From positions 1 through 64,000 of the forward strand of contig JAGTQM010000007.1 in assembly GCA_018396755.1 (NCBI GenBank): DNA of 64,000 nucleotides. The letters run 5' to 3'. Both the position numbers and the translations under genes were made by a program. This document shows positions 1 to 64,000 of the stretch, one piece after another. Within the stretch, counting starts at the first letter, position 1, and each line of letters begins with the position of its first letter. Under the pieces are notes generated by a model. That model did no database searches. It saw nothing but the letters and a program-made list of their open reading frames with translations, and was not told the origin of the DNA. Origin of the DNA: Candidatus Bathyarchaeota archaeon. Its GTDB lineage: Archaea; Thermoproteota; CALKCG01; B24.

Positions 1-362
1 CCCGCCAGTCGTCAATAGCTTTTCCGTCTTCTCTGACATCTATTACACTATAGATACCACCATCTATTTAAACCTATCTATTTGGAAACTGCTGAATGAG
101 GCGTCCGGCCTGGAATCCTATGGGGAACCGTTGTCTTTTCGGTCATACACATCGTCTGGCTGGCGTTTTCCCCATTGGGGCACTTCAACACCCCAGATCT
201 AGGGGATATAAACTTGATTAAAGCCCGGTAGAGCCTTTGAAAGCCACTCTGAAATTGGATAGTAAGAAAACTGTTATTAGCGGCCGCTTATAATATTGCC
301 AAGTTGGAGACCCCTGAAGAACTTGATTTGATGAGGCGAGGGTTGAGGCGGTAAGAAGGCTG

Positions 363-690
363 TTATACGCGCTGTGGTTTTTCTAGGCTTAAGTGCAGTT
401 TAAGCCTTGAAATGGTTCTTTCAGCTGAAGCCTTGTAAGCGTAAAGCCGTTTAAGGCTTTCAGGACCTATGCGTTGTCTGAAACGCGTAAGTTGAGAGGG
501 ATGATAGGGCTTCTCAAACCCCTCTATGTCACATAATTCTCTAAGCTCAGGATCCCTCCACAAACGCCTGTACAATCCTCTATCGCTTGGAACACATCTA
601 ACACGCTTAACAACCAAGACCTTCAAAACGCCTAAAGGGCTTCTAGGAGATCTACCAGCACTCCCATGGCGATAAAGCTCCCAGACAATC
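363..690 (-). pseudogene. IS4/IS5-type transposase remnant, catalytic core apparently deleted
   Basis: Translation has LRELCDIEGFEKPYHPSQLTRFRQRIGPESLKRLYAYKASAERTISRLKLHLSLEKP: an N-terminal-like piece joined directly to the C-terminal SAERTISRLK motif. Confidence 0.55.
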
Positions 691-1014
691 GTGGAATACA
701 AGGCTATGTTAAACAGCATTAACGTAGTGTATCTGCCGAGGAGGCAGGTCAGAAATACTTCTAGAACATGCCATAGATGTAGACATGTTGCCCAAGCCAA
801 TGGGAGAGAGCTCAGATGCCCCAACCGCGGGCTAATCTACAACAGAGACCTAAACGCATGTGTAAACATAGCCCGTAGGATAATGAGTCCTACGGGATGG
901 GGGAGCTGTAAGCCCCCTGAACCAGCATATGAAGGGATAGGCGTAAAGCCTACCCTAAACGCTGGAAGCCCCCCGGCTTCAGCCATGGAGAAGCTCACCA
1001 GTCATCTATTCTAA
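688..1014 (+). pseudogene. TnpB C-terminal fragment (IS200/IS605 or IS607 family)
   Basis: VEYKAMLNSINVVYLP...TSRTCHRCRHVAQANGRELRCPNRGLIYNRDLNACVNIARR: zinc finger plus RuvC-III-like NRDLNACVNIA; N-terminus absent. Confidence 0.75.
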
Positions 1015-1025
1015 CTAAATTTTGT

Positions 1026-1100
1026 GGGCCGGTAGTTCAGCCTGGTATGAATACCTGGCTCGCACCCGGGTGGTCGCGGGTTCAAATCCCGCCCGGTCCA
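1026..1100 (+). tRNA. tRNA-Ala (anticodon CGC)
   Basis: Cloverleaf: acceptor gggccgg/ccggtcc with G3:U70, anticodon arm cctgg-ctcgcac-ccggg, T arm gcggg-ttcaaat-cccgc; no encoded CCA. Confidence 0.9.
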
Positions 1101-1185
1101 CTAATTTTTAGACTCGAGAGTGTTTAAACAGACCTCTTATAAGCAGGAAGCTTATATGCTCTGTTTATGATATCATAAAAGTATT

Positions 1186-1542
1186 ATGTCATCTGATCCG
1201 CACTTGAGTCAAAATGTTGCGTTAAAGGTTAAGCTATTTTCAGCCTTTTCCCATCTCATAAGATTGCAAATCCTTGAAGAACTAAGAAGAGGTGAGAGAT
1301 GTGTCTCCAAGTTGGTGAAGTTGATTAAGGATGCGAGTCAACCCCAAGTTTCGAATCATCCAATTTGCCTCTGCGATTGTGGCTTAGTTAATTCTAGGAA
1401 AGAGTGGAGAAAGGTGTACTATAGCTTTGCAGATCTAAAGGTAGCAGAACTGTTAAAGGTAGTGGAAGACATTCTTCCAAGGTTTTTAAGAAGATTGAAA
1501 GATGTTTCTAAATTGAAGGGGGTGAGACGTCAACATGCTTGA
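1186..1542 (+). CDS. arsR: ArsR/SmtB-family metal-responsive repressor
   Basis: Winged-helix ArsR layout (SHLIRLQILEELRRGERCVSKL...QPQVSNHPICLCDCGLVNSRKEWRKVYYSF); overlaps the ACR3 gene. Confidence 0.8.
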   Translation: MSSDPHLSQNVALKVKLFSAFSHLIRLQILEELRRGERCVSKLVKLIKDASQPQVSNHPICLCDCGLVNSRKEWRKVYYSFADLKVAELLKVVEDILPRFLRRLKDVSKLKGVRRQHA

Positions 1543-2590
1543 GAGTCAAGCCAGTTTAGGGCGATTTGAAAGATATCTTACCTTATGGGTTATCCTCAGC
1601 ATGGTTGTTGGCTTTCTTCTAGGTAGGTTCTTTCCAGAATTGGGTTTATGGATCGGGTCGCTTCAAGTCGGGGATATATCGATTCCAATGGGAATATGTC
1701 TGTTTTTGCTCATGTATCCAACTATGGTGAGTATAGAGTTTAAGGAAATTCTGAAGGCTGCTAAGTCTCCCAAGCCTACAATCCTCACATTGATAGGTAA
1801 CTGGGTTATAGCTCCAGCCCTTATGGCTTTGCTAGCCCGCCTATTTCTAAGCAATTACCCCGAATATGCTGCCGGGGTAATCTTGCTGGGAATAGCGCCG
1901 TGCACGGGTATGGTCCTATTCTGGATTCTGCTGGCTCAGGGTGATGTAGCTAAGGGTGTTGTAATAACTGCGATAAACGCCTTATCAACCCTCATACTTT
2001 ATACGCCTCTGGCAGCCTTCTATCTCGGAGTTGGAGGAGTGCCAGTTCCGATAGTTCCTATAGCTGAAAGCGTAATTCTCTTTGTCGGCTTACCCTTAGC
2101 CTTAGGTCAGATCTCAAGGAAAGCCATCCTCGATAGGATGGGAGAAATATGGTTCAAAGATAAGTTTCGACCTGTCATAGGAAATATTGCAGCGATAGCA
2201 TTGCTTGCCACGATTGTAATTCTATTCTCTTTGAAGGGAGAGGTAATCGCTAACCAACCCCTCCTAGTAGGCTTGATCTCTATACCGCTGTTGACACATT
2301 TCTTCGTAATGGCTACACTTTTCTACGTAATACCTTGGCTTCTAAAATTCGATTATAGAGATGCAGCGACCATCGCTTTTATCAGCTCAGGCACCCAGTT
2401 CGAAGTTGCTATAGCAACGGCCACAGTTGTCTTCGGCGTTGGCTCAGGAGCCGCCCTAGCAACGGTAGTTGGCCCTTTATGGGAGGTTCCATCTATGCTT
2501 ACATTTGTGAAAATAGCCCTAAAGACCCGACAACACTTCTCTCGTGGAAAATTGTTGGGGCAACCCTGTTTTAATCAACCACCATCTTAA
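1535..2590 (+). CDS. ACR3-type arsenite efflux permease
   Basis: About 10 TM helices; APCTGMVLFW and SGAALATVVGPLWEVPSMLTFVKIAL motifs; 8-nt overlap with arsR. Confidence 0.85.
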   Translation: MLESQASLGRFERYLTLWVILSMVVGFLLGRFFPELGLWIGSLQVGDISIPMGICLFLLMYPTMVSIEFKEILKAAKSPKPTILTLIGNWVIAPALMALLARLFLSNYPEYAAGVILLGIAPCTGMVLFWILLAQGDVAKGVVITAINALSTLILYTPLAAFYLGVGGVPVPIVPIAESVILFVGLPLALGQISRKAILDRMGEIWFKDKFRPVIGNIAAIALLATIVILFSLKGEVIANQPLLVGLISIPLLTHFFVMATLFYVIPWLLKFDYRDAATIAFISSGTQFEVAIATATVVFGVGSGAALATVVGPLWEVPSMLTFVKIALKTRQHFSRGKLLGQPCFNQPPS

Positions 2591-2676
2591 AATTATACAA
2601 AGATTACTCATTAGATGTTAGAGAAGCCTGTTTAGATTCTCTGATTACAGAGACGGTTATGGTAAGGCAGTTTACA

Positions 2677-3105
2677 CTAGCTATGTTGTTTAAATCTCCA
2701 TACATCCTTCTTCTTAGATAACATCATCTCTTTAACTATCTTCAGCTTAGCCTTTTCAACGGTTTCAAGAAAACTTTTTTCACAGTATAAGATTATTCCT
2801 TCACTCAAGATTTCGTGGATGAAAAGGTTTGGTTCACTTAACATTTCAATGAATTCATTAGGTTGATAGCCTATCGCTCTTAAACCGTAAACCCTATAAA
2901 GCCCGGACAAGCTTCTCCTCTCAAAAATGTTCATTGGAAGCTCTTCAGCCACCACGCAAACATCTATATCGCTATTTTCAGTAAAATCCCCCCTTGCATA
3001 AGATCCAAACAGGATAACCAACTTAGGCTTAAGTGGCTTAATCTGGTTTAAAAACTCATCAACCTTTCTAGCCATACGTTCTTTAAGTCTCTCCCTCGGT
3101 AACAA
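2677..3105 (-). CDS. MNT-type nucleotidyltransferase (HEPN-MNT module)
   Basis: LFGSYARGDFTENSDIDVCVV = GSX(n)DXD nucleotidyltransferase motif; overlaps upstream HEPN gene. Confidence 0.85.
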   Translation of the reverse strand: MLPRERLKERMARKVDEFLNQIKPLKPKLVILFGSYARGDFTENSDIDVCVVAEELPMNIFERRSLSGLYRVYGLRAIGYQPNEFIEMLSEPNLFIHEILSEGIILYCEKSFLETVEKAKLKIVKEMMLSKKKDVWRFKQHS

Positions 3106-3493
3106 CCTTTTTCACACTCTCCAACAGAGACTTTGCAAGCTCTATAGCCTGTTTAGCCTGATTCTCTGTAAAATGTCTTTTTGCGGGTCCACTTGCGAAG
3201 GCATTCGCATACCTGGTTGGTATATAGTATTGGTCCAAAACCTTGGCAGCCTCCCCATAAATTTTAAACTCTTTATTTATTTGAATGAGTTCATCGAGCA
3301 GGTCAACCAAGGAATGCGTCCTCTTCTCAACACCATAATGGTTCAGTAAAGCCTTCAAAGCCAGTTCAGCTGCTTGCTGAGCGTTGAAACAAACTTTAGA
3401 CCACCTTCCAGTTCTATAGAGGTCTATTGCTGCACCTAAAAAGTCTTCGGCATCTTCCATCAGATCTCTTGCTCTTTTAACCATCAAATGCAT
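3083..3493 (-). CDS. HEPN domain protein
   Basis: RARDLMEDAEDFLGAAIDLYRTGRWSKVCFNAQQAAELALKALLNHYG...YIPTRYANAF pattern. Confidence 0.85.
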   Translation of the reverse strand: MHLMVKRARDLMEDAEDFLGAAIDLYRTGRWSKVCFNAQQAAELALKALLNHYGVEKRTHSLVDLLDELIQINKEFKIYGEAAKVLDQYYIPTRYANAFASGPAKRHFTENQAKQAIELAKSLLESVKKVVTEGET

Positions 3494-3675
3494 ATTCAGA
3501 TTTCTAGCGATTTAAACTTTTATGGGGTTTATTGATTCCTCGATCAACTATACGATGCCGATGGAATGTTTGCCGAGACTATACAATAAATGTAGGACTT
3601 ATTGAAAAGAAAATCTCTTTGCAAAGAATGCTAGGTGAGTGCTTAACCTCCTTTAAAATATGCTAACCAGTTAGC

Positions 3676-3960
3676 CTAATCGTTTTGTAAGTTTTTCTCA
3701 TGAAGCTTTACAGTTATGGACATGAATATTGTTGCAAATACTATGATCACGATAAAGTCTAATGTTAACGGGTAAAAGCCCTTGCCTAAAAGTAGATGCC
3801 TTACCATGTCTGTGAAGTATGTTGGTGGGGAGAACAAGGCGACTATTGTCCCCCATGCAGGTAGTTGATCGACTGGTATTAAGACACCGCTTATGAAGAC
3901 CAGTGGAAATTTGACTAGAGATGAAAGCATCATCGCTGTTACTGGTATATCGGTCGGCAT
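3676..3960 (-). pseudogene. ABC-2 type transporter permease, C-terminal remnant
   Basis: LVKFPLVFISGVLIPVDQLPAWGTIVALFSPPTYFTDMVRHLLLG typical of ABC-2 permease C-terminus; N-terminal part missing. Confidence 0.65.
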
Positions 3961-4001
3961 AAGCTGATAGTAGAACGCTTAAATTTTTCCCTAAGCAATT
4001 T

Positions 4002-4410
4002 TCAAGATTCTAGGAGAATTGTAGAGATATTCTCTGCTGAAGCAGCCTGTGCTTGGCTTTCGTCTGCTGTCAGCAGTCTTAGCCTCTTCCTCTTTGCCAA
4101 CGCAATGTATAAGGAATCATAAATAGTTATGCTCCATTTAGAGGATATTTCAAATGCTTCATCAATATAGGGCGTTTTCTTCCTCAATTTTAATAGCCTT
4201 GCCTAGGATTTCCTTCATGGCTTTAAACATGATTTTTGCTTCTTCAGGCGAGATTTCGCCCCGCGCAAACCTTCTCCATATCACGTTAGCAACTTCCTTA
4301 ATAATATGATCCACTGAGAACGCTTCGGCCTTTAACTATTCAGTAACTTTTCCCATTCATCTTCTTTCAAGATGAATTTTGCTAGCGCTGAAGCATCGAT
4401 GACTGTCACG
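4002..4410 (-). pseudogene. VapC-like PIN toxin, frameshifted
   Basis: VTVIDASALAKFILKEDEWEKLLN near 4410-4335, then AKAEAFSVDHIIKEVANVIWRRFARGEISPEEA in a shifted frame, then SITIYDSLYIALAKRKRLRLLTADE in another frame. Confidence 0.7.
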
Positions 4411-4419
4411 ATCCTCCCT

Positions 4420-4600
4420 CATAAGTCTCTTAGCTGTCCCCCTTGGAGCTGGGGGAACAGTCTTTAATCCTCTCGATCTCCTCAATCTTAGTAATTATAA
4501 ACCTCCTAATCTCCTCAGGTCATAGTTTTACTGAACACTTTCATCTTCTCCTTAACCCATTCTAGAACCTTAACACTTACCACAGCCATTGAGTAACAAC
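4420..4600 (-). pseudogene. VapB-like antitoxin remnant
   Basis: Fragments VSVKVLEWVKEKMKVFSKT and EEIRRFIITKIEEIERI in different frames directly upstream of the VapC remnant. Confidence 0.5.
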
Positions 4601-4702
4601 ACATTTTGGTATACCAATTTAATAAACTTTATGGTAAACTATCATTTAAGACGTAAAATATTGGATAATTTCCCTCTGAAAGCTAAGAATTTCCCTTTTG
4701 AC

Positions 4703-5619
4703 CTAAATTACTTTATACAACGGATGATTTTTAACTAGCAGCTTTATTCCCATGCTTCTTGCATGGTAAGCTATAATTACGTCGATCATTGCACAGATGG
4801 GGAAGACATGCTTAGCCTTTGCAATAGAGCCGTAAATAATGAAGTTTGCCCCCATAGTTTGAGTGAGAGCTAGGGCTCCACCTCTGCATGCCATCTTTAC
4901 GTTCTCTTCTAAGCCTTTAGCTTTGCTCCATTTTCCCACAACGCCTATCGGCGCCGTCCCAGTTGGCATGCCAAATTCCTCCTTAGCCAGATAGATGCCT
5001 CGAGCGGCAAAGCCTACGCTGGGGACGTCTAAAACTGGCATGAAAATTAAGGGCTTCTCTATGCCAGCTTTAAAAGCTCTAGCAATCAACCCATCTTTTT
5101 CAGTAGTCCCCCTGAGGATTTGAATCATACCAGTCGAGTATGGATTTTTAGGATTGAAGGCCTGAATAATAGCGGCTTTCAGCTTTGTTCTTCCTATGGC
5201 TTCGACCTCCTCTTCGGTTAACATATAGTTTATAGAGTTGTAGACTGCGCTCTCTTGAAGACCTACTTCTTTCACGTAATCCGTCCTTCAATCCTTATAA
5301 ATGCATTAGGTCCATTTATTAAGAATGGGCTGTCAGTGATGCTCGATACGAATTCAACGTGCTTTATGAGAGCTTCAGAGCTTTCTCCAACTACGTCAAG
5401 CATACATGGAATCCCTGTTTTCTCAGACATCTCCTCTTGAACAAGTATCAGTCTTTCAGCTTCCCTTCTATTGAAGAGTCCTGAAGACTTATCTTGAACT
5501 ATCCTATGCCCCTCGTGGAATATGCTTCCAATCAAAACTGTAGGCAATTCTCCAGGTTGCCCGCCGACTTTAACTTTTCCAATTTCAAAAATACTCTGCA
5601 CCCTTTCAAACTTAAACAA
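4703..5619 (-). pseudogene. mtrH: MtrH-like methyltetrahydro(methano)pterin methyltransferase, frameshifted into two ORFs
   Basis: ORF1 VQSIFEIGKVKVGGQPGELPTVLIGSIFHEGHRIVQD and ORF2 KEVGLQESAVYNSINY... are consecutive parts of MtrH; frame change at ~5278. Confidence 0.8.
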
Positions 5620-5696
5620 GCGATTCCACCATCAGTAGACTCTATACAGGAAAAATACTAAAAACTTTTATCAGAGGAGCATGAAGCCAATATCTA

Positions 5697-6182
5697 ATGA
5701 AGACATTAAAACATTCCTTTAAAGTTGGCATGAGCTTCGGTTTAACGTCTGGGATCATTACAACTCTCGGTTTAATAGTTGGCTTACATTCAGGTACTCA
5801 TTCAAAACTTGCAGTCATAGGGGGAATACTGACCATAGCAATAGCTGATGCATTCTCTGACGCTCTTGGAATACATATGTCTGAAGAGTCTGAGGCGAGA
5901 CACAGTTCAAAGGAAATATGGGAATCAACAGTATCCACCTTCCTATTCAAATTCATATTTGCTTTAACATTCATCATACCAGTAACGTTATTCGACTTAA
6001 CAACAGCCATAATTACAAGTGTGATTTGGGGCATTATTCTCATAGGATTCTTCAGCTACAGTGTAGCTAGAGAGCAGGAAAAACTGGCTTGGAAAACCGT
6101 TCTTGAACATTTAATCATAGTTGTTACAGTCGTGGTGACAGCACACTTGATGGGAGAGTTTATCTCATCGATATTCGGTTAA
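5697..6182 (+). CDS. VIT1/CCC1-family membrane protein
   Basis: GLTSGIITTLGLIVGL and ADAFSDALGIHMSEESE motifs, multiple TM helices. Confidence 0.7.
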   Translation: MKTLKHSFKVGMSFGLTSGIITTLGLIVGLHSGTHSKLAVIGGILTIAIADAFSDALGIHMSEESEARHSSKEIWESTVSTFLFKFIFALTFIIPVTLFDLTTAIITSVIWGIILIGFFSYSVAREQEKLAWKTVLEHLIIVVTVVVTAHLMGEFISSIFG

Positions 6183-6203
6183 AATCGTATGATCATATCC
6201 ATG

Positions 6204-6563
6204 TTAGAAACCGGGGTCCCCTTCAACAACCTTCAAGTTTACCTGTAAAGTATCCTCTGTTATTGTGTTTCCTCTAACAAGCTTCCTAATTCTAATACCT
6301 TCTCTCTTAGGTTTAAAGCCAGGACCATTTGAGATTAAGACGTATTTTTTCACAGCTCCTCTGACTTCAGGCCTCATAGGTATTCCATCCTTATCGCTAC
6401 CGCCAGTTACAAGGAGTTTAACCTTTCCTAAACCCATGGTTGAGCCGTCTACAATTTCACCGATCCTACGCCCTAGAAGTGGAACAGCTTGTGCACCTTC
6501 AACTTCAAATGTTTTAGATTTCCCTGTTTTAGGATTGGATATGATGAGCTTAAACTTAGCCAT
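6204..6563 (-). CDS. rps6e: 30S ribosomal protein S6e
   Basis: MAKFKLIISNPKTGKSKTFEVEGAQAVPLLGRRIGEIVDGSTMGL..., upstream of aIF5B in archaeal fashion. Confidence 0.95.
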   Translation of the reverse strand: MAKFKLIISNPKTGKSKTFEVEGAQAVPLLGRRIGEIVDGSTMGLGKVKLLVTGGSDKDGIPMRPEVRGAVKKYVLISNGPGFKPKREGIRIRKLVRGNTITEDTLQVNLKVVEGDPGF

Positions 6564-6662
6564 AGCGCTCCCCTTCTTATGATGCCCACGCTACTATAAA
6601 CGTTTCTCTTCTCTAGAAATCAAAAATAATACTGTCGAGTTTACGTGAACTTTAAGGCAGAT

Positions 6663-8456
6663 TTAGAAGCCCCATAAGGCTTTCCTCCGCCTTTTTATTT
6701 CCGCTATTTCCTCTAGAACCGTATGCTCTTCGACGGATAGAATATCAGTATATGTCTGCTTAAACATTTTATAATGCTGTTCGAGGACATCTACGTAGAG
6801 GATATCACCCTCATCTACGTTTCTACCGATTACCGCTTTATCTATGGATATTGCCACCTGCATACCTTTAACAGCCTCGGCGATAGATTTACCTTTATCT
6901 TGGACTTGAAGTATGACTCCAACATTTTCCCCGTTTTCTCTTATAAGTTCCTCTCTAGGTTTTATTCTTCCAGCTAATACTTCCACACCGACTACGGCAG
7001 GTTTACTTCTTCTGAATACATAACCTGGGAGTATTTTCAGCTTACCTGGGAAGGTTAAAGTATCAATTATCATTTTCGTCTTTTCCTCCTGTTTAGCCTT
7101 AAACCATGCAATGTAGTCTTCAACCACTCGATAGATTATGTTTCCTATGAAAACTGGAACCCCGGCGGATTCTTCAGCGGCATCAGGTAAAATTCTAATA
7201 TTAAACCCGAGTATTACACCGTACTCCGGCTTTTCTCTAGCCGTAACCTTAGCTTCTGTAAAATCGCGCTTTGAAATATCGCCTATATCCGCCAGTCTAA
7301 CCGGTATATCTCTCTTATTGAGCTCAGTTATCAACGCCTCAAGAGCACCCAATGTATCTGCTTTAACTACAACTCCGATTTTATCCGTTTTTATTCTAAG
7401 CCTACCTACTTCTTCAGACAACTTGTTAACGTACTCCTCTACTGAGGCGCCTTCAGGTACAACGTAAAGTGGCGACCCTGGGATAGCGTCTTCAAGGTTT
7501 GGAGCAGCTATCTTGACGCCTATCGCTGCCGCCACTTTATCAACTTTGATAAAGCCTCCAGTGGGAGCTCTAATTTCGTCGAGAGGCCTAGGAAGCAGTA
7601 ACGACCTGACTTTTGTAACTATGGGCTTCTCTTTACCAGCTAAAACTATCATATCGTCCACCTTTAGAATGCCGTCATAGATTATGACGTTTACCGTTGC
7701 CCCCAACCCAACTTCTTCCTTAACCTCTAACACAGTTCCTCTAGCAGCTCCACCAGTAGTTTCAAGCCTCGCCCTAAGATACTGCTGAGTTAAACCTATA
7801 AGGACTAGGAGAAGGTCAGGTATCCCTTCACCAGTCTTAGCGCTGACTGGAACAAGGGCTACTGTTCTAGTGAAGTCTCTAATTCGATCGTATCTATCTG
7901 CTTGAAACCCCAATTTTGAAAGTTCACCTATGAGAATGTAAAGTCTAGCATCCAAGTCTTTTCTAACATAAGGATCTTGCATTGTGAACGTTTCATTGAA
8001 TGGTTTATCGTAGTTTGGCTTCCAACCAGGTATGAGGTCTATCTTATTGACAGCAACTAGGAAGGGCACTCTTCTAGACTTTAAAAGCTCTATCGATTCA
8101 ACTGTTTGCTCTTCAACACCTTTAATCACATCTATTACTAGGACCGCTATATCCGCTACGGAGCCACCACGCATTCTCAAATTCATAAACGCACTATGCC
8201 CAGGCGTATCTATTACTAAAAGACCTGGGACTCTTATCTTCCACCCAGCCTTAGCGAGTAGAGATACGCAGGATTTCTCTAGTGCATCTAGAGGGAAGAA
8301 GCTTGCACCTATGTGCTGAGTCATCTCCCCAGGCTCTTTTAAAGTAACAGCAGTTCCCCTAATTTTATCTAAAAGCGTGGTTTTCCCATGGTCTACATGC
8401 CCTAGGACAACTACTATCGGTTGTCTTATCGTCTTCTCTTGCTTTCCACTATCCAT
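6663..8456 (-). CDS. infB: Translation initiation factor aIF5B
   Basis: GHVDHGKTTLLDKIRGT, DTPGHSAF, NKIDL GTPase motifs; full-length aIF5B. Confidence 0.97.
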   Translation of the reverse strand: MDSGKQEKTIRQPIVVVLGHVDHGKTTLLDKIRGTAVTLKEPGEMTQHIGASFFPLDALEKSCVSLLAKAGWKIRVPGLLVIDTPGHSAFMNLRMRGGSVADIAVLVIDVIKGVEEQTVESIELLKSRRVPFLVAVNKIDLIPGWKPNYDKPFNETFTMQDPYVRKDLDARLYILIGELSKLGFQADRYDRIRDFTRTVALVPVSAKTGEGIPDLLLVLIGLTQQYLRARLETTGGAARGTVLEVKEEVGLGATVNVIIYDGILKVDDMIVLAGKEKPIVTKVRSLLLPRPLDEIRAPTGGFIKVDKVAAAIGVKIAAPNLEDAIPGSPLYVVPEGASVEEYVNKLSEEVGRLRIKTDKIGVVVKADTLGALEALITELNKRDIPVRLADIGDISKRDFTEAKVTAREKPEYGVILGFNIRILPDAAEESAGVPVFIGNIIYRVVEDYIAWFKAKQEEKTKMIIDTLTFPGKLKILPGYVFRRSKPAVVGVEVLAGRIKPREELIRENGENVGVILQVQDKGKSIAEAVKGMQVAISIDKAVIGRNVDEGDILYVDVLEQHYKMFKQTYTDILSVEEHTVLEEIAEIKRRRKALWGF

Positions 8457-8591
8457 AATCTTTCATTTAACTATCTTCCAGACCACTTATAGAGTTTTCT
8501 CAGTTCGAAGAAAACCGCTTAGAATAATGGCTGTTTTCAGACAACTTTTTAACACCGCTACGAGTTATCTAGGAGGAGGATTGAAAAGGCT

Positions 8592-10334
8592 ATGGAGGAA
8601 TCTATTAAGATACTTGTATGGAAGTATGCTTTACAAAACGCCTATAGGTATGGTGGTAAGGCTCAATCTAAAGCGGTCATAGGTAAAGTCTTAGCTGAAA
8701 AACCAGAGCTTAGAGCAGTAGCTAAGGAGCTTGCAAACATCATCCAGCAGATTGTAGATGAAGTCAACCGGATGAGCTTAGAAGAGCAGAGGAAGCTTTT
8801 GGAGGACAGTTTTCCAGAACTACTGGTGGAGAAAGAGGTTGAACCCGTCGTGAAAACTCTACCGCCTCTCCCCAACGTAGATAAATACTCTAAAGTTGTG
8901 ACTAGGTATGCACCTAACCCAGACTTCGTTTTACACTTTGGTCAAGCTAGAGCTATATACTTAAGCCATGATTACGCAAGAATGTACAACGGCATTTTCA
9001 TACTTAGATTTGAAGATACAGACCCTAAGAATAAGAAGCCAGTCTTAGAGTATTATGATGCCATTAGAGAAGATATAGAGTGGCTTGGATGCAAATGGGA
9101 TAAAGAGTATATTCAAAGCCTACGTCTACCCATATACTACGAGTATGCAAGGAAGCTCATAGAGGCTGGAGCAGCATACACATGTACATGTAACCCTGAA
9201 ACTTTCAAGAAGCTTGTTTCAGCGGGTAAACCATGTCCATGTAGAGGGTTAACGGTTGAAGAAAACCTTGAGAAATGGGATAAGATGCTTGAGCATTTTT
9301 ATGGAGAAGGAGAAGCGGTGTTAAGAGTTAAAACAGATCTACAGCATAAGAATGTATCCGTGAGAGAGTGGGTTGCATTTAGAATAATAGATACGTCTAG
9401 AGAACCGCATCCCATAGTGGGGGATAAGTATATTCTTTGGCCTACCTACCATTTTGCTAACGGTTTAGATGACCATTTAATGGATGTCACCCACATAATT
9501 AGAGGGAAGGAATTTCTATCGACTCTAGACAGGCATCTGTACTTGTATAAGCATTTTGGATGGAAGTATCCGGAGGCCATACACTACGGTAGGTGGCTTC
9601 TCCCCAGAGGAGGAGCAATGTCCAAGTCTAAAACCCTTAAAGCCATTAAAGCTGGGCTCTTCAAAGGGTTTGATGACCCTAGACTACCGACTCTAGCCGC
9701 TTTACGTCGCAGAGGAGTGCAGCCTGAAGCTATCCGTCAGATGATTTTAGAAGTAGGTATTAAACAGTCTGAAGTCTCCTTAAGCTGGGATAATCTCTAC
9801 GCTTATAATAGACGGATAGTTGAACCTAAGGCTAAGAGGCTATTCTTCGTACATAATCCAGTTAAACTACTAGTCTACGGATTGTCGAAGCAGTATGAGG
9901 CGAATATACGTTTTCATCCATCTAAACCTGAAATGGGATTCCGTATGTTAAAAGTCAAAGTTGAAAATAGTACGGCTAGCTTATTCATATGCTCAGAAGA
10001 TGCTAAACTTCTGAAGGATAGGGGTATGGTTAGACTCATGGAGCTTTTCAACGTTAAACTGGTGATGTCTTCAGAAAATCTGTTGGAAGCTATGTTTCAT
10101 AGTGAAACCTACGAAGAGGCAAGACGTTTAAACATGCCGCTTATACATTGGCTTCCAGTAGATCAATGTGTTAAGGCTAAAGTTGTGATGTCTGATGCAA
10201 CGGAGTTGGAGGGGGTTGTTGAAAACAATTGTACAATTGTTAAAGTAGGCGATGTAGTTCAATTTGAAAGATTTGGTTTTGTTAAACTCGACTCGAAAGA
10301 TGGATATTGGATTTTCTACTACACCCATAAGTGA
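8592..10334 (+). CDS. gltX: Glutamyl-tRNA synthetase (archaeal type)
   Basis: RYAPNPDFVLHFGQARAIYLSHDYAR and MSKSKT motifs. Confidence 0.95.
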   Translation: MEESIKILVWKYALQNAYRYGGKAQSKAVIGKVLAEKPELRAVAKELANIIQQIVDEVNRMSLEEQRKLLEDSFPELLVEKEVEPVVKTLPPLPNVDKYSKVVTRYAPNPDFVLHFGQARAIYLSHDYARMYNGIFILRFEDTDPKNKKPVLEYYDAIREDIEWLGCKWDKEYIQSLRLPIYYEYARKLIEAGAAYTCTCNPETFKKLVSAGKPCPCRGLTVEENLEKWDKMLEHFYGEGEAVLRVKTDLQHKNVSVREWVAFRIIDTSREPHPIVGDKYILWPTYHFANGLDDHLMDVTHIIRGKEFLSTLDRHLYLYKHFGWKYPEAIHYGRWLLPRGGAMSKSKTLKAIKAGLFKGFDDPRLPTLAALRRRGVQPEAIRQMILEVGIKQSEVSLSWDNLYAYNRRIVEPKAKRLFFVHNPVKLLVYGLSKQYEANIRFHPSKPEMGFRMLKVKVENSTASLFICSEDAKLLKDRGMVRLMELFNVKLVMSSENLLEAMFHSETYEEARRLNMPLIHWLPVDQCVKAKVVMSDATELEGVVENNCTIVKVGDVVQFERFGFVKLDSKDGYWIFYYTHK

Positions 10335-10412
10335 AAACATCTATTGATCACCACTCCATAGATAAAAATCTTTAAGGATCCTAAATATGGAAAATCGGTA
10401 TTGAGACTCCTC

Positions 10413-11255
10413 TTACAATTGCAGTTGTAAGAAAGCTAAGAGCCCTAGAAGCATCCACAATACGATGGTGTTTTTAACTCTTCTGGCTTTTTCTCTAGAC
10501 GGATTCTTTAGAATAATTATGGAGGAGGTTATGAAGCCTATATCCGTAAAGGCTACTGTAAATAGGTATCCTAAAGACGGATTGCCGATTAGAGTAGGTA
10601 TTGGCGTAATTAGAACAGCAGATAAGTATAGAGCAGTAGCCACATATGAAGCTATCCTATTCCCGTACTTTACGGCTGTCGTATTTATACCGTACTTTCT
10701 ATCGCCTTCAACATCAACTATACCTTTCGTCACCTCCCTGCCAGTATTGGCTAGGAAGGCGGTTGAAGCCGCTAGAATATTCGATATTTTCAATCTCTCT
10801 ATGAGCAATGCACCATAGATGAAAGGAATGGCTATACACCCGCTAACCATCATATTACCTAATAGCCCTGTTTTCTTACCGTAGGACGTATATGCTACTG
10901 ATAAAGCTGCTGATAGCATTGCCAACAAGAGGCACTTAGTAGATGTGAAAGCTGAAGCCGTTAAGCCTATAGTTGACAACATAATTGCATAAGCTAATGC
11001 TTGTGAGGGGCTTATTGCCCCACTAGGTATCGGTCTATTGGGTTCATTTATGGCGTCTATGTAACGGTCGAAGTAGTCGTTTAAAGCCATGGAGGCGCCT
11101 GTTAAAGTAAAACCCGTTACAAACCCCAAGGCTACACTCTGAAAAGTCCAAGATTTCAAATTCGGTTCAGCCATATAGAGGCCTACTAGAACAGCCAAAC
11201 CCATCATGAATGAGTTTACAGGTCTAAGCAGTCTAACGAAGTGTTTAATATGCAT
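10413..11255 (-). CDS. UbiA-family prenyltransferase (possibly geranylgeranylglyceryl phosphate GG transferase)
   Basis: RPVNSFMMGLAVLVG, NDYFDRYIDAINEPNRPIPSG, DVEGDRKYGINTTAVKYG motifs. Confidence 0.9.
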   Translation of the reverse strand: MHIKHFVRLLRPVNSFMMGLAVLVGLYMAEPNLKSWTFQSVALGFVTGFTLTGASMALNDYFDRYIDAINEPNRPIPSGAISPSQALAYAIMLSTIGLTASAFTSTKCLLLAMLSAALSVAYTSYGKKTGLLGNMMVSGCIAIPFIYGALLIERLKISNILAASTAFLANTGREVTKGIVDVEGDRKYGINTTAVKYGNRIASYVATALYLSAVLITPIPTLIGNPSLGYLFTVAFTDIGFITSSIIILKNPSREKARRVKNTIVLWMLLGLLAFLQLQL

Positions 11256-11315
11256 CAGAAGCTAGATTATACGATCATGTTTAAAGTGTTTTCGATTCTG
11301 TTGCAGCTTTAAGTC

Positions 11316-11945
11316 CTATAGACCGCTTATGTTAAAGTATATCCAAGACACGCCGAAAACCATTAGGATTAGACTGAAAAGCATCAGTATGTAACGGTAG
11401 ATTTTAAGACCGAGTATTTTCCTCCCGTACTTTGAAAGATACGCCAGCAATCCCAGCCATAGATAATCCAGCCAAACATGAGATATATACATTATGGTTA
11501 ATCCCTGTATTAAACCCAGATCCATAGCCTCATATACGAGAACTGAGCCTATACTAAACCACCACAGGAGGAAGTACGGGTTTAAACCGGACAGCATAAT
11601 ACCTGTTAGAATAGAGCCTCTTTCCAATGAAACTTCACTATTAGAAGAAGATTGACTTAATTTCAAACTTCCCCGAAGCTGAAGCATACTGAAAACTATT
11701 AAAGCCAAACCTCCCACTATCCCTAAAAACTGTTTTACCGTTTGACTGATTAAGCTTAGTAGTCCAAACCATATGAGTATGACCAGCGGGAGTTCTACAA
11801 TAGTATGTCCTAGTGCGCAACCCAAACCCGCCTTAAGACCACCCTTACTGCCGTGAATGATTGTAGCAACAGTGAGAGGGCCTGGGCTTAATGCACCTGA
11901 TATTGTAATCACAGACACGTAGAGTATGAAAGAGGAAATATCCAA
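11316..11945 (-). CDS. LysE/RhtB-family amino acid exporter
   Basis: SGALSPGPLTVATIIHGSKGGLKAGLGCALGHT motif; 6 TM. Confidence 0.85.
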   Translation of the reverse strand: MDISSFILYVSVITISGALSPGPLTVATIIHGSKGGLKAGLGCALGHTIVELPLVILIWFGLLSLISQTVKQFLGIVGGLALIVFSMLQLRGSLKLSQSSSNSEVSLERGSILTGIMLSGLNPYFLLWWFSIGSVLVYEAMDLGLIQGLTIMYISHVWLDYLWLGLLAYLSKYGRKILGLKIYRYILMLFSLILMVFGVSWIYFNISGL

Positions 11946-11949
11946 GCAT

Positions 11950-13464
11950 TTAACCTCTTGAACCCGCTATGCGTTTTCGAAGGAGAAGCTTATTTATAGC
12001 ATTAACCATAGCTTCTACACTAGCTATAACTATATCTTCTCTAGCGGCTCTTGCAGATACAATATGACCTTCATCATCTTCAACTTTAATGACTACTTCC
12101 GCTAAAGCATCTGAACCTCCTGTTATAGCTTCAAGCCTATACTCTCTCAGATTGACTTTAATCACCGGGTTTAAAACTTCTTGGAGGGCTTTAATCGCAG
12201 CATCTACTGGGCCAACACCCGTCTTAGATGCTACGTAATCCCTACCATCTATAAACACTTTGACGGAAGCCGTGGGAATCACCTTATTACCCGTCATTAC
12301 AGCTAATTCATCTAAGTTTAAAACCCTATCCTCCCTAACCAATTCTCCAGCTACAACTCTAGCTATCGCCATTAAATCTTCATCAGTAACTTGTTTACCC
12401 TTGTCGCCTAGCTCTTTAACCCTAGCTAAAACTTCTTTAACTTGAGCTTCACTAAGTTCAAGACCCATTTGACTGAGTACGGCTTTTAAACCGTGAGTAC
12501 CAGCATGTTTACCAGCTAAAATCCTCCTCTCACATCCTACGAATTCTGGCGGTATGGGTTCATAGGTTAACGGTTGCGCTATAACACCGTGGGTATGTAT
12601 ACCGGATTCATGGGCGAAAGCATTCTCACCGACCACCGCCTTATTCGGCTGCACTGGAATACCTGTCAACCTAGAAACCAGTCTAGAAGTTTGATGTATC
12701 AGCTTAGGGTTAACGTTTGTTTCAAAACCATATATTAATTTAAGTGCAACTATGACCTCTTCTAAAGCGGCGTTGCCAGCTCTCTCACCTAAACCGTTAA
12801 CCGTCACGTGGACTTGTTCAGCTCCAGCTTCTAAAGCAGCTAAACTATTGGCGGTAGCCATTCCGAAGTCATCGTGACAGTGTACGCTCAAAGGTCTATA
12901 AACAACCTTCTTCAATTCACATATTAGGTCGTACATACGTTTAGGCGTCATTACACCCACGGTATCTGGAACGTTTATCCTATCAACACCAGCGTCACAT
13001 AATGCTTTATAAAACTCTTTGAGAAACCCTACATCAGTCCTAGTAGCATCTTCAGCTGAAAATTCAACAGTTAAACCGTGGGCTTTAGCATAATCTAAAG
13101 CTTCTAAAGCCTTTTTTAAAACCTCCTCTCTACTCATTTTAAGCTTATACTTTAAATGAATGTCTGAAGTCGCTATGAAGAGATGTATACTGTTTAAACC
13201 ACAATCTATCACAGCATCTATATCGGATTTTAAAGCTCTAGACAAGCCGCAAACTTCAACCTTTAAACAATCTTTAGCTATCAATTTAACAGCTTCAACC
13301 TCACCTTTAGATGTAATTGGGAAACCAGCCTCAATGACATCCACACCTAAATTATCCAATTGACGCGCTATGGTGAGTTTATCCTCAGCTGTCAAAGCTA
13401 CGCCTGGTGTCTGCTCACCATCCCGCAGTGTAGTGTCAAATATCCTTATATAACGAGGAAGCAT
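11950..13464 (-). CDS. leuA: 2-isopropylmalate synthase (or citramalate synthase)
   Basis: RIFDTTLRDGEQTPGVALT, HCHDDFGMATANSLAA, C-terminal regulatory domain. Confidence 0.92.
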   Translation of the reverse strand: MLPRYIRIFDTTLRDGEQTPGVALTAEDKLTIARQLDNLGVDVIEAGFPITSKGEVEAVKLIAKDCLKVEVCGLSRALKSDIDAVIDCGLNSIHLFIATSDIHLKYKLKMSREEVLKKALEALDYAKAHGLTVEFSAEDATRTDVGFLKEFYKALCDAGVDRINVPDTVGVMTPKRMYDLICELKKVVYRPLSVHCHDDFGMATANSLAALEAGAEQVHVTVNGLGERAGNAALEEVIVALKLIYGFETNVNPKLIHQTSRLVSRLTGIPVQPNKAVVGENAFAHESGIHTHGVIAQPLTYEPIPPEFVGCERRILAGKHAGTHGLKAVLSQMGLELSEAQVKEVLARVKELGDKGKQVTDEDLMAIARVVAGELVREDRVLNLDELAVMTGNKVIPTASVKVFIDGRDYVASKTGVGPVDAAIKALQEVLNPVIKVNLREYRLEAITGGSDALAEVVIKVEDDEGHIVSARAAREDIVIASVEAMVNAINKLLLRKRIAGSRG

Positions 13465-13506
13465 GATTGAATAAAATGAAACTTGATATTAAAAAGCTTA
13501 CCCCTC

Positions 13507-14553
13507 TTAAGGGTCTTTACCAGAGGCGACTTCTCCTATTAGGGAAGCGACTTTCAAACCCATATCCTTAGTTGACAGAGAGCCGCCTAGATCAGGGGTA
13601 ACACATCTTCTTCTGAAGGCTTCTATTATGGACTTTTCTATGACCTTAGCTGCTTCTAAGCAAATCTCATCGTTGTTTTTGAAGCCCAACCATTCAAACA
13701 TCATCTTAGCCGCTAATATAAGGCTGCTCGGATTGGCTATGTTTCGACCTGCAATATCCCATGCCGCTCCATGAACAGGTTCGAATAGACCATATTTTTC
13801 CCCGATATTGGCAGCGGGTGCTACACCTAATCCGCCTACAAGCTGAGCAGCTTCGTCGCTCAATATATCCCCAAACATGTTTGTAGTGACAAGTACGTCA
13901 AAGTCTTCAGGCTTCTTTATTAGAAACATCGCCGCTGCATCAACGTAGAGTTCTTCGTATGAAATACTGGGGTAGTTCCTAGCGACTGATCGACAAGCCT
14001 CAGCAAACAGACCGCATGTGGCTTTCAAAACATTAGCCTTATGTACGGCTGTAACCTTACGTTTAACACCTCTTCTAGCAGCTTCTTCAAATGCATACTT
14101 AGCTATACGTTCAGACCCGGCTCTAGTTATTACCCGTAAGCTTACAGCTACATCACCTAGAGTATATTCAAAGCCCTTATAGAGGTCTTCAGTATTCTCT
14201 CTAACGATTACGAAATCTATGTTAGGTTTTAAACATGGAACATTCGGATAGGATTTAAACGGTCTAACGTTTGCATAGAGATCTAGCAGTTGTCTAAGCT
14301 TCACTATGACCGCGGCTGCTGTTTCACCTACAGGGCCTTTTAATGTAGCATCCGACTTCATAATCGATTTAACCGTTTCTTCAGGCAACGCAATACCATG
14401 CATCTGTAAGCACTTATCTCCAGCTTCGAGAAACTCATAGTTGACGTTTAAACCTAAAGTATTTTCAACAGCATTTAAAACCGTCATAGTGGCTTCTGTT
14501 AATTCTGGACCTACACCATCACCGGGTATTAAGGCGATTTTATATGTTTTCAG
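13507..14553 (-). CDS. leuB: 3-isopropylmalate dehydrogenase family; start probably CTG at 14553
   Basis: Frame open upstream of the track ORF and encodes KTYKIALIPGDGVGPELTEA; CTG overlaps the leuD TGA, with GGAGGAGG 5 nt upstream. Confidence 0.88.
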   Translation of the reverse strand: MKTYKIALIPGDGVGPELTEATMTVLNAVENTLGLNVNYEFLEAGDKCLQMHGIALPEETVKSIMKSDATLKGPVGETAAAVIVKLRQLLDLYANVRPFKSYPNVPCLKPNIDFVIVRENTEDLYKGFEYTLGDVAVSLRVITRAGSERIAKYAFEEAARRGVKRKVTAVHKANVLKATCGLFAEACRSVARNYPSISYEELYVDAAAMFLIKKPEDFDVLVTTNMFGDILSDEAAQLVGGLGVAPAANIGEKYGLFEPVHGAAWDIAGRNIANPSSLILAAKMMFEWLGFKNNDEICLEAAKVIEKSIIEAFRRRCVTPDLGGSLSTKDMGLKVASLIGEVASGKDP

Positions 14554-15041
14554 GTTAACCTCCTCCGCAGGTAGGCTACTAAACCGCCGTCTTTAAGTAT
14601 TTCCAATATGAATCCTGGAAGCGCTTTGGTTCTATAGACTTCATTCCTAGACGTGTTGATTATTACTCCCTCTGCCAAGTTTATTGTAACCATATCGCCG
14701 TCGTTCAGCTTCTCCGAGGCTTCTGAACATACAACTATGGGTAGACCGATGTTTATGGCGTTTCTGTAGAATATTCTAGCGAACGATTTAGCAATTATAC
14801 ATTTAACGCCAGCGTACTTTAAAGCTACTGGAGCTTCCTCTCTACTGGATCCGCATCCGAAGTTTTCACCAACAACTAGAATGCTAGTCTGCTTAATCTT
14901 ACTGGAGAAGTCTGGGTCTATCCCCTCTAAAGCATGTCTTCCAAGCTCTTCATAGTCTGTTATACCAAGGTATTTACCTGGCACTATAACGTCTGTATCT
15001 ATGTTGTCCCCGTATTTTACGACTGAACCGCTTATTATCAT
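14550..15041 (-). CDS. leuD: 3-isopropylmalate dehydratase small subunit
   Basis: KYGDNIDTDVIVPGKYL, GENFGCGSSREEAP. Confidence 0.95.
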   Translation of the reverse strand: MIISGSVVKYGDNIDTDVIVPGKYLGITDYEELGRHALEGIDPDFSSKIKQTSILVVGENFGCGSSREEAPVALKYAGVKCIIAKSFARIFYRNAINIGLPIVVCSEASEKLNDGDMVTINLAEGVIINTSRNEVYRTKALPGFILEILKDGGLVAYLRRRLT

Positions 15042-16306
15042 GCCGCCACCCCCCTAGGGTCTGTTATAACACCTGTTAAAGCAGACGCCATAACTGTTGC
15101 CGGAGAAGCTAAGTAAACTTTAGCCTTGGGACTACCCATACGTCCGATGAAGTTTCTGTTTATTGAGGCTATGCATGTTTCACCTTCGCTTATAACACCC
15201 ATGTGTGCCCCTATGCAGGCGCCGCATGTTGGATTGCAGACTAGAACACCAGCTTGTAGAAAAACTTCGATTAAACCCTCTCTCAACGCTTCTTGGTATA
15301 CCTCCTGAGAAGCTGGAACGATTATTGCTCTAACGTCAGGTTTAACCCTTTTACCTTTAGCTATTCTAGCAGCCAATCTTAAATCTTCAAGACGCCCATT
15401 GGTGCAAGAGCCTATGTATGCTTGATCTACCTTAATACCTTCAACTTCAGATACTGGTTTAACGTTATCTACGGAGTTTGGACATGCTACTTGAGGCCCC
15501 AACTTTGAAACGTCAAAAGTGTAAGTTTCATCGAAGGCAGCATTCTGATCGCTGACGAATCCAGAACCATACGGTATATTTTTAGACTTGAAAAACTGCT
15601 CAGTAACGTGGTCTGGTTCAACAATCCCAGTTTTAGCGCCCATCTCAACAGCCATATTACACATGGTCATACGTCCACTTACGCTCATTCTTTCAACAGT
15701 AGAGCCTTTGAAAACAACGGCCTTGTAGACGGCACCTGAAACACCTAAACATCCTATGACATAAAGTATTACATCTTTAGAAGTAACCATATCTCCCAGT
15801 TCACCGTCAATTTTCACACAGACTGTTTCTGGAACCCTAAGCCAAGTTTCACCAGTAGCTAGAACCGCCGCTACATCGGTAGCTCCCATACCCGTTGAAA
15901 AAGCCCCTACCGCACCGTAAGTACACGTATGAGAATCTGCACCTATTATAAGCTCACCAGGCTTAGCATGACCCTTCTCAACCATGACTTGATGACATAT
16001 CCCACCTCTACCAATATCGTAAAACCACTTAATCTTCTGCTCTTTGACAAATTCCCTGATAATCTTCTGGTTTAAAGCAGCCCTTTCACCATTCGGAGGC
16101 ACTAAATGGTCGAAGATTACAACTACTCTATCCGGATCCCAGACCTTGGAAACACCTATTTCCTTGAAGGCTTTAACCGTTAAAGGACCAGTGAGGTCGT
16201 GGAACATCAAACGGTCAACTTTAGCTCTTATTATCTCACCAGGTTCCACTACACTTTTACCTGAGACTCTACATAGAATCTTTTCAACGATGTTCATAGC
16301 GGACAT
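15038..16306 (-). CDS. leuC: 3-isopropylmalate dehydratase large subunit
   Basis: GADSHTCTYGAVGAFSTGMG, IGSCTNGR, NPTCGACIGAHMG aconitase-family motifs. Confidence 0.95.
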   Translation of the reverse strand: MSAMNIVEKILCRVSGKSVVEPGEIIRAKVDRLMFHDLTGPLTVKAFKEIGVSKVWDPDRVVVIFDHLVPPNGERAALNQKIIREFVKEQKIKWFYDIGRGGICHQVMVEKGHAKPGELIIGADSHTCTYGAVGAFSTGMGATDVAAVLATGETWLRVPETVCVKIDGELGDMVTSKDVILYVIGCLGVSGAVYKAVVFKGSTVERMSVSGRMTMCNMAVEMGAKTGIVEPDHVTEQFFKSKNIPYGSGFVSDQNAAFDETYTFDVSKLGPQVACPNSVDNVKPVSEVEGIKVDQAYIGSCTNGRLEDLRLAARIAKGKRVKPDVRAIIVPASQEVYQEALREGLIEVFLQAGVLVCNPTCGACIGAHMGVISEGETCIASINRNFIGRMGSPKAKVYLASPATVMASALTGVITDPRGVAA

Positions 16307-16499
16307 TATAAATGCTCACCTACAGTTTTAAGTGTTTACTTTCTGAAAAGTATTATGAAAGAAGACTTCCAATAGGTGATGAAAAAGCCTCCTCTATAAC
16401 CTCAGTCTAACTTCTCTACGTTAGAAGGGGTGGAAAACCTAATGAACCCCTACAGGAAAACCACTGGACTCCGTGAAGAATGCCCATAGCAAAGCTTAA

Positions 16500-17522
16500 A
16501 TGATTTTTCAACGACGTCTTGACGTGATCTGCATGCCAAGTTTAGAGAAGAATGCTTTACGTGTTCAGATGCCTGATGGTAGCTTCGTTGAAATACCCTA
16601 CTTTAAGATTAAAGGTGGGTTTTATAGCCCTGTTGTCTACATTCAAGCGGCTCAGCATGGAGTTGAGCTTACAGGCGTGTACACAATTAAACTTCTACTC
16701 GACAGTATTGTAAGCACGGATGTTAACGGGACAATTATACTGGTTCCCGTGGCAAATCCCCTGGCTGTGAAGTGGAGGAGACACTTCTACAAGATGGAGC
16801 TGGGGGAGCCGTACTCCAGCTACCATCCTCATCAGATGAATAGGCTTTGGCCTGGGAAAGCCGATGGAAATGAAACCGAGAGAATTGTTTACGATCTCTA
16901 CAGGAACCTAGTTGAGCAAGCAGACTACGTTATGGATCTCCACTGTTATGAGCAGTGGATTGCGCCAGCTGCGCTAGTTAATGGGTGGGATGAAGTGTCT
17001 GTAAGACTTGCCGAGTACTCGCTACTGCCGTTTATAGACGTTTACGAAAAATCTAACGTTCATAGGGGTATGCTAAGCTATGTGGCTACTGAAGCCGGTA
17101 AACACGCTCTCACAATTGAACATAGCGGTCAAAGGTGGGTTTTCCCAGATCAAGCTAAACTCGTACATAAGGGACTTATGAATGTTCTTCGCTACTTAGC
17201 TGTAATTCCAGGCGAACCCATCAAGCCGAAACTTCAACTTAAACTTAGAAGAGACAAACACGTAGATGTGTATGCTCCTGAGGGAGAATGGATAATAGTA
17301 ACATTGAAGACAGCTGGCGAGGAAGTAGGAGAAGGAGAAGAAATAGCTAAACTTCTCGATATGAATAGTTTAAAGGAGGAAACTATTAGAAGTCCAGTTA
17401 GAGGCGTCATATACTGGATAGGGTCTACAAGAAGCCACATAGACACTAGACCGTCAGAAGAGGTTCAAGTGGTCTTGAAAGGAGAGAAATATCGAATAGC
17501 TACAATCTACGCTGTAGAATAA
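16500..17522 (+). CDS. Succinylglutamate desuccinylase/aspartoacylase-family metallohydrolase
   Basis: AAQHGVELTG, VMDLHCYEQ, TIEHSGQ layout. Confidence 0.75.
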   Translation: MIFQRRLDVICMPSLEKNALRVQMPDGSFVEIPYFKIKGGFYSPVVYIQAAQHGVELTGVYTIKLLLDSIVSTDVNGTIILVPVANPLAVKWRRHFYKMELGEPYSSYHPHQMNRLWPGKADGNETERIVYDLYRNLVEQADYVMDLHCYEQWIAPAALVNGWDEVSVRLAEYSLLPFIDVYEKSNVHRGMLSYVATEAGKHALTIEHSGQRWVFPDQAKLVHKGLMNVLRYLAVIPGEPIKPKLQLKLRRDKHVDVYAPEGEWIIVTLKTAGEEVGEGEEIAKLLDMNSLKEETIRSPVRGVIYWIGSTRSHIDTRPSEEVQVVLKGEKYRIATIYAVE

Positions 17523-17601
17523 AGACTAGCGTAGACTTTGGCAGATAATACCTAGACTAGCGATAAGCCTATATACGGTCAGCTAACTTTCACTTATCTC
17601 T

Positions 17602-18951
17602 CTAGTTTAATACCTTAAATTCACGTAGTATGTTTGTGGCATATAGAACCCCTTTGATCAAATGGTCGACCGTATTAAACTCATTAGGTGCATGGGCTTT
17701 AGAGAATGGTGGAGCACATCCAGTCCAAACGGATTCTAAATATAGAATACCTGTAAATACGTAGTCGGGCCCAGACCCCGCAGCATTTGGATATAATATC
17801 GGCTTAACCTTGTATGCTTCTTCAGCCGCATATGAAGATGCTTTAACTATAGATGCGGAGGGGGGTGTCTTAGACGGTAGGAGAGAGCCCAATTTAACTA
17901 TTTCAATATCTCTGAAGCCCTCGGCATTTAAATGCTTTCTAAGCAGATCTAACAATCTATCTGGTTTCTGATCCACTATCAGCCTGAAGTCTAATTTTGC
18001 AGTTGCTTCACAGGGCAAAACGGTTTTAGACCCTTCTTCAATATAACCGGATTTTAAACCAGCTATATTAGCAGTCGGCTCACAGATCAGCTTCCTAAGT
18101 GCATTAACCCCTTTAACTCCTCCAAGAAGCTCTCTAATCCCAAGCTCTTTTACGATCTCTTCATCTTCAGGAGGAAGTTCTGAGATGAGTTTAGCTTCCT
18201 CCAATGTGATGGGGCGAACATCGTCATACCAACCTTCGATCTTTATCCGTCCATCTGGAGACTTTATGGAGTTTAAAGCCCATACAAGTCTCCAAGCAGG
18301 ATTGGCAACTATAGGTGCGTAGGAGGAGTGAACGTCTATTTTAGCAGTTTTACATTTAAGTTCAACGTATAGAATACCTTTAACACCTAAACAGATCGCC
18401 GGTCTATTCGATGGGTGAAGCCCTCCATCCCAGCATACGACGGCGTCTGCTTTGAGAAGGTCTTTATGAGCTTCCACGAAGTCTGGAAGGTTAGGGCTTC
18501 CAATTTCCTCTTCGCCTTCAAAGAGAAACTTAACGTTTACAGGGGTTGACTTTTCATTCTTAACGTAGTATTCGGCTGCTTTTAGAAAAGCCATTATATT
18601 GCCCTTTGCATCTGAAGCCCCTCTCGCTACAATCTTACCGTCGACCATTTTTGCTTCAAAAGGCGGGTAGATCCATTCGTTTAAGGGGTCTGGAGGCTGA
18701 ACGTCGTAGTGGCTGTAGATTAGAAGGGTTTTATCCGACTCTTGAGATTTAACTTCACCATAGACCAATGGATTACCCCTGCTTTGAACGACATCGGCGT
18801 ACATGCCTAAATCTTCCATAAGATCCCTCAGAAAAAGAGCACATTCGTTGACGCCTATGTTTTTCGCTGAAATACTCGGCTGTCTGAGGAAGCTCCTATA
18901 TTTATCTATGAAATCATTCAGCGTAAGCTTCGTATAACCCAATACATCCAT
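17602..18951 (-). CDS. M20-family metallopeptidase
   Basis: YSHYDVQPPDPLNEWIYPPFE, GASDAKGN, LFEGEEEIGSPN motifs. Confidence 0.92.
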   Translation of the reverse strand: MDVLGYTKLTLNDFIDKYRSFLRQPSISAKNIGVNECALFLRDLMEDLGMYADVVQSRGNPLVYGEVKSQESDKTLLIYSHYDVQPPDPLNEWIYPPFEAKMVDGKIVARGASDAKGNIMAFLKAAEYYVKNEKSTPVNVKFLFEGEEEIGSPNLPDFVEAHKDLLKADAVVCWDGGLHPSNRPAICLGVKGILYVELKCKTAKIDVHSSYAPIVANPAWRLVWALNSIKSPDGRIKIEGWYDDVRPITLEEAKLISELPPEDEEIVKELGIRELLGGVKGVNALRKLICEPTANIAGLKSGYIEEGSKTVLPCEATAKLDFRLIVDQKPDRLLDLLRKHLNAEGFRDIEIVKLGSLLPSKTPPSASIVKASSYAAEEAYKVKPILYPNAAGSGPDYVFTGILYLESVWTGCAPPFSKAHAPNEFNTVDHLIKGVLYATNILREFKVLN

Positions 18952-19024
18952 ACAAAAAGATAATCAACCGGAAGAAGTAGATTAATGTTTAGATATGTTC
19001 CCAGTACCAGTATATAATGGAGGG

Positions 19025-20080
19025 TTATTCTTTTAGGGGAAGATTCACAACTTCTCCAGTGGCAGAAGATCTATAGATTGCTCTTATAAGTTCTAGACTT
19101 CTCCGCCCTTCATAACCGTCCACCAGCGGTCTCCTATCTTCTAAAACCGCGTCGACGAAGTCTTTCAAGAGACGTTTATGGTTTTCTATGGGAACTGCTT
19201 CAGGTCTCTCCCATGATTTAAGACCCTCTATCCTTTTAACTGGAGGCTTTAGGGTTGGAATTTCCTCAACAGTCTTCATAAACTTGATCTCATCACCTTC
19301 AACTGTAACGGTTCCCTTTAAACCGTGAACCTCCAATCTCGTAGGTAGACCCGGATATGTGGCGGTGCTAGCCTGTATGACACCTAATGCACCGTTTCTA
19401 AATCTAACTACGGCTACAGCTAAGTCTTCAACCTCAATATTATGGCCTAAGGTATCTACTTTAGCCCAGACGGACTCCGGCTCACCCATAATCCACAAAA
19501 GCAGGTCTATCGTGTGAATTGCCTGGTTTATGAGAGCCCCACCTCCCTCCGTAGCCAATCTACCCCTCCACGAACTACCTGCGTAGTATTCTTCGGTTCT
19601 ATACCATTCGACTACGGCTTCACCCATTATTAGCCTTCCAAGTACACCTCTGTCTGCAAGAGATTTCACGAAATTGAATGAGTCGTCGAATCTAGATTGA
19701 AAGATTACACCGAGTTTGACGCCTTTAGTTTCAGCTCTCCTTATAAGCTCATCAGCCTCCGTCAAATTGACGGCCATAGGTTTATCTACGAGTACGTTAA
19801 CACCGTTCTCTATCGCCTCTAAAGCTATTTGAAAATGTGCGTAGTGAGGAGCTGAGACAGCTACTATATCAGGCTTCTCCGAGCCGATCATATCGTAGAT
19901 GTTTGAATATGCAGTTTTAAACCCGTATTTTCTAGCAAATTCTTCTGTTTTAGCTCTATTTCTAGCTACAACGCCTGTAAGCTCTAGAACACCTTCTTTA
20001 GCGAGCTCAGACGCAGCCCCAGATATGAAGCTACTGCCTACACCTGTGCCTACAACACCAAACTTTAAACGAGTCGGCAC
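19025..20080 (-). CDS. Gfo/Idh/MocA-family oxidoreductase
   Basis: GVVGTGVGSSF Rossmann motif, NVLVDKPMAVNLTEADELI. Confidence 0.9.
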   Translation of the reverse strand: MPTRLKFGVVGTGVGSSFISGAASELAKEGVLELTGVVARNRAKTEEFARKYGFKTAYSNIYDMIGSEKPDIVAVSAPHYAHFQIALEAIENGVNVLVDKPMAVNLTEADELIRRAETKGVKLGVIFQSRFDDSFNFVKSLADRGVLGRLIMGEAVVEWYRTEEYYAGSSWRGRLATEGGGALINQAIHTIDLLLWIMGEPESVWAKVDTLGHNIEVEDLAVAVVRFRNGALGVIQASTATYPGLPTRLEVHGLKGTVTVEGDEIKFMKTVEEIPTLKPPVKRIEGLKSWERPEAVPIENHKRLLKDFVDAVLEDRRPLVDGYEGRRSLELIRAIYRSSATGEVVNLPLKE

Positions 20081-20210
20081 TTTAACACCGATTAGAAATC
20101 AGATTAGACGGTAAATGTAAATCTTTCTCATCGTTCATGCTAGATGGTATGTCGACAGTTGAAATATTGTTGAGCAATTTTTAAAATAAACTTCAGATAA
20201 ATATGTCAAC

Positions 20211-21287
20211 GTGGTTGATTTGACACCTCGTGAAAGGGTTATTGCAGCTTTAGAACATAGAGGGGATAAGTTGGATAGAATACCTATACAGGATAGCCCA
20301 TGGGGCGCTACAGTCAACAGGTGGATAAGAGAAGGCTTACCTGATGGCCAATCTCCCAGCGATTACTTCGGCTATGAGATTGCACAGTTTAGTGCAGATA
20401 CTTCTCCCATGTTTCCAGTGGAAGTTATCCATGAGGACGCGGAGTACATAGTTGAGAGGACTTCATATGGAGGAATACGTAGGAATCACAAGGATTACTC
20501 TACCACTCCAGAGATAATAGATTGGCCTTGCAAAACTAGAGAAGACTGGGAGAAGATTAAGATTAGGCTTCAGCCCAGTGAGAGGAGGGTTGACTGGGTC
20601 TCATCGTTAAACTCCTACCATAGGGAGAGGAGCCGTGGAAGGTTTATAATGTACGGTGCAGCTGTAGGCTACGATAAGATTCAAAACTATGTTAAATCTA
20701 CAGAGCTTCTTAAAGCCGTCATAAGAGACCCTGAATGGGTTAAAGACATGTACTGGACTGACGCTAAACTTGCTATGGATATGTGCGATATAATGATCAG
20801 AGGGGGTTTTAAATTCGACGGAGCATTCCTATACTGCGACTTGGGTTATAGAAGAGGGCTCTTTTTCTCGCCTAGGCACTATGAGGAACAGTTGCATCCA
20901 GTGTTCAAAGAATTGTGCAGGTTTTTCAAATCTAGAGGAATGTACGTGTTTCTCCACTGTTGCGGCAATGTGAAAGACTTAATACCATACTTCATAGAAG
21001 AAGGGATCGACGTTCTACAGCCTTTAGAAGTTAAAGCAGGCATGGATCTCATAGAGCTTAAGGAGAAGTATGGGGATAGAATGAGTTTCATGGGCGGTAT
21101 AGACGTTAGACTCATGGCCTTAGACGACCCTAAACCTATAGAGGAGGAGATTAAGAGGAAGATTACCTTTGCAAAGCAGGGTGGAGGCTACATATACCAC
21201 TCAGACCACTCTGTTCCAAATAATGTAAGCTTCCAAAACTATAAACGCGTAATAGAACTCGTTCATAAGTACGGTAGATACCGTTAA
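20211..21287 (+). CDS. Uroporphyrinogen decarboxylase/MtaA-family protein
   Basis: TPRERVIAALEHRGDKLDRIPI..., FLHCCGNVKDLIPYFIEEGIDVLQPLE typical of URO-D superfamily. Confidence 0.85.
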   Translation: MVDLTPRERVIAALEHRGDKLDRIPIQDSPWGATVNRWIREGLPDGQSPSDYFGYEIAQFSADTSPMFPVEVIHEDAEYIVERTSYGGIRRNHKDYSTTPEIIDWPCKTREDWEKIKIRLQPSERRVDWVSSLNSYHRERSRGRFIMYGAAVGYDKIQNYVKSTELLKAVIRDPEWVKDMYWTDAKLAMDMCDIMIRGGFKFDGAFLYCDLGYRRGLFFSPRHYEEQLHPVFKELCRFFKSRGMYVFLHCCGNVKDLIPYFIEEGIDVLQPLEVKAGMDLIELKEKYGDRMSFMGGIDVRLMALDDPKPIEEEIKRKITFAKQGGGYIYHSDHSVPNNVSFQNYKRVIELVHKYGRYR

Positions 21288-21421
21288 AACACACGTAAGT
21301 ATGGTGGTTCAAATAGATCTTTAATTTTTAACCTTAATGCTCCTAGTGTAGTCCACCGACATAGTTGGATCTGGGTTCTAAGTGAAAGCTTAATTTTCAG
21401 GTTTGGTAAAGTAATCTCCGT

Positions 21422-22099
21422 ATGATTCTTACGCGTAGAAGGCTCGCGTCTATGATGGACTATGCTCTAGTAAAACCTACGCACAGTCTTACAGATGTAG
21501 AGGAGGCGGCTAAAGCCGCTAGAGAGAACAATATAGGTGTCCTCTGCGTTCTACCAGTCATGGTGGAGGACGCGGTTAAACTGCTTAAAGGATCTGAGAC
21601 GAAGGTATGTTCAACCGTGGGTTTTCCATTCGGCTCATCGACTACTAAGTTGAAGGTTTTAGAGGCTGAGCAGGTCATAGATGATGGGGCTTGCGAAGTA
21701 GACATGGTTATGAATATTCCATTTTTCAAATCTAAACTTTACGAGAAGGTTAAATCCGATGTAGAAGCCGTTTTGAAAGTTTCAAAACCCAGAGATGTAA
21801 AGGTTAAAGTGATAGTTGAAACTGGATATCTAACCGCTGAAGAAATAGCATTAGCATGTAAAATAATTGATGAGGCGGGGGCTGACTACGTTAAAACATG
21901 TACCGGCTTCGGCCCCCGAGGTACCACAATAGAGGATATTGAAATCATAAAGAAGAACATTAAGAGAGCGAAGATAAAAGCCGCTGGTGGAATATCCTCC
22001 TTTGAAAAAGCCCTTCAATTCATTAAAATGGGCGTTGAACGCATAGGTACATCCAATGCTTTAGAGATCTTAAGAAGTTGGAGACCTGTAGAAGTTTGA
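21422..22099 (+). CDS. deoC: Deoxyribose-phosphate aldolase
   Basis: VCSTVGFPFGSSTTKLKVLEAE, VKVIVETGYL, YVKTCTGFG motifs. Confidence 0.93.
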   Translation: MILTRRRLASMMDYALVKPTHSLTDVEEAAKAARENNIGVLCVLPVMVEDAVKLLKGSETKVCSTVGFPFGSSTTKLKVLEAEQVIDDGACEVDMVMNIPFFKSKLYEKVKSDVEAVLKVSKPRDVKVKVIVETGYLTAEEIALACKIIDEAGADYVKTCTGFGPRGTTIEDIEIIKKNIKRAKIKAAGGISSFEKALQFIKMGVERIGTSNALEILRSWRPVEV

Positions 22100-22206
22100 T
22101 TTTTTAAAAGAGGGATTACGGCGTTAAGAGAACATTTAATCGGTTAGGTTTCAGAGACCTATAAGCTTTTGTCTTATAGAGAGTAAATAGTTTAAACGTG
22201 GTCTAA

Positions 22207-24102
22207 TTGAAGCCTAAATGTGTTGTAGTAGATAGTTCTCAAAGTCCGTATTCACTGCTTAAACCCGTATCTGTGGATTCTGTTAAACTTAAGGACGGTT
22301 TCTGGGCGCCTAGAATAAAAACGCTCATAGAGGTAACGCTTCCTACGCAGTATGAACTGCTTGAGGAAACTGGGAGGATAGATAACTTCCGTAGAACAGC
22401 TGGGAAGATGGAAACAGAGTTTAAAGGGCTATTCTTTAACGATTCAGACGTCTATAAGTGGGTTGAAGCGGCATCTTACGCTTTAGCTTACGATGGTGAC
22501 AGCCGCATAGAAAGAATAGTGAACAGTGTAATTACCGATATAGTAGATGCCCAAGATCCAGATGGCTACTTGAATACATACTTTACGTTTGAAAGAAGAG
22601 CTCAACGTTGGACCAATCTACGTGATATGCATGAACTGTATTGCGCGGGTCATCTGATTCAAGCAGCCGTCGCACATTATAGGGCAACAGGTAGGAGGAC
22701 GCTTTTAGACGCAGGTGTTAAACTGGCAGATCACATACTCAGCATATTTGCTCCAGGTAAAAGGCAGGGAACACCTGGTCATCCTGAAATTGAAATGGCG
22801 CTCGTAGAACTTTATAGAACTACCCGTAGAAGTGCTTTCCTAGACCTAGCTAAGTCTTTCATAGATAACCGTGGTAAAGGCTTAATCGGCGGAAGCCTAT
22901 ACCACATAGATCATAAACCGTTCAGAGAACTCGATGAAATAGTTGGTCATGCTGTGAGAAGTGTTTACTTAAACTGTGGAGCTGCAGACGTCTACATGGA
23001 GACTGGGGATGGAAGTCTTCTAAGAGCATTAGAGCGTCTATGGCAGAACATGGTTAATTGTAAAATGTACGTTACAGGGGGATTGGGCTCTAGGTATGAG
23101 GGAGAGGCGTTTGGGGAAAACTATGAATTACCGAATAGACGCGCCTATGCTGAGACGTGCGCCGCAGTAGCGAACGTCATGTGGAATTGGCGTATGCTCT
23201 TAGTAACTGGTAAAGCAGAATACGCTGATATCATGGAGCTGGCTCTATACAATGGAGCTCTTGCGGGGATAGGTCTAGATGGTGAGACATACTTCTACGT
23301 TAATCCGCTGGTAGATAGAGGATTGCATAGGAGGAGTAGATGGTTTGATTGTGCATGTTGCCCACCGAATATAGCGAGGCTTATAGCATCTATTTCAGGC
23401 TACTTCTACAGTACTTCACGAGATGGGATATGGATACATATTTACGCAACAAGCGAAGCATCCATAGAATTTAACGGTGGACTCGTTAAAATGACTCAGA
23501 ATACCGATTACCCTTGGAGTGGACACGTTGAGATAACGGTATACCCTGAAAAACTTTCAGAGTTTTCAATATTCCTACGTATTCCAGGGTGGAGTTTAAA
23601 GACGGCTACGGCTTTAAACGGTAAACCCTTAGATTTCAATCTAAAACCTCCACAGTATTTAGAGATTAAAAGGGTCTGGGAGAAGGGGGATGTAATATCG
23701 ATGGATTTAGATATGCGAGTGAACGTCTTATCATCCCACCCATATGTTTTAGAGAATAGTTGTAGAGTCGCATTAAAACGTGGACCCCTCGTCTATTGTG
23801 TGGAACAGACGGATAACCCGGATTTTGACGTATGGGATTTAATGCTTTCTCCAGACTCATCATTTAACATTATGCAAAGACCAGATGTACTCAATGGCAT
23901 TTGTACGATTCAATGCGATGGCTTCGCTGTTGAGAGAATTCTCACTTCCCTCTACTTCCGTCTTGAAGAAGACACGGTGAAGCTTAAGCCTGTTAAATTT
24001 ACAGCTATACCTTATTATGCATGGGCTAATAGAGAACCAGGGCCTATGATTGTGTGGATTCCAACGTTTAACACGAATTTGATTAAACAATACCCATTAT
24101 AG
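22207..24102 (+). CDS. GH127-like beta-L-arabinofuranosidase family protein
   Basis: VSVDSVKLKDGFWAPRIKT, YAETCAAVANVMWNWRM, WFDCACCPPNIARLIASISGY with the GH127 Cys cluster. Confidence 0.87.
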   Translation: MKPKCVVVDSSQSPYSLLKPVSVDSVKLKDGFWAPRIKTLIEVTLPTQYELLEETGRIDNFRRTAGKMETEFKGLFFNDSDVYKWVEAASYALAYDGDSRIERIVNSVITDIVDAQDPDGYLNTYFTFERRAQRWTNLRDMHELYCAGHLIQAAVAHYRATGRRTLLDAGVKLADHILSIFAPGKRQGTPGHPEIEMALVELYRTTRRSAFLDLAKSFIDNRGKGLIGGSLYHIDHKPFRELDEIVGHAVRSVYLNCGAADVYMETGDGSLLRALERLWQNMVNCKMYVTGGLGSRYEGEAFGENYELPNRRAYAETCAAVANVMWNWRMLLVTGKAEYADIMELALYNGALAGIGLDGETYFYVNPLVDRGLHRRSRWFDCACCPPNIARLIASISGYFYSTSRDGIWIHIYATSEASIEFNGGLVKMTQNTDYPWSGHVEITVYPEKLSEFSIFLRIPGWSLKTATALNGKPLDFNLKPPQYLEIKRVWEKGDVISMDLDMRVNVLSSHPYVLENSCRVALKRGPLVYCVEQTDNPDFDVWDLMLSPDSSFNIMQRPDVLNGICTIQCDGFAVERILTSLYFRLEEDTVKLKPVKFTAIPYYAWANREPGPMIVWIPTFNTNLIKQYPL

Positions 24103-24291
24103 TTTGGTATCTCGTGGATTTTAGTTTACATTTATAAGTATTCACCAGGATCTTTTTGTAGCTCTCTCGGATAGAGCACCTTTTAAATTCTTGAGCAATG
24201 CCTAATTTAGGCTTATAGGTATGGATTGGACTATGCATATAGAGGGACAATAAAATCACATGAAGACTTAGAGTCTATGAAAGATATGCGA

Positions 24292-25743
24292 TTATATTGG
24301 CTTTCTAATCTTCCATTTTGTCTCTCCGGCAACGTCTTCAAGTTCTACGCCAAGTTCTCTAAGTCTGTTCCTTATCATATCCGATATGTCGTAGCGTTTT
24401 TCCCTTCTAAAGATTTCGCGAACTTCTACTATGAGTTGGATAAGACGTTCGACGAGGTCTTTAGAAGGCGGCGGTTTGTATTCTTCGAGTACTCCGAAAA
24501 CCCTTCTAACGGTATTCAGAAATTCTAAAGCTTCCTCCTTAACTCCCCTGTTTAATGTAGAAGTTGCCGCTATTAAGCTGTTGACGGCTCTCACGTAGTT
24601 AAACAGAACCGCTAGAGCACCTGGAGTATCTAAGTCGTCATCCATACGTTCTTCAAAGTCAATTATCGATTTCTTAGTAAACTCTAGAATTTCCCTTTCA
24701 TTTTCACTGAGAGTATATTCTACAGCTTCCATAGACTCCATCCTCTCAATGAAATCTGATAATCGACGTAGGTTTTCCTCAGCTATTTTAATAGAGTTTT
24801 CATTGAAGTCTACATCGCTTCTATAGTGCGCCGATATGTAGAACATTCGTAGAACATCCTTACCCCACTTATCTAAAGCTTCAGTAAGTTTGATAATGTT
24901 ACCCTTGCTCTTACTCATTTTCTCGCCGTTTATCGTTAAAAGCCCACAGTGAATCCAGTATTTCACAAACGGCTTTTTACCAGTATATGCTTCACTCTGA
25001 GCTAGAGAGTTTTCATGGTGAGGGAAGATTAGTTCTCTAGCACCGCCATGTAGATCTATCTGTTCTCCGAGATATTTCACACTCATAACTGAACACTCTA
25101 TATGCCATCCTGGGAAGCCGTAGCCCCATGGAGACTTCCACCTCAGCGGGTAATCTTCTGAAGCCGTCTTCCACAATGCGAAATCGGCGGGGTTACGCTT
25201 CCTAGGATCGGGTTCAACCCTATGCATTATGAGCTCCTCCTTACGTACGCCTGAAAGTTTACCGTAATCTTCAAACTTTGAAACGTCGAAGTAAACGTTT
25301 CCATCTACCACATAGCCATAACCCTTCTCCAGAAGCTTCTCAATAACTTCGACCATTTCCATGATGTGCCCGCTAGCTCTAGGTTGAATACTGGGTCGTT
25401 TATTTCCAAGCCTATCCATAGCCTCTAAGTATTCGAGCAGGTACTTATCGGCTATTTCCATAGGATGGAGCCTCTCTCTCTTAGCCCCTAAAATCATACG
25501 GTCTTCTCCAACTGTTTCAAGAATGTGCCCAACGTCTGTGACGTTTCGAACATATTTGACGTGAAAGCCTCTATACTCAAGCCATCTGATGAGGATGTCG
25601 TAAACAACGCTTGCCCTACCATGCCCTAGATGAGGACTGTCATAAACGGTTGGACCGCAGACGTAAATTTTAACGAGACCGGGTTCTATGCTTTGAAAAA
25701 CCTCCTTCTGCCTAGTCATAGTGTTGTAGATTCTTATGGACAT
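24292..25743 (-). CDS. cysS: Cysteinyl-tRNA synthetase
   Basis: YVCGPTVYDSPHLGHGRASVVYD and KMSKSKGN motifs. Confidence 0.97.
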   Translation of the reverse strand: MSIRIYNTMTRQKEVFQSIEPGLVKIYVCGPTVYDSPHLGHGRASVVYDILIRWLEYRGFHVKYVRNVTDVGHILETVGEDRMILGAKRERLHPMEIADKYLLEYLEAMDRLGNKRPSIQPRASGHIMEMVEVIEKLLEKGYGYVVDGNVYFDVSKFEDYGKLSGVRKEELIMHRVEPDPRKRNPADFALWKTASEDYPLRWKSPWGYGFPGWHIECSVMSVKYLGEQIDLHGGARELIFPHHENSLAQSEAYTGKKPFVKYWIHCGLLTINGEKMSKSKGNIIKLTEALDKWGKDVLRMFYISAHYRSDVDFNENSIKIAEENLRRLSDFIERMESMEAVEYTLSENEREILEFTKKSIIDFEERMDDDLDTPGALAVLFNYVRAVNSLIAATSTLNRGVKEEALEFLNTVRRVFGVLEEYKPPPSKDLVERLIQLIVEVREIFRREKRYDISDMIRNRLRELGVELEDVAGETKWKIRKPI

Positions 25744-25834
25744 GCTACATTATCTTACTAGTGGAGCTGCTTAAATTGTTTCTCTTCAAGGAAAGCTTTA
25801 TATTGTAAGTTAACTCTAAAGGCTGAAGGTAGAG

Positions 25835-26281
25835 TTGAAGAAGAGAGCTCATGCACGTGGCAAATCTCATTCAACTAGACCTATTGCTAAAAGACCGCCG
25901 CCTTGGTGTAATTATAAACCTGAGGAAGTAGAGGCGTTGATTGTTAAGCTCGGCAAAGACATGATACCGTCAAGTACTATAGGGATTATTTTAAGAGACC
26001 AGTACGGTATACCTCTCGTTAAACACATAACTGGGAAAACAGTTACGGAGATACTTAAAGAACACGGTTTAACCTCCGATATTCCTGAAGACCTGACAAA
26101 TCTACTAAGAAAAGCCGCAAGATTGAGGAGACATAGTGAGACGCATAAGAAAGATAAACCTAACAAAAGGGCTCTTCAAATAATAGAGGCGAAAATATAT
26201 AGACTTTCCAAGTACTACAAATCCATTGGAAGACTACCGCAAGACTGGACTTATAAGGCTGTTGTATTATCCGCAGAGTAG
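25835..26281 (+). CDS. rps15: 30S ribosomal protein S15 (archaeal, S13e-like)
   Basis: MKKRAHARGKSHSTRPIAKRPPPWCNYKPEEVEALIVKLGKD... ; TTG start. Confidence 0.95.
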   Translation: MKKRAHARGKSHSTRPIAKRPPPWCNYKPEEVEALIVKLGKDMIPSSTIGIILRDQYGIPLVKHITGKTVTEILKEHGLTSDIPEDLTNLLRKAARLRRHSETHKKDKPNKRALQIIEAKIYRLSKYYKSIGRLPQDWTYKAVVLSAE

Positions 26282-26292
26282 ATTTAATAAAG

Positions 26293-26802
26293 TTAATGGG
26301 TTATCCCTATTCTAGTGTAAATCTCCCTTGGAGCTTTAACTTCGACAACCATATTTACTATATCGGCTCTGTTTATAAGCTCTGGTGGGCAGTATCTACC
26401 AGTTAATACGACATCTGTTTCATCGGGAACGTTGCTTAAAAGCTTGAGAATACTCTCAATATCTATGAGACCTATGAAAGCTGCAAGGCAGATTTCATCT
26501 AAAACCAGTAGATGGGGTTTACTCTTTAAAACCTCCTCAGCTTTCTCAAGACCCTTTCTCGCTAAGGCTTTATCTTCTTCAGATGGATTCCGTAGATCCA
26601 CCCATTCACTTCTTCCAAATTGGTATATTTCGTAATGGGGCTTAAGCCTCTCCACGACCTGATACTCACCTATGTCCTTACGTCCTTTCATAAACTGGAT
26701 TATTACAGCCTTTAAACCATGACCTACACATCTTAAAGCCAACCCCAAGGCATTAGTTGTTTTTCCAGCACCAGTCCCATAGTAGAGGAAGATTTTACCC
26801 GT
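26293..26802 (-). CDS. cobO: Cob(I)alamin adenosyltransferase (CobO/BtuR); apparent ACG start
   Basis: Upstream extension gives (T/M)GKIFLYYGTGAGKTTNALGLALRCVGHG; P-loop lies upstream of the first TTG in the frame. Confidence 0.85.
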   Translation of the reverse strand, partial: TGKIFLYYGTGAGKTTNALGLALRCVGHGLKAVIIQFMKGRKDIGEYQVVERLKPHYEIYQFGRSEWVDLRNPSEEDKALARKGLEKAEEVLKSKPHLLVLDEICLAAFIGLIDIESILKLLSNVPDETDVVLTGRYCPPELINRADIVNMVVEVKAPREIYTRIGITH

Positions 26803-26805
26803 AGA

Positions 26806-29800
26806 CTACTCCACCTCACAAACTGGACAGCTACTAGTCGGCTTAACCCCAACTTCTAGAACCTGCTCTTTCTTACTACCATACCTATAGACGGTCACAC
26901 CCTTGCAACCGAGCCTATGAGCCAGTAGAAAAGCCCTTCTAACAGCTTCAGGTGGAACATCTTGTTTTAGATTTATGGTTTTTGAAACGGCATTATCCGT
27001 AAACTCCTGGAAGGCTGCTTGAACCTTAACATGCCAGTCTACATCCACCTCTAAAGCCGTTACAAAGGTTTTTTTAACGTCTTCTGGGATCCCTTGGATA
27101 TTTAGAAGAGAGCCAGACTTAGATATTTCAGCTATCAACTCATCGTTATAGAGTTTCTTTTCTCTAAGAACTTCTTCAAGAACTTGATTTACTTCAAAAA
27201 GTTTCACACCTCCAAGCACAGTTCTAGAATATGCTAGAGCAAAGTTAGGCTCTATACCACTTGAAGTCCCAGCTATTAAACTTATGGTACCTGTTGGAGC
27301 TATAGTTGTTGTCGTAGCGTTTCTAATACCATGCTTTCTAATTAGACCTCTAACCTCATCCCAGTTTAAATGGAGGTGTTTCACTTCTCCCTCAGCTTCA
27401 AAGGGCATTCTAGGAGCTTCAGAATCGTAGATCGACCCCTTGAACGCGGGAAACGGCCCTCTGCTTTCAGCGAGTTCTATTGAAGCAAGCTTACTATGGT
27501 AGTTTATATACTCCATAATCCTCCTAGCGAGAGCCACGGCTTCCTCCGAATCATACGGTATTCCAAGTCTGAAGAGCATATTAGCCCACCCCATGACACC
27601 CAATCCTATTTTACGGGTTTTAAGAGTTGCTTTCTCGATCTCATCTACTGGAAAGCTATTCGCATCTATCACATTATCTAAAAAGTGGACGGCAACCTTA
27701 ACGATTTTCCCAAGTTTTCTCCAGTCGACATCCCACCTACCGTTCTCATTCTTTACCATCAGTTCCAGATTTATAGAACCCAGGTTACATGATTCGTAAG
27801 GCAATAGAGGCTGTTCTCCGCAATCAAGTGATATGAAACCATTTGTTATAAAGGATTTAGTTATTGGCTCTGTTAGATCATAGACCTCTCTTTTTCCCAA
27901 ATATTCCACTTTTACTATTTTGTCTAGAAATGTATTTCTATAATATCTTCTTAATTTAAGATACCTTATTTTTTCTTTATATTTTTCGCCAATAAAACCT
28001 ATCTTATCTAAAAACTCTTGAATGCTGGTCTGACTAATATTTAGTTCAAAACAACCTCCGTCAACTACATATTCTTTCATTTTACCATTTTTAGTTAGAT
28101 ATTTAAATCCATTTCTTGATTTCCTTGAACGGTCATAAATTTTAGAACTGATTCCAAGGTTAAGTAAAATAAGTTGAACTTCTTTTAGAAGCTCTTTAGA
28201 TTTAGAAGTTAACCTTACATAAAAGTTTTTATTTGATTCATGAAATCCAATTGTTCCATCAGTGCTAAATAAACCTTGTAAGAATCCTATTACGGTTTCT
28301 TTAGGAGCGGTAAAAATACTTTCTGGTACAATCTTTTCTCCAGCTTTTACAGATTTTACTCCAAACTTTTTGAAAAAGTCAACAAAGTATTTTGAGTGAT
28401 AAGAAAGATGATAAACACCATTTTCTCTTTTAATTTCTCTTATTTCACGGTTATACCACTTATTCAATATTTTTTTGAAATATTCTAAAATTTCCCTTTC
28501 ATCTTCTGAAAAAGTGAAGCCAACTCTACAATTCTCCCCATCCCTAAGCCAACCGTCAGCGACCAGCCAGCCTAAAACTTGACCTAACTCTTTACACCAT
28601 TTAGTTGGAAAATTGAATCTATAGAGCCTCCCATTTCCTCCTTTAAACTCGTTAATGATTTTAAACGGTAAATCGTAGTTCTCATTAAATTTCCCTTCAC
28701 CAGACTGAATTAGAGCATAGTGTTTACCTGGGACTAAATCCTTTACTTTAACCCATCCTTCATTTGTTAAAATTCTATGGTCTGATGTCGCCTCCAATTC
28801 ATATCCTGATTTTGTTTCAATTTTATAAACATCCTTAACCCCGGTTGGAAAGGCTCTGGAAATTTCATAAAAACTGACGCCATTTTGAGCCTTCTGCATT
28901 AGAAGCGATTTTCCATTTAGATATTTTACTTCTATGGGTACTCTGTTATCAACAGCTATCCTTATTCCACCATTTGAATAATTCTTCACTATTTCTTCCA
29001 TCCTCATTAAACCGAATTCAGTTGGGATTAAAGTACCCCTTGTAACACAGGGGTTTGTAGCTTCTATTGACCCAAGTTGCGGGGTTGGATTATGCTTGTT
29101 GACCGTATCTATGAATACTAACCCTGGGTCTCCGGTTCTCCAAGCATTATAGACCATTAGGTCGAATAGGTATCTGGCATTGATCTTCTGAGCTGTTTTA
29201 TCCGTTCTAGGGTTTATGAGTTCAAACTCTAGATTCTTTTCAACAGCTTCCATAAACTCATCTGTCACCGCAACGGATATGTTGAAGTTTCTTAGAGCAC
29301 CCTCCTCGCTCTTCGCGTATATAAAGTCGATTATATCCGGGTGATTTATCCTCAGAATACCCATATTGGCTCCACGACGTTTCCCACCCTGTTTAATAAC
29401 TTCAGTAGCCATATCGTAAACACGCATAAAGCTTACTGGGCCAGATGCAACACCACTCGTAGATTTGACAATATCGCCTTTAGGTCTAAGCCTTGAGAAG
29501 CTAAATCCAGTGCCTCCACCGCTTTTGTGAATCAATGCTGTGTTTTTCAGGGATTCAAATATGCTTTCTATTGAGTCTTCTATTGGGAGGACGAAGCATG
29601 CTGAAAGTTGGCCTAAAGGTGCGTTTGCATTCATAAGGGTTGGAGAATTTGGTAGGAAATACCGGTTAGCCATAACTTGGAAGAAAACATCAATAACGTT
29701 TTCATAAAGGTCATTCCACCGTTCTTTTAATATCGATAGTAGTTTTTCAAATTCAACCTTCATCTTACCTTCTTTACCAAGTTTGTTGTATAGCTTCTTC

Positions 29801-30366
29801 ATCATATCGAGTTCGTAGCTTGATAGTTCGATACTAGGTCTGTATTGAAAGTCGCAAACCTGCATTATTGGTTGTCTACCATTTTTATCATAGACATCGC
29901 TCCAGTAGAAGGCATCTACGAGTCCAATATATCTTGCAACTCTCATAAGCATCTGCCTAGGTGTTTCGCATACTTCGCCTTTTTCATTTTTCATAAGGTA
30001 GCGGCTTTTCAATACGGTAATGGCATTAACCGTGAGCTTCATATCGTCTACAACTCCAAGCATACGTTTAAATTCTCTAATTTCAGAACGCTTACGTCTA
30101 TAGAGTATGTATGCTTTAGCAACTTCATAAAGTCCATGCTTAACCAACGTTTCTTCAACGGCGTTCTGAATCTGTTCAACGTGTGGAGTATATTCTAAGC
30201 CAAACTTATCATCAAGAACTTTAACTACCTCATCTCCGAGCTTTTCGGCAAAAGCTCTATCCTCTAAACCTGATGCTTTAAACGCCTTCCAAATAGCTTC
30301 AATAATACGATTCTTGTCAAAATCGACTATGCGACCGTCTCTTTTAATAACTTTTAAGGGAGGCAA
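26806..30366 (-). CDS. nrdJ: Adenosylcobalamin-dependent ribonucleotide reductase, with N-terminal ATP cone and an intein
   Basis: ATP cone VIKRDGRIVDFDKNRIIEAIWKA; NATTTTIAPTGTISLIAGTSSGIEPNFALAY; C-terminal GCKGVTVYRYGS and CPVC. Confidence 0.95.
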   Translation of the reverse strand: MPPLKVIKRDGRIVDFDKNRIIEAIWKAFKASGLEDRAFAEKLGDEVVKVLDDKFGLEYTPHVEQIQNAVEETLVKHGLYEVAKAYILYRRKRSEIREFKRMLGVVDDMKLTVNAITVLKSRYLMKNEKGEVCETPRQMLMRVARYIGLVDAFYWSDVYDKNGRQPIMQVCDFQYRPSIELSSYELDMMKKLYNKLGKEGKMKVEFEKLLSILKERWNDLYENVIDVFFQVMANRYFLPNSPTLMNANAPLGQLSACFVLPIEDSIESIFESLKNTALIHKSGGGTGFSFSRLRPKGDIVKSTSGVASGPVSFMRVYDMATEVIKQGGKRRGANMGILRINHPDIIDFIYAKSEEGALRNFNISVAVTDEFMEAVEKNLEFELINPRTDKTAQKINARYLFDLMVYNAWRTGDPGLVFIDTVNKHNPTPQLGSIEATNPCVTRGTLIPTEFGLMRMEEIVKNYSNGGIRIAVDNRVPIEVKYLNGKSLLMQKAQNGVSFYEISRAFPTGVKDVYKIETKSGYELEATSDHRILTNEGWVKVKDLVPGKHYALIQSGEGKFNENYDLPFKIINEFKGGNGRLYRFNFPTKWCKELGQVLGWLVADGWLRDGENCRVGFTFSEDEREILEYFKKILNKWYNREIREIKRENGVYHLSYHSKYFVDFFKKFGVKSVKAGEKIVPESIFTAPKETVIGFLQGLFSTDGTIGFHESNKNFYVRLTSKSKELLKEVQLILLNLGISSKIYDRSRKSRNGFKYLTKNGKMKEYVVDGGCFELNISQTSIQEFLDKIGFIGEKYKEKIRYLKLRRYYRNTFLDKIVKVEYLGKREVYDLTEPITKSFITNGFISLDCGEQPLLPYESCNLGSINLELMVKNENGRWDVDWRKLGKIVKVAVHFLDNVIDANSFPVDEIEKATLKTRKIGLGVMGWANMLFRLGIPYDSEEAVALARRIMEYINYHSKLASIELAESRGPFPAFKGSIYDSEAPRMPFEAEGEVKHLHLNWDEVRGLIRKHGIRNATTTTIAPTGTISLIAGTSSGIEPNFALAYSRTVLGGVKLFEVNQVLEEVLREKKLYNDELIAEISKSGSLLNIQGIPEDVKKTFVTALEVDVDWHVKVQAAFQEFTDNAVSKTINLKQDVPPEAVRRAFLLAHRLGCKGVTVYRYGSKKEQVLEVGVKPTSSCPVCEVE
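27823..29049 (-). mobile_element. Intein with LAGLIDADG homing endonuclease (409 aa) inserted in nrdJ
   Basis: Starts Cys440 (CVTRGTLIPTEFGLMRMEEI), block B GYELEATSDHRIL, LGWLVADGW and FLQGLFSTDGTI endonuclease motifs, ends FITNGFISLD before +1 Cys; excision restores ATNPCGEQPLLPYESC. Confidence 0.95.
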
Positions 30367-30611
30367 GTTTACATCAAATCGATACTTGAATTAAGAAAAT
30401 ATTAAATCTATAGGTTGAAAAACCATAAGATCGTATGTTGATCATCACTAGTGATTGCGAATGAGGAAAGAATATTTAGGATTTTTCAAAAAGATAATTC
30501 TACTTTCCATTGTAGACATGACCGTAGTGCTATGATAGCGTTTGATAAAAAGATATGTATAAAGTGTTACTTTAAATGCCGCTCAATCGCCTCTAAAAAG
30601 GCGATATATGG

Positions 30612-31322
30612 TTAAGAGCAGTAAGCTTTCTCGAAGTTTAAGCCGATACTTTTCTCAACCTCGTAAACAAGTCTAGCTACTACAATCCAAGCATTTAAAG
30701 ACTTAGGATAGATCGCATAGCATGAGTCGAATAGCTTCATGGTTTCCTCTTTAAATTCTCCATGGGGGAAGCAACCAATAACTGCCATGACCGCTTTCAC
30801 ATCGGTTAAGCTTGAAACTATGCTATGCAATGGTTTTAGAGAGCCTCCACTTGAAAAACCAATTACCATGTCTGGCTTAAGCTCGTTCTTTAAATCGGCT
30901 AAAGAGCCCTTCCGAAGCGTTATAAGCGCTTTATTCTTAGGTGGGACTCTTCCTGTTTTGAAAAGTTGCTCAATTAAGCTTTTAAACCGCATGTAGTTAC
31001 GTGGTAGTCTAACCTCTGGATCAAATTCTAAAATCGAGTCTTGAACAGTATGGACGTAAACTCTTAGAAGCCCTTCTTCGCTTAAGGGAGTTTCTAAAGC
31101 ATTTAGAAGAGAGAAATGCACTATATCAGGTCTACCGCGTTTATGAGCATCCTTCAAATATCTCATAGCTCTATGGTGGTAAGACCTATCTAGAAGAAGC
31201 TCACCTGGGCTTAAGTTTCTCTCATAAGCATCGCGTCTTACCTCAGGATACCTCCATAAAGCTTCAGGTATGGTTTCTAAAGCCGATTCAGCTAACACTA
31301 GTATTAATCGATTCAAACACAC
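30612..31322 (-). CDS. nep1: Nep1/Emg1 rRNA pseudouridine N1-methyltransferase
   Basis: RPDIVHFSLLNALETPL, VIGCFPHGEF motifs. Confidence 0.9.
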   Translation of the reverse strand: MCLNRLILVLAESALETIPEALWRYPEVRRDAYERNLSPGELLLDRSYHHRAMRYLKDAHKRGRPDIVHFSLLNALETPLSEEGLLRVYVHTVQDSILEFDPEVRLPRNYMRFKSLIEQLFKTGRVPPKNKALITLRKGSLADLKNELKPDMVIGFSSGGSLKPLHSIVSSLTDVKAVMAVIGCFPHGEFKEETMKLFDSCYAIYPKSLNAWIVVARLVYEVEKSIGLNFEKAYCS

Positions 31323-31419
31323 ATCTTAAGCGGGGAGGAAGCTTTTTAAGTTTTCAAGTAAAGTCTCATAGTAAAAGACTATAGTTATATTCTCATAAAT
31401 CGATATTTAAGACGGAAGA

Positions 31420-31773
31420 ATGAAGGACAATATTAGGCGGATAGCTATGGAACGTATGGAGATTCTACTCGAGAAGGCTATTCAAATTCACGAAAAAGAG
31501 CCTAAACTTGCCCAGAGATACGTTGAACTGGCACGTCACATAGGTATGAAGGCACGCGTTAGAATACCACGTAAATATAGGAGGCTTATATGCAGAAGTT
31601 GTAAACAGTTTATACATCCCGGTTGCACGTTAAGGGTTAGAGTTAAATCTGGAGGCGTTAAACATATAACATTTACATGCCTAAGATGCGGACAAATAGT
31701 TAGAGTGCCCGTTGAAAAAAGACGGGTGGATAGAGCTGCTTCATCATCCAAACAGCGCACTCAATCCTTCTAA
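31420..31773 (+). CDS. rnp4: RNase P component 4 (Rpp21)
   Basis: [61 protein letters not shown]. Confidence 0.93.
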
Positions 31774-32064
31774 AGCCTCCTCTTCCTTCTTCTCCTCAGC
31801 CTTCTCCTCTTTCTCTTCTTCCTTCTTCTCCTCCTTTGCTACTACAGCCCCAGCTGTAGGTGTCACTGCAACAGGCATAGCAGGCATGGCTACAACGTTC
31901 TTTAAAACCTCCTCAAGGTTTATCTCTGAAAGAGCAGCTAGAAGAGCCTTTACTTTAACTTCTTCAGGTTCTATGTTGGCTGCCTTTAAAACCCTTTTTA
32001 TGTTTTCCTCGCTTATTTTCTGTCCGGCATGATGGAGGAGGAGGGTTGCATATATACACTCCAT
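31744..32064 (-). CDS. rpl12: 50S ribosomal protein L12 (P1)
   Basis: [32 protein letters not shown] ... acidic C-terminal tail. Confidence 0.96.
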
Positions 32065-32092
32065 TTCACATCAACCTCCAGTTTAATTTTTT

Positions 32093-33040
32093 CTAACCGA
32101 ATAGAGATGCCAAACCAATTTCTTCCTCTTCCTTCTTCTCATCTTTAGTAAGTTCTTCCTTTTCAACTTTCCGCTTTTCAGATTTTTCAGCTTTAGACGT
32201 TAAAGAACCTATTGCCGACGTTTCAAGCAGGGCTTTATGAATGAGCAATGGAAGCGTCTCAGGAGTTAAATACTCAATGCTTAGTGCTAGTATTAGGGAA
32301 GTATTGTAACATTCAGCAAGAATTGTAGGTAGAGTTTCAGGAGTGAAGTACTTCAATGCTAAAGCCATTTTGAAGGCGTTTCCCCAAGCCTTTAAAAGCT
32401 CATTCTTGTATGATTCTACGTCGAGTTTAAGTGCTTCTATGGGATAAATTAAACCGTCGCTGTATACGACCTTAAGATTTAAGCCTATTTTAACTGGTTT
32501 TATACCAAGCTTAGCCAGTACGGAGGCAAGCTTATCAGATATTACATCGCCCTTTCTAGCAACAACTGTTGTTTTACCTATCCAAACACTTCCTGAAACT
32601 ATTCTAGCAGGTAGTCCTACTTCGTTAAACTCGCTAACCAACGGTCCAGGAGGCAGCCCGGTATTACCTTCTTGGACAACTATATCTTCAGGAGCAATGT
32701 CACCTGGTCTAGCGAAGCTTGGAATTTTAGCTTCATCTAACATTTTAGCGAGTTTAAATGGGTCTTCCTTCGTAAATACTAGGATGTTTTGACCTTCGAG
32801 ATATTTAAACAAGGCATCGCTTCCTTTAAATTCCCCATTCTCCATAAGCTCTTTCAAAGCAATTTCGACGAGTATATTCTTAGAAACTTTAAGTAAAGCT
32901 ATATCTCGAAGTTTTCTACGCATCTCATGAAGCTGATTAGCTTTAACCTTGTAGAGGTTTGCAAGCCCTACCGTAGGATATTCTTCGAAAAGCATCTTAA
33001 GGTCTTTAACAGCCTCTCTTTTATCGACCTGCTTAGGCAT
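32093..33040 (-). CDS. rplP0: 50S ribosomal protein L10 (P0)
   Basis: EEYPTVGLANLYKVKANQLHEMRRKLR ... IGLASLFG tail. Confidence 0.96.
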   Translation of the reverse strand: MPKQVDKREAVKDLKMLFEEYPTVGLANLYKVKANQLHEMRRKLRDIALLKVSKNILVEIALKELMENGEFKGSDALFKYLEGQNILVFTKEDPFKLAKMLDEAKIPSFARPGDIAPEDIVVQEGNTGLPPGPLVSEFNEVGLPARIVSGSVWIGKTTVVARKGDVISDKLASVLAKLGIKPVKIGLNLKVVYSDGLIYPIEALKLDVESYKNELLKAWGNAFKMALALKYFTPETLPTILAECYNTSLILALSIEYLTPETLPLLIHKALLETSAIGSLTSKAEKSEKRKVEKEELTKDEKKEEEEIGLASLFG

Positions 33041-33044
33041 TATA

Positions 33045-33701
33045 TCACCTCTTAATCGTAAGCCTGAAGCTGGGAGTCATCGTGCCTTTTAGATAAACGC
33101 TTTGAATGTTTGTTAAACCCTTAGGCAGTTTTCCAATAATCCAATTTAAAGTAGCTTGAACGTTTTCAACTATCCGTTCAGCGTCCATGTCTTGCGTACC
33201 AACTCTAAGCTGAATCAACGGTTGATTTCTAACCCTTATATTAACTATTCTTTTAGACTTTTCAATAGCATTAGCTATATCCAACGTTGGTGGAATAGGC
33301 GTAGGCATTTTACCTCTTGGCCCTAGATAGACGCCCCACGTCCTACCTACGAGAGGCATTAAAGCTGCTTCAGATAAAAATACATCGTAGTTTTTAGCTA
33401 TTTTCTTAGCCTGCCTTTTATCACCAGCCAATTTTACGAGTTCATCTCTATCTAGTATGAGATCTACTTTAAAGTCTCTAGCTTTCATATAGAGTTCACC
33501 CGTAGCAAATAGGCAGACTTTCATAGGCTTATTAGGTGGATTTGGAAGCTCTAGTGTACCTGTGATTCTGTTCTCAGGTTTACGCAGGTCGAGATCCCTA
33601 AGATTTACAATAAGCTCTATAGATTGGGTAAAGTCTCTTCCTTCGCAGTTTTTCTTAATTTTATCAACGACTTCAACAATATCTTTAAATTCGAAGCTCA
33701 A
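33045..33701 (-). CDS. rpl1: 50S ribosomal protein L1
   Basis: GRTWGVYLGPRGKMPTPIP; cluster context. Confidence 0.95.
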   Translation of the reverse strand: MSFEFKDIVEVVDKIKKNCEGRDFTQSIELIVNLRDLDLRKPENRITGTLELPNPPNKPMKVCLFATGELYMKARDFKVDLILDRDELVKLAGDKRQAKKIAKNYDVFLSEAALMPLVGRTWGVYLGPRGKMPTPIPPTLDIANAIEKSKRIVNIRVRNQPLIQLRVGTQDMDAERIVENVQATLNWIIGKLPKGLTNIQSVYLKGTMTPSFRLTIKR

Positions 33702-33780
33702 ACTTCATCAGCCTATAGGTTCAACCATTGAGAAAACGTCGTAGGAGAAAAACTTTTCTATTGAACTCTCCATAATGAAG

Positions 33781-34269
33781 TCAATCTTCACCTATTACGT
33801 CATCATAAACTCCTTTGTCTACTTCTTCTATGACTTCCTTAGGATTCTTACCATCTACTTTAACGCCTATGCTTACACAGGTGCCTAGAACCTCTTTCAC
33901 AGCGCTTTTAAGACTTTTAGCTAAACTCTTTGGTCTTCTAATTTTAGCTATTTTAACTATAGAGTCGAAGTTTAATTCTCCGATGAATTCGGAGCCAGTC
34001 TTACCAGAGCCTTTTTCCGATTCAAGTTCTCTTAGTATGAGCGCAGCAGTCGTTGGAATACCTACCTCCACTTCAAATGCTTTAGTTTCAATGTCGACTA
34101 TGATTTTCACAGGAACCCTCATCCCAGCATATCCTTTCGTAGCTTCATTGATCTTGTTGACTATAGCTGGTACGTTTACTCCTAAGGGTCCTAAAGCAGG
34201 ACCTATTGGTGGACCAGCTGTAGCTTCACCGCCTTTAACTAAAATGTCTACTACTTTCTTCTCGCCTAA
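33781..34269 (-). CDS. rpl11: 50S ribosomal protein L11; no canonical start codon, apparent TTA start
   Basis: Frame extended upstream of the track ORF gives LGEKKVVDILVKGGEATAGPPIGPALGPLGVNVPAIVNKINEATKGYAGMRVPVK. Confidence 0.92.
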   Translation of the reverse strand, partial: LGEKKVVDILVKGGEATAGPPIGPALGPLGVNVPAIVNKINEATKGYAGMRVPVKIIVDIETKAFEVEVGIPTTAALILRELESEKGSGKTGSEFIGELNFDSIVKIAKIRRPKSLAKSLKSAVKEVLGTCVSIGVKVDGKNPKEVIEEVDKGVYDDVIGED

Positions 34270-34271
34270 AG

Positions 34272-34739
34272 TTACGCACCTCCTTCGATTTTTCTCAAAT
34301 ACTCAGCATATATGGTTATCGGGAATGGGGAGGCGGACTCCAACAATTCTAGGGTCACTTCGCTTTTCTGCCTATCAACTGCTACAACCCGACCCTTCAT
34401 AGATTTAAACGGTCCTCCTATGATTTCCACAAGATCCCCAGTTTTCAAAGACTCTATTACAGGTTTTACTACTAAATATTTGTCTATCTCTGAAGGATCT
34501 ATGAAACTTGAAGATCTTCCTCTAGAGTGTCGAATACCTTGGAGAAGCTCATCTACTAGAATCGGGTCTTCAGTTTCAACGAATATATAGCCTTTTACAT
34601 CTTTAACCCATATTGCGGCTTTAATAGCAGTTGTATATGGTTCACCTTTAGCTTTAACTCTTCGTTCAAACATTTCCAAAACCTGCTTTTCCTGACCTAT
34701 CATTGTCTTAATAGCGTAAATTTTCGACTGTTTTTTCAT
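34272..34739 (-). CDS. spt5: NusG/Spt5 transcription elongation factor
   Basis: KIYAIKTMIGQEKQVLEMFERR, KGYIFVE, GDLVEIIGGPFKSMKGRVVAVD (KOW). Confidence 0.95.
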   Translation of the reverse strand: MKKQSKIYAIKTMIGQEKQVLEMFERRVKAKGEPYTTAIKAAIWVKDVKGYIFVETEDPILVDELLQGIRHSRGRSSSFIDPSEIDKYLVVKPVIESLKTGDLVEIIGGPFKSMKGRVVAVDRQKSEVTLELLESASPFPITIYAEYLRKIEGGA

Positions 34740-34751
34740 AGGTTAACCTCC

Positions 34752-34925
34752 TTAGCCGACTACTGCAAGTAATGAAGCTATAAGACGTACGATGAATCCC
34801 ACAATGCCAATAGCACCTACGCTTATAACGGATATTTTCACGGATAGCCAAAATTCCCTTCTACTCGGTTTAACAGATAGCTTAAGCATTCTCAAACAGG
34901 ATTTAGTGAAAGAAGCTAACCCCAT
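34752..34925 (-). CDS. secE: SecE/Sec61-gamma
   Basis: MGLASFTKSCLRMLKLSVKPSRREFWLSVKISVISVGAIGIVGFIVRLIASLLAVVG, directly upstream of spt5; below the track length cutoff. Confidence 0.9.
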   Translation of the reverse strand: MGLASFTKSCLRMLKLSVKPSRREFWLSVKISVISVGAIGIVGFIVRLIASLLAVVG

Positions 34926-35631
34926 AAGATCAACATTTAGAGTTAATTGATTAAAGATAAAGGTTTCTTTTGACTACCCGACAGCGATTAGACTTCTTTC
35001 AGCGTTATTCTGTATCTCCGTATGTTTTGCACGCCTTCAAGCGTTATGTCGAATTCCACTCCAACGGTATGCATAGTCGTCTAGCTGAGGCTGTATCTGT
35101 CGTAGTTAGATCAAATCGTAGAGTAGTGTGAGTCGAAGGTAGATGGAGCAGCTCATATTGTTTCAAGTTCTATTGGTGTTTTCCCTGGGTTTCAAGCCTT
35201 CTGGTGTAAACACTATGTTCCAAGTATCTATTTCGGGTTTGCCTATGATGAATTGTACATCCTCCCTTAGATTTTCTGCATCCTCTAAGACGACCTCGCC
35301 TGACACTTCAACCCCTTGAAAAACATGCGGGTTATGCGGTATCCGACAATCTTAAGCCTACCTTCTTTGTCAGCTGTCCTAATCTCGTAGGCTCTTTCTG
35401 AGGGTGTGAAGGAGTCGATTCCATCGGAAAGAGCTTTAGATATGACAGCCCTGCTTGCCTCAGTATCTACAAGTGCCTTAATTTTTAAGCGCTTGTTTAG
35501 GCTTCATAACGCCTCACTGTATTGGAGCTGAAAGTGGCATTTAGTCTTTTCACTACTTCCGCAGATGGCTTTAGCTACGTAATCGTGTTAAAACCTGAAA
35601 TTTCGGGACGAACTGACATGTTAAGTGTGTT

Positions 35632-36087
35632 TTAGCCAAGGTAGATGCTCTTAAGGTCTTCCATTTCAGCTATTTCATGGAGTTTTCTGTCTGCTGTAAG
35701 GAAGATTTCTGCATTCAAGTGTTTCGCTGTGGCTATTTGAAGTGCATCCGCCTCATATATGTGATAGTCTTCTACGAGTTTCCATGCTTCCACGAGGATT
35801 TTCGTCCTAATGGGAACTATAACTGCTACTCCCAGTTTCACAGTCCTTCTAGTTTCAAGCAGAAACCTCTCCTTCACAGTTTTAAACATGTTTTCATCTA
35901 ACCTATTAGTCTGCCTTGCTTTATCAAATGCTCCGAGGACTTCACCTATGTTCCATAAACTGTAAGATATTTTCAGGTCTCCTGAATACAACTTGCGGTA
36001 ATACTCTCTCACCTGGTCGCTGCCAGGCTCCTTCACGTACCTCTTTATGATCGCACTACTGTCTAAATACACTATTTGCCCTTTCAT
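35632..36087 (-). CDS. VapC-like PIN domain toxin
   Basis: VYLDSSAIIKRYVKEPGSDQV... YEADALQIATAKHLNAEIFLTADRKL. Confidence 0.88.
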   Translation of the reverse strand: MKGQIVYLDSSAIIKRYVKEPGSDQVREYYRKLYSGDLKISYSLWNIGEVLGAFDKARQTNRLDENMFKTVKERFLLETRRTVKLGVAVIVPIRTKILVEAWKLVEDYHIYEADALQIATAKHLNAEIFLTADRKLHEIAEMEDLKSIYLG

Positions 36088-36331
36088 CTCTCATGACCCT
36101 TATGAAGCTGCTTACGGGACCTTTAGGTTCCACGGGGTCAAAGTCTATCTCATAACCGCCCCCCATTTCCGTAAATGCTCTGTTAAGTTCTACTTCGATA
36201 ATGGCGTCCTTAATCAACTCCTCGAGCATTCTGCTTACCTCAATACCGCTTTTTGAAGAGTATTCCTTAAAGCTGCGCCATAAATCCTTATCCACGTATA
36301 TGCTCGTTTTTACTTTAACCACTGCCAACAC
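36056..36331 (-). CDS. Ribbon-helix-helix-like antitoxin for adjacent PIN toxin
   Basis: VKTSIYVDKDLWRSFKEYSSKSGIEVSRMLEELI; overlaps the PIN gene. Confidence 0.7.
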   Translation of the reverse strand: MLAVVKVKTSIYVDKDLWRSFKEYSSKSGIEVSRMLEELIKDAIIEVELNRAFTEMGGGYEIDFDPVEPKGPVSSFIRVMRDERANSVFRQ

Positions 36332-36569
36332 CTCTTATACAGATTATACCGAAGCAAATATAAGCATTGCTTACGCCTTCAACCATCTCGGCGAGTGTAT
36401 CTATCGCTGCTCTAACCTCTGCACCGCTACGGTATAAGTGTTCAAACTCTTCAAGGCTGATCTTCTTAGGCTCACCTATGGCTTTCCATAGGCTAGCTGT
36501 AGATGATACTACACCCTTCTGCTCTTTAACACTTCCAAGCTTTTCAAAAATACGTTTTATAAAGCTCAT
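36315..36569 (-). pseudogene. Viral portal-like protein, N-terminal fragment
   Basis: MSFIKRIFEKLG...SLEEFEHLYRSGAEVRAAIDTLAEMVEG, directly downstream of terminase; truncated where the antitoxin begins. Confidence 0.5.
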
Positions 36570-37180
36570 AATCGTGAAAGTATCTTCCTACCCTTCCATG
36601 CTTGAATCGGCTGAAACCTGCTAGCGTATACGGCTAGGGCTAGAGCCCAAAGCATGTCGTCGTGAGTATCCGATGGATGTGTGAACATGATATGTCCAGA
36701 CTTGCTCAGCTCGTATTTTTCAATGTTCATCTCATGTAGAAGCTGTCTATCGTATGGGAGCTTCAGCATACCTCTCTCCATGACTGTCTTCAAATATGTC
36801 ATGATCTGCTCCTTCACCTGTACTGTTAAGGTGGCTCCTTGAGCAGGCAGATCTGCGTTGACAGAGTCTTCGACTACGTATTCTCCTACGCCCGTCTGAT
36901 CTATGAGTATGCTGTTTACGGTTTTGAAAGTGTCGCATAGTCCTTTCAAATACCCTATGATGGAGGCGTATGCGGTTTCAAGGGGGAAGCGTTTAAGATG
37001 TATGAGGCTTAAAACACCGTCTTCAGCCTTGCTTAAAACGGCTACGACGCTGTAATCCTGATGTTTACCCAAGTCTACGCCGATCCAGAAGCTTCCGCTC
37101 ATGAAAGTCCCATAGTCGACATACTCCAATGTTCCATCTACACATCTAGCTATCAGATCCTGTGAAAGCCAACTATCCAT
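36566..37180 (-). pseudogene. Terminase large subunit, C-terminal nuclease domain (N-terminal ATPase absent)
   Basis: MSGSFWIGVDLGKHQDYSVVAVLSK ... ILIDQTGVGEYVVEDSV ... THDDMLWALALAVYA matches the TerL RNase-H-fold nuclease pattern; a stop lies just upstream. Confidence 0.8.
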
Positions 37181-37485
37181 ATCTGGTATGAATTCGTGCC
37201 TTCCTCATTTTTACCACTTTTTACTTTTAATATAAGGTAAATTTTCATTTTTAGTTAATTTTAAAAACAAGTTCATACAGACCTACCCCCTCCCCCTAGG
37301 CGTTTTACTATTCTTTAGAATACGTTTAAACACCTTTAGAGAATCTACTAGGTACACTACGCACATCCCGATTCTGAGTCGGGGTAGGCGGTGAGTTTTT
37401 AGTTAATTATTTTATGTTCTAGTATTTAAATGTATCGGTTCATAAATTCATTAGTGGAAAAGTATATAAATCTGAAAACTGTAAA

Positions 37486-37761
37486 ATGTATCGTATGTGG
37501 GAGCTTTTAACACCATCTACTATAAGGCTTTTACTCCTACTCGGCTCTATGGAGGGGTATGAGGGTTTTAGATCTCTGAAGTCTAAGCTAAAGTGGAGTC
37601 AAGCTAAGCTTTTAACAGCATTGAGGAATTTAGAAGATCTTAAGCTTATAGAAGTTGAAACGCTTAAGAGAGTTCCACCGACAAACGTGTACAGGCTCAC
37701 GGATAAAGGTAGAAGAGTCTACGAGCTACTGAAAAAGCTTAACGAACTACTAGAAACCTAG
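37486..37761 (+). CDS. Winged-helix DNA-binding protein
   Basis: STIRLLLLLGSMEGYEGFRSLKSKLKWSQAKLLTALRNLEDLKLIEVE...YRLTDKGRRVYELL. Confidence 0.75.
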   Translation: MYRMWELLTPSTIRLLLLLGSMEGYEGFRSLKSKLKWSQAKLLTALRNLEDLKLIEVETLKRVPPTNVYRLTDKGRRVYELLKKLNELLET

Positions 37762-37992
37762 CATTTCCGTTGTCGGATAGTTAACATTTCATAACTATCC
37801 GTTCCATCTCAAGCTTTAGATACAACTTCTTCCTATTGAGGTTTTGAGCGTGTCGCTCAAATGCGGTCTGGATGTCCAAAAGCTGGAATAAGGCTCCAGA
37901 CCGAGGCGGGAGGTGGGGCTTAGAAACTGTTTCTATCTACCGTAAGTTTATTAATTTATCACTTCAATAACTATTGATGTCTGGGAATTTCT

Positions 37993-38085
37993 ATGCCGAT
38001 ATGTGGAGTAGCTAAGCCCGAATGGCATAGGATGATGGAGTGCCCCAAAAAAGATAGATGTGCTCTCTTCAACCGTTCAGGGTGA
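37993..38085 (+). pseudogene. TnpB C-terminal remnant with internal deletion
   Basis: MPICGVAKPEWHRMMECP-KKDRCALFNRSG* corresponds to CPICRVKLSPRGYRMMKCSK of the copy at 61.9 kb, missing CGLEEDRDAIAVRNLLQ. Confidence 0.6.
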
Positions 38086-38149
38086 AAGCCCTTCCATGAA
38101 AAGAGGGGGAAGAACTAGCATGACGTAAGTTAACGCTAGTTCAGAACGG
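38052..38149 (+). ncRNA. IS605-type right-end/omegaRNA-like segment, copy 1
   Basis: 98-nt segment agatagatg...tcagaacgg shared with 39884-39981 and 61799-61896. Confidence 0.5.
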
Positions 38150-38169
38150 CAGTTTACTCCTTATCTACT

Positions 38170-38622
38170 CTACTGTGGAGACTGTGATGATTGCGTCAGC
38201 ATGGACTCAAGGTCTCTGTAAGTTATCGTTTTCACAAACTTGCTTGCCGTTTTTCGCAGCTTTTCATCTTCTGTTACTAGAATGGCTTCCGTTCTCTCGG
38301 CGATTGTGATATATGAAGCGTCATAGAATGTCAGCAGTTCTTTATGGGCTTTCTTGAGCGTTTCAGAAAAATCTAGTTTAGTGAAGTTTATTGGTTGGAT
38401 AATGTTTTTTGTGGCTAAGTCTTTAAGCGTAGTGGCGACATCTATAGCATCTTCCAGAGATATGGACTTCAATAATGTTGCAAGCTTCCATAGGCTGTTG
38501 CAAGCTTCATATAATGCGAGGTCTATTGTAACTAGATTTTCATGGGACGCCTTGACTATCAGTTGTCTGCCACACCTAGTGACTAGCGGTAGAAGTGCTG
38601 ATGCGTCGAGAAGATATTTCAA
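38170..38622 (-). CDS. VapC-like PIN domain toxin
   Basis: KYLLDASALLPLVTRCGRQL ... LTFYDASYITIAERTEAILVTEDEKL. Confidence 0.85.
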   Translation of the reverse strand: MKYLLDASALLPLVTRCGRQLIVKASHENLVTIDLALYEACNSLWKLATLLKSISLEDAIDVATTLKDLATKNIIQPINFTKLDFSETLKKAHKELLTFYDASYITIAERTEAILVTEDEKLRKTASKFVKTITYRDLESMLTQSSQSPQ

Positions 38623-38852
38623 CGTGTTTCCCTGTCTTCTCGCACGAGTTCGGCGACCAATTTGGGATCTATTTTTCCGCTTAGGCGTTGTTTTAATAGT
38701 TCGAGCCTTTCCGCAAGGTCCTTCAATTCTAACTCTGCTAGATGTTTTTCAAGCAAATCCCTCACCGTCTTACTTACGTTAACGTTGTATTTTTCCAACT
38801 TTTCCTTGATCTCCCTTGTAACTCTAATGGTGATGATGCTCATTTGAAGCAC
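38619..38852 (-). CDS. VapB-like antitoxin
   Basis: SIITIRVTREIKEKLEKYNVNVSKTVRDLLEKHL; overlaps the PIN gene. Confidence 0.8.
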   Translation of the reverse strand: MLQMSIITIRVTREIKEKLEKYNVNVSKTVRDLLEKHLAELELKDLAERLELLKQRLSGKIDPKLVAELVREDRETR

Positions 38853-39573
38853 AGTATTACATTATATAATACGGGTTTATAAAGCTTCTTGACATGGACT
38901 ATGCGCGCTAAATCCGCTTCATGCTTAGGCTTATCAGTATGTTTGCCTAGTTAGCCTCGACATCGTTAGTCTTCCTATGCATAGGTCTCGCATCGTTTTC
39001 AATACGTTGATGAGCATTACCTTTGTGAGCTGATTCTCGCGGAATTTACGTACCATGAGGGTGAGCCATATGGGGGGATGGAAGCCTATAAGGCGTTTTG
39101 AGGGATGCTTTCTCGATCATATAGTTTAGTTTTATGGAGAGTCCGAAAGCTGGCCTGCAGCTTAGACCATCGGCTAGCTTGAGGCCCCTGCCAGTCGTCC
39201 ACCTCTTTATCATGAAGTAGTCGTTTAGAATGTATATTTGTTCTTTATAGATGGCGCGGGATGCCGTAGCGACCGCCTCTACCTCATTGAACTTCGCGAT
39301 CCCAGTGTGGTTTAGAAGCCTCTGGCCATCGATGAAGACGACGACTTCGAGCACAATGCTTTTTAGAAAGCGAAAGTAAACCTTTACAAGTAAAAGTAGA
39401 TACTTTACAAGTGTAAAGGATTGGAGTTGAGACTTCTCACGGATAATCCCCGCAAACCCCCTCTTTTTTCTTTTCCCTCTTCTCAATAATGGAGAAGACT
39501 ATTTTGACGCTCTCCACGGCTGAAGCCCATATTCACCGTTTAAGTTGAATAGGGCATAACTACTTATTAAGTC

Positions 39574-39984
39574 TTGGCACAGATCGCCTCTATGTGCCTA
39601 GCGGAAACGCTTGAATGCTCAACGATAGTCTTAGAAGGCTTGAGGAACATTAGACAAAGAAGGAAGTCTAAAGAGATCAATGGGAGATTGAATAGGTGGA
39701 GCTTTAGGAAGTTTCAATCGAGAGTTGAGTATAAGGCTAAGCTGGTAGGTTTGAACGTAGTTTACGTTAAAGCCAAGGGCACTTTAAGCCTATGCCCAAG
39801 CGGGTATAGGCTGATGAAGTGTTCAAAATGTGGATTGGAGGAGGACAGAGACGTGATAGCTGTGAGAAAACTCCTCCAAAAACAGATAGATGTGCTCTCT
39901 TCAACCGTTCAGGGTGAAAGCCCTTCCATGAAAAGAGGGGGGAAGACCAGTGTGACGGAAGTTAACGCTAGGTCAGAACGGTAA
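39574..39984 (+). pseudogene. TnpB C-terminal fragment with zinc-finger deletion, reading into the right end
   Basis: STIVLEGLRNIRQRRKSKEINGRLNRWSFRKFQSRVEYKAKLVGLNVVYVKAKGTLSLCPSGYRLMKCSKCGLEEDRDVIAVRKLLQK. Confidence 0.85.
39884..39981 (+). ncRNA. IS605-type right-end/omegaRNA-like segment, copy 2
   Basis: 98-nt segment nearly identical to 38052-38149. Confidence 0.5.
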
Positions 39985-40017
39985 GACTCCTCCTGGCACG
40001 ACATTCGTAGTGCACGT

Positions 40018-40569
40018 TTAATTTTTCAATCCTTGTGACGTTAAGAGCTGTTTCAAAAGCTCTTGCGGTGTGTATACTGCTACTAATATTTTATCAGCTT
40101 GCCTCAGAATCTCCTCATCGGTTGTGGTAAACACTGCGTCCATCTTTTCTGCTGTGGATACAATTAATGAATCGTTCAACCCCAATCCTATCTCTCGCAA
40201 TTCCTTAGATCTTAAGAGAAGAGACAACAAGTTGAGAGGAACGAATTGTACAGGCGTTTTCTCATGCATTAACAAACCTTTAAGTAACTCATCGGCCTTC
40301 CGAAGATACGTTTCAGGCTTTGTGGTGATTTTCGCAATCTTATGAATTGAGCCAATGTATTCTTGAATTGAAAGGGCACTCATAAACCGCTCTAATCCAC
40401 GTGCTCTCATTATCTTTTCAGACAGACGTTTCTCCTCGCTTTCTTCTGGGAAAGTCAAGAAAACCATTAGCATGGAATCGAGCAAAACCCGCAAAACTTC
40501 ACCAGCAAAATACTTAATAGTCTGGTAATTTATATTTTTTCTGGCGAAAATCATGTATGCATACGGCAA
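40018..40569 (-). CDS. PIN domain protein (toxin-like)
   Basis: VLRVLLDSMLMVFLTF ... LGLNDSLIVSTAEKMDAVFTTTDEEIL. Confidence 0.75.
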   Translation of the reverse strand: MPYAYMIFARKNINYQTIKYFAGEVLRVLLDSMLMVFLTFPEESEEKRLSEKIMRARGLERFMSALSIQEYIGSIHKIAKITTKPETYLRKADELLKGLLMHEKTPVQFVPLNLLSLLLRSKELREIGLGLNDSLIVSTAEKMDAVFTTTDEEILRQADKILVAVYTPQELLKQLLTSQGLKN

Positions 40570-40813
40570 GGTCGGTAAGAAAGGAGCACTCTACCCCCCT
40601 AAAAGCCTACGAGAGAAACTTCAACTCAAAGAGGGAGACATGATCCAATATATCGTTAAGGGTGACAGCCTACTCGTAGTAAAAATACCAGACCCCTTAG
40701 AGGTTGCCAGTGAATTTAACATACCCTTTGATATAAAAAAGGCGGTAAAAATAATTGGTGAAGTCGGAAAAGAAAGTGAAAGAGAAATTGAAGAGGAAAT
40801 CCTAAAAACATAA
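40553..40813 (+). CDS. AbrB/SpoVT-like antitoxin
   Basis: GKVGKKGALYPPKSLREKLQLKEGDMIQYIVKGDSLLVVKI swapped-hairpin pattern. Confidence 0.75.
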   Translation: MYAYGKVGKKGALYPPKSLREKLQLKEGDMIQYIVKGDSLLVVKIPDPLEVASEFNIPFDIKKAVKIIGEVGKESEREIEEEILKT

Positions 40814-41052
40814 AAAAGACAATTAAATCCCTTCATTGAAGCATCAGGAGTTTATGGCTTAAACCAGAAAAAATATGCTAACTTCATACCGTGCGTTTAG
40901 GTTCTGAGAACCACTTCATACTCAGCAGGCTTAAGGTTTTCTTAGACATTAAAAATAATAAGCTTGTGCAACATTCCACCTACGCGTATTGGTGAGGCAT
41001 AAAGTGAAAAGTATATATTACCTTATTGCCATAAAGCTCTCGATTTAAACGT

Positions 41053-41328
41053 ATGATAAGGGCCAAGCTGAACGAAGAGGTTGAACAGAGATTCAGAGAG
41101 CTAGCCATGCGGAGATTCGGGTACGGCAAGGGCTCCCTGGCCAAGGCCGCTGAGGAGGCAATCCTCATGTGGATATCCAGCATGGAAAGGGAGAATATTA
41201 CATTTAAAGGGGATCCTGTAAACGCTATAGATGGCCTACTCTCAGACGTAAAGGTTGACTCTGTTGAGCTCCAACATAGAATCAAGGATCTGTGGCTGAT
41301 GAAAGTTGCAGAAGACATATCTAGTTGA
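41053..41328 (+). CDS. VapB-like antitoxin, followed by truncated VapC start
   Basis: MIRAKLNEEVEQRFRELAMRRFGYGKGSLAKAAEEAILMWI; next frame encodes KTYLVDTNILLEVMLSQLR*. Confidence 0.7.
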   Translation: MIRAKLNEEVEQRFRELAMRRFGYGKGSLAKAAEEAILMWISSMERENITFKGDPVNAIDGLLSDVKVDSVELQHRIKDLWLMKVAEDISS

Positions 41329-41441
41329 CACTAACATTCTTCTGGAAGTTATGCTTTCCCAGCTCAGATAAATATATTTAAATTTTTCCACGCTTTCAAA
41401 TTCAAACAATAAACAACCGAAAGATGTTAAAAACAGAGCCC

Positions 41442-42260
41442 TTAAACTCTAACTATATCTAAGCCTATGCTTTTCAAATAGTCAACTGCTTCCCCTCTAA
41501 TACCACCTGGAATACCCTTCCAGTCTATTAGAGCATGTTGAACTTTCTCAAGCGTTCTTTCTACGCAAGTCTTGAGAATATGCATATTTTTAAGGTTTTC
41601 AAGAGCGTACTTAGAAACTATGTGAGCTGGCGCTAAATCCCCCCATAAACCCACATTGGTGAATTTAGGATTGTAATGCGGCCCACCTACAGCTAGAGCA
41701 GCTGGAAAACGGGGGACGGATTGAACAGCAGCCATAGCGGCTTCAGCGACAACTTCACCAGCTTCAACGTCTTCCCACTCCCTCTGAGTACTACCAATTT
41801 CCACGAACATCGATGGGATGTCAAGCGACGGACCGTGATGCGTAGCCTCATAGGAGACTTTAAACTTAAGACCTCTATCTTCAACAAGCCTATTCATTTC
41901 AATTAACGCCGCCTTCATCGCGTTAGCTGGCGCTATGGACAATTTATAAGGTAATCCGCCGTATGTTTCAGCTCCCAGATTTCCAGGCGCATGAATTGAA
42001 AGAGTAGCCGTCCCACTTAGACTTGCATGTCTAGATAGGAATACTACTAAGCTTGGCTTAAAATGTTGTCCAATAAACTGGGAGTCGACAACATCCCCCG
42101 CGATGGAAACCAGCATAATTGCTTCATTTTCAACGTTAAACTTATAAATCGGCTTACCCTGATACGTATCTCCAGATCTCTCAAATCCATATCTACTTAT
42201 AAGAGCATTAGCTATGTTTACACCAGCTTTATCGGATTCGGAGAAGACTAGAAGCTTCAA
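41442..42260 (-). CDS. dtdA: D-aminoacyl-tRNA deacylase, archaeal DtdA/GEK1 type
   Basis: VSYEATHHGPSLDIPSMFVEIGSTQREWED, AVGGPHYNPKFT. Confidence 0.92.
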   Translation of the reverse strand: MKLLVFSESDKAGVNIANALISRYGFERSGDTYQGKPIYKFNVENEAIMLVSIAGDVVDSQFIGQHFKPSLVVFLSRHASLSGTATLSIHAPGNLGAETYGGLPYKLSIAPANAMKAALIEMNRLVEDRGLKFKVSYEATHHGPSLDIPSMFVEIGSTQREWEDVEAGEVVAEAAMAAVQSVPRFPAALAVGGPHYNPKFTNVGLWGDLAPAHIVSKYALENLKNMHILKTCVERTLEKVQHALIDWKGIPGGIRGEAVDYLKSIGLDIVRV

Positions 42261-42270
42261 AACCTATCAT

Positions 42271-43197
42271 CTAAGTTAACATAGAGTATAAAAGTGCCTT
42301 CTGAGAGTGAAGTCTGTTTTCAGCCTGCTCTAAAACCACGGATTGAGCTGAATCTAAAACCTCATCCGTAACTTCTTCACCTCTCCTAGCTGGTAGGCAA
42401 TGCATGAAAACCGCGCCTCTCCCAGCCATAGACATAAGCCTACAGTTTACCTGGTATTTAGGTAGGAAATCTTTAAGCCTTTTCTCCCTCTCAGCTTCAA
42501 AACCCATAGATACGAAAACATCCGTATAAACGACGTCTGCATTTTTAACCGCTTCCTCCGGATCATTGAGAATTTCAACTTTCGCACCTGATTTCTCAGC
42601 ATTCCGGTAAGCCCATTCAACAGCATCGGATAGAGGCTCATAGCCCTTTGCACATGCAACGGAAATATTTACACCTACTTTGCTACAGCCTATTAAAAGA
42701 GAATTACAGACGTTATTACCGTCACCGACGTAGGCCAATTTCAAACCCTTTAGAAAACCTTTAACTTCTCTCATCGTCAAGAGGTCTCCAAGTATTTGAC
42801 ATGGATGCCACCTATCTGATAAACCGTTTATCACAGGTATGGGAGACCACTTAGCATACTCATCTAAATCAGTTTGCCTTAGAACTCTAGCCATAACAAC
42901 GTCAACGTATCTTCCCAAGACTCTAGCCGTGTCTTTAATCGCCTCACCTCTACCCAGTTGCAGATCATCCCATCTTAAGTATAGAGCATATCCTCCCAAC
43001 TGACGCATTGCAACTTCAAAGGAAACCCTTGTCCTAGTCGACGGCTTCTGAAAAATCATCGCTAGAGTTTTCCCCTCTAGGGATTTCGAGTAGGCTTGAG
43101 GATTCCTCTTCATAGCTAATGCTACGTCTATTACCTGGAGAATATCATCAGCCTCCAACTCCTGAAGAGTTAAGAGATGTTTAGATTTAAGCGGCAA
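42271..43197 (-). CDS. argF: Ornithine carbamoyltransferase
   Basis: FQKPSTRTRVSFEVAMRQLGG, HPCQILGDLLT, HCLPARRGEEVTDEV. Confidence 0.96.
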   Translation of the reverse strand: MPLKSKHLLTLQELEADDILQVIDVALAMKRNPQAYSKSLEGKTLAMIFQKPSTRTRVSFEVAMRQLGGYALYLRWDDLQLGRGEAIKDTARVLGRYVDVVMARVLRQTDLDEYAKWSPIPVINGLSDRWHPCQILGDLLTMREVKGFLKGLKLAYVGDGNNVCNSLLIGCSKVGVNISVACAKGYEPLSDAVEWAYRNAEKSGAKVEILNDPEEAVKNADVVYTDVFVSMGFEAEREKRLKDFLPKYQVNCRLMSMAGRGAVFMHCLPARRGEEVTDEVLDSAQSVVLEQAENRLHSQKALLYSMLT

Positions 43198-43247
43198 AAT
43201 AACCCTCAGGGGGTATTATGAAACTATCTTTTAAACCTTTTCCAAAA

Positions 43248-44159
43248 TCATGGTAGTATGTTTTCTATAAACTTCTCAGGATCGAATGGCTCTAAATCAT
43301 CAAGGGTTTGACCAACCCCCACGTAAGCGATAGGTCTATCTACCAGCGTGGAAATCGATATAGCAGCTCCACCTTTAGCATCAGCATCCATCTTAGTAAG
43401 TACTACTAAATCTATGTTTAAGCATTTCATAAACTCCTCGGCTTGATTCACAGCATCATTACCCGTTAAAGAATCTCCGACAAACACTACTAAGTCTGGC
43501 TTAGCTATTCTAGCTATCTTCTGCATCTCCTCCATAAGGTTTCTCTTAGTCTGCATCCTCCCAGCAGTGTCGATTAAAACCACATTAATACCATGCGCCT
43601 TAGCGTACTGTACGGCATCGAAAGCCACCGCAGCCGCATCGCTTCCATAGCTCTGCTTTATGGCGCGTATTCCAAGCCTACTCGCCAATATCTCAGCCTG
43701 CTCTATAGCTCCAGCCCTAAACGTATCGCTACAAGCTATGCAAACAGTAAACCCGTTTTTAAGTAGAAGTCTAGCAACCTTAGCCACTGTTAGAGTTTTA
43801 CCGGAACCGTTGACCCCTACGAATAGTATGACGGTCGGCTCTTTTGCGGATAGTTTAAACTTAACCGTTTCAATCAAATCCTTACGGTAACGTGTTGACA
43901 ATTTCCCCAGGAGAACCTGTCTCAACGTACTTTTAACAGTAGGTTTAACGTCTTCAAACCTCTTAACTTTAACACCTGAAAGCTTTTCAGAAACCTCTGA
44001 ACATATGTTTTCAGCTACAGTATAGGCTACGTCATTCTTCACAAGTTCAATCTTAAAATCCTCCAGTAGAGGCTTAATCTTCTCAGGGCTTAGCTCTTCC
44101 AAGCTGATTTTCTCTACGAATAGGGAGAAGGCTTTTCTAAGACTTTCTAGCAGAACCAC
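43248..44159 (-). CDS. ftsY: Signal recognition particle receptor FtsY
   Basis: GVNGSGKTLTVAKVA, DTFRAGAIEQAEIL, DTAGRMQT, TKMDADAKGG. Confidence 0.96.
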   Translation of the reverse strand: MVLLESLRKAFSLFVEKISLEELSPEKIKPLLEDFKIELVKNDVAYTVAENICSEVSEKLSGVKVKRFEDVKPTVKSTLRQVLLGKLSTRYRKDLIETVKFKLSAKEPTVILFVGVNGSGKTLTVAKVARLLLKNGFTVCIACSDTFRAGAIEQAEILASRLGIRAIKQSYGSDAAAVAFDAVQYAKAHGINVVLIDTAGRMQTKRNLMEEMQKIARIAKPDLVVFVGDSLTGNDAVNQAEEFMKCLNIDLVVLTKMDADAKGGAAISISTLVDRPIAYVGVGQTLDDLEPFDPEKFIENILP

Positions 44160-44583
44160 CAGCCTCCCTAATCCTTATTAAACGTTCAAGATTCCCCCTG
44201 CTTTCTTCAAGCTTTTGGGAGGCTTGTACAAGCTGCTGCTGGAGGGAAGATTTAATCTGTTCAAGTCTAGATATACGTTCACTGATCATATCTATGGATT
44301 CTTTAATACTCTTCTCCACGCATACATTTGCACCGACACCTACAACAACCTTACTGATGCTTTCGACTTTAGCGAATATGTAGGAGCCTGCCCCAATAGG
44401 AACAAGTATGTTATCACCTTCCTTAGCAGATTCTAGAGCTTTTAATGTTTCAAGAGCCATTTGAGACTCACTTAAAGTCGCATCCGTCATATCAAGCCTT
44501 GACTTAATAACGTTTAAAGTCGCCTCTAAAAGCTGGATTTCCGTAGCAAGCCTATTAATCTCCTCATCTGAAGAAGCGCTCAT
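44137..44583 (-). CDS. pfdA: Prefoldin alpha subunit
   Basis: VPIGAGSYIFAKVESISKVVVGVGANVCVEKSIKESIDMI; next to ftsY. Confidence 0.9.
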   Translation of the reverse strand: MSASSDEEINRLATEIQLLEATLNVIKSRLDMTDATLSESQMALETLKALESAKEGDNILVPIGAGSYIFAKVESISKVVVGVGANVCVEKSIKESIDMISERISRLEQIKSSLQQQLVQASQKLEESRGNLERLIRIREAGGSARKS

Positions 44584-44840
44584 AGAAACCTCTTATAATT
44601 CGTAACTCAAGCGGAAATATAAAACCTTTCATTTTTACCTCCATCTTTTGAGGAATATCATTCCGTTGAGAACCATCACATATTTGAAAACTGTTTCAAA
44701 GACATTCTAGGAGACTTATGGAGGCTGTAGATTCTTTTAAACCCCTTTATTTCCCATTAGACCTCTAGAGCTATATCTGTCTCACTATTCGTTTAGAGAA
44801 CATCTAAAAATCTTCACGCATAGCTATTCTAGATGCAACC

Positions 44841-45836
44841 TTAATTGATACTAAGGGTTTGTGCTTTATGACATGCCACGTAGTGGTTTTCCGTAACCTC
44901 TATAAGCCGCGGCTTTTCAGTTTCACACGTTTCCTCTTTAAACGGGCATCTCGTATGGAATCTACATCCTGAGGGGGGATTTATAGGGCTGGGCACTTCC
45001 CCTTTTAGCTCTATGTGTTTCCGCTTTACCCTAGGGTTTGGTATAGGTACGGCGGAGAGTAGAGCTATTGTATACGGATGTCTAGGATCTGAAAATATCT
45101 CCTTCTTTAAGCCTAACTCCACCATCTCCCCTAAATACATTATCCCTATTCTATCTGAGATGTATTTGGATACAGCTAAGTCATGAGTTATGAATAGGTA
45201 TGTTAAATCCAACTCGCTTTGCAACTGCTTCATAAGCTCAAGTATTTTAGACCTGAGAGAAACATCTATCATTGAGATGGGCTCATCTGCTACTATGAAT
45301 TCAGGGTTAACTATTATAGCTCTAGCTATAGCGGCTCTCTGCCTCTGCCCTCCGCTAAGCTCATGAGGATAAGCATTGTAAAACTTCTCCGGAGGCTCTA
45401 AACCCACCTTCCTAAGCGTTTCAAAGACCATGCTTTTCTTCTCACCCCCCTCAGCTATGCCGTGGATTTCAAGAGGATGCCCAACAGCATCACCTATTCT
45501 CATACGGGGATTAAGCGACGCATAGGGATCTTGAAATATAATCTGCATGTTTTTCCTAAGCCTTCTAAGCTCTTCACCTTTAAGGAATGTTATATCCCTC
45601 CCCTTAAAAATAAGCCTACCATCCGTAGGATCTATCAGCCGTAAAATAAGTCTTCCAGTTGTAGTTTTACCGCATCCACTCTCACCCACCAGGGAGAAGA
45701 TTTCCCTCTTCCTTATTTCAAAGCTGACACCGTCTACAGCTTTAACATAGTCAACCTTCCGGCTTAGTATTCTCTCTAGAAGCCCCTTCTGTACGGGAAA
45801 GTACTTCTTTAAATCTTTTACCTGAACTTGAATCAT
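44841..45836 (-). CDS. Oligopeptide/dipeptide ABC transporter ATP-binding protein (OppF/DppF-like)
   Basis: GESGCGKTTTGR, ELSGGQRQRAAIARA, C-terminal CRFHTRCPF. Confidence 0.93.
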   Translation of the reverse strand: MIQVQVKDLKKYFPVQKGLLERILSRKVDYVKAVDGVSFEIRKREIFSLVGESGCGKTTTGRLILRLIDPTDGRLIFKGRDITFLKGEELRRLRKNMQIIFQDPYASLNPRMRIGDAVGHPLEIHGIAEGGEKKSMVFETLRKVGLEPPEKFYNAYPHELSGGQRQRAAIARAIIVNPEFIVADEPISMIDVSLRSKILELMKQLQSELDLTYLFITHDLAVSKYISDRIGIMYLGEMVELGLKKEIFSDPRHPYTIALLSAVPIPNPRVKRKHIELKGEVPSPINPPSGCRFHTRCPFKEETCETEKPRLIEVTENHYVACHKAQTLSIN

Positions 45837-45857
45837 ACATTACATCCTCGAAAGTGT

Positions 45858-46832
45858 TTACTCTACGTATCTAAAACATTTTACAAACCGCCCTCTTTCA
45901 AATTCCACAGTCTGCGGTTCCACTTCTCCACATCGATGCTCAGCGTAGGGGCATCTTACGTGGAATCTGCATCCCTTAGGCGGGTTGATGAGACTGGGCG
46001 GTATACCCGGTATATACTTTAACTTCTGATCTGAGAGCTGGATGTTAGGTATAGATTCCAATAAGGCCTCTGAGTATGGATGTAAAGGACTGTTGAAGAA
46101 TGAATTTACATCGCTATATTCTACAAGCTGACCAGCATACATTATCGCTATTCTATCAGCCACCTCTGCTACTATGCTAACGTCATGCGTTATCAGAATC
46201 AGCCCCATACCGTACACCTGTTTAAGCTTTCTCATAAGCTCTAAAATCTGATATTGGACTATTACGTCGAGCGCAGATGTAGGCTCGTCTGCTATCACCA
46301 GATCTGGTTTTAAACACAATGCTAAGGCTATCATAATCCTCTGCCTCATCCCCCCGCTCAACTGATGGGGATAATCGTTAAACCTTTCAGGTAGTATACC
46401 TACGTCTTCGAGGAGAGAACAGGCTCTTTCAACGGCTTTCTCACGGGGAACCCCCTCGTGAGACACTATCGTTTCAACAATATGATCACCAACCTTCATT
46501 AAAGGGTTCAACGACGTCATCGGATCCTGGAAAACCATACCTATACGCTTCCCTCTAACTTTACGCATTTCATCTTCACTTAATGCCGTAAGGTCTATTC
46601 CATCGAAGAAAACCTTTCCACCCACTATTTTACCAGGTGGAGGTATTAGCCTAAGTATAGATAGGCCTAAAGTAGACTTACCTGATCCAGATTCCCCCAC
46701 CAACCCTACGGTTTCACCCCTATCCATATTAAAGCTTACGCTATCCACTGCTTTAACAACACCTTCATCCGTATAGTAGTAAACTTTTAGGTTTTCCAGC
46801 GAGAGGAGGGGCTTCCGATTCATGGATGTCAT
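45858..46832 (-). CDS. Oligopeptide/dipeptide ABC transporter ATP-binding protein (OppD/DppD-like)
   Basis: GESGSGKSTLG, LSGGMRQRIMIALAL, CRFHVRCPYAEHRC. Confidence 0.93.
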   Translation of the reverse strand: MTSMNRKPLLSLENLKVYYYTDEGVVKAVDSVSFNMDRGETVGLVGESGSGKSTLGLSILRLIPPPGKIVGGKVFFDGIDLTALSEDEMRKVRGKRIGMVFQDPMTSLNPLMKVGDHIVETIVSHEGVPREKAVERACSLLEDVGILPERFNDYPHQLSGGMRQRIMIALALCLKPDLVIADEPTSALDVIVQYQILELMRKLKQVYGMGLILITHDVSIVAEVADRIAIMYAGQLVEYSDVNSFFNSPLHPYSEALLESIPNIQLSDQKLKYIPGIPPSLINPPKGCRFHVRCPYAEHRCGEVEPQTVEFERGRFVKCFRYVE

Positions 46833-47695
46833 CTTCTAACCAACCTAGGATTTAAGATTTCAGTAAGCCCTTCTCCAAATAGACTAAAACCAAGGGTTAA
46901 AAAGACTATCATAAGCCCTGGGAAAGTACTTGGCCACCATATTTTCGACGTGAGGTAGGGGTATCCCATCCTTAGATCGAAACCCCAATCTGGTGTAGGA
47001 GCTGTTATACCGAGCCCAATGAAACTTAGAGCCGCAGCTGTGAGCACGGCGTCCGCGGCGTTGAGCGATAAGATTATTGGTAGAGATGGAATAATATTGG
47101 GAAGTATATATTTAAACATCACCGTTCTATCCTTTGCACCTATTGCTTTAGCCGCTTCTACAAACAAGTTTTCCTTAACCGACAGCGCCTCCCCTCTGAC
47201 CATTCTAAAGTACGTCGGTATGTATACTACGGTTAATGACATTCCCATCGATATTTCACCTGGACCAAGCATAACAGCTAAAGCTATGGCTAAAACCAGA
47301 CCTGGAAAAGCGTAGAGACTATCCATAAAAAGTGAGATTACACTATCCAGTTTACCCCCTAAATAGCCTGATAAAAGCCCTATGGGGACACCTATTAGAA
47401 AGGATAGGGTCATAGATAGTAGTGTGATCCGTAGAACTATTCTCGTCCCATGTATAATTCTACTTAAAATATCTCGTCCAAGCCCATCCGTACCCATGGG
47501 AAACTTAAAGCTTGGGCTTTCAAGGGGGGCTCCAGCCCTCTTCACAGGATTGTAGGGTGATATGAAGGACGCTAATAGAGCCATTAAGACAAAAGACAAT
47601 ACTATGGCAAACCCTATGAACGTGAAATAGTATTTTACCCCTCTTCTGAATTTAAGCCTTCTCAGAATGGATGAGATGATACTTGAGAATAACAT
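46829..47695 (-). CDS. Dipeptide ABC transporter permease (DppC-like)
   Basis: FPMGTDGLGRDILSRIIHGTRI, EAAKAIGAKDRTVMFKYILPNIIPSL. Confidence 0.93.
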   Translation of the reverse strand: MLFSSIISSILRRLKFRRGVKYYFTFIGFAIVLSFVLMALLASFISPYNPVKRAGAPLESPSFKFPMGTDGLGRDILSRIIHGTRIVLRITLLSMTLSFLIGVPIGLLSGYLGGKLDSVISLFMDSLYAFPGLVLAIALAVMLGPGEISMGMSLTVVYIPTYFRMVRGEALSVKENLFVEAAKAIGAKDRTVMFKYILPNIIPSLPIILSLNAADAVLTAAALSFIGLGITAPTPDWGFDLRMGYPYLTSKIWWPSTFPGLMIVFLTLGFSLFGEGLTEILNPRLVRR

Positions 47696-47709
47696 ATTAT
47701 CCCCACCTT

Positions 47710-48717
47710 TCAGTAGCGGATTCTAGGATCTATGTAGACATATATGATATCCACTATTAGACTTACTAAGACTACTAGAAAGGCGAAGAACACTATAGTC
47801 CCCTGAACTGTTGTAAAATCTCTATATAGAATTCTCTCGGTAAGAAAAGTCCCCATGCCTGGCCAAGAGAAAGTCGTCTCTGTCAATATGGCTCCTGCCA
47901 ATAGTGCTGCAAACTGTAAACCCATCATCGTCAATATTGGGATAAACGCGTTTTTCAACGCATGCTTATATACCACCTTCCTCTCAGAGAGCCCCCTTGC
48001 CCTCGCAGCCACTATGTAATCTCTTTGAAGCACGTTTAACATGTGAGCTCTCGTTAACCTCGTGAATATTCCTGAAAGATAGAATCCTAAAGTTACTGTA
48101 GGTAGGATTAAATGCCTTATAGCGCTTACTAGACTCGGTATGTTGAACGTTAGAAGACTGTCTAAGACGTATAGTCCCGTTATCGTTTTAGGGGCCATAA
48201 GAGGATCTATACGTCCGCTTGTCGGCAGCCATCCTAAGTATACTCCGAAGATAAGTTGAAGAGATATACCTAGCCACGGTATGAAGATGGCGTAAGTTAT
48301 TATTCCATAGACTCTGAAGAAGTGGTCTATTAGCTTACCATACCTGCAGGCTGAGAAAATTCCCGTTAAGATTCCTACAACAACACCGAATAGGAAAGCT
48401 GATATCGATAGCTCTAAAGTGGCTGGAAAATGCTCCATGATCTCTTCTAATACAGGTCTTTGACCCCATATTAGCGACCTACCTAAATCCAAGCTTAGTA
48501 CTTTCCAAAGATAGCCTAAAAATTGAATGTAAAGAGGATCGTTAAGACCTAACTTTTCCCTCATTTTATCGATTTGCTCTTTAGGAGCATGAGCCCCCAG
48601 TATAGCGCTTACAGGGTCTCCTGCTACTCTCATTACTAGAAATACTATTGTTAAAAGTATTAGTATCATTGGAATTGCAAGTAGAATCCTTCTAGCGACG
48701 TATACTCTTAAAGACAA
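47710..48717 (-). CDS. Dipeptide ABC transporter permease (DppB-like)
   Basis: YIVAARARGLSERKVVYKHALKNAFIPILTMMG, AILTETTFSWPGMG. Confidence 0.93.
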   Translation of the reverse strand: MSLRVYVARRILLAIPMILILLTIVFLVMRVAGDPVSAILGAHAPKEQIDKMREKLGLNDPLYIQFLGYLWKVLSLDLGRSLIWGQRPVLEEIMEHFPATLELSISAFLFGVVVGILTGIFSACRYGKLIDHFFRVYGIITYAIFIPWLGISLQLIFGVYLGWLPTSGRIDPLMAPKTITGLYVLDSLLTFNIPSLVSAIRHLILPTVTLGFYLSGIFTRLTRAHMLNVLQRDYIVAARARGLSERKVVYKHALKNAFIPILTMMGLQFAALLAGAILTETTFSWPGMGTFLTERILYRDFTTVQGTIVFFAFLVVLVSLIVDIIYVYIDPRIRY

Positions 48718-48757
48718 AGATACTCCTCCAAAAAAAATAGTGGGAAATTAATTTTAC

Positions 48758-50425
48758 TTACTCTTTATAGATGAGATAGTATCTGAGGAGCATAGTCGGG
48801 TCTAAAATCACTCCTCTTACGTTAGGCCAGAAGACTACGTTTAATACGCCTTGAAATAGCGGGATTACTGGAGCCTCCTCAGCCATAAGCTTCTGAATCT
48901 CTATATAGAGCACCGTTCTCTCTTCAACATCTATCCTGATGCTTGCCTCATCTAGAAGCTCATCCATCTTAGGGTTGCTGTAGAACACACCCATATCAGG
49001 AGACCACTCGGAGTGTAGGAATATCGTCGTATAGTCGTCTGGGTCTATATAATCTGGATACCATCCGAGGAGGAATATAGGCATAACACCCGCAGAAATA
49101 TACTCAGCCGCGTACGTAGCCCATTCAGCACTTCTCAACGTAACCTTCATCATACCAGTTTCTTCAAGGCTTTCCTTTATCACGGCAGCTACATCAGCCT
49201 CTAAATCCCCATAATGCGTAGGTGTATACCATAGTTCAAATTCAAAGGGCTTAGCCTCACTATATCCAGCTTCCTGTAGTAAGCTTCTAGCGAGAGCTAG
49301 ATCCCTTTCACCATACTCATCTTTAAAAGCATCTATATGACTCCACATACCCGCTGGGATCATGCTATATAGTGATTGGACAGTGCCTCTATAAACTTCC
49401 TCTACGATTCTCTTCCTATCGATAGCTGCGGCTACAGCCCTTCTAAGACGGACATCATTAAACGGTGCATCCTTACACCTTAAGACTAAGTATCTAATGT
49501 AAGGTCCAGGCACTTCCTCCACTGTTAGAACCCCTCTGCTTTTAAGGTCTTGAACATCCATAGGTCTCAGAGTTCTCCAAGCTATATCTATTTCACCCAT
49601 CTCTACAGCTAATCTTAAGGACGATGCATCTTTGTAGAATTTAACAATAAATGTAGAAGTCTTTGGCGGCGGACCATAGTAGCCTGGGTTGGATTCCAAT
49701 ATTAATTCTACATCTCTAACCCAGCTCTTAATCCTATACGGTCCATAGTGGCCTACTGTAGGCTCTGCAACAGCATCTGACGGATACGAGTTTGGGCTTA
49801 CTGGGAAGTATGGAGGGGTTGCTACTAGGGCTGGGAAGTATGAGACAGCCTTCTTAAGTATGAATCTAACAGTATACGTGTCTACAACTTCAACCGCGTC
49901 AACGAAGGCTGAGACAAGCCATGAAGGATCTAATCCCAGCCGCATAACTCTTTCAATAGAGTATTTAACAGCTGAAGCATCTAAGTCAGTCCCATCTGTA
50001 AACTTCAAACCCTCCCTAAGCTTAAACGTGTAGACTCTTCCATCAGGGCTTACATCGTAAGATTCAGCTATTCCAGGCTCTAGCTCGGTTGTTCCAGGCT
50101 TATATTTGAGGAGACCTTCACCTATATTGTTGAAGACTTCCCACGTGTAGAAATCGTATGCTTTAGCGGGGTCTAACACCGTGATCTTATCAGTAGTCCC
50201 CATAATAATGGGTTTAGGCTTTACAACCTCCTCTAATGCTTCAATTCTTTCGCCAAGTGTTCTTGCAAGCTCCTCCATTGAGGCTCTTATACTTTCTTCA
50301 GTAGACCTTATCTCCGAGATGGTAGTTGAAAGAGTTGCGATATAACTTAAAGTGGCAATAGAGACTATGAGAGTGAGAAGCATCAACACTACTAGAATCT
50401 TCTCAAGCGTTGTAGCAGATGACAT
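48758..50425 (-). CDS. Extracellular solute-binding protein family 5
   Basis: N-terminal TM/signal, YDFYTWEVFNNIGEGLLKYKPGTTELEPGIAESYDVSPDGRVYTFKLREGLKFTDGT. Confidence 0.93.
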   Translation of the reverse strand: MSSATTLEKILVVLMLLTLIVSIATLSYIATLSTTISEIRSTEESIRASMEELARTLGERIEALEEVVKPKPIIMGTTDKITVLDPAKAYDFYTWEVFNNIGEGLLKYKPGTTELEPGIAESYDVSPDGRVYTFKLREGLKFTDGTDLDASAVKYSIERVMRLGLDPSWLVSAFVDAVEVVDTYTVRFILKKAVSYFPALVATPPYFPVSPNSYPSDAVAEPTVGHYGPYRIKSWVRDVELILESNPGYYGPPPKTSTFIVKFYKDASSLRLAVEMGEIDIAWRTLRPMDVQDLKSRGVLTVEEVPGPYIRYLVLRCKDAPFNDVRLRRAVAAAIDRKRIVEEVYRGTVQSLYSMIPAGMWSHIDAFKDEYGERDLALARSLLQEAGYSEAKPFEFELWYTPTHYGDLEADVAAVIKESLEETGMMKVTLRSAEWATYAAEYISAGVMPIFLLGWYPDYIDPDDYTTIFLHSEWSPDMGVFYSNPKMDELLDEASIRIDVEERTVLYIEIQKLMAEEAPVIPLFQGVLNVVFWPNVRGVILDPTMLLRYYLIYKE

Positions 50426-50592
50426 AACAATTTCCCCATTTTTGAATATTTTTCTTTAAAAGATTTAAGTCTTATCCTTCAAAGATTTAAAAATTCAATC
50501 AAAACCTAAACGTGCTTTTAGAATAAAGTTTTAAACCCTAAACCCCCGGTAATCTTATTTGCGCTTCCTAAAAAAAACACTATCTCATCCTT

Positions 50593-51039
50593 TTGGCAAA
50601 CGTATTTGAATCCTGCTTCAAGCAGAACAAAAGAAATTTACACAGGTTAATGGATACATTTACTAGTATGTCAGAAGAAAAAGAATGGTACACAACAGGT
50701 GAAGCTGCTAAAATTCTTGGTGTTAGTTTTAGAACGGTAAAACGTTGGATATATTCAGGAAAAATAAGTGTAACAAAAACTGTGGGAGGTCATCATAGAG
50801 TATCGAGAGAGGTAGTAGACCGTTTACGATCTGAAGTTGAGGACCAATTCGCAATCGATGTAATCACACTAATTAATGAAAAGAAAATCGTTTATTTTCG
50901 TGAAGTTCAGCTGAATTTGGAACATAAGTACAGACATTATGAAACTCGTGATAAACTTGAATGGCTTGTTAGGCAAAAGAAAATTAATACTATCTATGAG
51001 TTTAACCGTAGATGGTACTTCCCTGTGAGTGCTACGTGA
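50593..51039 (+). CDS. MerR-like HTH protein with C-terminal helical/winged extension
   Basis: WYTTGEAAKILGVSFRTVKRWIYSGKISVTKTVGGHHRVSREVVDRL. Confidence 0.75.
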   Translation: MANVFESCFKQNKRNLHRLMDTFTSMSEEKEWYTTGEAAKILGVSFRTVKRWIYSGKISVTKTVGGHHRVSREVVDRLRSEVEDQFAIDVITLINEKKIVYFREVQLNLEHKYRHYETRDKLEWLVRQKKINTIYEFNRRWYFPVSAT

Positions 51040-51054
51040 GAAGACGTTAAAGGT

Positions 51055-51625
51055 ATGACAGAGAATAAGCTTAGTTTGATAGAAGTTTTTGAAAATTACG
51101 AAAGGAAATTTGAAAGAGATGGAATAAGATATCAAGATTATTCTGAATATATAGTTGAACAAGCCATGATTAGAGCTGGATATACTGTCGTTGCTAAAGA
51201 TAGCTACTACTTTAACGGTATAGCTTGTGTTCTTCAAACGGGTCCAGGAAGACCTCCAGACCTTGATTTTATCGCTAAGTTACCTAATGGAAATTATGCC
51301 GGGATTCAAGTTAAAAATAGAATATCCTAAACAAAATGATATTAACACTTTTATCGAGCTTTGCAGGGTGTTACATCTAAGACCCATACTGGTTACTAGA
51401 CAAGCCCACCTTATGACTTTTGACGTTATTAGGAGGCTTAATGGATGGGTAGTCGTCTTTAAGGAAAGTCTTCTAAAACCCGGTTTTCCTAGGGAGAAGC
51501 TTGAAGCCTTAAGACAAATGGGGATTCCTGTAACAGTTTATAGATGGCCTCCTGACTTCCTTATCAAAGCTCTCATGGATGCTGCTAAGGCTATGTCCAA
51601 AACTATGACAAACTCACAGCAGTAG
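51055..51625 (+). pseudogene. PD-(D/E)XK nuclease-like protein split by a frameshift at an A5 run
   Basis: YIVEQAMIRAGYTVV...RPPDLDFIAKLPNGNYAGIQVKNR then, in another frame, IEYPKQNDINTFIELCRVLHLRPILVTRQAH. Confidence 0.6.
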
Positions 51626-51892
51626 AATTTAATAAAAAATTATCCTTATTTCTTCGACTAAGTAAGTCTATATTAATGATAAATTCAATCTTGTCTGTTC
51701 TCTTTTTCTAATTTTCTCAAGTATTTTTATGAGAGAGAAATGTTGCTGAAGAAAGAAATGTAAGTTTATTTTTTCTACTTATTTAATAATCACAAGTTTC
51801 ATATTTTTATTTATGGTTGAGGTTCAGAGTTGGGTTTGAGATAAAACTCTAAGAGGTTCTAGTAGTGTTAATGAAGTAGGTTTTACGTTAAA

Positions 51893-52732
51893 TTACGTAG
51901 ATGCTGCGACGCTTACAAGTATTAAAACAGCTCCTAAAGCCTCTACCAGATTGAGTGTTTCTTGGAGTATGAAAAATGTGAATATCGATGCGAAAACCGG
52001 TTCAAGTAGAAGTATTAGACCTGTGAACTCCGGTGGGACTACTTTCTGAGCCCAGGCTTGAATGTAGAAGGCGAAGGCCGTAGCAATAACACCCGTGTAC
52101 ATTACCGCTACTAGTATGTTATTCTCTGGTCTTATCCAATTTTCACCGATGGATAGGGAGAATAATGCTGAAAGTGTTAAAACTGAAATAGATTCAGAGT
52201 ATGCGAGTACCAACGCGTCCGACTCCTCAGATACTCTACCTACTAAGAGTATTTGTAATGCCCATAGAAAAGCACATATAAATGTCAGCAAGTCGCCGAT
52301 TGAAATAGAGGTTACCCTATAGGCTTCCGTTAATAAAACCAACCCCACCATGCCTAAGGCTATGCTGAAAATAGCCTTTAAACTAGGCTTTTTACGGAAA
52401 AGTAGGAAGCTCAGTAGAGGAATAAGCGGAGTATTTAGACTCGTTATGAAAGCCGAGTTTATGGCACTCGTATACCTTATTCCGAAGACTTGAAATAGGA
52501 AACCTAAGAAGACTACAACTCCAAGTCCTAAACCCTTCAGATTAGGATATGGCTTTCTCCTCGCTAGTAGTAGAATCGGTATGAGTATTAGCAAGGCTAC
52601 TGTAAACCTTAAGAATAGGAAGAAGAAAACATCTAAACTCGATACGGCAATCTTCATAGCTGGAAAAGTTCCACCCCATGAGGCTGCAAGTAAGATTAAG
52701 GCAAGTCTTCCCTTTAACTCTCTCCTCTTCAG
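51893..52732 (-). CDS. EamA/DMT-family transporter; apparent CTG start at 52732
   Basis: Extended N-terminus LKRRELKGRLALILLAASWGGTFPAMKIAVSSLD is typical of the family; GGAGGT 6 nt upstream of CTG. Confidence 0.85.
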   Translation of the reverse strand: MKRRELKGRLALILLAASWGGTFPAMKIAVSSLDVFFFLFLRFTVALLILIPILLLARRKPYPNLKGLGLGVVVFLGFLFQVFGIRYTSAINSAFITSLNTPLIPLLSFLLFRKKPSLKAIFSIALGMVGLVLLTEAYRVTSISIGDLLTFICAFLWALQILLVGRVSEESDALVLAYSESISVLTLSALFSLSIGENWIRPENNILVAVMYTGVIATAFAFYIQAWAQKVVPPEFTGLILLLEPVFASIFTFFILQETLNLVEALGAVLILVSVAAST

Positions 52733-52966
52733 CGGGTAACCTCCTACTTCACGGCGGATTAAAACCTTTTCAATACTAATTGAGCCCTATTATAAACTTT
52801 AACACGTAGGATGTGGTATTAGGAAACCTTTGTGGAATCTTTTAGGTTATGAATGATGGTTCATGTTGCTGAAAACCATTTCAAATAAATACTATGACAC
52901 TTCCATCATGTGAAACCTAAAATTATAATTTTAAGTACCGTGAAAAATTATTCTGGGTGGGAATAG

Positions 52967-54223
52967 GTGGATAAGCTTAAAGTAGGGTTTATAGGTTCTG
53001 GTTTCGCCACCAGATTCCACATATTGGGTTGGGTGGGCGTTAGAAACGCCGAAATCACAGCCATATACAATATCAGGGAAAGAAGCGCCCGTGAACTTGC
53101 ATCTTTAGCTGAAAGCCTTGGCGTAGGTAAACCAAAAGTCTATACGGATATTTTTGAAATGCTTTCCAGTAAGTCTGTGGATGCGGTTTGGATAGCCAAT
53201 CCAAATTTCGCAAGGTTAGATGTTGTTAAATCAATAGTTGAAGAAGTTAAACAAGGTAAAAGCGATTTAATAGGTGTCTGCTGTGAAAAACCCTTAGCTA
53301 GAAACATGGACGAAGCTGAAGCCCTTATTAAATTAATTGAAGATGTAGATCTCCTTCATGGATATCTTGAAAATCAGGTTTTCATGCCTTCCGTGGTTAA
53401 AGGTAAAGATATACTGTGGAAATATGGTGCCAAGTATACGAAGAGACCTTATTTAGCTAGAGCTGCTGAAGAGCATGGTGGGCCACATTCATCTTGGTTC
53501 TGGAATGCTAGACTTTCCGGTGGAGGAGTTATGCTAGATATGATGTGCCATAGCTTAGAAGCAGCTAGATTTCTACTGAGCAATCCCGAGGAGTCTAAAA
53601 GCTCCTTAAAACCTAAAACAGTTTACGCTGAAATAGCTTCACTCAAATGGACTCAGGAGCCCTACAACTCGATGCTTAGAAGCAGATTTAAAGGGGAAGT
53701 AGATTACTCAAAAGAACCTGCTGAAGACTACGCTTTAGCAGTTGTAACCTACGAGGCGGAAGACGGTAGTCTAATAATATCGGAGACAAGAACCTCTTGG
53801 AGCTTCACCGGACCAGCTCTTAGATTAAGCTTCGAGGTCTTAGGCCCAGAATACTCCATGACCATTAACACTTTGCAGCCTGAACTTTTCACATTTTTCA
53901 GCCGAAACGTGAAAATACCGCCTACTGAAGAATTTGTCGAGAAGCAGGTTGCTGAGCAGGGGTTAATTCCGACGATTCCCAACGAGGCTTTCACATACGG
54001 ATATATGGATGAGGACCGTTACATGGTAGACTGCTTTATCAACGGAAGAAAACCTAGGGAAGACTGGACAGACGGACTATTGATAGTTCAATTGATGATG
54101 GCGTGCTATATGTCTGCGGAGCAAGGTAAAAAATTGAAGTTTAACCCTGAAGTTCTCAGAGGATTCATACCAGCTGTAGCAAAAGGGCTTTGGAAACCTA
54201 AGACTATAGCTGAGGCTCCGTAA
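52967..54223 (+). CDS. Gfo/Idh/MocA-family oxidoreductase
   Basis: KVGFIGSGFATRFHILGWVG, GVCCEKPLARNMDEAEALI. Confidence 0.9.
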   Translation: MDKLKVGFIGSGFATRFHILGWVGVRNAEITAIYNIRERSARELASLAESLGVGKPKVYTDIFEMLSSKSVDAVWIANPNFARLDVVKSIVEEVKQGKSDLIGVCCEKPLARNMDEAEALIKLIEDVDLLHGYLENQVFMPSVVKGKDILWKYGAKYTKRPYLARAAEEHGGPHSSWFWNARLSGGGVMLDMMCHSLEAARFLLSNPEESKSSLKPKTVYAEIASLKWTQEPYNSMLRSRFKGEVDYSKEPAEDYALAVVTYEAEDGSLIISETRTSWSFTGPALRLSFEVLGPEYSMTINTLQPELFTFFSRNVKIPPTEEFVEKQVAEQGLIPTIPNEAFTYGYMDEDRYMVDCFINGRKPREDWTDGLLIVQLMMACYMSAEQGKKLKFNPEVLRGFIPAVAKGLWKPKTIAEAP

Positions 54224-54404
54224 TTTCTTCAATGGAAATTATTTCTATTCCAGTTCTTTTCAACTTATGACGGCTCCCAAACTCAGAGTATATCTTTTCA
54301 ACAGCATGCTCCGGCTTTAAGGCTCTAACCTCTTTAACAAACCTCGATTTTTGAAAACCCATAGGCAATCTTCCTATTATGCGGAAGACTTTAATTTCAC
54401 CCAT
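54204..54404 (-). CDS. rplX: 50S ribosomal protein LX (L18Ae/L20a)
   Basis: EIKVFRIIGRLPMGFQKSRFVKEVRALKPEHAVEKIYSEFGSRHKLKRTGIEIISIEEI. Confidence 0.92.
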   Translation of the reverse strand: MGEIKVFRIIGRLPMGFQKSRFVKEVRALKPEHAVEKIYSEFGSRHKLKRTGIEIISIEEITEPQL

Positions 54405-54773
54405 GGAGACACCCCGTTGTTTAAATGTTATGCAACACTATACTGTAGATGCTGGAAAAACTAAATATACCAACGTTAGTTTAAAGTTTTCTATCTACCG
54501 TGTAAGAGTCTCAACGCTGGGAGAAAGGGAGAGTATAGGGGCTACGCAGATTTAAAGTACAACTATTAAAATGAAAAGCATTTACTTATAGCCATAACAT
54601 TATATCGTGGCGATGTCTCCCGCAAACCCCCATTTTTCCTCGCTAGCCTTTTTTTATCATCAAAATCCCTCCTTTTTTGTAAAGGAGCCTTTGAGGTACT
54701 TCTATGGTAGGGTTCAGCGGTTTAAAAACACCGAATACTTCATTTTAATTAAACAAGGAAAAGATTTAAAACT

Positions 54774-54800
54774 TCAAGCCGCGGCTGAGCCGCGGCTTGA
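54774..54800. repeat. Perfect GC-rich inverted repeat (13-bp arms, 1-nt centre)
   Basis: tcaagccgcggct-g-agccgcggcttga. Confidence 0.9.
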
Positions 54801-55693
54801 CGTACAAGTTTTATATTCATCCAAGCGCGGTGCTTCAAAACGGTAAATGGATCTGCGTAAGGTGCGGCGCCGAGTTGCCTGATAACACGTTTAAAACGTC
54901 GTTTCCATGCAGTATAAGCGTCTCAACACCGTTCGATGAACGGGTTTCCGTCGATGTTTGGAACTGCAGAGTAAGGGTGGTCGTTCACGGCGTCCATATA
55001 GCCGATTTCTGCAACGCCCAGGAGCGTAAAAAGCTTGACAGGCTTGACTACATCGTTGTGAATAGATTCCCTGGTGCAGAACAAATATTCTCCAATAGGG
55101 CCCAAGCCGAAAGAACGCTTCATAATATCTCCAGATGGAAAGAAATTGTCAATTTAAAGAAAGCCAATTTGGTGTTATCCAGACGTTTTGACTTGTCAGC
55201 AAGAGGGACTAAACATTTGGCGTTTTATTCTACAACGCCCATTTTTGGAGTTGACATGTGGAGTATAACAGGCTTTAGTGATGAAGATGCAAAAATTTTC
55301 GCTTTATGGTTCAATAGCACCTTAAATCTACTTCAAATGATAATTCACAGAACCGAAACGCGAGGAGCTTGGATGAAATTGCACGAGTACCAAATTAGAG
55401 ATTCAATGATGCTTAACCTTAAGGAGCTGACTTCTGAGCAGAGGAGATATTTGCTTGATTTGTTTGACAAACTGAAAAAGCAAGAATTTCCAAGTATTTT
55501 TGAGCAATTAAAAAGCAAGTTTCCACTAAGAGTAGAGATTGATAAGGCTATACTCAGAGTGCTTGGTTTCGGTGATGATGAGATTAATCGCACTCTCGAC
55601 TATCTTTATCCTGCCTTAGCCAATGAGATCGAACAACTTAAAAGGCTTATGGAAGGTTGGTTTGATCGAAACAGATATAAAATTTGCGAATGA
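54797..55693 (+). CDS. Protein resembling the C-terminal specificity region of a TaqI/Eco57I-like restriction-modification enzyme, probably truncated
   Basis: DYIVVNRFPGAEQIFSNRAQAERTLHNISRW ... IFALWFNSTLNLLQMIIHRTETRGAWMKLHEYQIRDSMML; no methyltransferase motifs. Confidence 0.5.
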   Translation: MTYKFYIHPSAVLQNGKWICVRCGAELPDNTFKTSFPCSISVSTPFDERVSVDVWNCRVRVVVHGVHIADFCNAQERKKLDRLDYIVVNRFPGAEQIFSNRAQAERTLHNISRWKEIVNLKKANLVLSRRFDLSARGTKHLAFYSTTPIFGVDMWSITGFSDEDAKIFALWFNSTLNLLQMIIHRTETRGAWMKLHEYQIRDSMMLNLKELTSEQRRYLLDLFDKLKKQEFPSIFEQLKSKFPLRVEIDKAILRVLGFGDDEINRTLDYLYPALANEIEQLKRLMEGWFDRNRYKICE

Positions 55694-56553
55694 AGACTAT
55701 AATGGTGTTAAATTTGTCGAGATGGTGGGTTGCTGTAGGTCCGCAAGAGAATTGGCAGACGGCATTTGAGAATGGAAACATTTGGGGGGTGCGGGCAACT
55801 CCAAAGCTTAAGGCTTTTTGGGAGAAGCTCTCTAAAGGCGATGGATTGCTTTTTTACGTGACATCTCCAGTTGGAGGCATAATTGGATACGGGGTAATTC
55901 AGACAAAGTTTAGGCAGGATAAGCCTCTCTGGCCTCAGGAAGTTAAGGAAGGTAGGATTATGTGGCCTTTCCGTTTTGAGTTTGACGTTTCCTATTGTTT
56001 GCCACAAGATAGGTGGAGAAGCGATAAAGTGGTTTTTAAAAAGCTTATCCCTCGGGGTTTTCAGCCAATAAGTGGAGAATTGGCAAATCAAGTAATCCAG
56101 AAACTGTATCCCCAAGCAAAGGTTGCAGAAGCAGAAAAAGCAAGACCCGTTGAAAAAGAGGCTTCCCTTCACGAGGAGGTTAAGGAGAAGCTTCTTGAAA
56201 TTGGGCGCCTTCAGAAAATGGTTTCTGAAAGTGAGTATGATATGGATGGGGGAAAGTTGGATGTTGTCTGGAGAAGGGTTAAAAAGGGCTTCCCCACATA
56301 CGTTTTTGAGATCCAAGTTGGCGGAGATCTATACCACGCCATAGGTAAGCTCAAACATGCCCATGACCTCTGGAACAGTAACATATTTCTCATCACTACG
56401 AAAAATGAAGTCGCCAAAGCCCAAGAGCTCCTATCAGGTACATTCCATGAAATAGAGAGAAAAATCCGAGTAATTGAAATCGAAAAAATAAACGAGTTAT
56501 TCAAACTCAAGAAGGCTTACAAAGATTTCGAATATCAGCTTGGCATTTCATAA
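55684..56553 (+). CDS. EVE-like domain fused to PD-(D/E)XK-like nuclease domain
   Basis: N-term WWVAVGPQENWQTAFENGNIWGVRATPKLKAFWEKLSKGDGLLFYVT...GIIGYGVI (EVE/PUA-like); C-term YDMDGGKLDVVWRRVKKGFPTYVFEIQVGG (D...ExQ). Confidence 0.65.
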   Translation: MRMKTIMVLNLSRWWVAVGPQENWQTAFENGNIWGVRATPKLKAFWEKLSKGDGLLFYVTSPVGGIIGYGVIQTKFRQDKPLWPQEVKEGRIMWPFRFEFDVSYCLPQDRWRSDKVVFKKLIPRGFQPISGELANQVIQKLYPQAKVAEAEKARPVEKEASLHEEVKEKLLEIGRLQKMVSESEYDMDGGKLDVVWRRVKKGFPTYVFEIQVGGDLYHAIGKLKHAHDLWNSNIFLITTKNEVAKAQELLSGTFHEIERKIRVIEIEKINELFKLKKAYKDFEYQLGIS

Positions 56554-56816
56554 CAGATTCATCAACCTTCTAAACTATAAACTGTAGCAACACAGAATTT
56601 ACCTTCGATCTAAACAAATTCTGTAATGGCCGCCTCCCTTTTCTTACGTTTCCTTTTTAGCCATGCTTTTATGAACTCTTCTATTTCCCTGCGATTGTAT
56701 GGATCTTTCCACGCGGTTTCGAGGACTTGGCACTCGTTTGTTGCACCTATTAGCCCGAAGTAAGCTGTTAGCTCAACGGTATAATACTTTTCAGAAAACG
56801 TAAGTAAAGCATTCAC

Positions 56817-57500
56817 TTACAGTGAGAAGCATTTACTTATAGCCATAAGTTCGCTACCTGAAGTCCCTCTTCCGACGACTCCGCCCTTTTGATTTACGAC
56901 TAAACCCAGTTTCACATAAGGTAGTCCATTTATCACGGTTCCAGTATGAACTGGAACATTTAAAAAGTCCTCTATCAGGAGGGCTTCATCCCGTCTTATT
57001 TTTGGATGAGCGTAAACAGCCTTATTTGAAGCTACTGCTGAAGAGCCAACGTATGGTAGATCAGCTATAGTTGAACGTTTAACTTTAACATTTAAAACCT
57101 CTTCAACAATATGTATTATATCCTCAGGTATTTGAGGGTCGACTATTGCGGCTTTGTCATTCGTCAAAATCCTATTACCTAGAGATATGAAGGTTTGTAT
57201 GGAAACAGCTTTAACACCAAGTCTTTCACGGATCAGGTCAACTTCATGCTCACAACCGTAGGGTAGTAGTACTCCGTTAGAGTTTGCTACCGATAAAGCA
57301 CCCAGGAGCTTAGACCCTCTAATCCGTAGACTTAAAACCTTATCCACTTTAAAGCATCTTCTAAGAAACTCCATCTTATTTTCACTTATACCGCTTGGAA
57401 CAAGCAGAAAATCATCCGTGGCTATTATAAAGAGACCTATGTTTGGATTGCCTAAATACTGGAAGTATTGAAGGGACACACAACTATTTTTGAAGATCAA
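56817..57500 (-). CDS. eif6: Translation initiation factor 6
   Basis: GNPNIGLFIIATDDFLLVPSGIS ... VVNQKGGVVGRGTSGSELMAI. Confidence 0.93.
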   Translation of the reverse strand: MIFKNSCVSLQYFQYLGNPNIGLFIIATDDFLLVPSGISENKMEFLRRCFKVDKVLSLRIRGSKLLGALSVANSNGVLLPYGCEHEVDLIRERLGVKAVSIQTFISLGNRILTNDKAAIVDPQIPEDIIHIVEEVLNVKVKRSTIADLPYVGSSAVASNKAVYAHPKIRRDEALLIEDFLNVPVHTGTVINGLPYVKLGLVVNQKGGVVGRGTSGSELMAISKCFSL

Positions 57501-57559
57501 TTATTAAAACGTTAAATCTACGTTTATGGAAAATGGGAAGACGTATTTACATATCAGAT

Positions 57560-57835
57560 TTAGCCGACTAATTTGAGAATATAGTTATCTTCTTCTTTCT
57601 CAACTTTAACCTTGACCATTCTAGGTGGTTTTTTCAAACCTCTAGACCATATTAACACGTTTAAGCTTTCATCGATCTTTATATTATCTATGCTTGTCTT
57701 AAGATGTCTAGCAGCCTGCTCCTTGATAAACCTTACAGCTTTAGGAGTCCGAGCATACCCTGAATAGTCCCAGATCCTCCTAAGATTTATGGAAATTATC
57801 TTTTCTTCAGAAGAAGATCCACTCAAACTGCGCAC
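57560..57835 (-). CDS. rpl31e: 50S ribosomal protein L31e (start may be TTG near 57826)
   Basis: ISINLRRIWDYSGYARTPKAVRFIKEQAARHLKTS. Confidence 0.94.
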   Translation of the reverse strand: MRSLSGSSSEEKIISINLRRIWDYSGYARTPKAVRFIKEQAARHLKTSIDNIKIDESLNVLIWSRGLKKPPRMVKVKVEKEEDNYILKLVG

Positions 57836-57840
57836 CTCCG

Positions 57841-57996
57841 TTAAAGCTTAAGTTTAACCACCCTCCAATTCCTTCGCTTAGGGCTCGTACGAACCCTACC
57901 TTTAGTTTTAAGGTAAACCCACGGGGGGACTGGCCTGTTCTGCTTTAGAGCTTTAGCAAGTCTTCTCTTTTTACCAGCAGGCTTATGGGCTGCCAA
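57841..57996 (-). CDS. rpl39e: 50S ribosomal protein L39e
   Basis: [54 protein letters not shown] start; below the track length cutoff. Confidence 0.95.
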
Positions 57997-57998
57997 CT

Positions 57999-58334
57999 TT
58001 AAATCCTCCTGATTCTTATCTCCCTCCTCTGAGAACCTTGAAGTCTAATTAATATACGTTTAAGTATTTCGTCTGTTATAGGTGGTTCTATACGTCCAGA
58101 TTGAACCGCCTGTATAAGCTCATTTTCCAATTTTTCAACAAAATCAGGTTTAACTATTTTAAGATTTGATAGCCTCTGTCTAGCATCAGGGGTGAGTATA
58201 ACTCTCAGCATGGCTTGTTTTTCAGCTTCATACTTCTCCTTAGCTTCAGCAACCCTACGCTCCTCTTCAAGCCTCTTCTGAAGCTCTAAAAGTTTTCTAC
58301 GTTTAAGTTCTTCAAGCTCAAGGTCTTCAGCCAC
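57999..58334 (-). CDS. PDCD5-family DNA-binding protein
   Basis: [52 protein letters not shown]. Confidence 0.93.
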
Positions 58335-58348
58335 TATTTTCCACCCCC

Positions 58349-58798
58349 TTAAGCTGAGGAGGCTACACTACTTCTATACTTCTTCAGCACGTCTGCCGCT
58401 AGAGAGTCGAGAAAACTTACACCTTTAGATGTAAGAATCCTTCCCCTCCTATCAACCTTATGAATTAAACCAGATTTTTCAAGCTGTTGCAGAATCTTCC
58501 TTATATGGTTACGACCAGCTTTCCTAAAATGGGGAGGTTTACGCTTCCCCCTCTTTCTACCGCCATATTCCGTAGCAAGTCGAGAAACCCCTAGAGGACC
58601 TTTAACATATAGTTTACGTAGGATGGAGGCTGCTCTAACATACCACCAGTCTAGATCTACGGGGATCCTCTCTTTAAAGCAACCTGTTTTAACAAACATG
58701 ACCCACATTGGAGGGGTTATATCAGGGAAGTTTTCTTTAAGTTCCTCAGCTAGTCTTTTAATCAATACGTCAGCTGGTACATCGTAAACCGTTACCAA
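58349..58798 (-). CDS. rps19e: 30S ribosomal protein S19e
   Basis: VYDVPADVLIKRLAEELKE ... WWYVRAASILRKLYVKGPLGVSRLATEYGGRKRG. Confidence 0.95.
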   Translation of the reverse strand: MVTVYDVPADVLIKRLAEELKENFPDITPPMWVMFVKTGCFKERIPVDLDWWYVRAASILRKLYVKGPLGVSRLATEYGGRKRGKRKPPHFRKAGRNHIRKILQQLEKSGLIHKVDRRGRILTSKGVSFLDSLAADVLKKYRSSVASSA

Positions 58799-58870
58799 CC
58801 ATCACACCTCTAATTAAAGCTAGATTAAACTACTGTTTTTCAGGAAGAAGAGATAATCACATGGTTTAAT

Positions 58871-59794
58871 TTAAACCTTTATCAAACTTTTAACCTCATT
58901 CCATGCTTGTTTAAGCGCTTCAACCCCTTTATGGAATAGCGATGCCTCCTCCCCATCTAAATCCCATTCAACTACCCCATCGACTTTAAGATTTCTAGGT
59001 TTAAATGGAACACCTATGCTCAATCCTTCTACTCCATATTCTCCATTTAATGTTAGAGAAGCCAAGCTCAAAGAGCTCCCACTTACGAGCAGAGACTCTA
59101 TTAGAGCTACTGTGTGGCTTGCAGGAGCATACACGGTTGCACCTTTCTTAGAAATTACGTCTAAAGCAGTACCTCTAAGCTCCTCAGAGATACTGTTCTT
59201 CTCCTCGGCAGATAGTGTTACTGGTTTACCCATGACCTTAAGCTTGCTGAATAGTGGAACTTGATTGCTTCCATGCTCACCTATTACATATCCTTCAACA
59301 CAATTAGATTTCACGTTAAATCGTCTGGATACTATTAGTCTAAACCTAGCTGAATCCAATAAGCTTGAACTCCCTAAAACTTTAAACCTATCGAATTCAA
59401 CAATCTTCCAAGTTAAAAGATTCATAATGTCTACCGGGTTTGTAACAGTCACTATAAGTCCTTCAAAGCCGATTGATTTAAGCCTCCCAGCAATATCCGC
59501 TACTATGGGAGCATTTACAGATAATAGTTCAAGCCGACTTTTCATACTCGGAGTTCTAGGCTTACCAGCTGTTATAACAACTATATCTGAATCTGCAACA
59601 TCCCCATAATCTCCAGCTTTAACCTCTACATCAGATATGGAGGCAGAGGATTGTGCAATATCCATAGCTTGACCTTCGGCTAAAGGCTTAACTACGTCAA
59701 GCAGTATAAGCTCATCTACGAGGTTTTTAACGGCCAGTTCAAACGCTATACAAGAGCCTAAATTACCTACACCTATGATAGCTGCCTTAACCAT
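58871..59794 (-). CDS. mdh: Malate/lactate dehydrogenase family
   Basis: IGVGNLGSCIAFELA, EGQAMDIAQSS, VTNPVDIMN, IGEHGSNQVPLFS. Confidence 0.92.
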   Translation of the reverse strand: MVKAAIIGVGNLGSCIAFELAVKNLVDELILLDVVKPLAEGQAMDIAQSSASISDVEVKAGDYGDVADSDIVVITAGKPRTPSMKSRLELLSVNAPIVADIAGRLKSIGFEGLIVTVTNPVDIMNLLTWKIVEFDRFKVLGSSSLLDSARFRLIVSRRFNVKSNCVEGYVIGEHGSNQVPLFSKLKVMGKPVTLSAEEKNSISEELRGTALDVISKKGATVYAPASHTVALIESLLVSGSSLSLASLTLNGEYGVEGLSIGVPFKPRNLKVDGVVEWDLDGEEASLFHKGVEALKQAWNEVKSLIKV

Positions 59795-59946
59795 AACAGA
59801 TCAGCCTACTTTCAAAGCTTACCTCGTATAAGTAGTATCAATGTCAACCTTATTCGCTTTTCCTCTGAAGCGATAAGTACATTTTCCTGAGAATAGGATG
59901 CGACTGACAGAAGCTGTCCCAACACCTACATCTAATTCATAACTGT

Positions 59947-61737
59947 TTATTTTGAAACAGCAGAAGAAATAAAAAGTAGATTTTCAGGTTTAAAATTGAT
60001 GGTGATTTCACCTTCATATGTCGGCACTTCCTTAAAACCTCGTTCAATCCAGTAATATCTGTCTTTGAATACGTGTAGATATAGGGGCATGCTGCTTTTC
60101 CCCTTCAACTGACATTGTATTTCTCCAGTATCTACGTTGTAGTCTACATACGTGAGTTTTGAATTGCATAGGTTTTGAGCATATTCCGCGATGTAACTCC
60201 AGCTCTTGTAAATCTTTTCATACTTCGACGTAAGCTTATCGACACGCGTAAGAAGATTATCCCATTCTTGACTGTTTAAAACCGATATGTTCTGCTCATG
60301 TGTAACCAGTACTGCAAAAGATAGACTATCTAAGCATAGTTTAATTCCAAACGCCGCATACCATGCAGCAAGTTCAATGTCCACTTTTACTCTAGCGGTT
60401 TCCCAAAGGAAATCGTATATTTGACCTTGAGGCGTTATAACACCTTTATCTACTAACAGTTGCAGCATGGATTTAGGTATGTTCCAATAACTCGGCGCTG
60501 CGATGAAGAATTCAGAGTTATCCGGATGTCTATCTATAACACCACCCTGACCGCCAAAGGGTTTTAAACGCTTCATTTTCTCTTCTCGAAGTTCTAAGGG
60601 GGATTCTCCATATGGTATGCCGAAGGCATATGGCATGGCAAGATATGTAATCCCTCTTTCAATCAAGAAAGATAACGCATTCTTACCGACCTCACCGAAA
60701 TGAGCCGTCAATACTTTAGACCATTTAATGCCCCATTTACAGGCTAGGCTATCCAGTATCTCGAAGAACCGTTTCAACTCATCTTCGCTATATTCTTCAC
60801 CCCTACTATGATCTATAGGCGACTTAGGCTTCCAGTATATTTGCTTAGTCCAAGTGAAAGCATGAGCTGAAAATTCAGCCAATCCAGCATCATAAAGATC
60901 CTTAATGATCTTAGCTCCATTATCACTGATATTGTCGGTGAATAGGGATACATGGGGCATAAACCCATGTTTATTGAGTATTCTAACCCATTCAAAATTG
61001 TTTGCACCACTACAATCATCTATACGGATTGTAACGAATGGAGGCATAGCTAGCATAACGAAAGGTTTCTTCGCAACCCAAACTATGCTCTTCCAAAAAA
61101 TGTCGTCTAGCCCACCTCCATGACCAAAATACTTGCTAAGCCAAATCTTCGGAGATAAAGTGAATAGAGCAACTCTACCTCTCCCATAAGTTTCAGTAAT
61201 TAAAGCCGGACACCCGCTACCGTTTGCAAGTATTGCGAGGATTTTATGCTCCCTCTCAATGCTGACTACGTTTCCCACTTGCACAGGACTATTGAAACGG
61301 ATAAACTCAAGCTCTTTACCAGCCGTTATATAGTGGGAATTATCTAAAATCCTTATTATATCCGTAGTTAAATGCGGCATATGCGTAGGTTCTTCCGTAG
61401 TCTTCAAGCCCAAGGTTTCCTTCAAAGGATCCTTATAGTGATGCACGTCGCCGTCAAATACCACTAAGCCAATCCCTTCGGCAACAGCATCTATAATATA
61501 CTTGGTTTCATCTTCCGACAGACTTTTCCCCAAATGCTCTTGGCCAATGACTACGACGCTGTGGGCTTTAAGTTCTTCAAGTGATAAACTGTTCTTCGCT
61601 AAGTCGAATACCTTATAAGGCATTCCGAAGAAGTTTAACGCCGACCACAGGATTTCATGAAGCATTTCAAAGTTTCTCCTGTTTGAGCTGTCTACGAGAC
61701 ATAGGAGCGACATATTTCCAATATCCATTAAAACCAC
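59947..61737 (-). CDS. Polysaccharide deacetylase-like (NodB) domain protein with N-terminal amidotransferase/ThuA-like domain
   Basis: TIRIDDCSGANNFEWVRILNKHGFMPHVSLFTDN ... AEFSAHAFTW; N-terminal VVIGQEHLGKSLSEDETKYIIDAVAEGIGLVVFDGD. Confidence 0.6.
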   Translation of the reverse strand: MVLMDIGNMSLLCLVDSSNRRNFEMLHEILWSALNFFGMPYKVFDLAKNSLSLEELKAHSVVVIGQEHLGKSLSEDETKYIIDAVAEGIGLVVFDGDVHHYKDPLKETLGLKTTEEPTHMPHLTTDIIRILDNSHYITAGKELEFIRFNSPVQVGNVVSIEREHKILAILANGSGCPALITETYGRGRVALFTLSPKIWLSKYFGHGGGLDDIFWKSIVWVAKKPFVMLAMPPFVTIRIDDCSGANNFEWVRILNKHGFMPHVSLFTDNISDNGAKIIKDLYDAGLAEFSAHAFTWTKQIYWKPKSPIDHSRGEEYSEDELKRFFEILDSLACKWGIKWSKVLTAHFGEVGKNALSFLIERGITYLAMPYAFGIPYGESPLELREEKMKRLKPFGGQGGVIDRHPDNSEFFIAAPSYWNIPKSMLQLLVDKGVITPQGQIYDFLWETARVKVDIELAAWYAAFGIKLCLDSLSFAVLVTHEQNISVLNSQEWDNLLTRVDKLTSKYEKIYKSWSYIAEYAQNLCNSKLTYVDYNVDTGEIQCQLKGKSSMPLYLHVFKDRYYWIERGFKEVPTYEGEITINFKPENLLFISSAVSK

Positions 61738-61798
61738 CCATATATATTCAGCTATCTCACTATATGCAAATAGTACACTATACGCTTTATAGATTCTA

Positions 61799-61896
61799 CC
61801 GTTCTGACCTAGCGTTAACTTCAGTCACGCCGGTCTTCCCTCCTCTTGTCATGGAAGGGCTTTCGCTCTGAACGGGTGAAGAGGGCACATCTATCT
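61799..61896 (-). ncRNA. IS605-type right-end/omegaRNA-like segment, copy 3
   Basis: Reverse complement agatagatgtgccctcttcacccgttcag...ggtcagaacgg, 98 nt. Confidence 0.5.
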
Positions 61897-62280
61897 TTTT
61901 TGGAGGAGGTTTCTCACGGCTATCGCGTCTCTATCCTCCTCCAATCCGCATTTTGAACACTTCATCATCCTATACCCTCTTGGGCTTAGCTTAACCCTGC
62001 ATATCGGGCATAGGCTTGAAGTGCCTTGAGCTTTAACGTAAATGACATTCATTCCAGCTAATTCAGCTTTATACTCGATTATGGCTTGGAGTCTTCTGAA
62101 ACTCCACCTGTTCAGCCTTCCATTGAGTTCTTTAGACTTCTTTTTCTGTCTAATGTTTTTCAAATCTTCCAAAACTATCGTCGAACAACCTTGCTTTTCA
62201 GCCTCTTCAACTATTTCATTCACCACTTTGTGGTATATCGCTTCGATCCTCCTTCGCTCTCTGCCCCATCCATGTGCAAG
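61891..62280 (-). pseudogene. TnpB C-terminal fragment
   Basis: GRERRRIEAIYHKVVNEIVEEAEKQGCSTIVLEDLKNIRQKKKSKELNGRLNRWSFRRL...CPICRVKLSPRGYRMMKCSKCGLEEDRDAIAVRNLLQK; N-terminal half missing. Confidence 0.85.
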
Positions 62281-62575
62281 GGGTATGAATTCAGCGATTC
62301 ATGCCTCTAGAAAGACGCCCTATTTTCTCATCCAATCAATGGTTTTTATCGTGGCTAGGATGAGCCCTATAGGATGTAAAGGCCCAGTATAAGAGCCTTG
62401 TTTGAAGTAAGGATACGGGATATATGTTAACTAGATGGTGGAGAAGGCTAAGGCTTATGCGGCTTTAGACTTTATAGGTTAAGAATTACAGCATACAATT
62501 CAAATTAATCAGTTCAATCTTTATAATACACCTTTATAGCTATTCAAGCTAGTAGTTTGACCGTTTATCGAATTG

Positions 62576-64000
62576 GTGGATGCTTTGAACGGAAGTATAT
62601 ATGAGGTTGAAGTGTTTAAGGAAGAAGGGTTTGTTAGGAAAAAATGCAGTATATGCGGGAGATACTTTTGGAGTTTAAATCCAGACCAAGAACTTTGCGG
62701 CGATCAACCCTGTGTAGAATACGGTTTCATAGGGAACCCTCCAAAGGCTAGAAAACTCGATAAAAGGGAATTTAGAGAAGCTTTCCTACAGTTTTTCAAG
62801 GAAAATGGGCATAGCATAGTTAGAAGATACCCGGTTGTAGCAAGATGGAGGGAAGACGTTTACTTTGTCGGTGCATCAATATACGATTTTCAGCCTTGGG
62901 TTACGAGTGGCGCGGTACCTCCACCAGCCAATCCACTTGTAATATCACAACCATCCATAAGGTTTACAGACCTCGAAAACGTCGGTAGAACGGGGAGACA
63001 TTTAACGGGTTTTGAAATGATGGCTCACCACGCTTTCAACATAGATGGGAAGTATGTGTATTGGAATAATGAAACAGTAGAGTACTGCTTCAGGTTTTAT
63101 AAAGGAGCCGTACAAGTAAACCCGGAAGAGCTTACTTTCATTGAGGATTTATGGTCTGGAGGAGGAAATGCAGGTGAAGACTTCGAAGTCTTAGTTAGAG
63201 GTGGGGAAATAGCTACCTTAGTATTCATGCACTATGAGACGGGTGAGAATGGTACGCTTAAACCCATAAACAACATGATCGTCGATACAGGCTATGGACT
63301 TGAAAGAAACGTGTGGGTTTTTTCTGGTGAACCTAACATATACGAGGCTGTCTACGGAGACCTCGTAGAGGAGATTAGAGTAAAAGCTGGCGTTGAAAAA
63401 GTAGACGAGAAAATACTATTAGAGGTTTCGAAAACAGCTGGAATCCTCAGTGTTAGAGAGAAGGGTTTAGAAGAAGTTAGAAATAGAATTGCAGCAAAAA
63501 TAGGTTTAACTTTAGAGGAAATTGAGAGAATTCTTAAGCCCTACGAGCTGATATACAAGCTTGTAGACTATAGTTATGCATTGGCTTGGATACTTGGAGA
63601 TGGTGTTGTAGCTTCAAATACTGGAGCAGGATACTTGGCAAGACTTCTTATAAGAAGATGCTTAAGAGCTATAGATGAGCTTAAGTTAAACGTGGAAATT
63701 GGCTGGGTTGTTGGTCAGCATCTTAAAAACCTCGCCTTAGACTTTCCAGAACTGCTGGAAGTTGAGGATAAGATTATGGAAATGCTTGAACTAGAAGCTA
63801 AGAGATACCGCGAATCTATCGGTAAAGCATTGAATATAGTGATGAGAGTTGTGAAAGATACTAAGAAGCCAGAGTTAACGCTTAAAGACCTTATACTATT
63901 ATATGATTCCCATGGACTACCACCGGATCTTCTTAAGGAGAAGTTGGCTTCTACAGGCATTAAAGTTGAAATCCCTCAAGATTTCTACGGTTTAGTCGCT
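62576..64000 (+). CDS. alaS: Alanyl-tRNA synthetase, archaeal type (partial, continues beyond window)
   Basis: KARKLDKREFREAFLQFFKENGHSIVRRYPVVARWREDVYFVGASIYDFQPWVTSGAVPPPANPLVISQPSIRFTDLENVGRTGRHLTGFEMMAHHAFN; no stop before 64000. Confidence 0.95.
   Translation, partial: MDALNGSIYEVEVFKEEGFVRKKCSICGRYFWSLNPDQELCGDQPCVEYGFIGNPPKARKLDKREFREAFLQFFKENGHSIVRRYPVVARWREDVYFVGASIYDFQPWVTSGAVPPPANPLVISQPSIRFTDLENVGRTGRHLTGFEMMAHHAFNIDGKYVYWNNETVEYCFRFYKGAVQVNPEELTFIEDLWSGGGNAGEDFEVLVRGGEIATLVFMHYETGENGTLKPINNMIVDTGYGLERNVWVFSGEPNIYEAVYGDLVEEIRVKAGVEKVDEKILLEVSKTAGILSVREKGLEEVRNRIAAKIGLTLEEIERILKPYELIYKLVDYSYALAWILGDGVVASNTGAGYLARLLIRRCLRAIDELKLNVEIGWVVGQHLKNLALDFPELLEVEDKIMEMLELEAKRYRESIGKALNIVMRVVKDTKKPELTLKDLILLYDSHGLPPDLLKEKLASTGIKVEIPQDFYGLVA

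What the first reader, a model, noticed from the sequence alone, without database searches (positions are those of the whole stretch)
54576..56848. Candidate defence cassette inserted at the 3' end of the eIF6 gene, bounded by a direct repeat that restores the gene end
Seen: aagcatttacttatagccataa occurs identically at 54576-54597 and 56827-56848. Read on the minus strand, the 56.8-kb copy is the last coding part of eIF6 (..LMAISKCFSL*) and the 54.6-kb copy reads MAISKCFSF*. LX, the usual eIF6 neighbour, lies just beyond the left copy. Known: integrative elements often target the 3' end of a conserved gene (usually a tRNA) and rebuild it. Inference: a ~2.25-kb element integrated into the eIF6 3' end, carrying a truncated R-M-like gene and an EVE-like/nuclease gene, with no recognisable integrase. 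It may be a passively mobilised defence island.
Basis: partly seen in the sequence, partly recalled or inferred. Interest (0 to 1): 0.78.

Follow-up and report, generated by a model that had tools for sequence, protein, structure and literature searches.

The report
Decayed integrase element beside archaeal eIF6
A 2.2-kb stretch wedged between two housekeeping genes of an uncultured archaeon is a decayed member of a large family of small mobile elements that paste themselves at gene ends with a tyrosine recombinase, and each element carries, next to its recombinase gene, a short extra copy of whatever sequence it landed in.

Summary
The repeat is real: 22/22 nt at 54576-54597 and 56827-56848 (32 nt at 91%), two copies in the whole genome. 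The insert is an integrated element, but it is neither a stand-alone "passive defence island" nor fully without an integrase. Beside the eIF6 copy lie the last 11 codons and stop of a tyrosine integrase (56772-56807, LNGIILFRKRK*). Nine nt inside the left copy lies a conserved element end (54607-54631). Both ends recur across this genome and a congener (19 integrase 3' ends in this genome, mostly decayed). In all six members with both ends recognised, the outer flanks are direct repeats (scores 11-25; mismatched pairs 5.9±0.8, maximum 8.2). Two other members have empty sites in relatives. Targets include tRNA-Phe, -Ala, -Pro and -Gln 3' ends, gene ends and intergenic DNA. Cargo here: a type IIG RM remnant and an intact EVE-domain protein; elsewhere toxin-antitoxin pairs and a transporter. 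Unexpected: right after each integrase stop codon a 20-nt-period tandem repeat copies the local target (7.0/14 vs 3.9/14 matches; never reached in 20,000 permutations), also in tRNA targets of other genera. Its origin is unknown. Integration at gene ends is known; the compact multi-target family and this att layout are a new variant.

The parts
54204..54404 (-). LX (ribosomal protein L18a/LX), the usual neighbour of eIF6; left flank of the element
   Evidence: PF01775 E=3.1e-20; eIF6-LX gap at most 180 bp in 17/17 relatives with LX found
54566..54597 (.). Left attachment repeat (R3); its core 54576-54597 is identical to the right copy; it encodes the ancestral eIF6 end MAISKCFSF* on the minus strand
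54607..54637 (+). Conserved left end of the element family (GTGGCGATGTCTCCCGCAAACCCCC + ATTTTT; contains an imperfect dyad, GGAGAnnTCTCC in other copies)
   Evidence: PWM score 38.5, no random hit >15 per Mb; at least 10 further copies in G000/G001
54797..55693 (+). ORF1: C-terminal remnant of a type IIG-like (REase-MTase) protein; homology starts at residue ~80 (~55034); N-terminal ~750 aa missing; cargo relic
   Evidence: homologues are mostly 940-1020 aa frames matched only over residues ~80-293; PADLOC REase_MTase_IIG 846-925/935, E=7e-4
55684..56553 (+). ORF2: apparently intact EVE-domain protein with a second C-terminal domain (nuclease-like by inspection only); cargo
   Evidence: PF01878 EVE E=4e-4, 20.8 bits, below the 23-bit cut-off; NCBIfam PRK00809.1 E=1.8e-6; 58% identical full-length homologue in G312
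56613..56789 (-). Truncated copy (N-terminus missing) of a conserved ~80-aa small protein of unknown function
   Evidence: 63-80% identical to intact copies elsewhere, incl. G000:C54:220-366
56772..56807 (+). Relic of the tyrosine integrase 3' end: LNGIILFRKRK* (11 codons + stop)
   Evidence: 9/11 identical to the C-terminus of the G001:C71 integrase; family PF00589
56805..56824 (.). R1: 20-nt unit beginning with the integrase stop codon, imperfect copy of the adjacent target
   Evidence: AAGCATTCACTTACAG vs AAGCATTTACTTATAG, offset 20; family-wide test
56817..56848 (.). Right attachment repeat (R2), core 56827-56848; last codons of present-day eIF6
56817..57500 (-). eIF6, target gene; intact, with its last codons and stop in att/element sequence
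   Evidence: PF01912 E=1e-50; single copy
39338..39379 (+). Second relic of the same integrase family in the window (..TTTSSTMLFRKRK*), followed by its own tandem repeat (offset 21)

Best explanation
The insert is a decayed member of a family of compact integrative elements that is multicopy in this archaeal genus. A family element has a conserved left end, one or a few cargo genes and, at its right end, a tyrosine integrase whose stop codon lies against the attachment site. Inferred mechanism: a circular element (attP beside int) recombined with the ~20-30-nt 3' end of eIF6. This left a direct repeat at both borders and rebuilt the eIF6 reading frame, changing only its last residue (FSF* to FSL*). 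Afterwards the integrase was deleted down to its last 11 codons, the RM cargo lost its N-terminal part and a small-gene fragment was joined to the integrase stub. The insert is therefore immobile in cis. It could in principle be excised by a sibling integrase acting in trans, but no full-length integrase frame of the family was found in this assembly. Shown: both repeats, both conserved ends, the integrase relic, pairing of repeats with ends in six members, empty sites for two other members, and a close eIF6-LX junction in relatives. Inferred: the recombination step, the order of decay and the cargo functions.
For: Repeat. Relatives: eIF6 and LX overlap in same-family G002/G003 and lie at most 180 bp apart in 17/17 relatives with LX found. 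Integrase 3' relic beside the repeat; the family is PF00589 (E=3.9e-23 for the intact 416-aa copy) with conserved HxxR and Tyr. Integrase family matches: 22 in G000, 21 in G001, 5 in G004, 2 each in G002 and G003, 0 in G005/G006. Conserved left end 9 nt inside the left repeat. In all six members with both ends recognised, sequence before the left end repeats sequence after the integrase: scores 21, 11.2, 18, 23.6, 11, 25.4 against 5.9±0.8, maximum 8.2, for 30 mismatched pairs. Empty sites: for G000:C35b in congener G001:C16, 91% identical across the predicted joint; for G000:C3 in G002 and G003. tRNA targets confirmed by ARAGORN.
Against: The integrase relic is only 11 codons, and its tblastn E-value alone is weak (0.03 in the few kb searched); the case rests on its position and on the other end. 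No empty eIF6 site in the same genus could be read: congener G001 lacks eIF6 in its assembly, and its LX upstream region diverges at window ~54501, 75 bp before the left repeat, where a different sequence shared with another G001 contig begins. The eIF6 tail differs in G002/G003 (..FGFGESYE*), so the exact ancestral site is inferred. Excision was not observed.
Confidence: 0.9

Rival explanations
1. A passively mobilised defence island without its own recombinase, moved by an unrelated element or by homologous recombination at the eIF6 tail.
For: Cargo is RM/EVE-like; no integrase gene is intact inside it.
Against: An integrase 3' stub and the family's left end stand at exactly the two predicted borders; siblings with the same ends carry integrases and non-defence cargo such as a transporter.
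Confidence: 0.05
2. Transposition with target-site duplication by a DDE or Cas1 (casposon-like) enzyme at a gene 3' end; the repeat is a TSD.
For: Casposons also use protein-gene 3' ends (PMC6563490).
Against: No Cas1- or transposase-like ORF in the insert; repeat lengths vary between members (11-32 nt) and coincide with tRNA 3' ends, as for att sites; the enzyme at the border is a tyrosine recombinase.
Confidence: 0.03
3. A chance or recombinational duplication of the eIF6 tail with unrelated DNA between the copies.
For: The outer 10 nt of the two copies differ.
Against: Two-sided conserved ends, family-wide pairing and empty sites for siblings.
Confidence: 0.02

Closest known systems
Thaumarchaeal integrated mobile genetic elements (Krupovic et al. 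2019, PMC6563490)
   Same: Archaeal elements bordered by short att repeats; targets are tRNA genes (39/68), intergenic regions (15) and 3'-distal parts of protein genes (14)
   Different: eIF6 was not among the targets in the passages read; here one recombinase family uses all three target types and is carried on 0.5-3.6-kb units with a conserved left end and a target-tracking tandem repeat beside int
Archaeal tyrosine recombinases (review, Badel et al. 2021, PMC8371274)
   Same: PF00589 fold with HxxR and Tyr; att identity of 8 to >100 bp; non-suicidal type with att outside the gene
   Different: The att-site section of the review does not describe a 20-nt-period direct repeat beside int that follows the target sequence
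dusA-specific genomic islands (PMC4482086)
   Same: Tyrosine-integrase islands in a protein-coding gene, bordered by semiconserved 21-bp direct repeats and rebuilding the gene end
   Different: They use one conserved target in dusA; the present family uses many unrelated targets
EVE-domain proteins of defence islands (PMC7641849)
   Same: ORF2 has a weak EVE match plus a second domain
   Different: Modification-dependent cleavage is untested; the C-terminal domain matches no Pfam or PDB sequence

Membership tests
Tyrosine-integrase integrative element (the family found here) | Direct repeats (att) at both borders | tested here: met
   22 nt exact, 32 nt at 91%
Tyrosine-integrase integrative element (the family found here) | Conserved left end next to one repeat | tested here: met
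   54607-54631, PWM score 38.5
Tyrosine-integrase integrative element (the family found here) | Integrase 3' end next to the other repeat | tested here: met
   LNGIILFRKRK* at 56772-56807
Tyrosine-integrase integrative element (the family found here) | Intact integrase with catalytic HxxR and Tyr | tested here: not met
   Only 11 codons remain here; siblings G001:C39 (416 aa) and an IMG/VR contig (423 aa) are intact. The insert is filed as a decayed remnant, not a working element
Tyrosine-integrase integrative element (the family found here) | Empty site in relatives | tested here: met
   eIF6-LX overlap in G002/G003; nucleotide-level empty sites for siblings C35b and C3; no same-genus empty eIF6 site available
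Tyrosine-integrase integrative element (the family found here) | Excision as a circle and reintegration | not testable with these tools
   needs reads or cells
Casposon | Cas1 (casposase), PolB, terminal inverted repeats | tested here: not met
   None of the three ORFs of the insert matches Cas1 or PolB; no inverted repeat links the two borders
Type IIG restriction-modification system (cargo ORF1) | Full-length REase-MTase protein | tested here: not met
   Only the last ~210 of ~960 aa remain
EVE-domain modification-dependent nuclease (cargo ORF2) | EVE domain plus nuclease domain | tested here: inconclusive
   EVE E=4e-4, below the gathering score; no PDB sequence match; single-sequence model unusable, pLDDT 41

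The most novel reading that the evidence does not exclude
The family has an attachment architecture not described before: attP carries two direct, 20-nt-spaced copies of the target core (R1 starting at the integrase stop codon, and the border repeat), and R1 changes with the target. If R1 is written from the target during integration or excision, these integrases retarget themselves by copying target DNA into their own attP. That would explain how one recombinase family came to occupy tRNA genes, gene ends and intergenic sites.
Probability: 0.25. Interest if true: 0.8.

Novelty: new variant of a known kind. Interest (0 to 1): 0.6.

Why it matters
Integrases usually hold to one target, and how their specificity shifts is an open question (secondary attachment sites have been proposed, PMC8371274). 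Here one small genome and its congener preserve dozens of integration events of one recombinase family in different targets, with target, border copy and integrase-proximal copy all readable. That makes target switching directly testable. It also shows an uncultured archaeal genus in which toxin-antitoxin, restriction and transport genes travel as 1-2-gene units with their own recombinase, some inserted between ribosomal and translation genes.

Tried and rejected
1) Exact repeat in viral contigs: none. EVE protein and small-protein fragment in viral contigs: no relatives. 2) Congener empty eIF6 site: impossible, because the G001 assembly lacks eIF6 and S19e. 3) Left-end motif first taken for an unrelated dispersed repeat; rejected because it sits at a fixed place beside the border repeat and pairs with integrase ends. 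4) R1/R2 as an ordinary inverted core site: no inverted signal at any offset. R1/R2 as AT-rich chance similarity: rejected by cross-locus permutation and by GC-rich tRNA targets. 5) More of the integrase inside the insert: nothing significant beyond the 11 codons. 6) Wider phylogenetic sample of the integrase: 'class' held only 7 genomes. Nine of ten viral-contig hits were distant integrases, used only as a partial negative control (none shows a clear offset-20 repeat). 7) Structure of ORF2: too poor to use. 8) A 1.9-kb left-end/integrase pair in G001:C109 shows no significant border repeat. 9) Left end of the G001:C39 element: not found. 10) The literature searches found no description of the tandem att layout, but the library is partial.

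Full report
What is there. The window is contig C16 of an unnamed archaeal genome (1.98 Mb, 74 contigs, 89% complete). A same-family relative in the named collection is Candidatus Bathyarchaeota archaeon B24, LUCB01000002.1. The direct repeat AAGCATTTACTTATAGCCATAA is at the stated places, identical, with 0 expected by chance. It extends to 32 nt at 91% and has no third copy in the genome. The right copy is the end of eIF6. Joining the flanks at the repeat leaves an open eIF6 frame ending ..LMAISKCFSF*, while the present gene ends ..FSL*.

The junction in relatives. In same-family genomes G002 and G003, eIF6 and LX overlap. In all 17 relatives where LX is found with confidence next to eIF6, the gap is at most 180 bp. 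The window genome alone among these has 2.2 kb between them. The congener G001 matches the window from the Gfo/Idh gene through LX up to window ~54501 and then diverges. Its following 141 bp are identical to the end of another contig (C116) that leads to a prefoldin-like gene, so a different repeated sequence probably sits there in G001. G001 has no eIF6 or S19e in its assembly, so an eIF6 empty site within the genus could not be read.

Content of the insert. ORF1 (54797-55693) aligns only from residue ~80 onward to the last ~210 aa of ~960-aa proteins; PADLOC calls that part REase_MTase_IIG. It is a remnant. ORF2 (55684-56553) looks intact, with a weak EVE-domain match and a 58%-identical full-length homologue in another family. 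Its C-terminal part looks nuclease-like by inspection only; no family or PDB match supports this, and the single-sequence model is unusable. ORF3 (56613-56789, minus) is an N-terminally truncated copy of a conserved ~80-aa protein of unknown function, whose intact copies are at G000:C54, G001:C159 and elsewhere.

The two ends. A DNA search of the insert against its own genome and six relatives showed that short stretches just inside both repeats recur. The right stretch, 56772-56807, reads LNGIILFRKRK* and equals, with two differences, the last codons of a family of tyrosine integrases. A decayed copy in G001:C71 ends ..GFECVTTFNGIMLFRKRK* and matches PF00589. An intact 416-aa copy in G001:C39 matches PF00589 with E=3.9e-23 and has an N-terminal zinc-ribbon-like stretch. 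HxxR and the Tyr are conserved among copies. The left stretch, 54607-54631, starts 9 nt inside the left repeat and is a conserved element end, GTGGCGAYGTCTCCCGCAAAYCCCC, with at least 10 further copies in the two genomes.

A family of elements. The integrase C-terminus gives 22 matches in this genome, 21 in G001, 5 in G004, 2 each in G002 and G003, and none in G005 and G006. With the two relics in the window (the second at 39338-39379) I count 19 distinct integrase 3' ends in this genome. The longest frame in this genome is 219 aa against 416-423 aa for intact copies, so no working integrase of the family was seen here. For all six members with a recognisable left end and integrase end, I compared the 45 nt before the left end with the 75 nt after the integrase. 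All six pairs share a direct repeat (scores 21, 11.2, 18, 23.6, 11, 25.4); 30 mismatched pairs give 5.9±0.8 and at most 8.2. G000:C51b (22 nt, 2.1 kb) and G000:C35b (19 nt, 0.5 kb) have border repeats without a recognised left end.

Empty sites for siblings. The predicted joined flanks of G000:C35b match congener contig G001:C16 continuously at 91%; the native site there is CTAGCTTTAAATACCCGTTTAGAAC. The joined flanks of G000:C3 match G002 and G003 without interruption, while G001:C73 carries a short integrase relic at the same place. At the site of G000:C35c, the congener (G001:C39) shares the flank and the integrase region, but the sequence upstream differs: a large transporter-like membrane protein here, a Cas4-like gene there. 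The left end of the G001 element was not found.

Targets and cargo. The integrase 3' ends lie ~20-35 nt from the 3' ends of tRNA-Phe (G004:C112), tRNA-Ala (G001:C24) and tRNA-Pro (G001:C187, G000:C45), and close to tRNA-Gln (G000:C72), at the eIF6 end, and between protein genes. Cargo includes AbiEi/AbiEii-like pairs (G000:C45, C3), PIN/MazE (G000:C72) and a DUF6785/DUF6784 membrane protein (G000:C35a). A 423-aa intact relative sits at the very end of a 25.8-kb predicted viral contig in IMG/VR.

An unexpected regularity. Directly from the integrase stop codon onward there is a tandem direct repeat of ~19 nt with a period of 20 (sometimes 21) nt. The second unit is the target; the first (R1) lies between integrase and target and copies the local target, not a family consensus. 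Over 32 non-orthologous loci, identity of nt 3-16 with nt 23-36 averages 7.0 of 14, against 3.88±0.37 at other offsets; exchanging partners between loci never reached it in 20,000 permutations (maximum 5.2). Identity covers columns 0-18 and then drops to background; no inverted counterpart exists. It recurs in other genera: G003:C27 beside a tRNA-Ala-like 3' end (11/14), G002:C27 (12/14) and G004:C112 beside tRNA-Phe (12/14, offset 21). In the window R1 is 56805-56824. The published description of archaeal att sites that I could read does not mention such a layout. Possible readings: (a) an accessory integrase-binding site that co-evolves with the core; (b) a footprint of staggered excision and reintegration at the same target; (c) copying of target DNA into attP during retargeting. 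The data do not separate these.

Mechanism. Best reading: attP-attB recombination by a tyrosine integrase at the eIF6 3' end, gene end rebuilt by the element, then decay (integrase reduced to a stub, RM truncated, small-gene fragment joined). Shown are the sequences, ends, pairing and empty sites; the recombination and the order of decay are inferred. The element is immobile in cis.

Verdict. Integration at protein-gene 3' ends is known in archaea (14 of 68 thaumarchaeal elements; PMC6563490), so the insert itself is a new member of a known kind with a target gene not met in what I read. The compact, multi-target family with its target-tracking att repeat is a new variant. Interest lies mainly in that repeat and in the readable record of target switching.

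Noticed in passing
window 56805-56848, and 31 further non-orthologous loci: Tandem direct repeat of period 20-21 nt starting at the integrase stop codon; its sequence follows the local target. Origin unexplained.
   Followed up: partly
window 39338-39379 and 39426-39461: Second integrase 3' relic (..TTTSSTMLFRKRK*) with its own tandem repeat, followed by a variant of the left-end motif (CCCGCAAACCCCC); may mark two elements in tandem.
   Followed up: partly
L034:3029-3169 (G001:C37) and L162 start (G001:C116): In the congener a different sequence, shared by two contigs, starts 97 bp upstream of LX and also leads to a prefoldin-like gene: probably another repeated element at the same junction.
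   Followed up: partly
L209/L245 (G001:C39) versus L223 (G000:C35:136557-140115): Same integration site and related integrase in two congeners but different upstream sequence (Cas4-like versus transporter-like), suggesting cargo replacement; left end of the G001 element not found.
   Followed up: partly
window 56613-56789; L121:145-384; L122:812-1054: Conserved ~80-aa protein without a significant Pfam or NCBIfam match (MSRAVL..AWKDPYNRREIEEFIKAWL..), up to 76% identical to the window copy in other archaeal families; function unknown.
   Followed up: partly
window 54771-54803: Strong inverted repeat (16-nt arms, 1-nt gap, AAGCCGCGGCT/AGCCGCGGCTT) just upstream of ORF1; could be a terminator, an operator or a scar.
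   Followed up: no
L269 (IMGVR_UViG_3300034378_000255, 25.8 kb): Predicted viral contig whose end coincides with the stop codon of an intact 423-aa integrase of this family, so the family may also serve viruses or larger elements.
   Followed up: no
G006:C17:12949-16834 and G055:C11:15259-18562: Homologues of ORF1 (full-length RM frames) and of parts of ORF2 lie within ~3 kb of each other, suggesting that the two genes belong to one restriction-type system.
   Followed up: no
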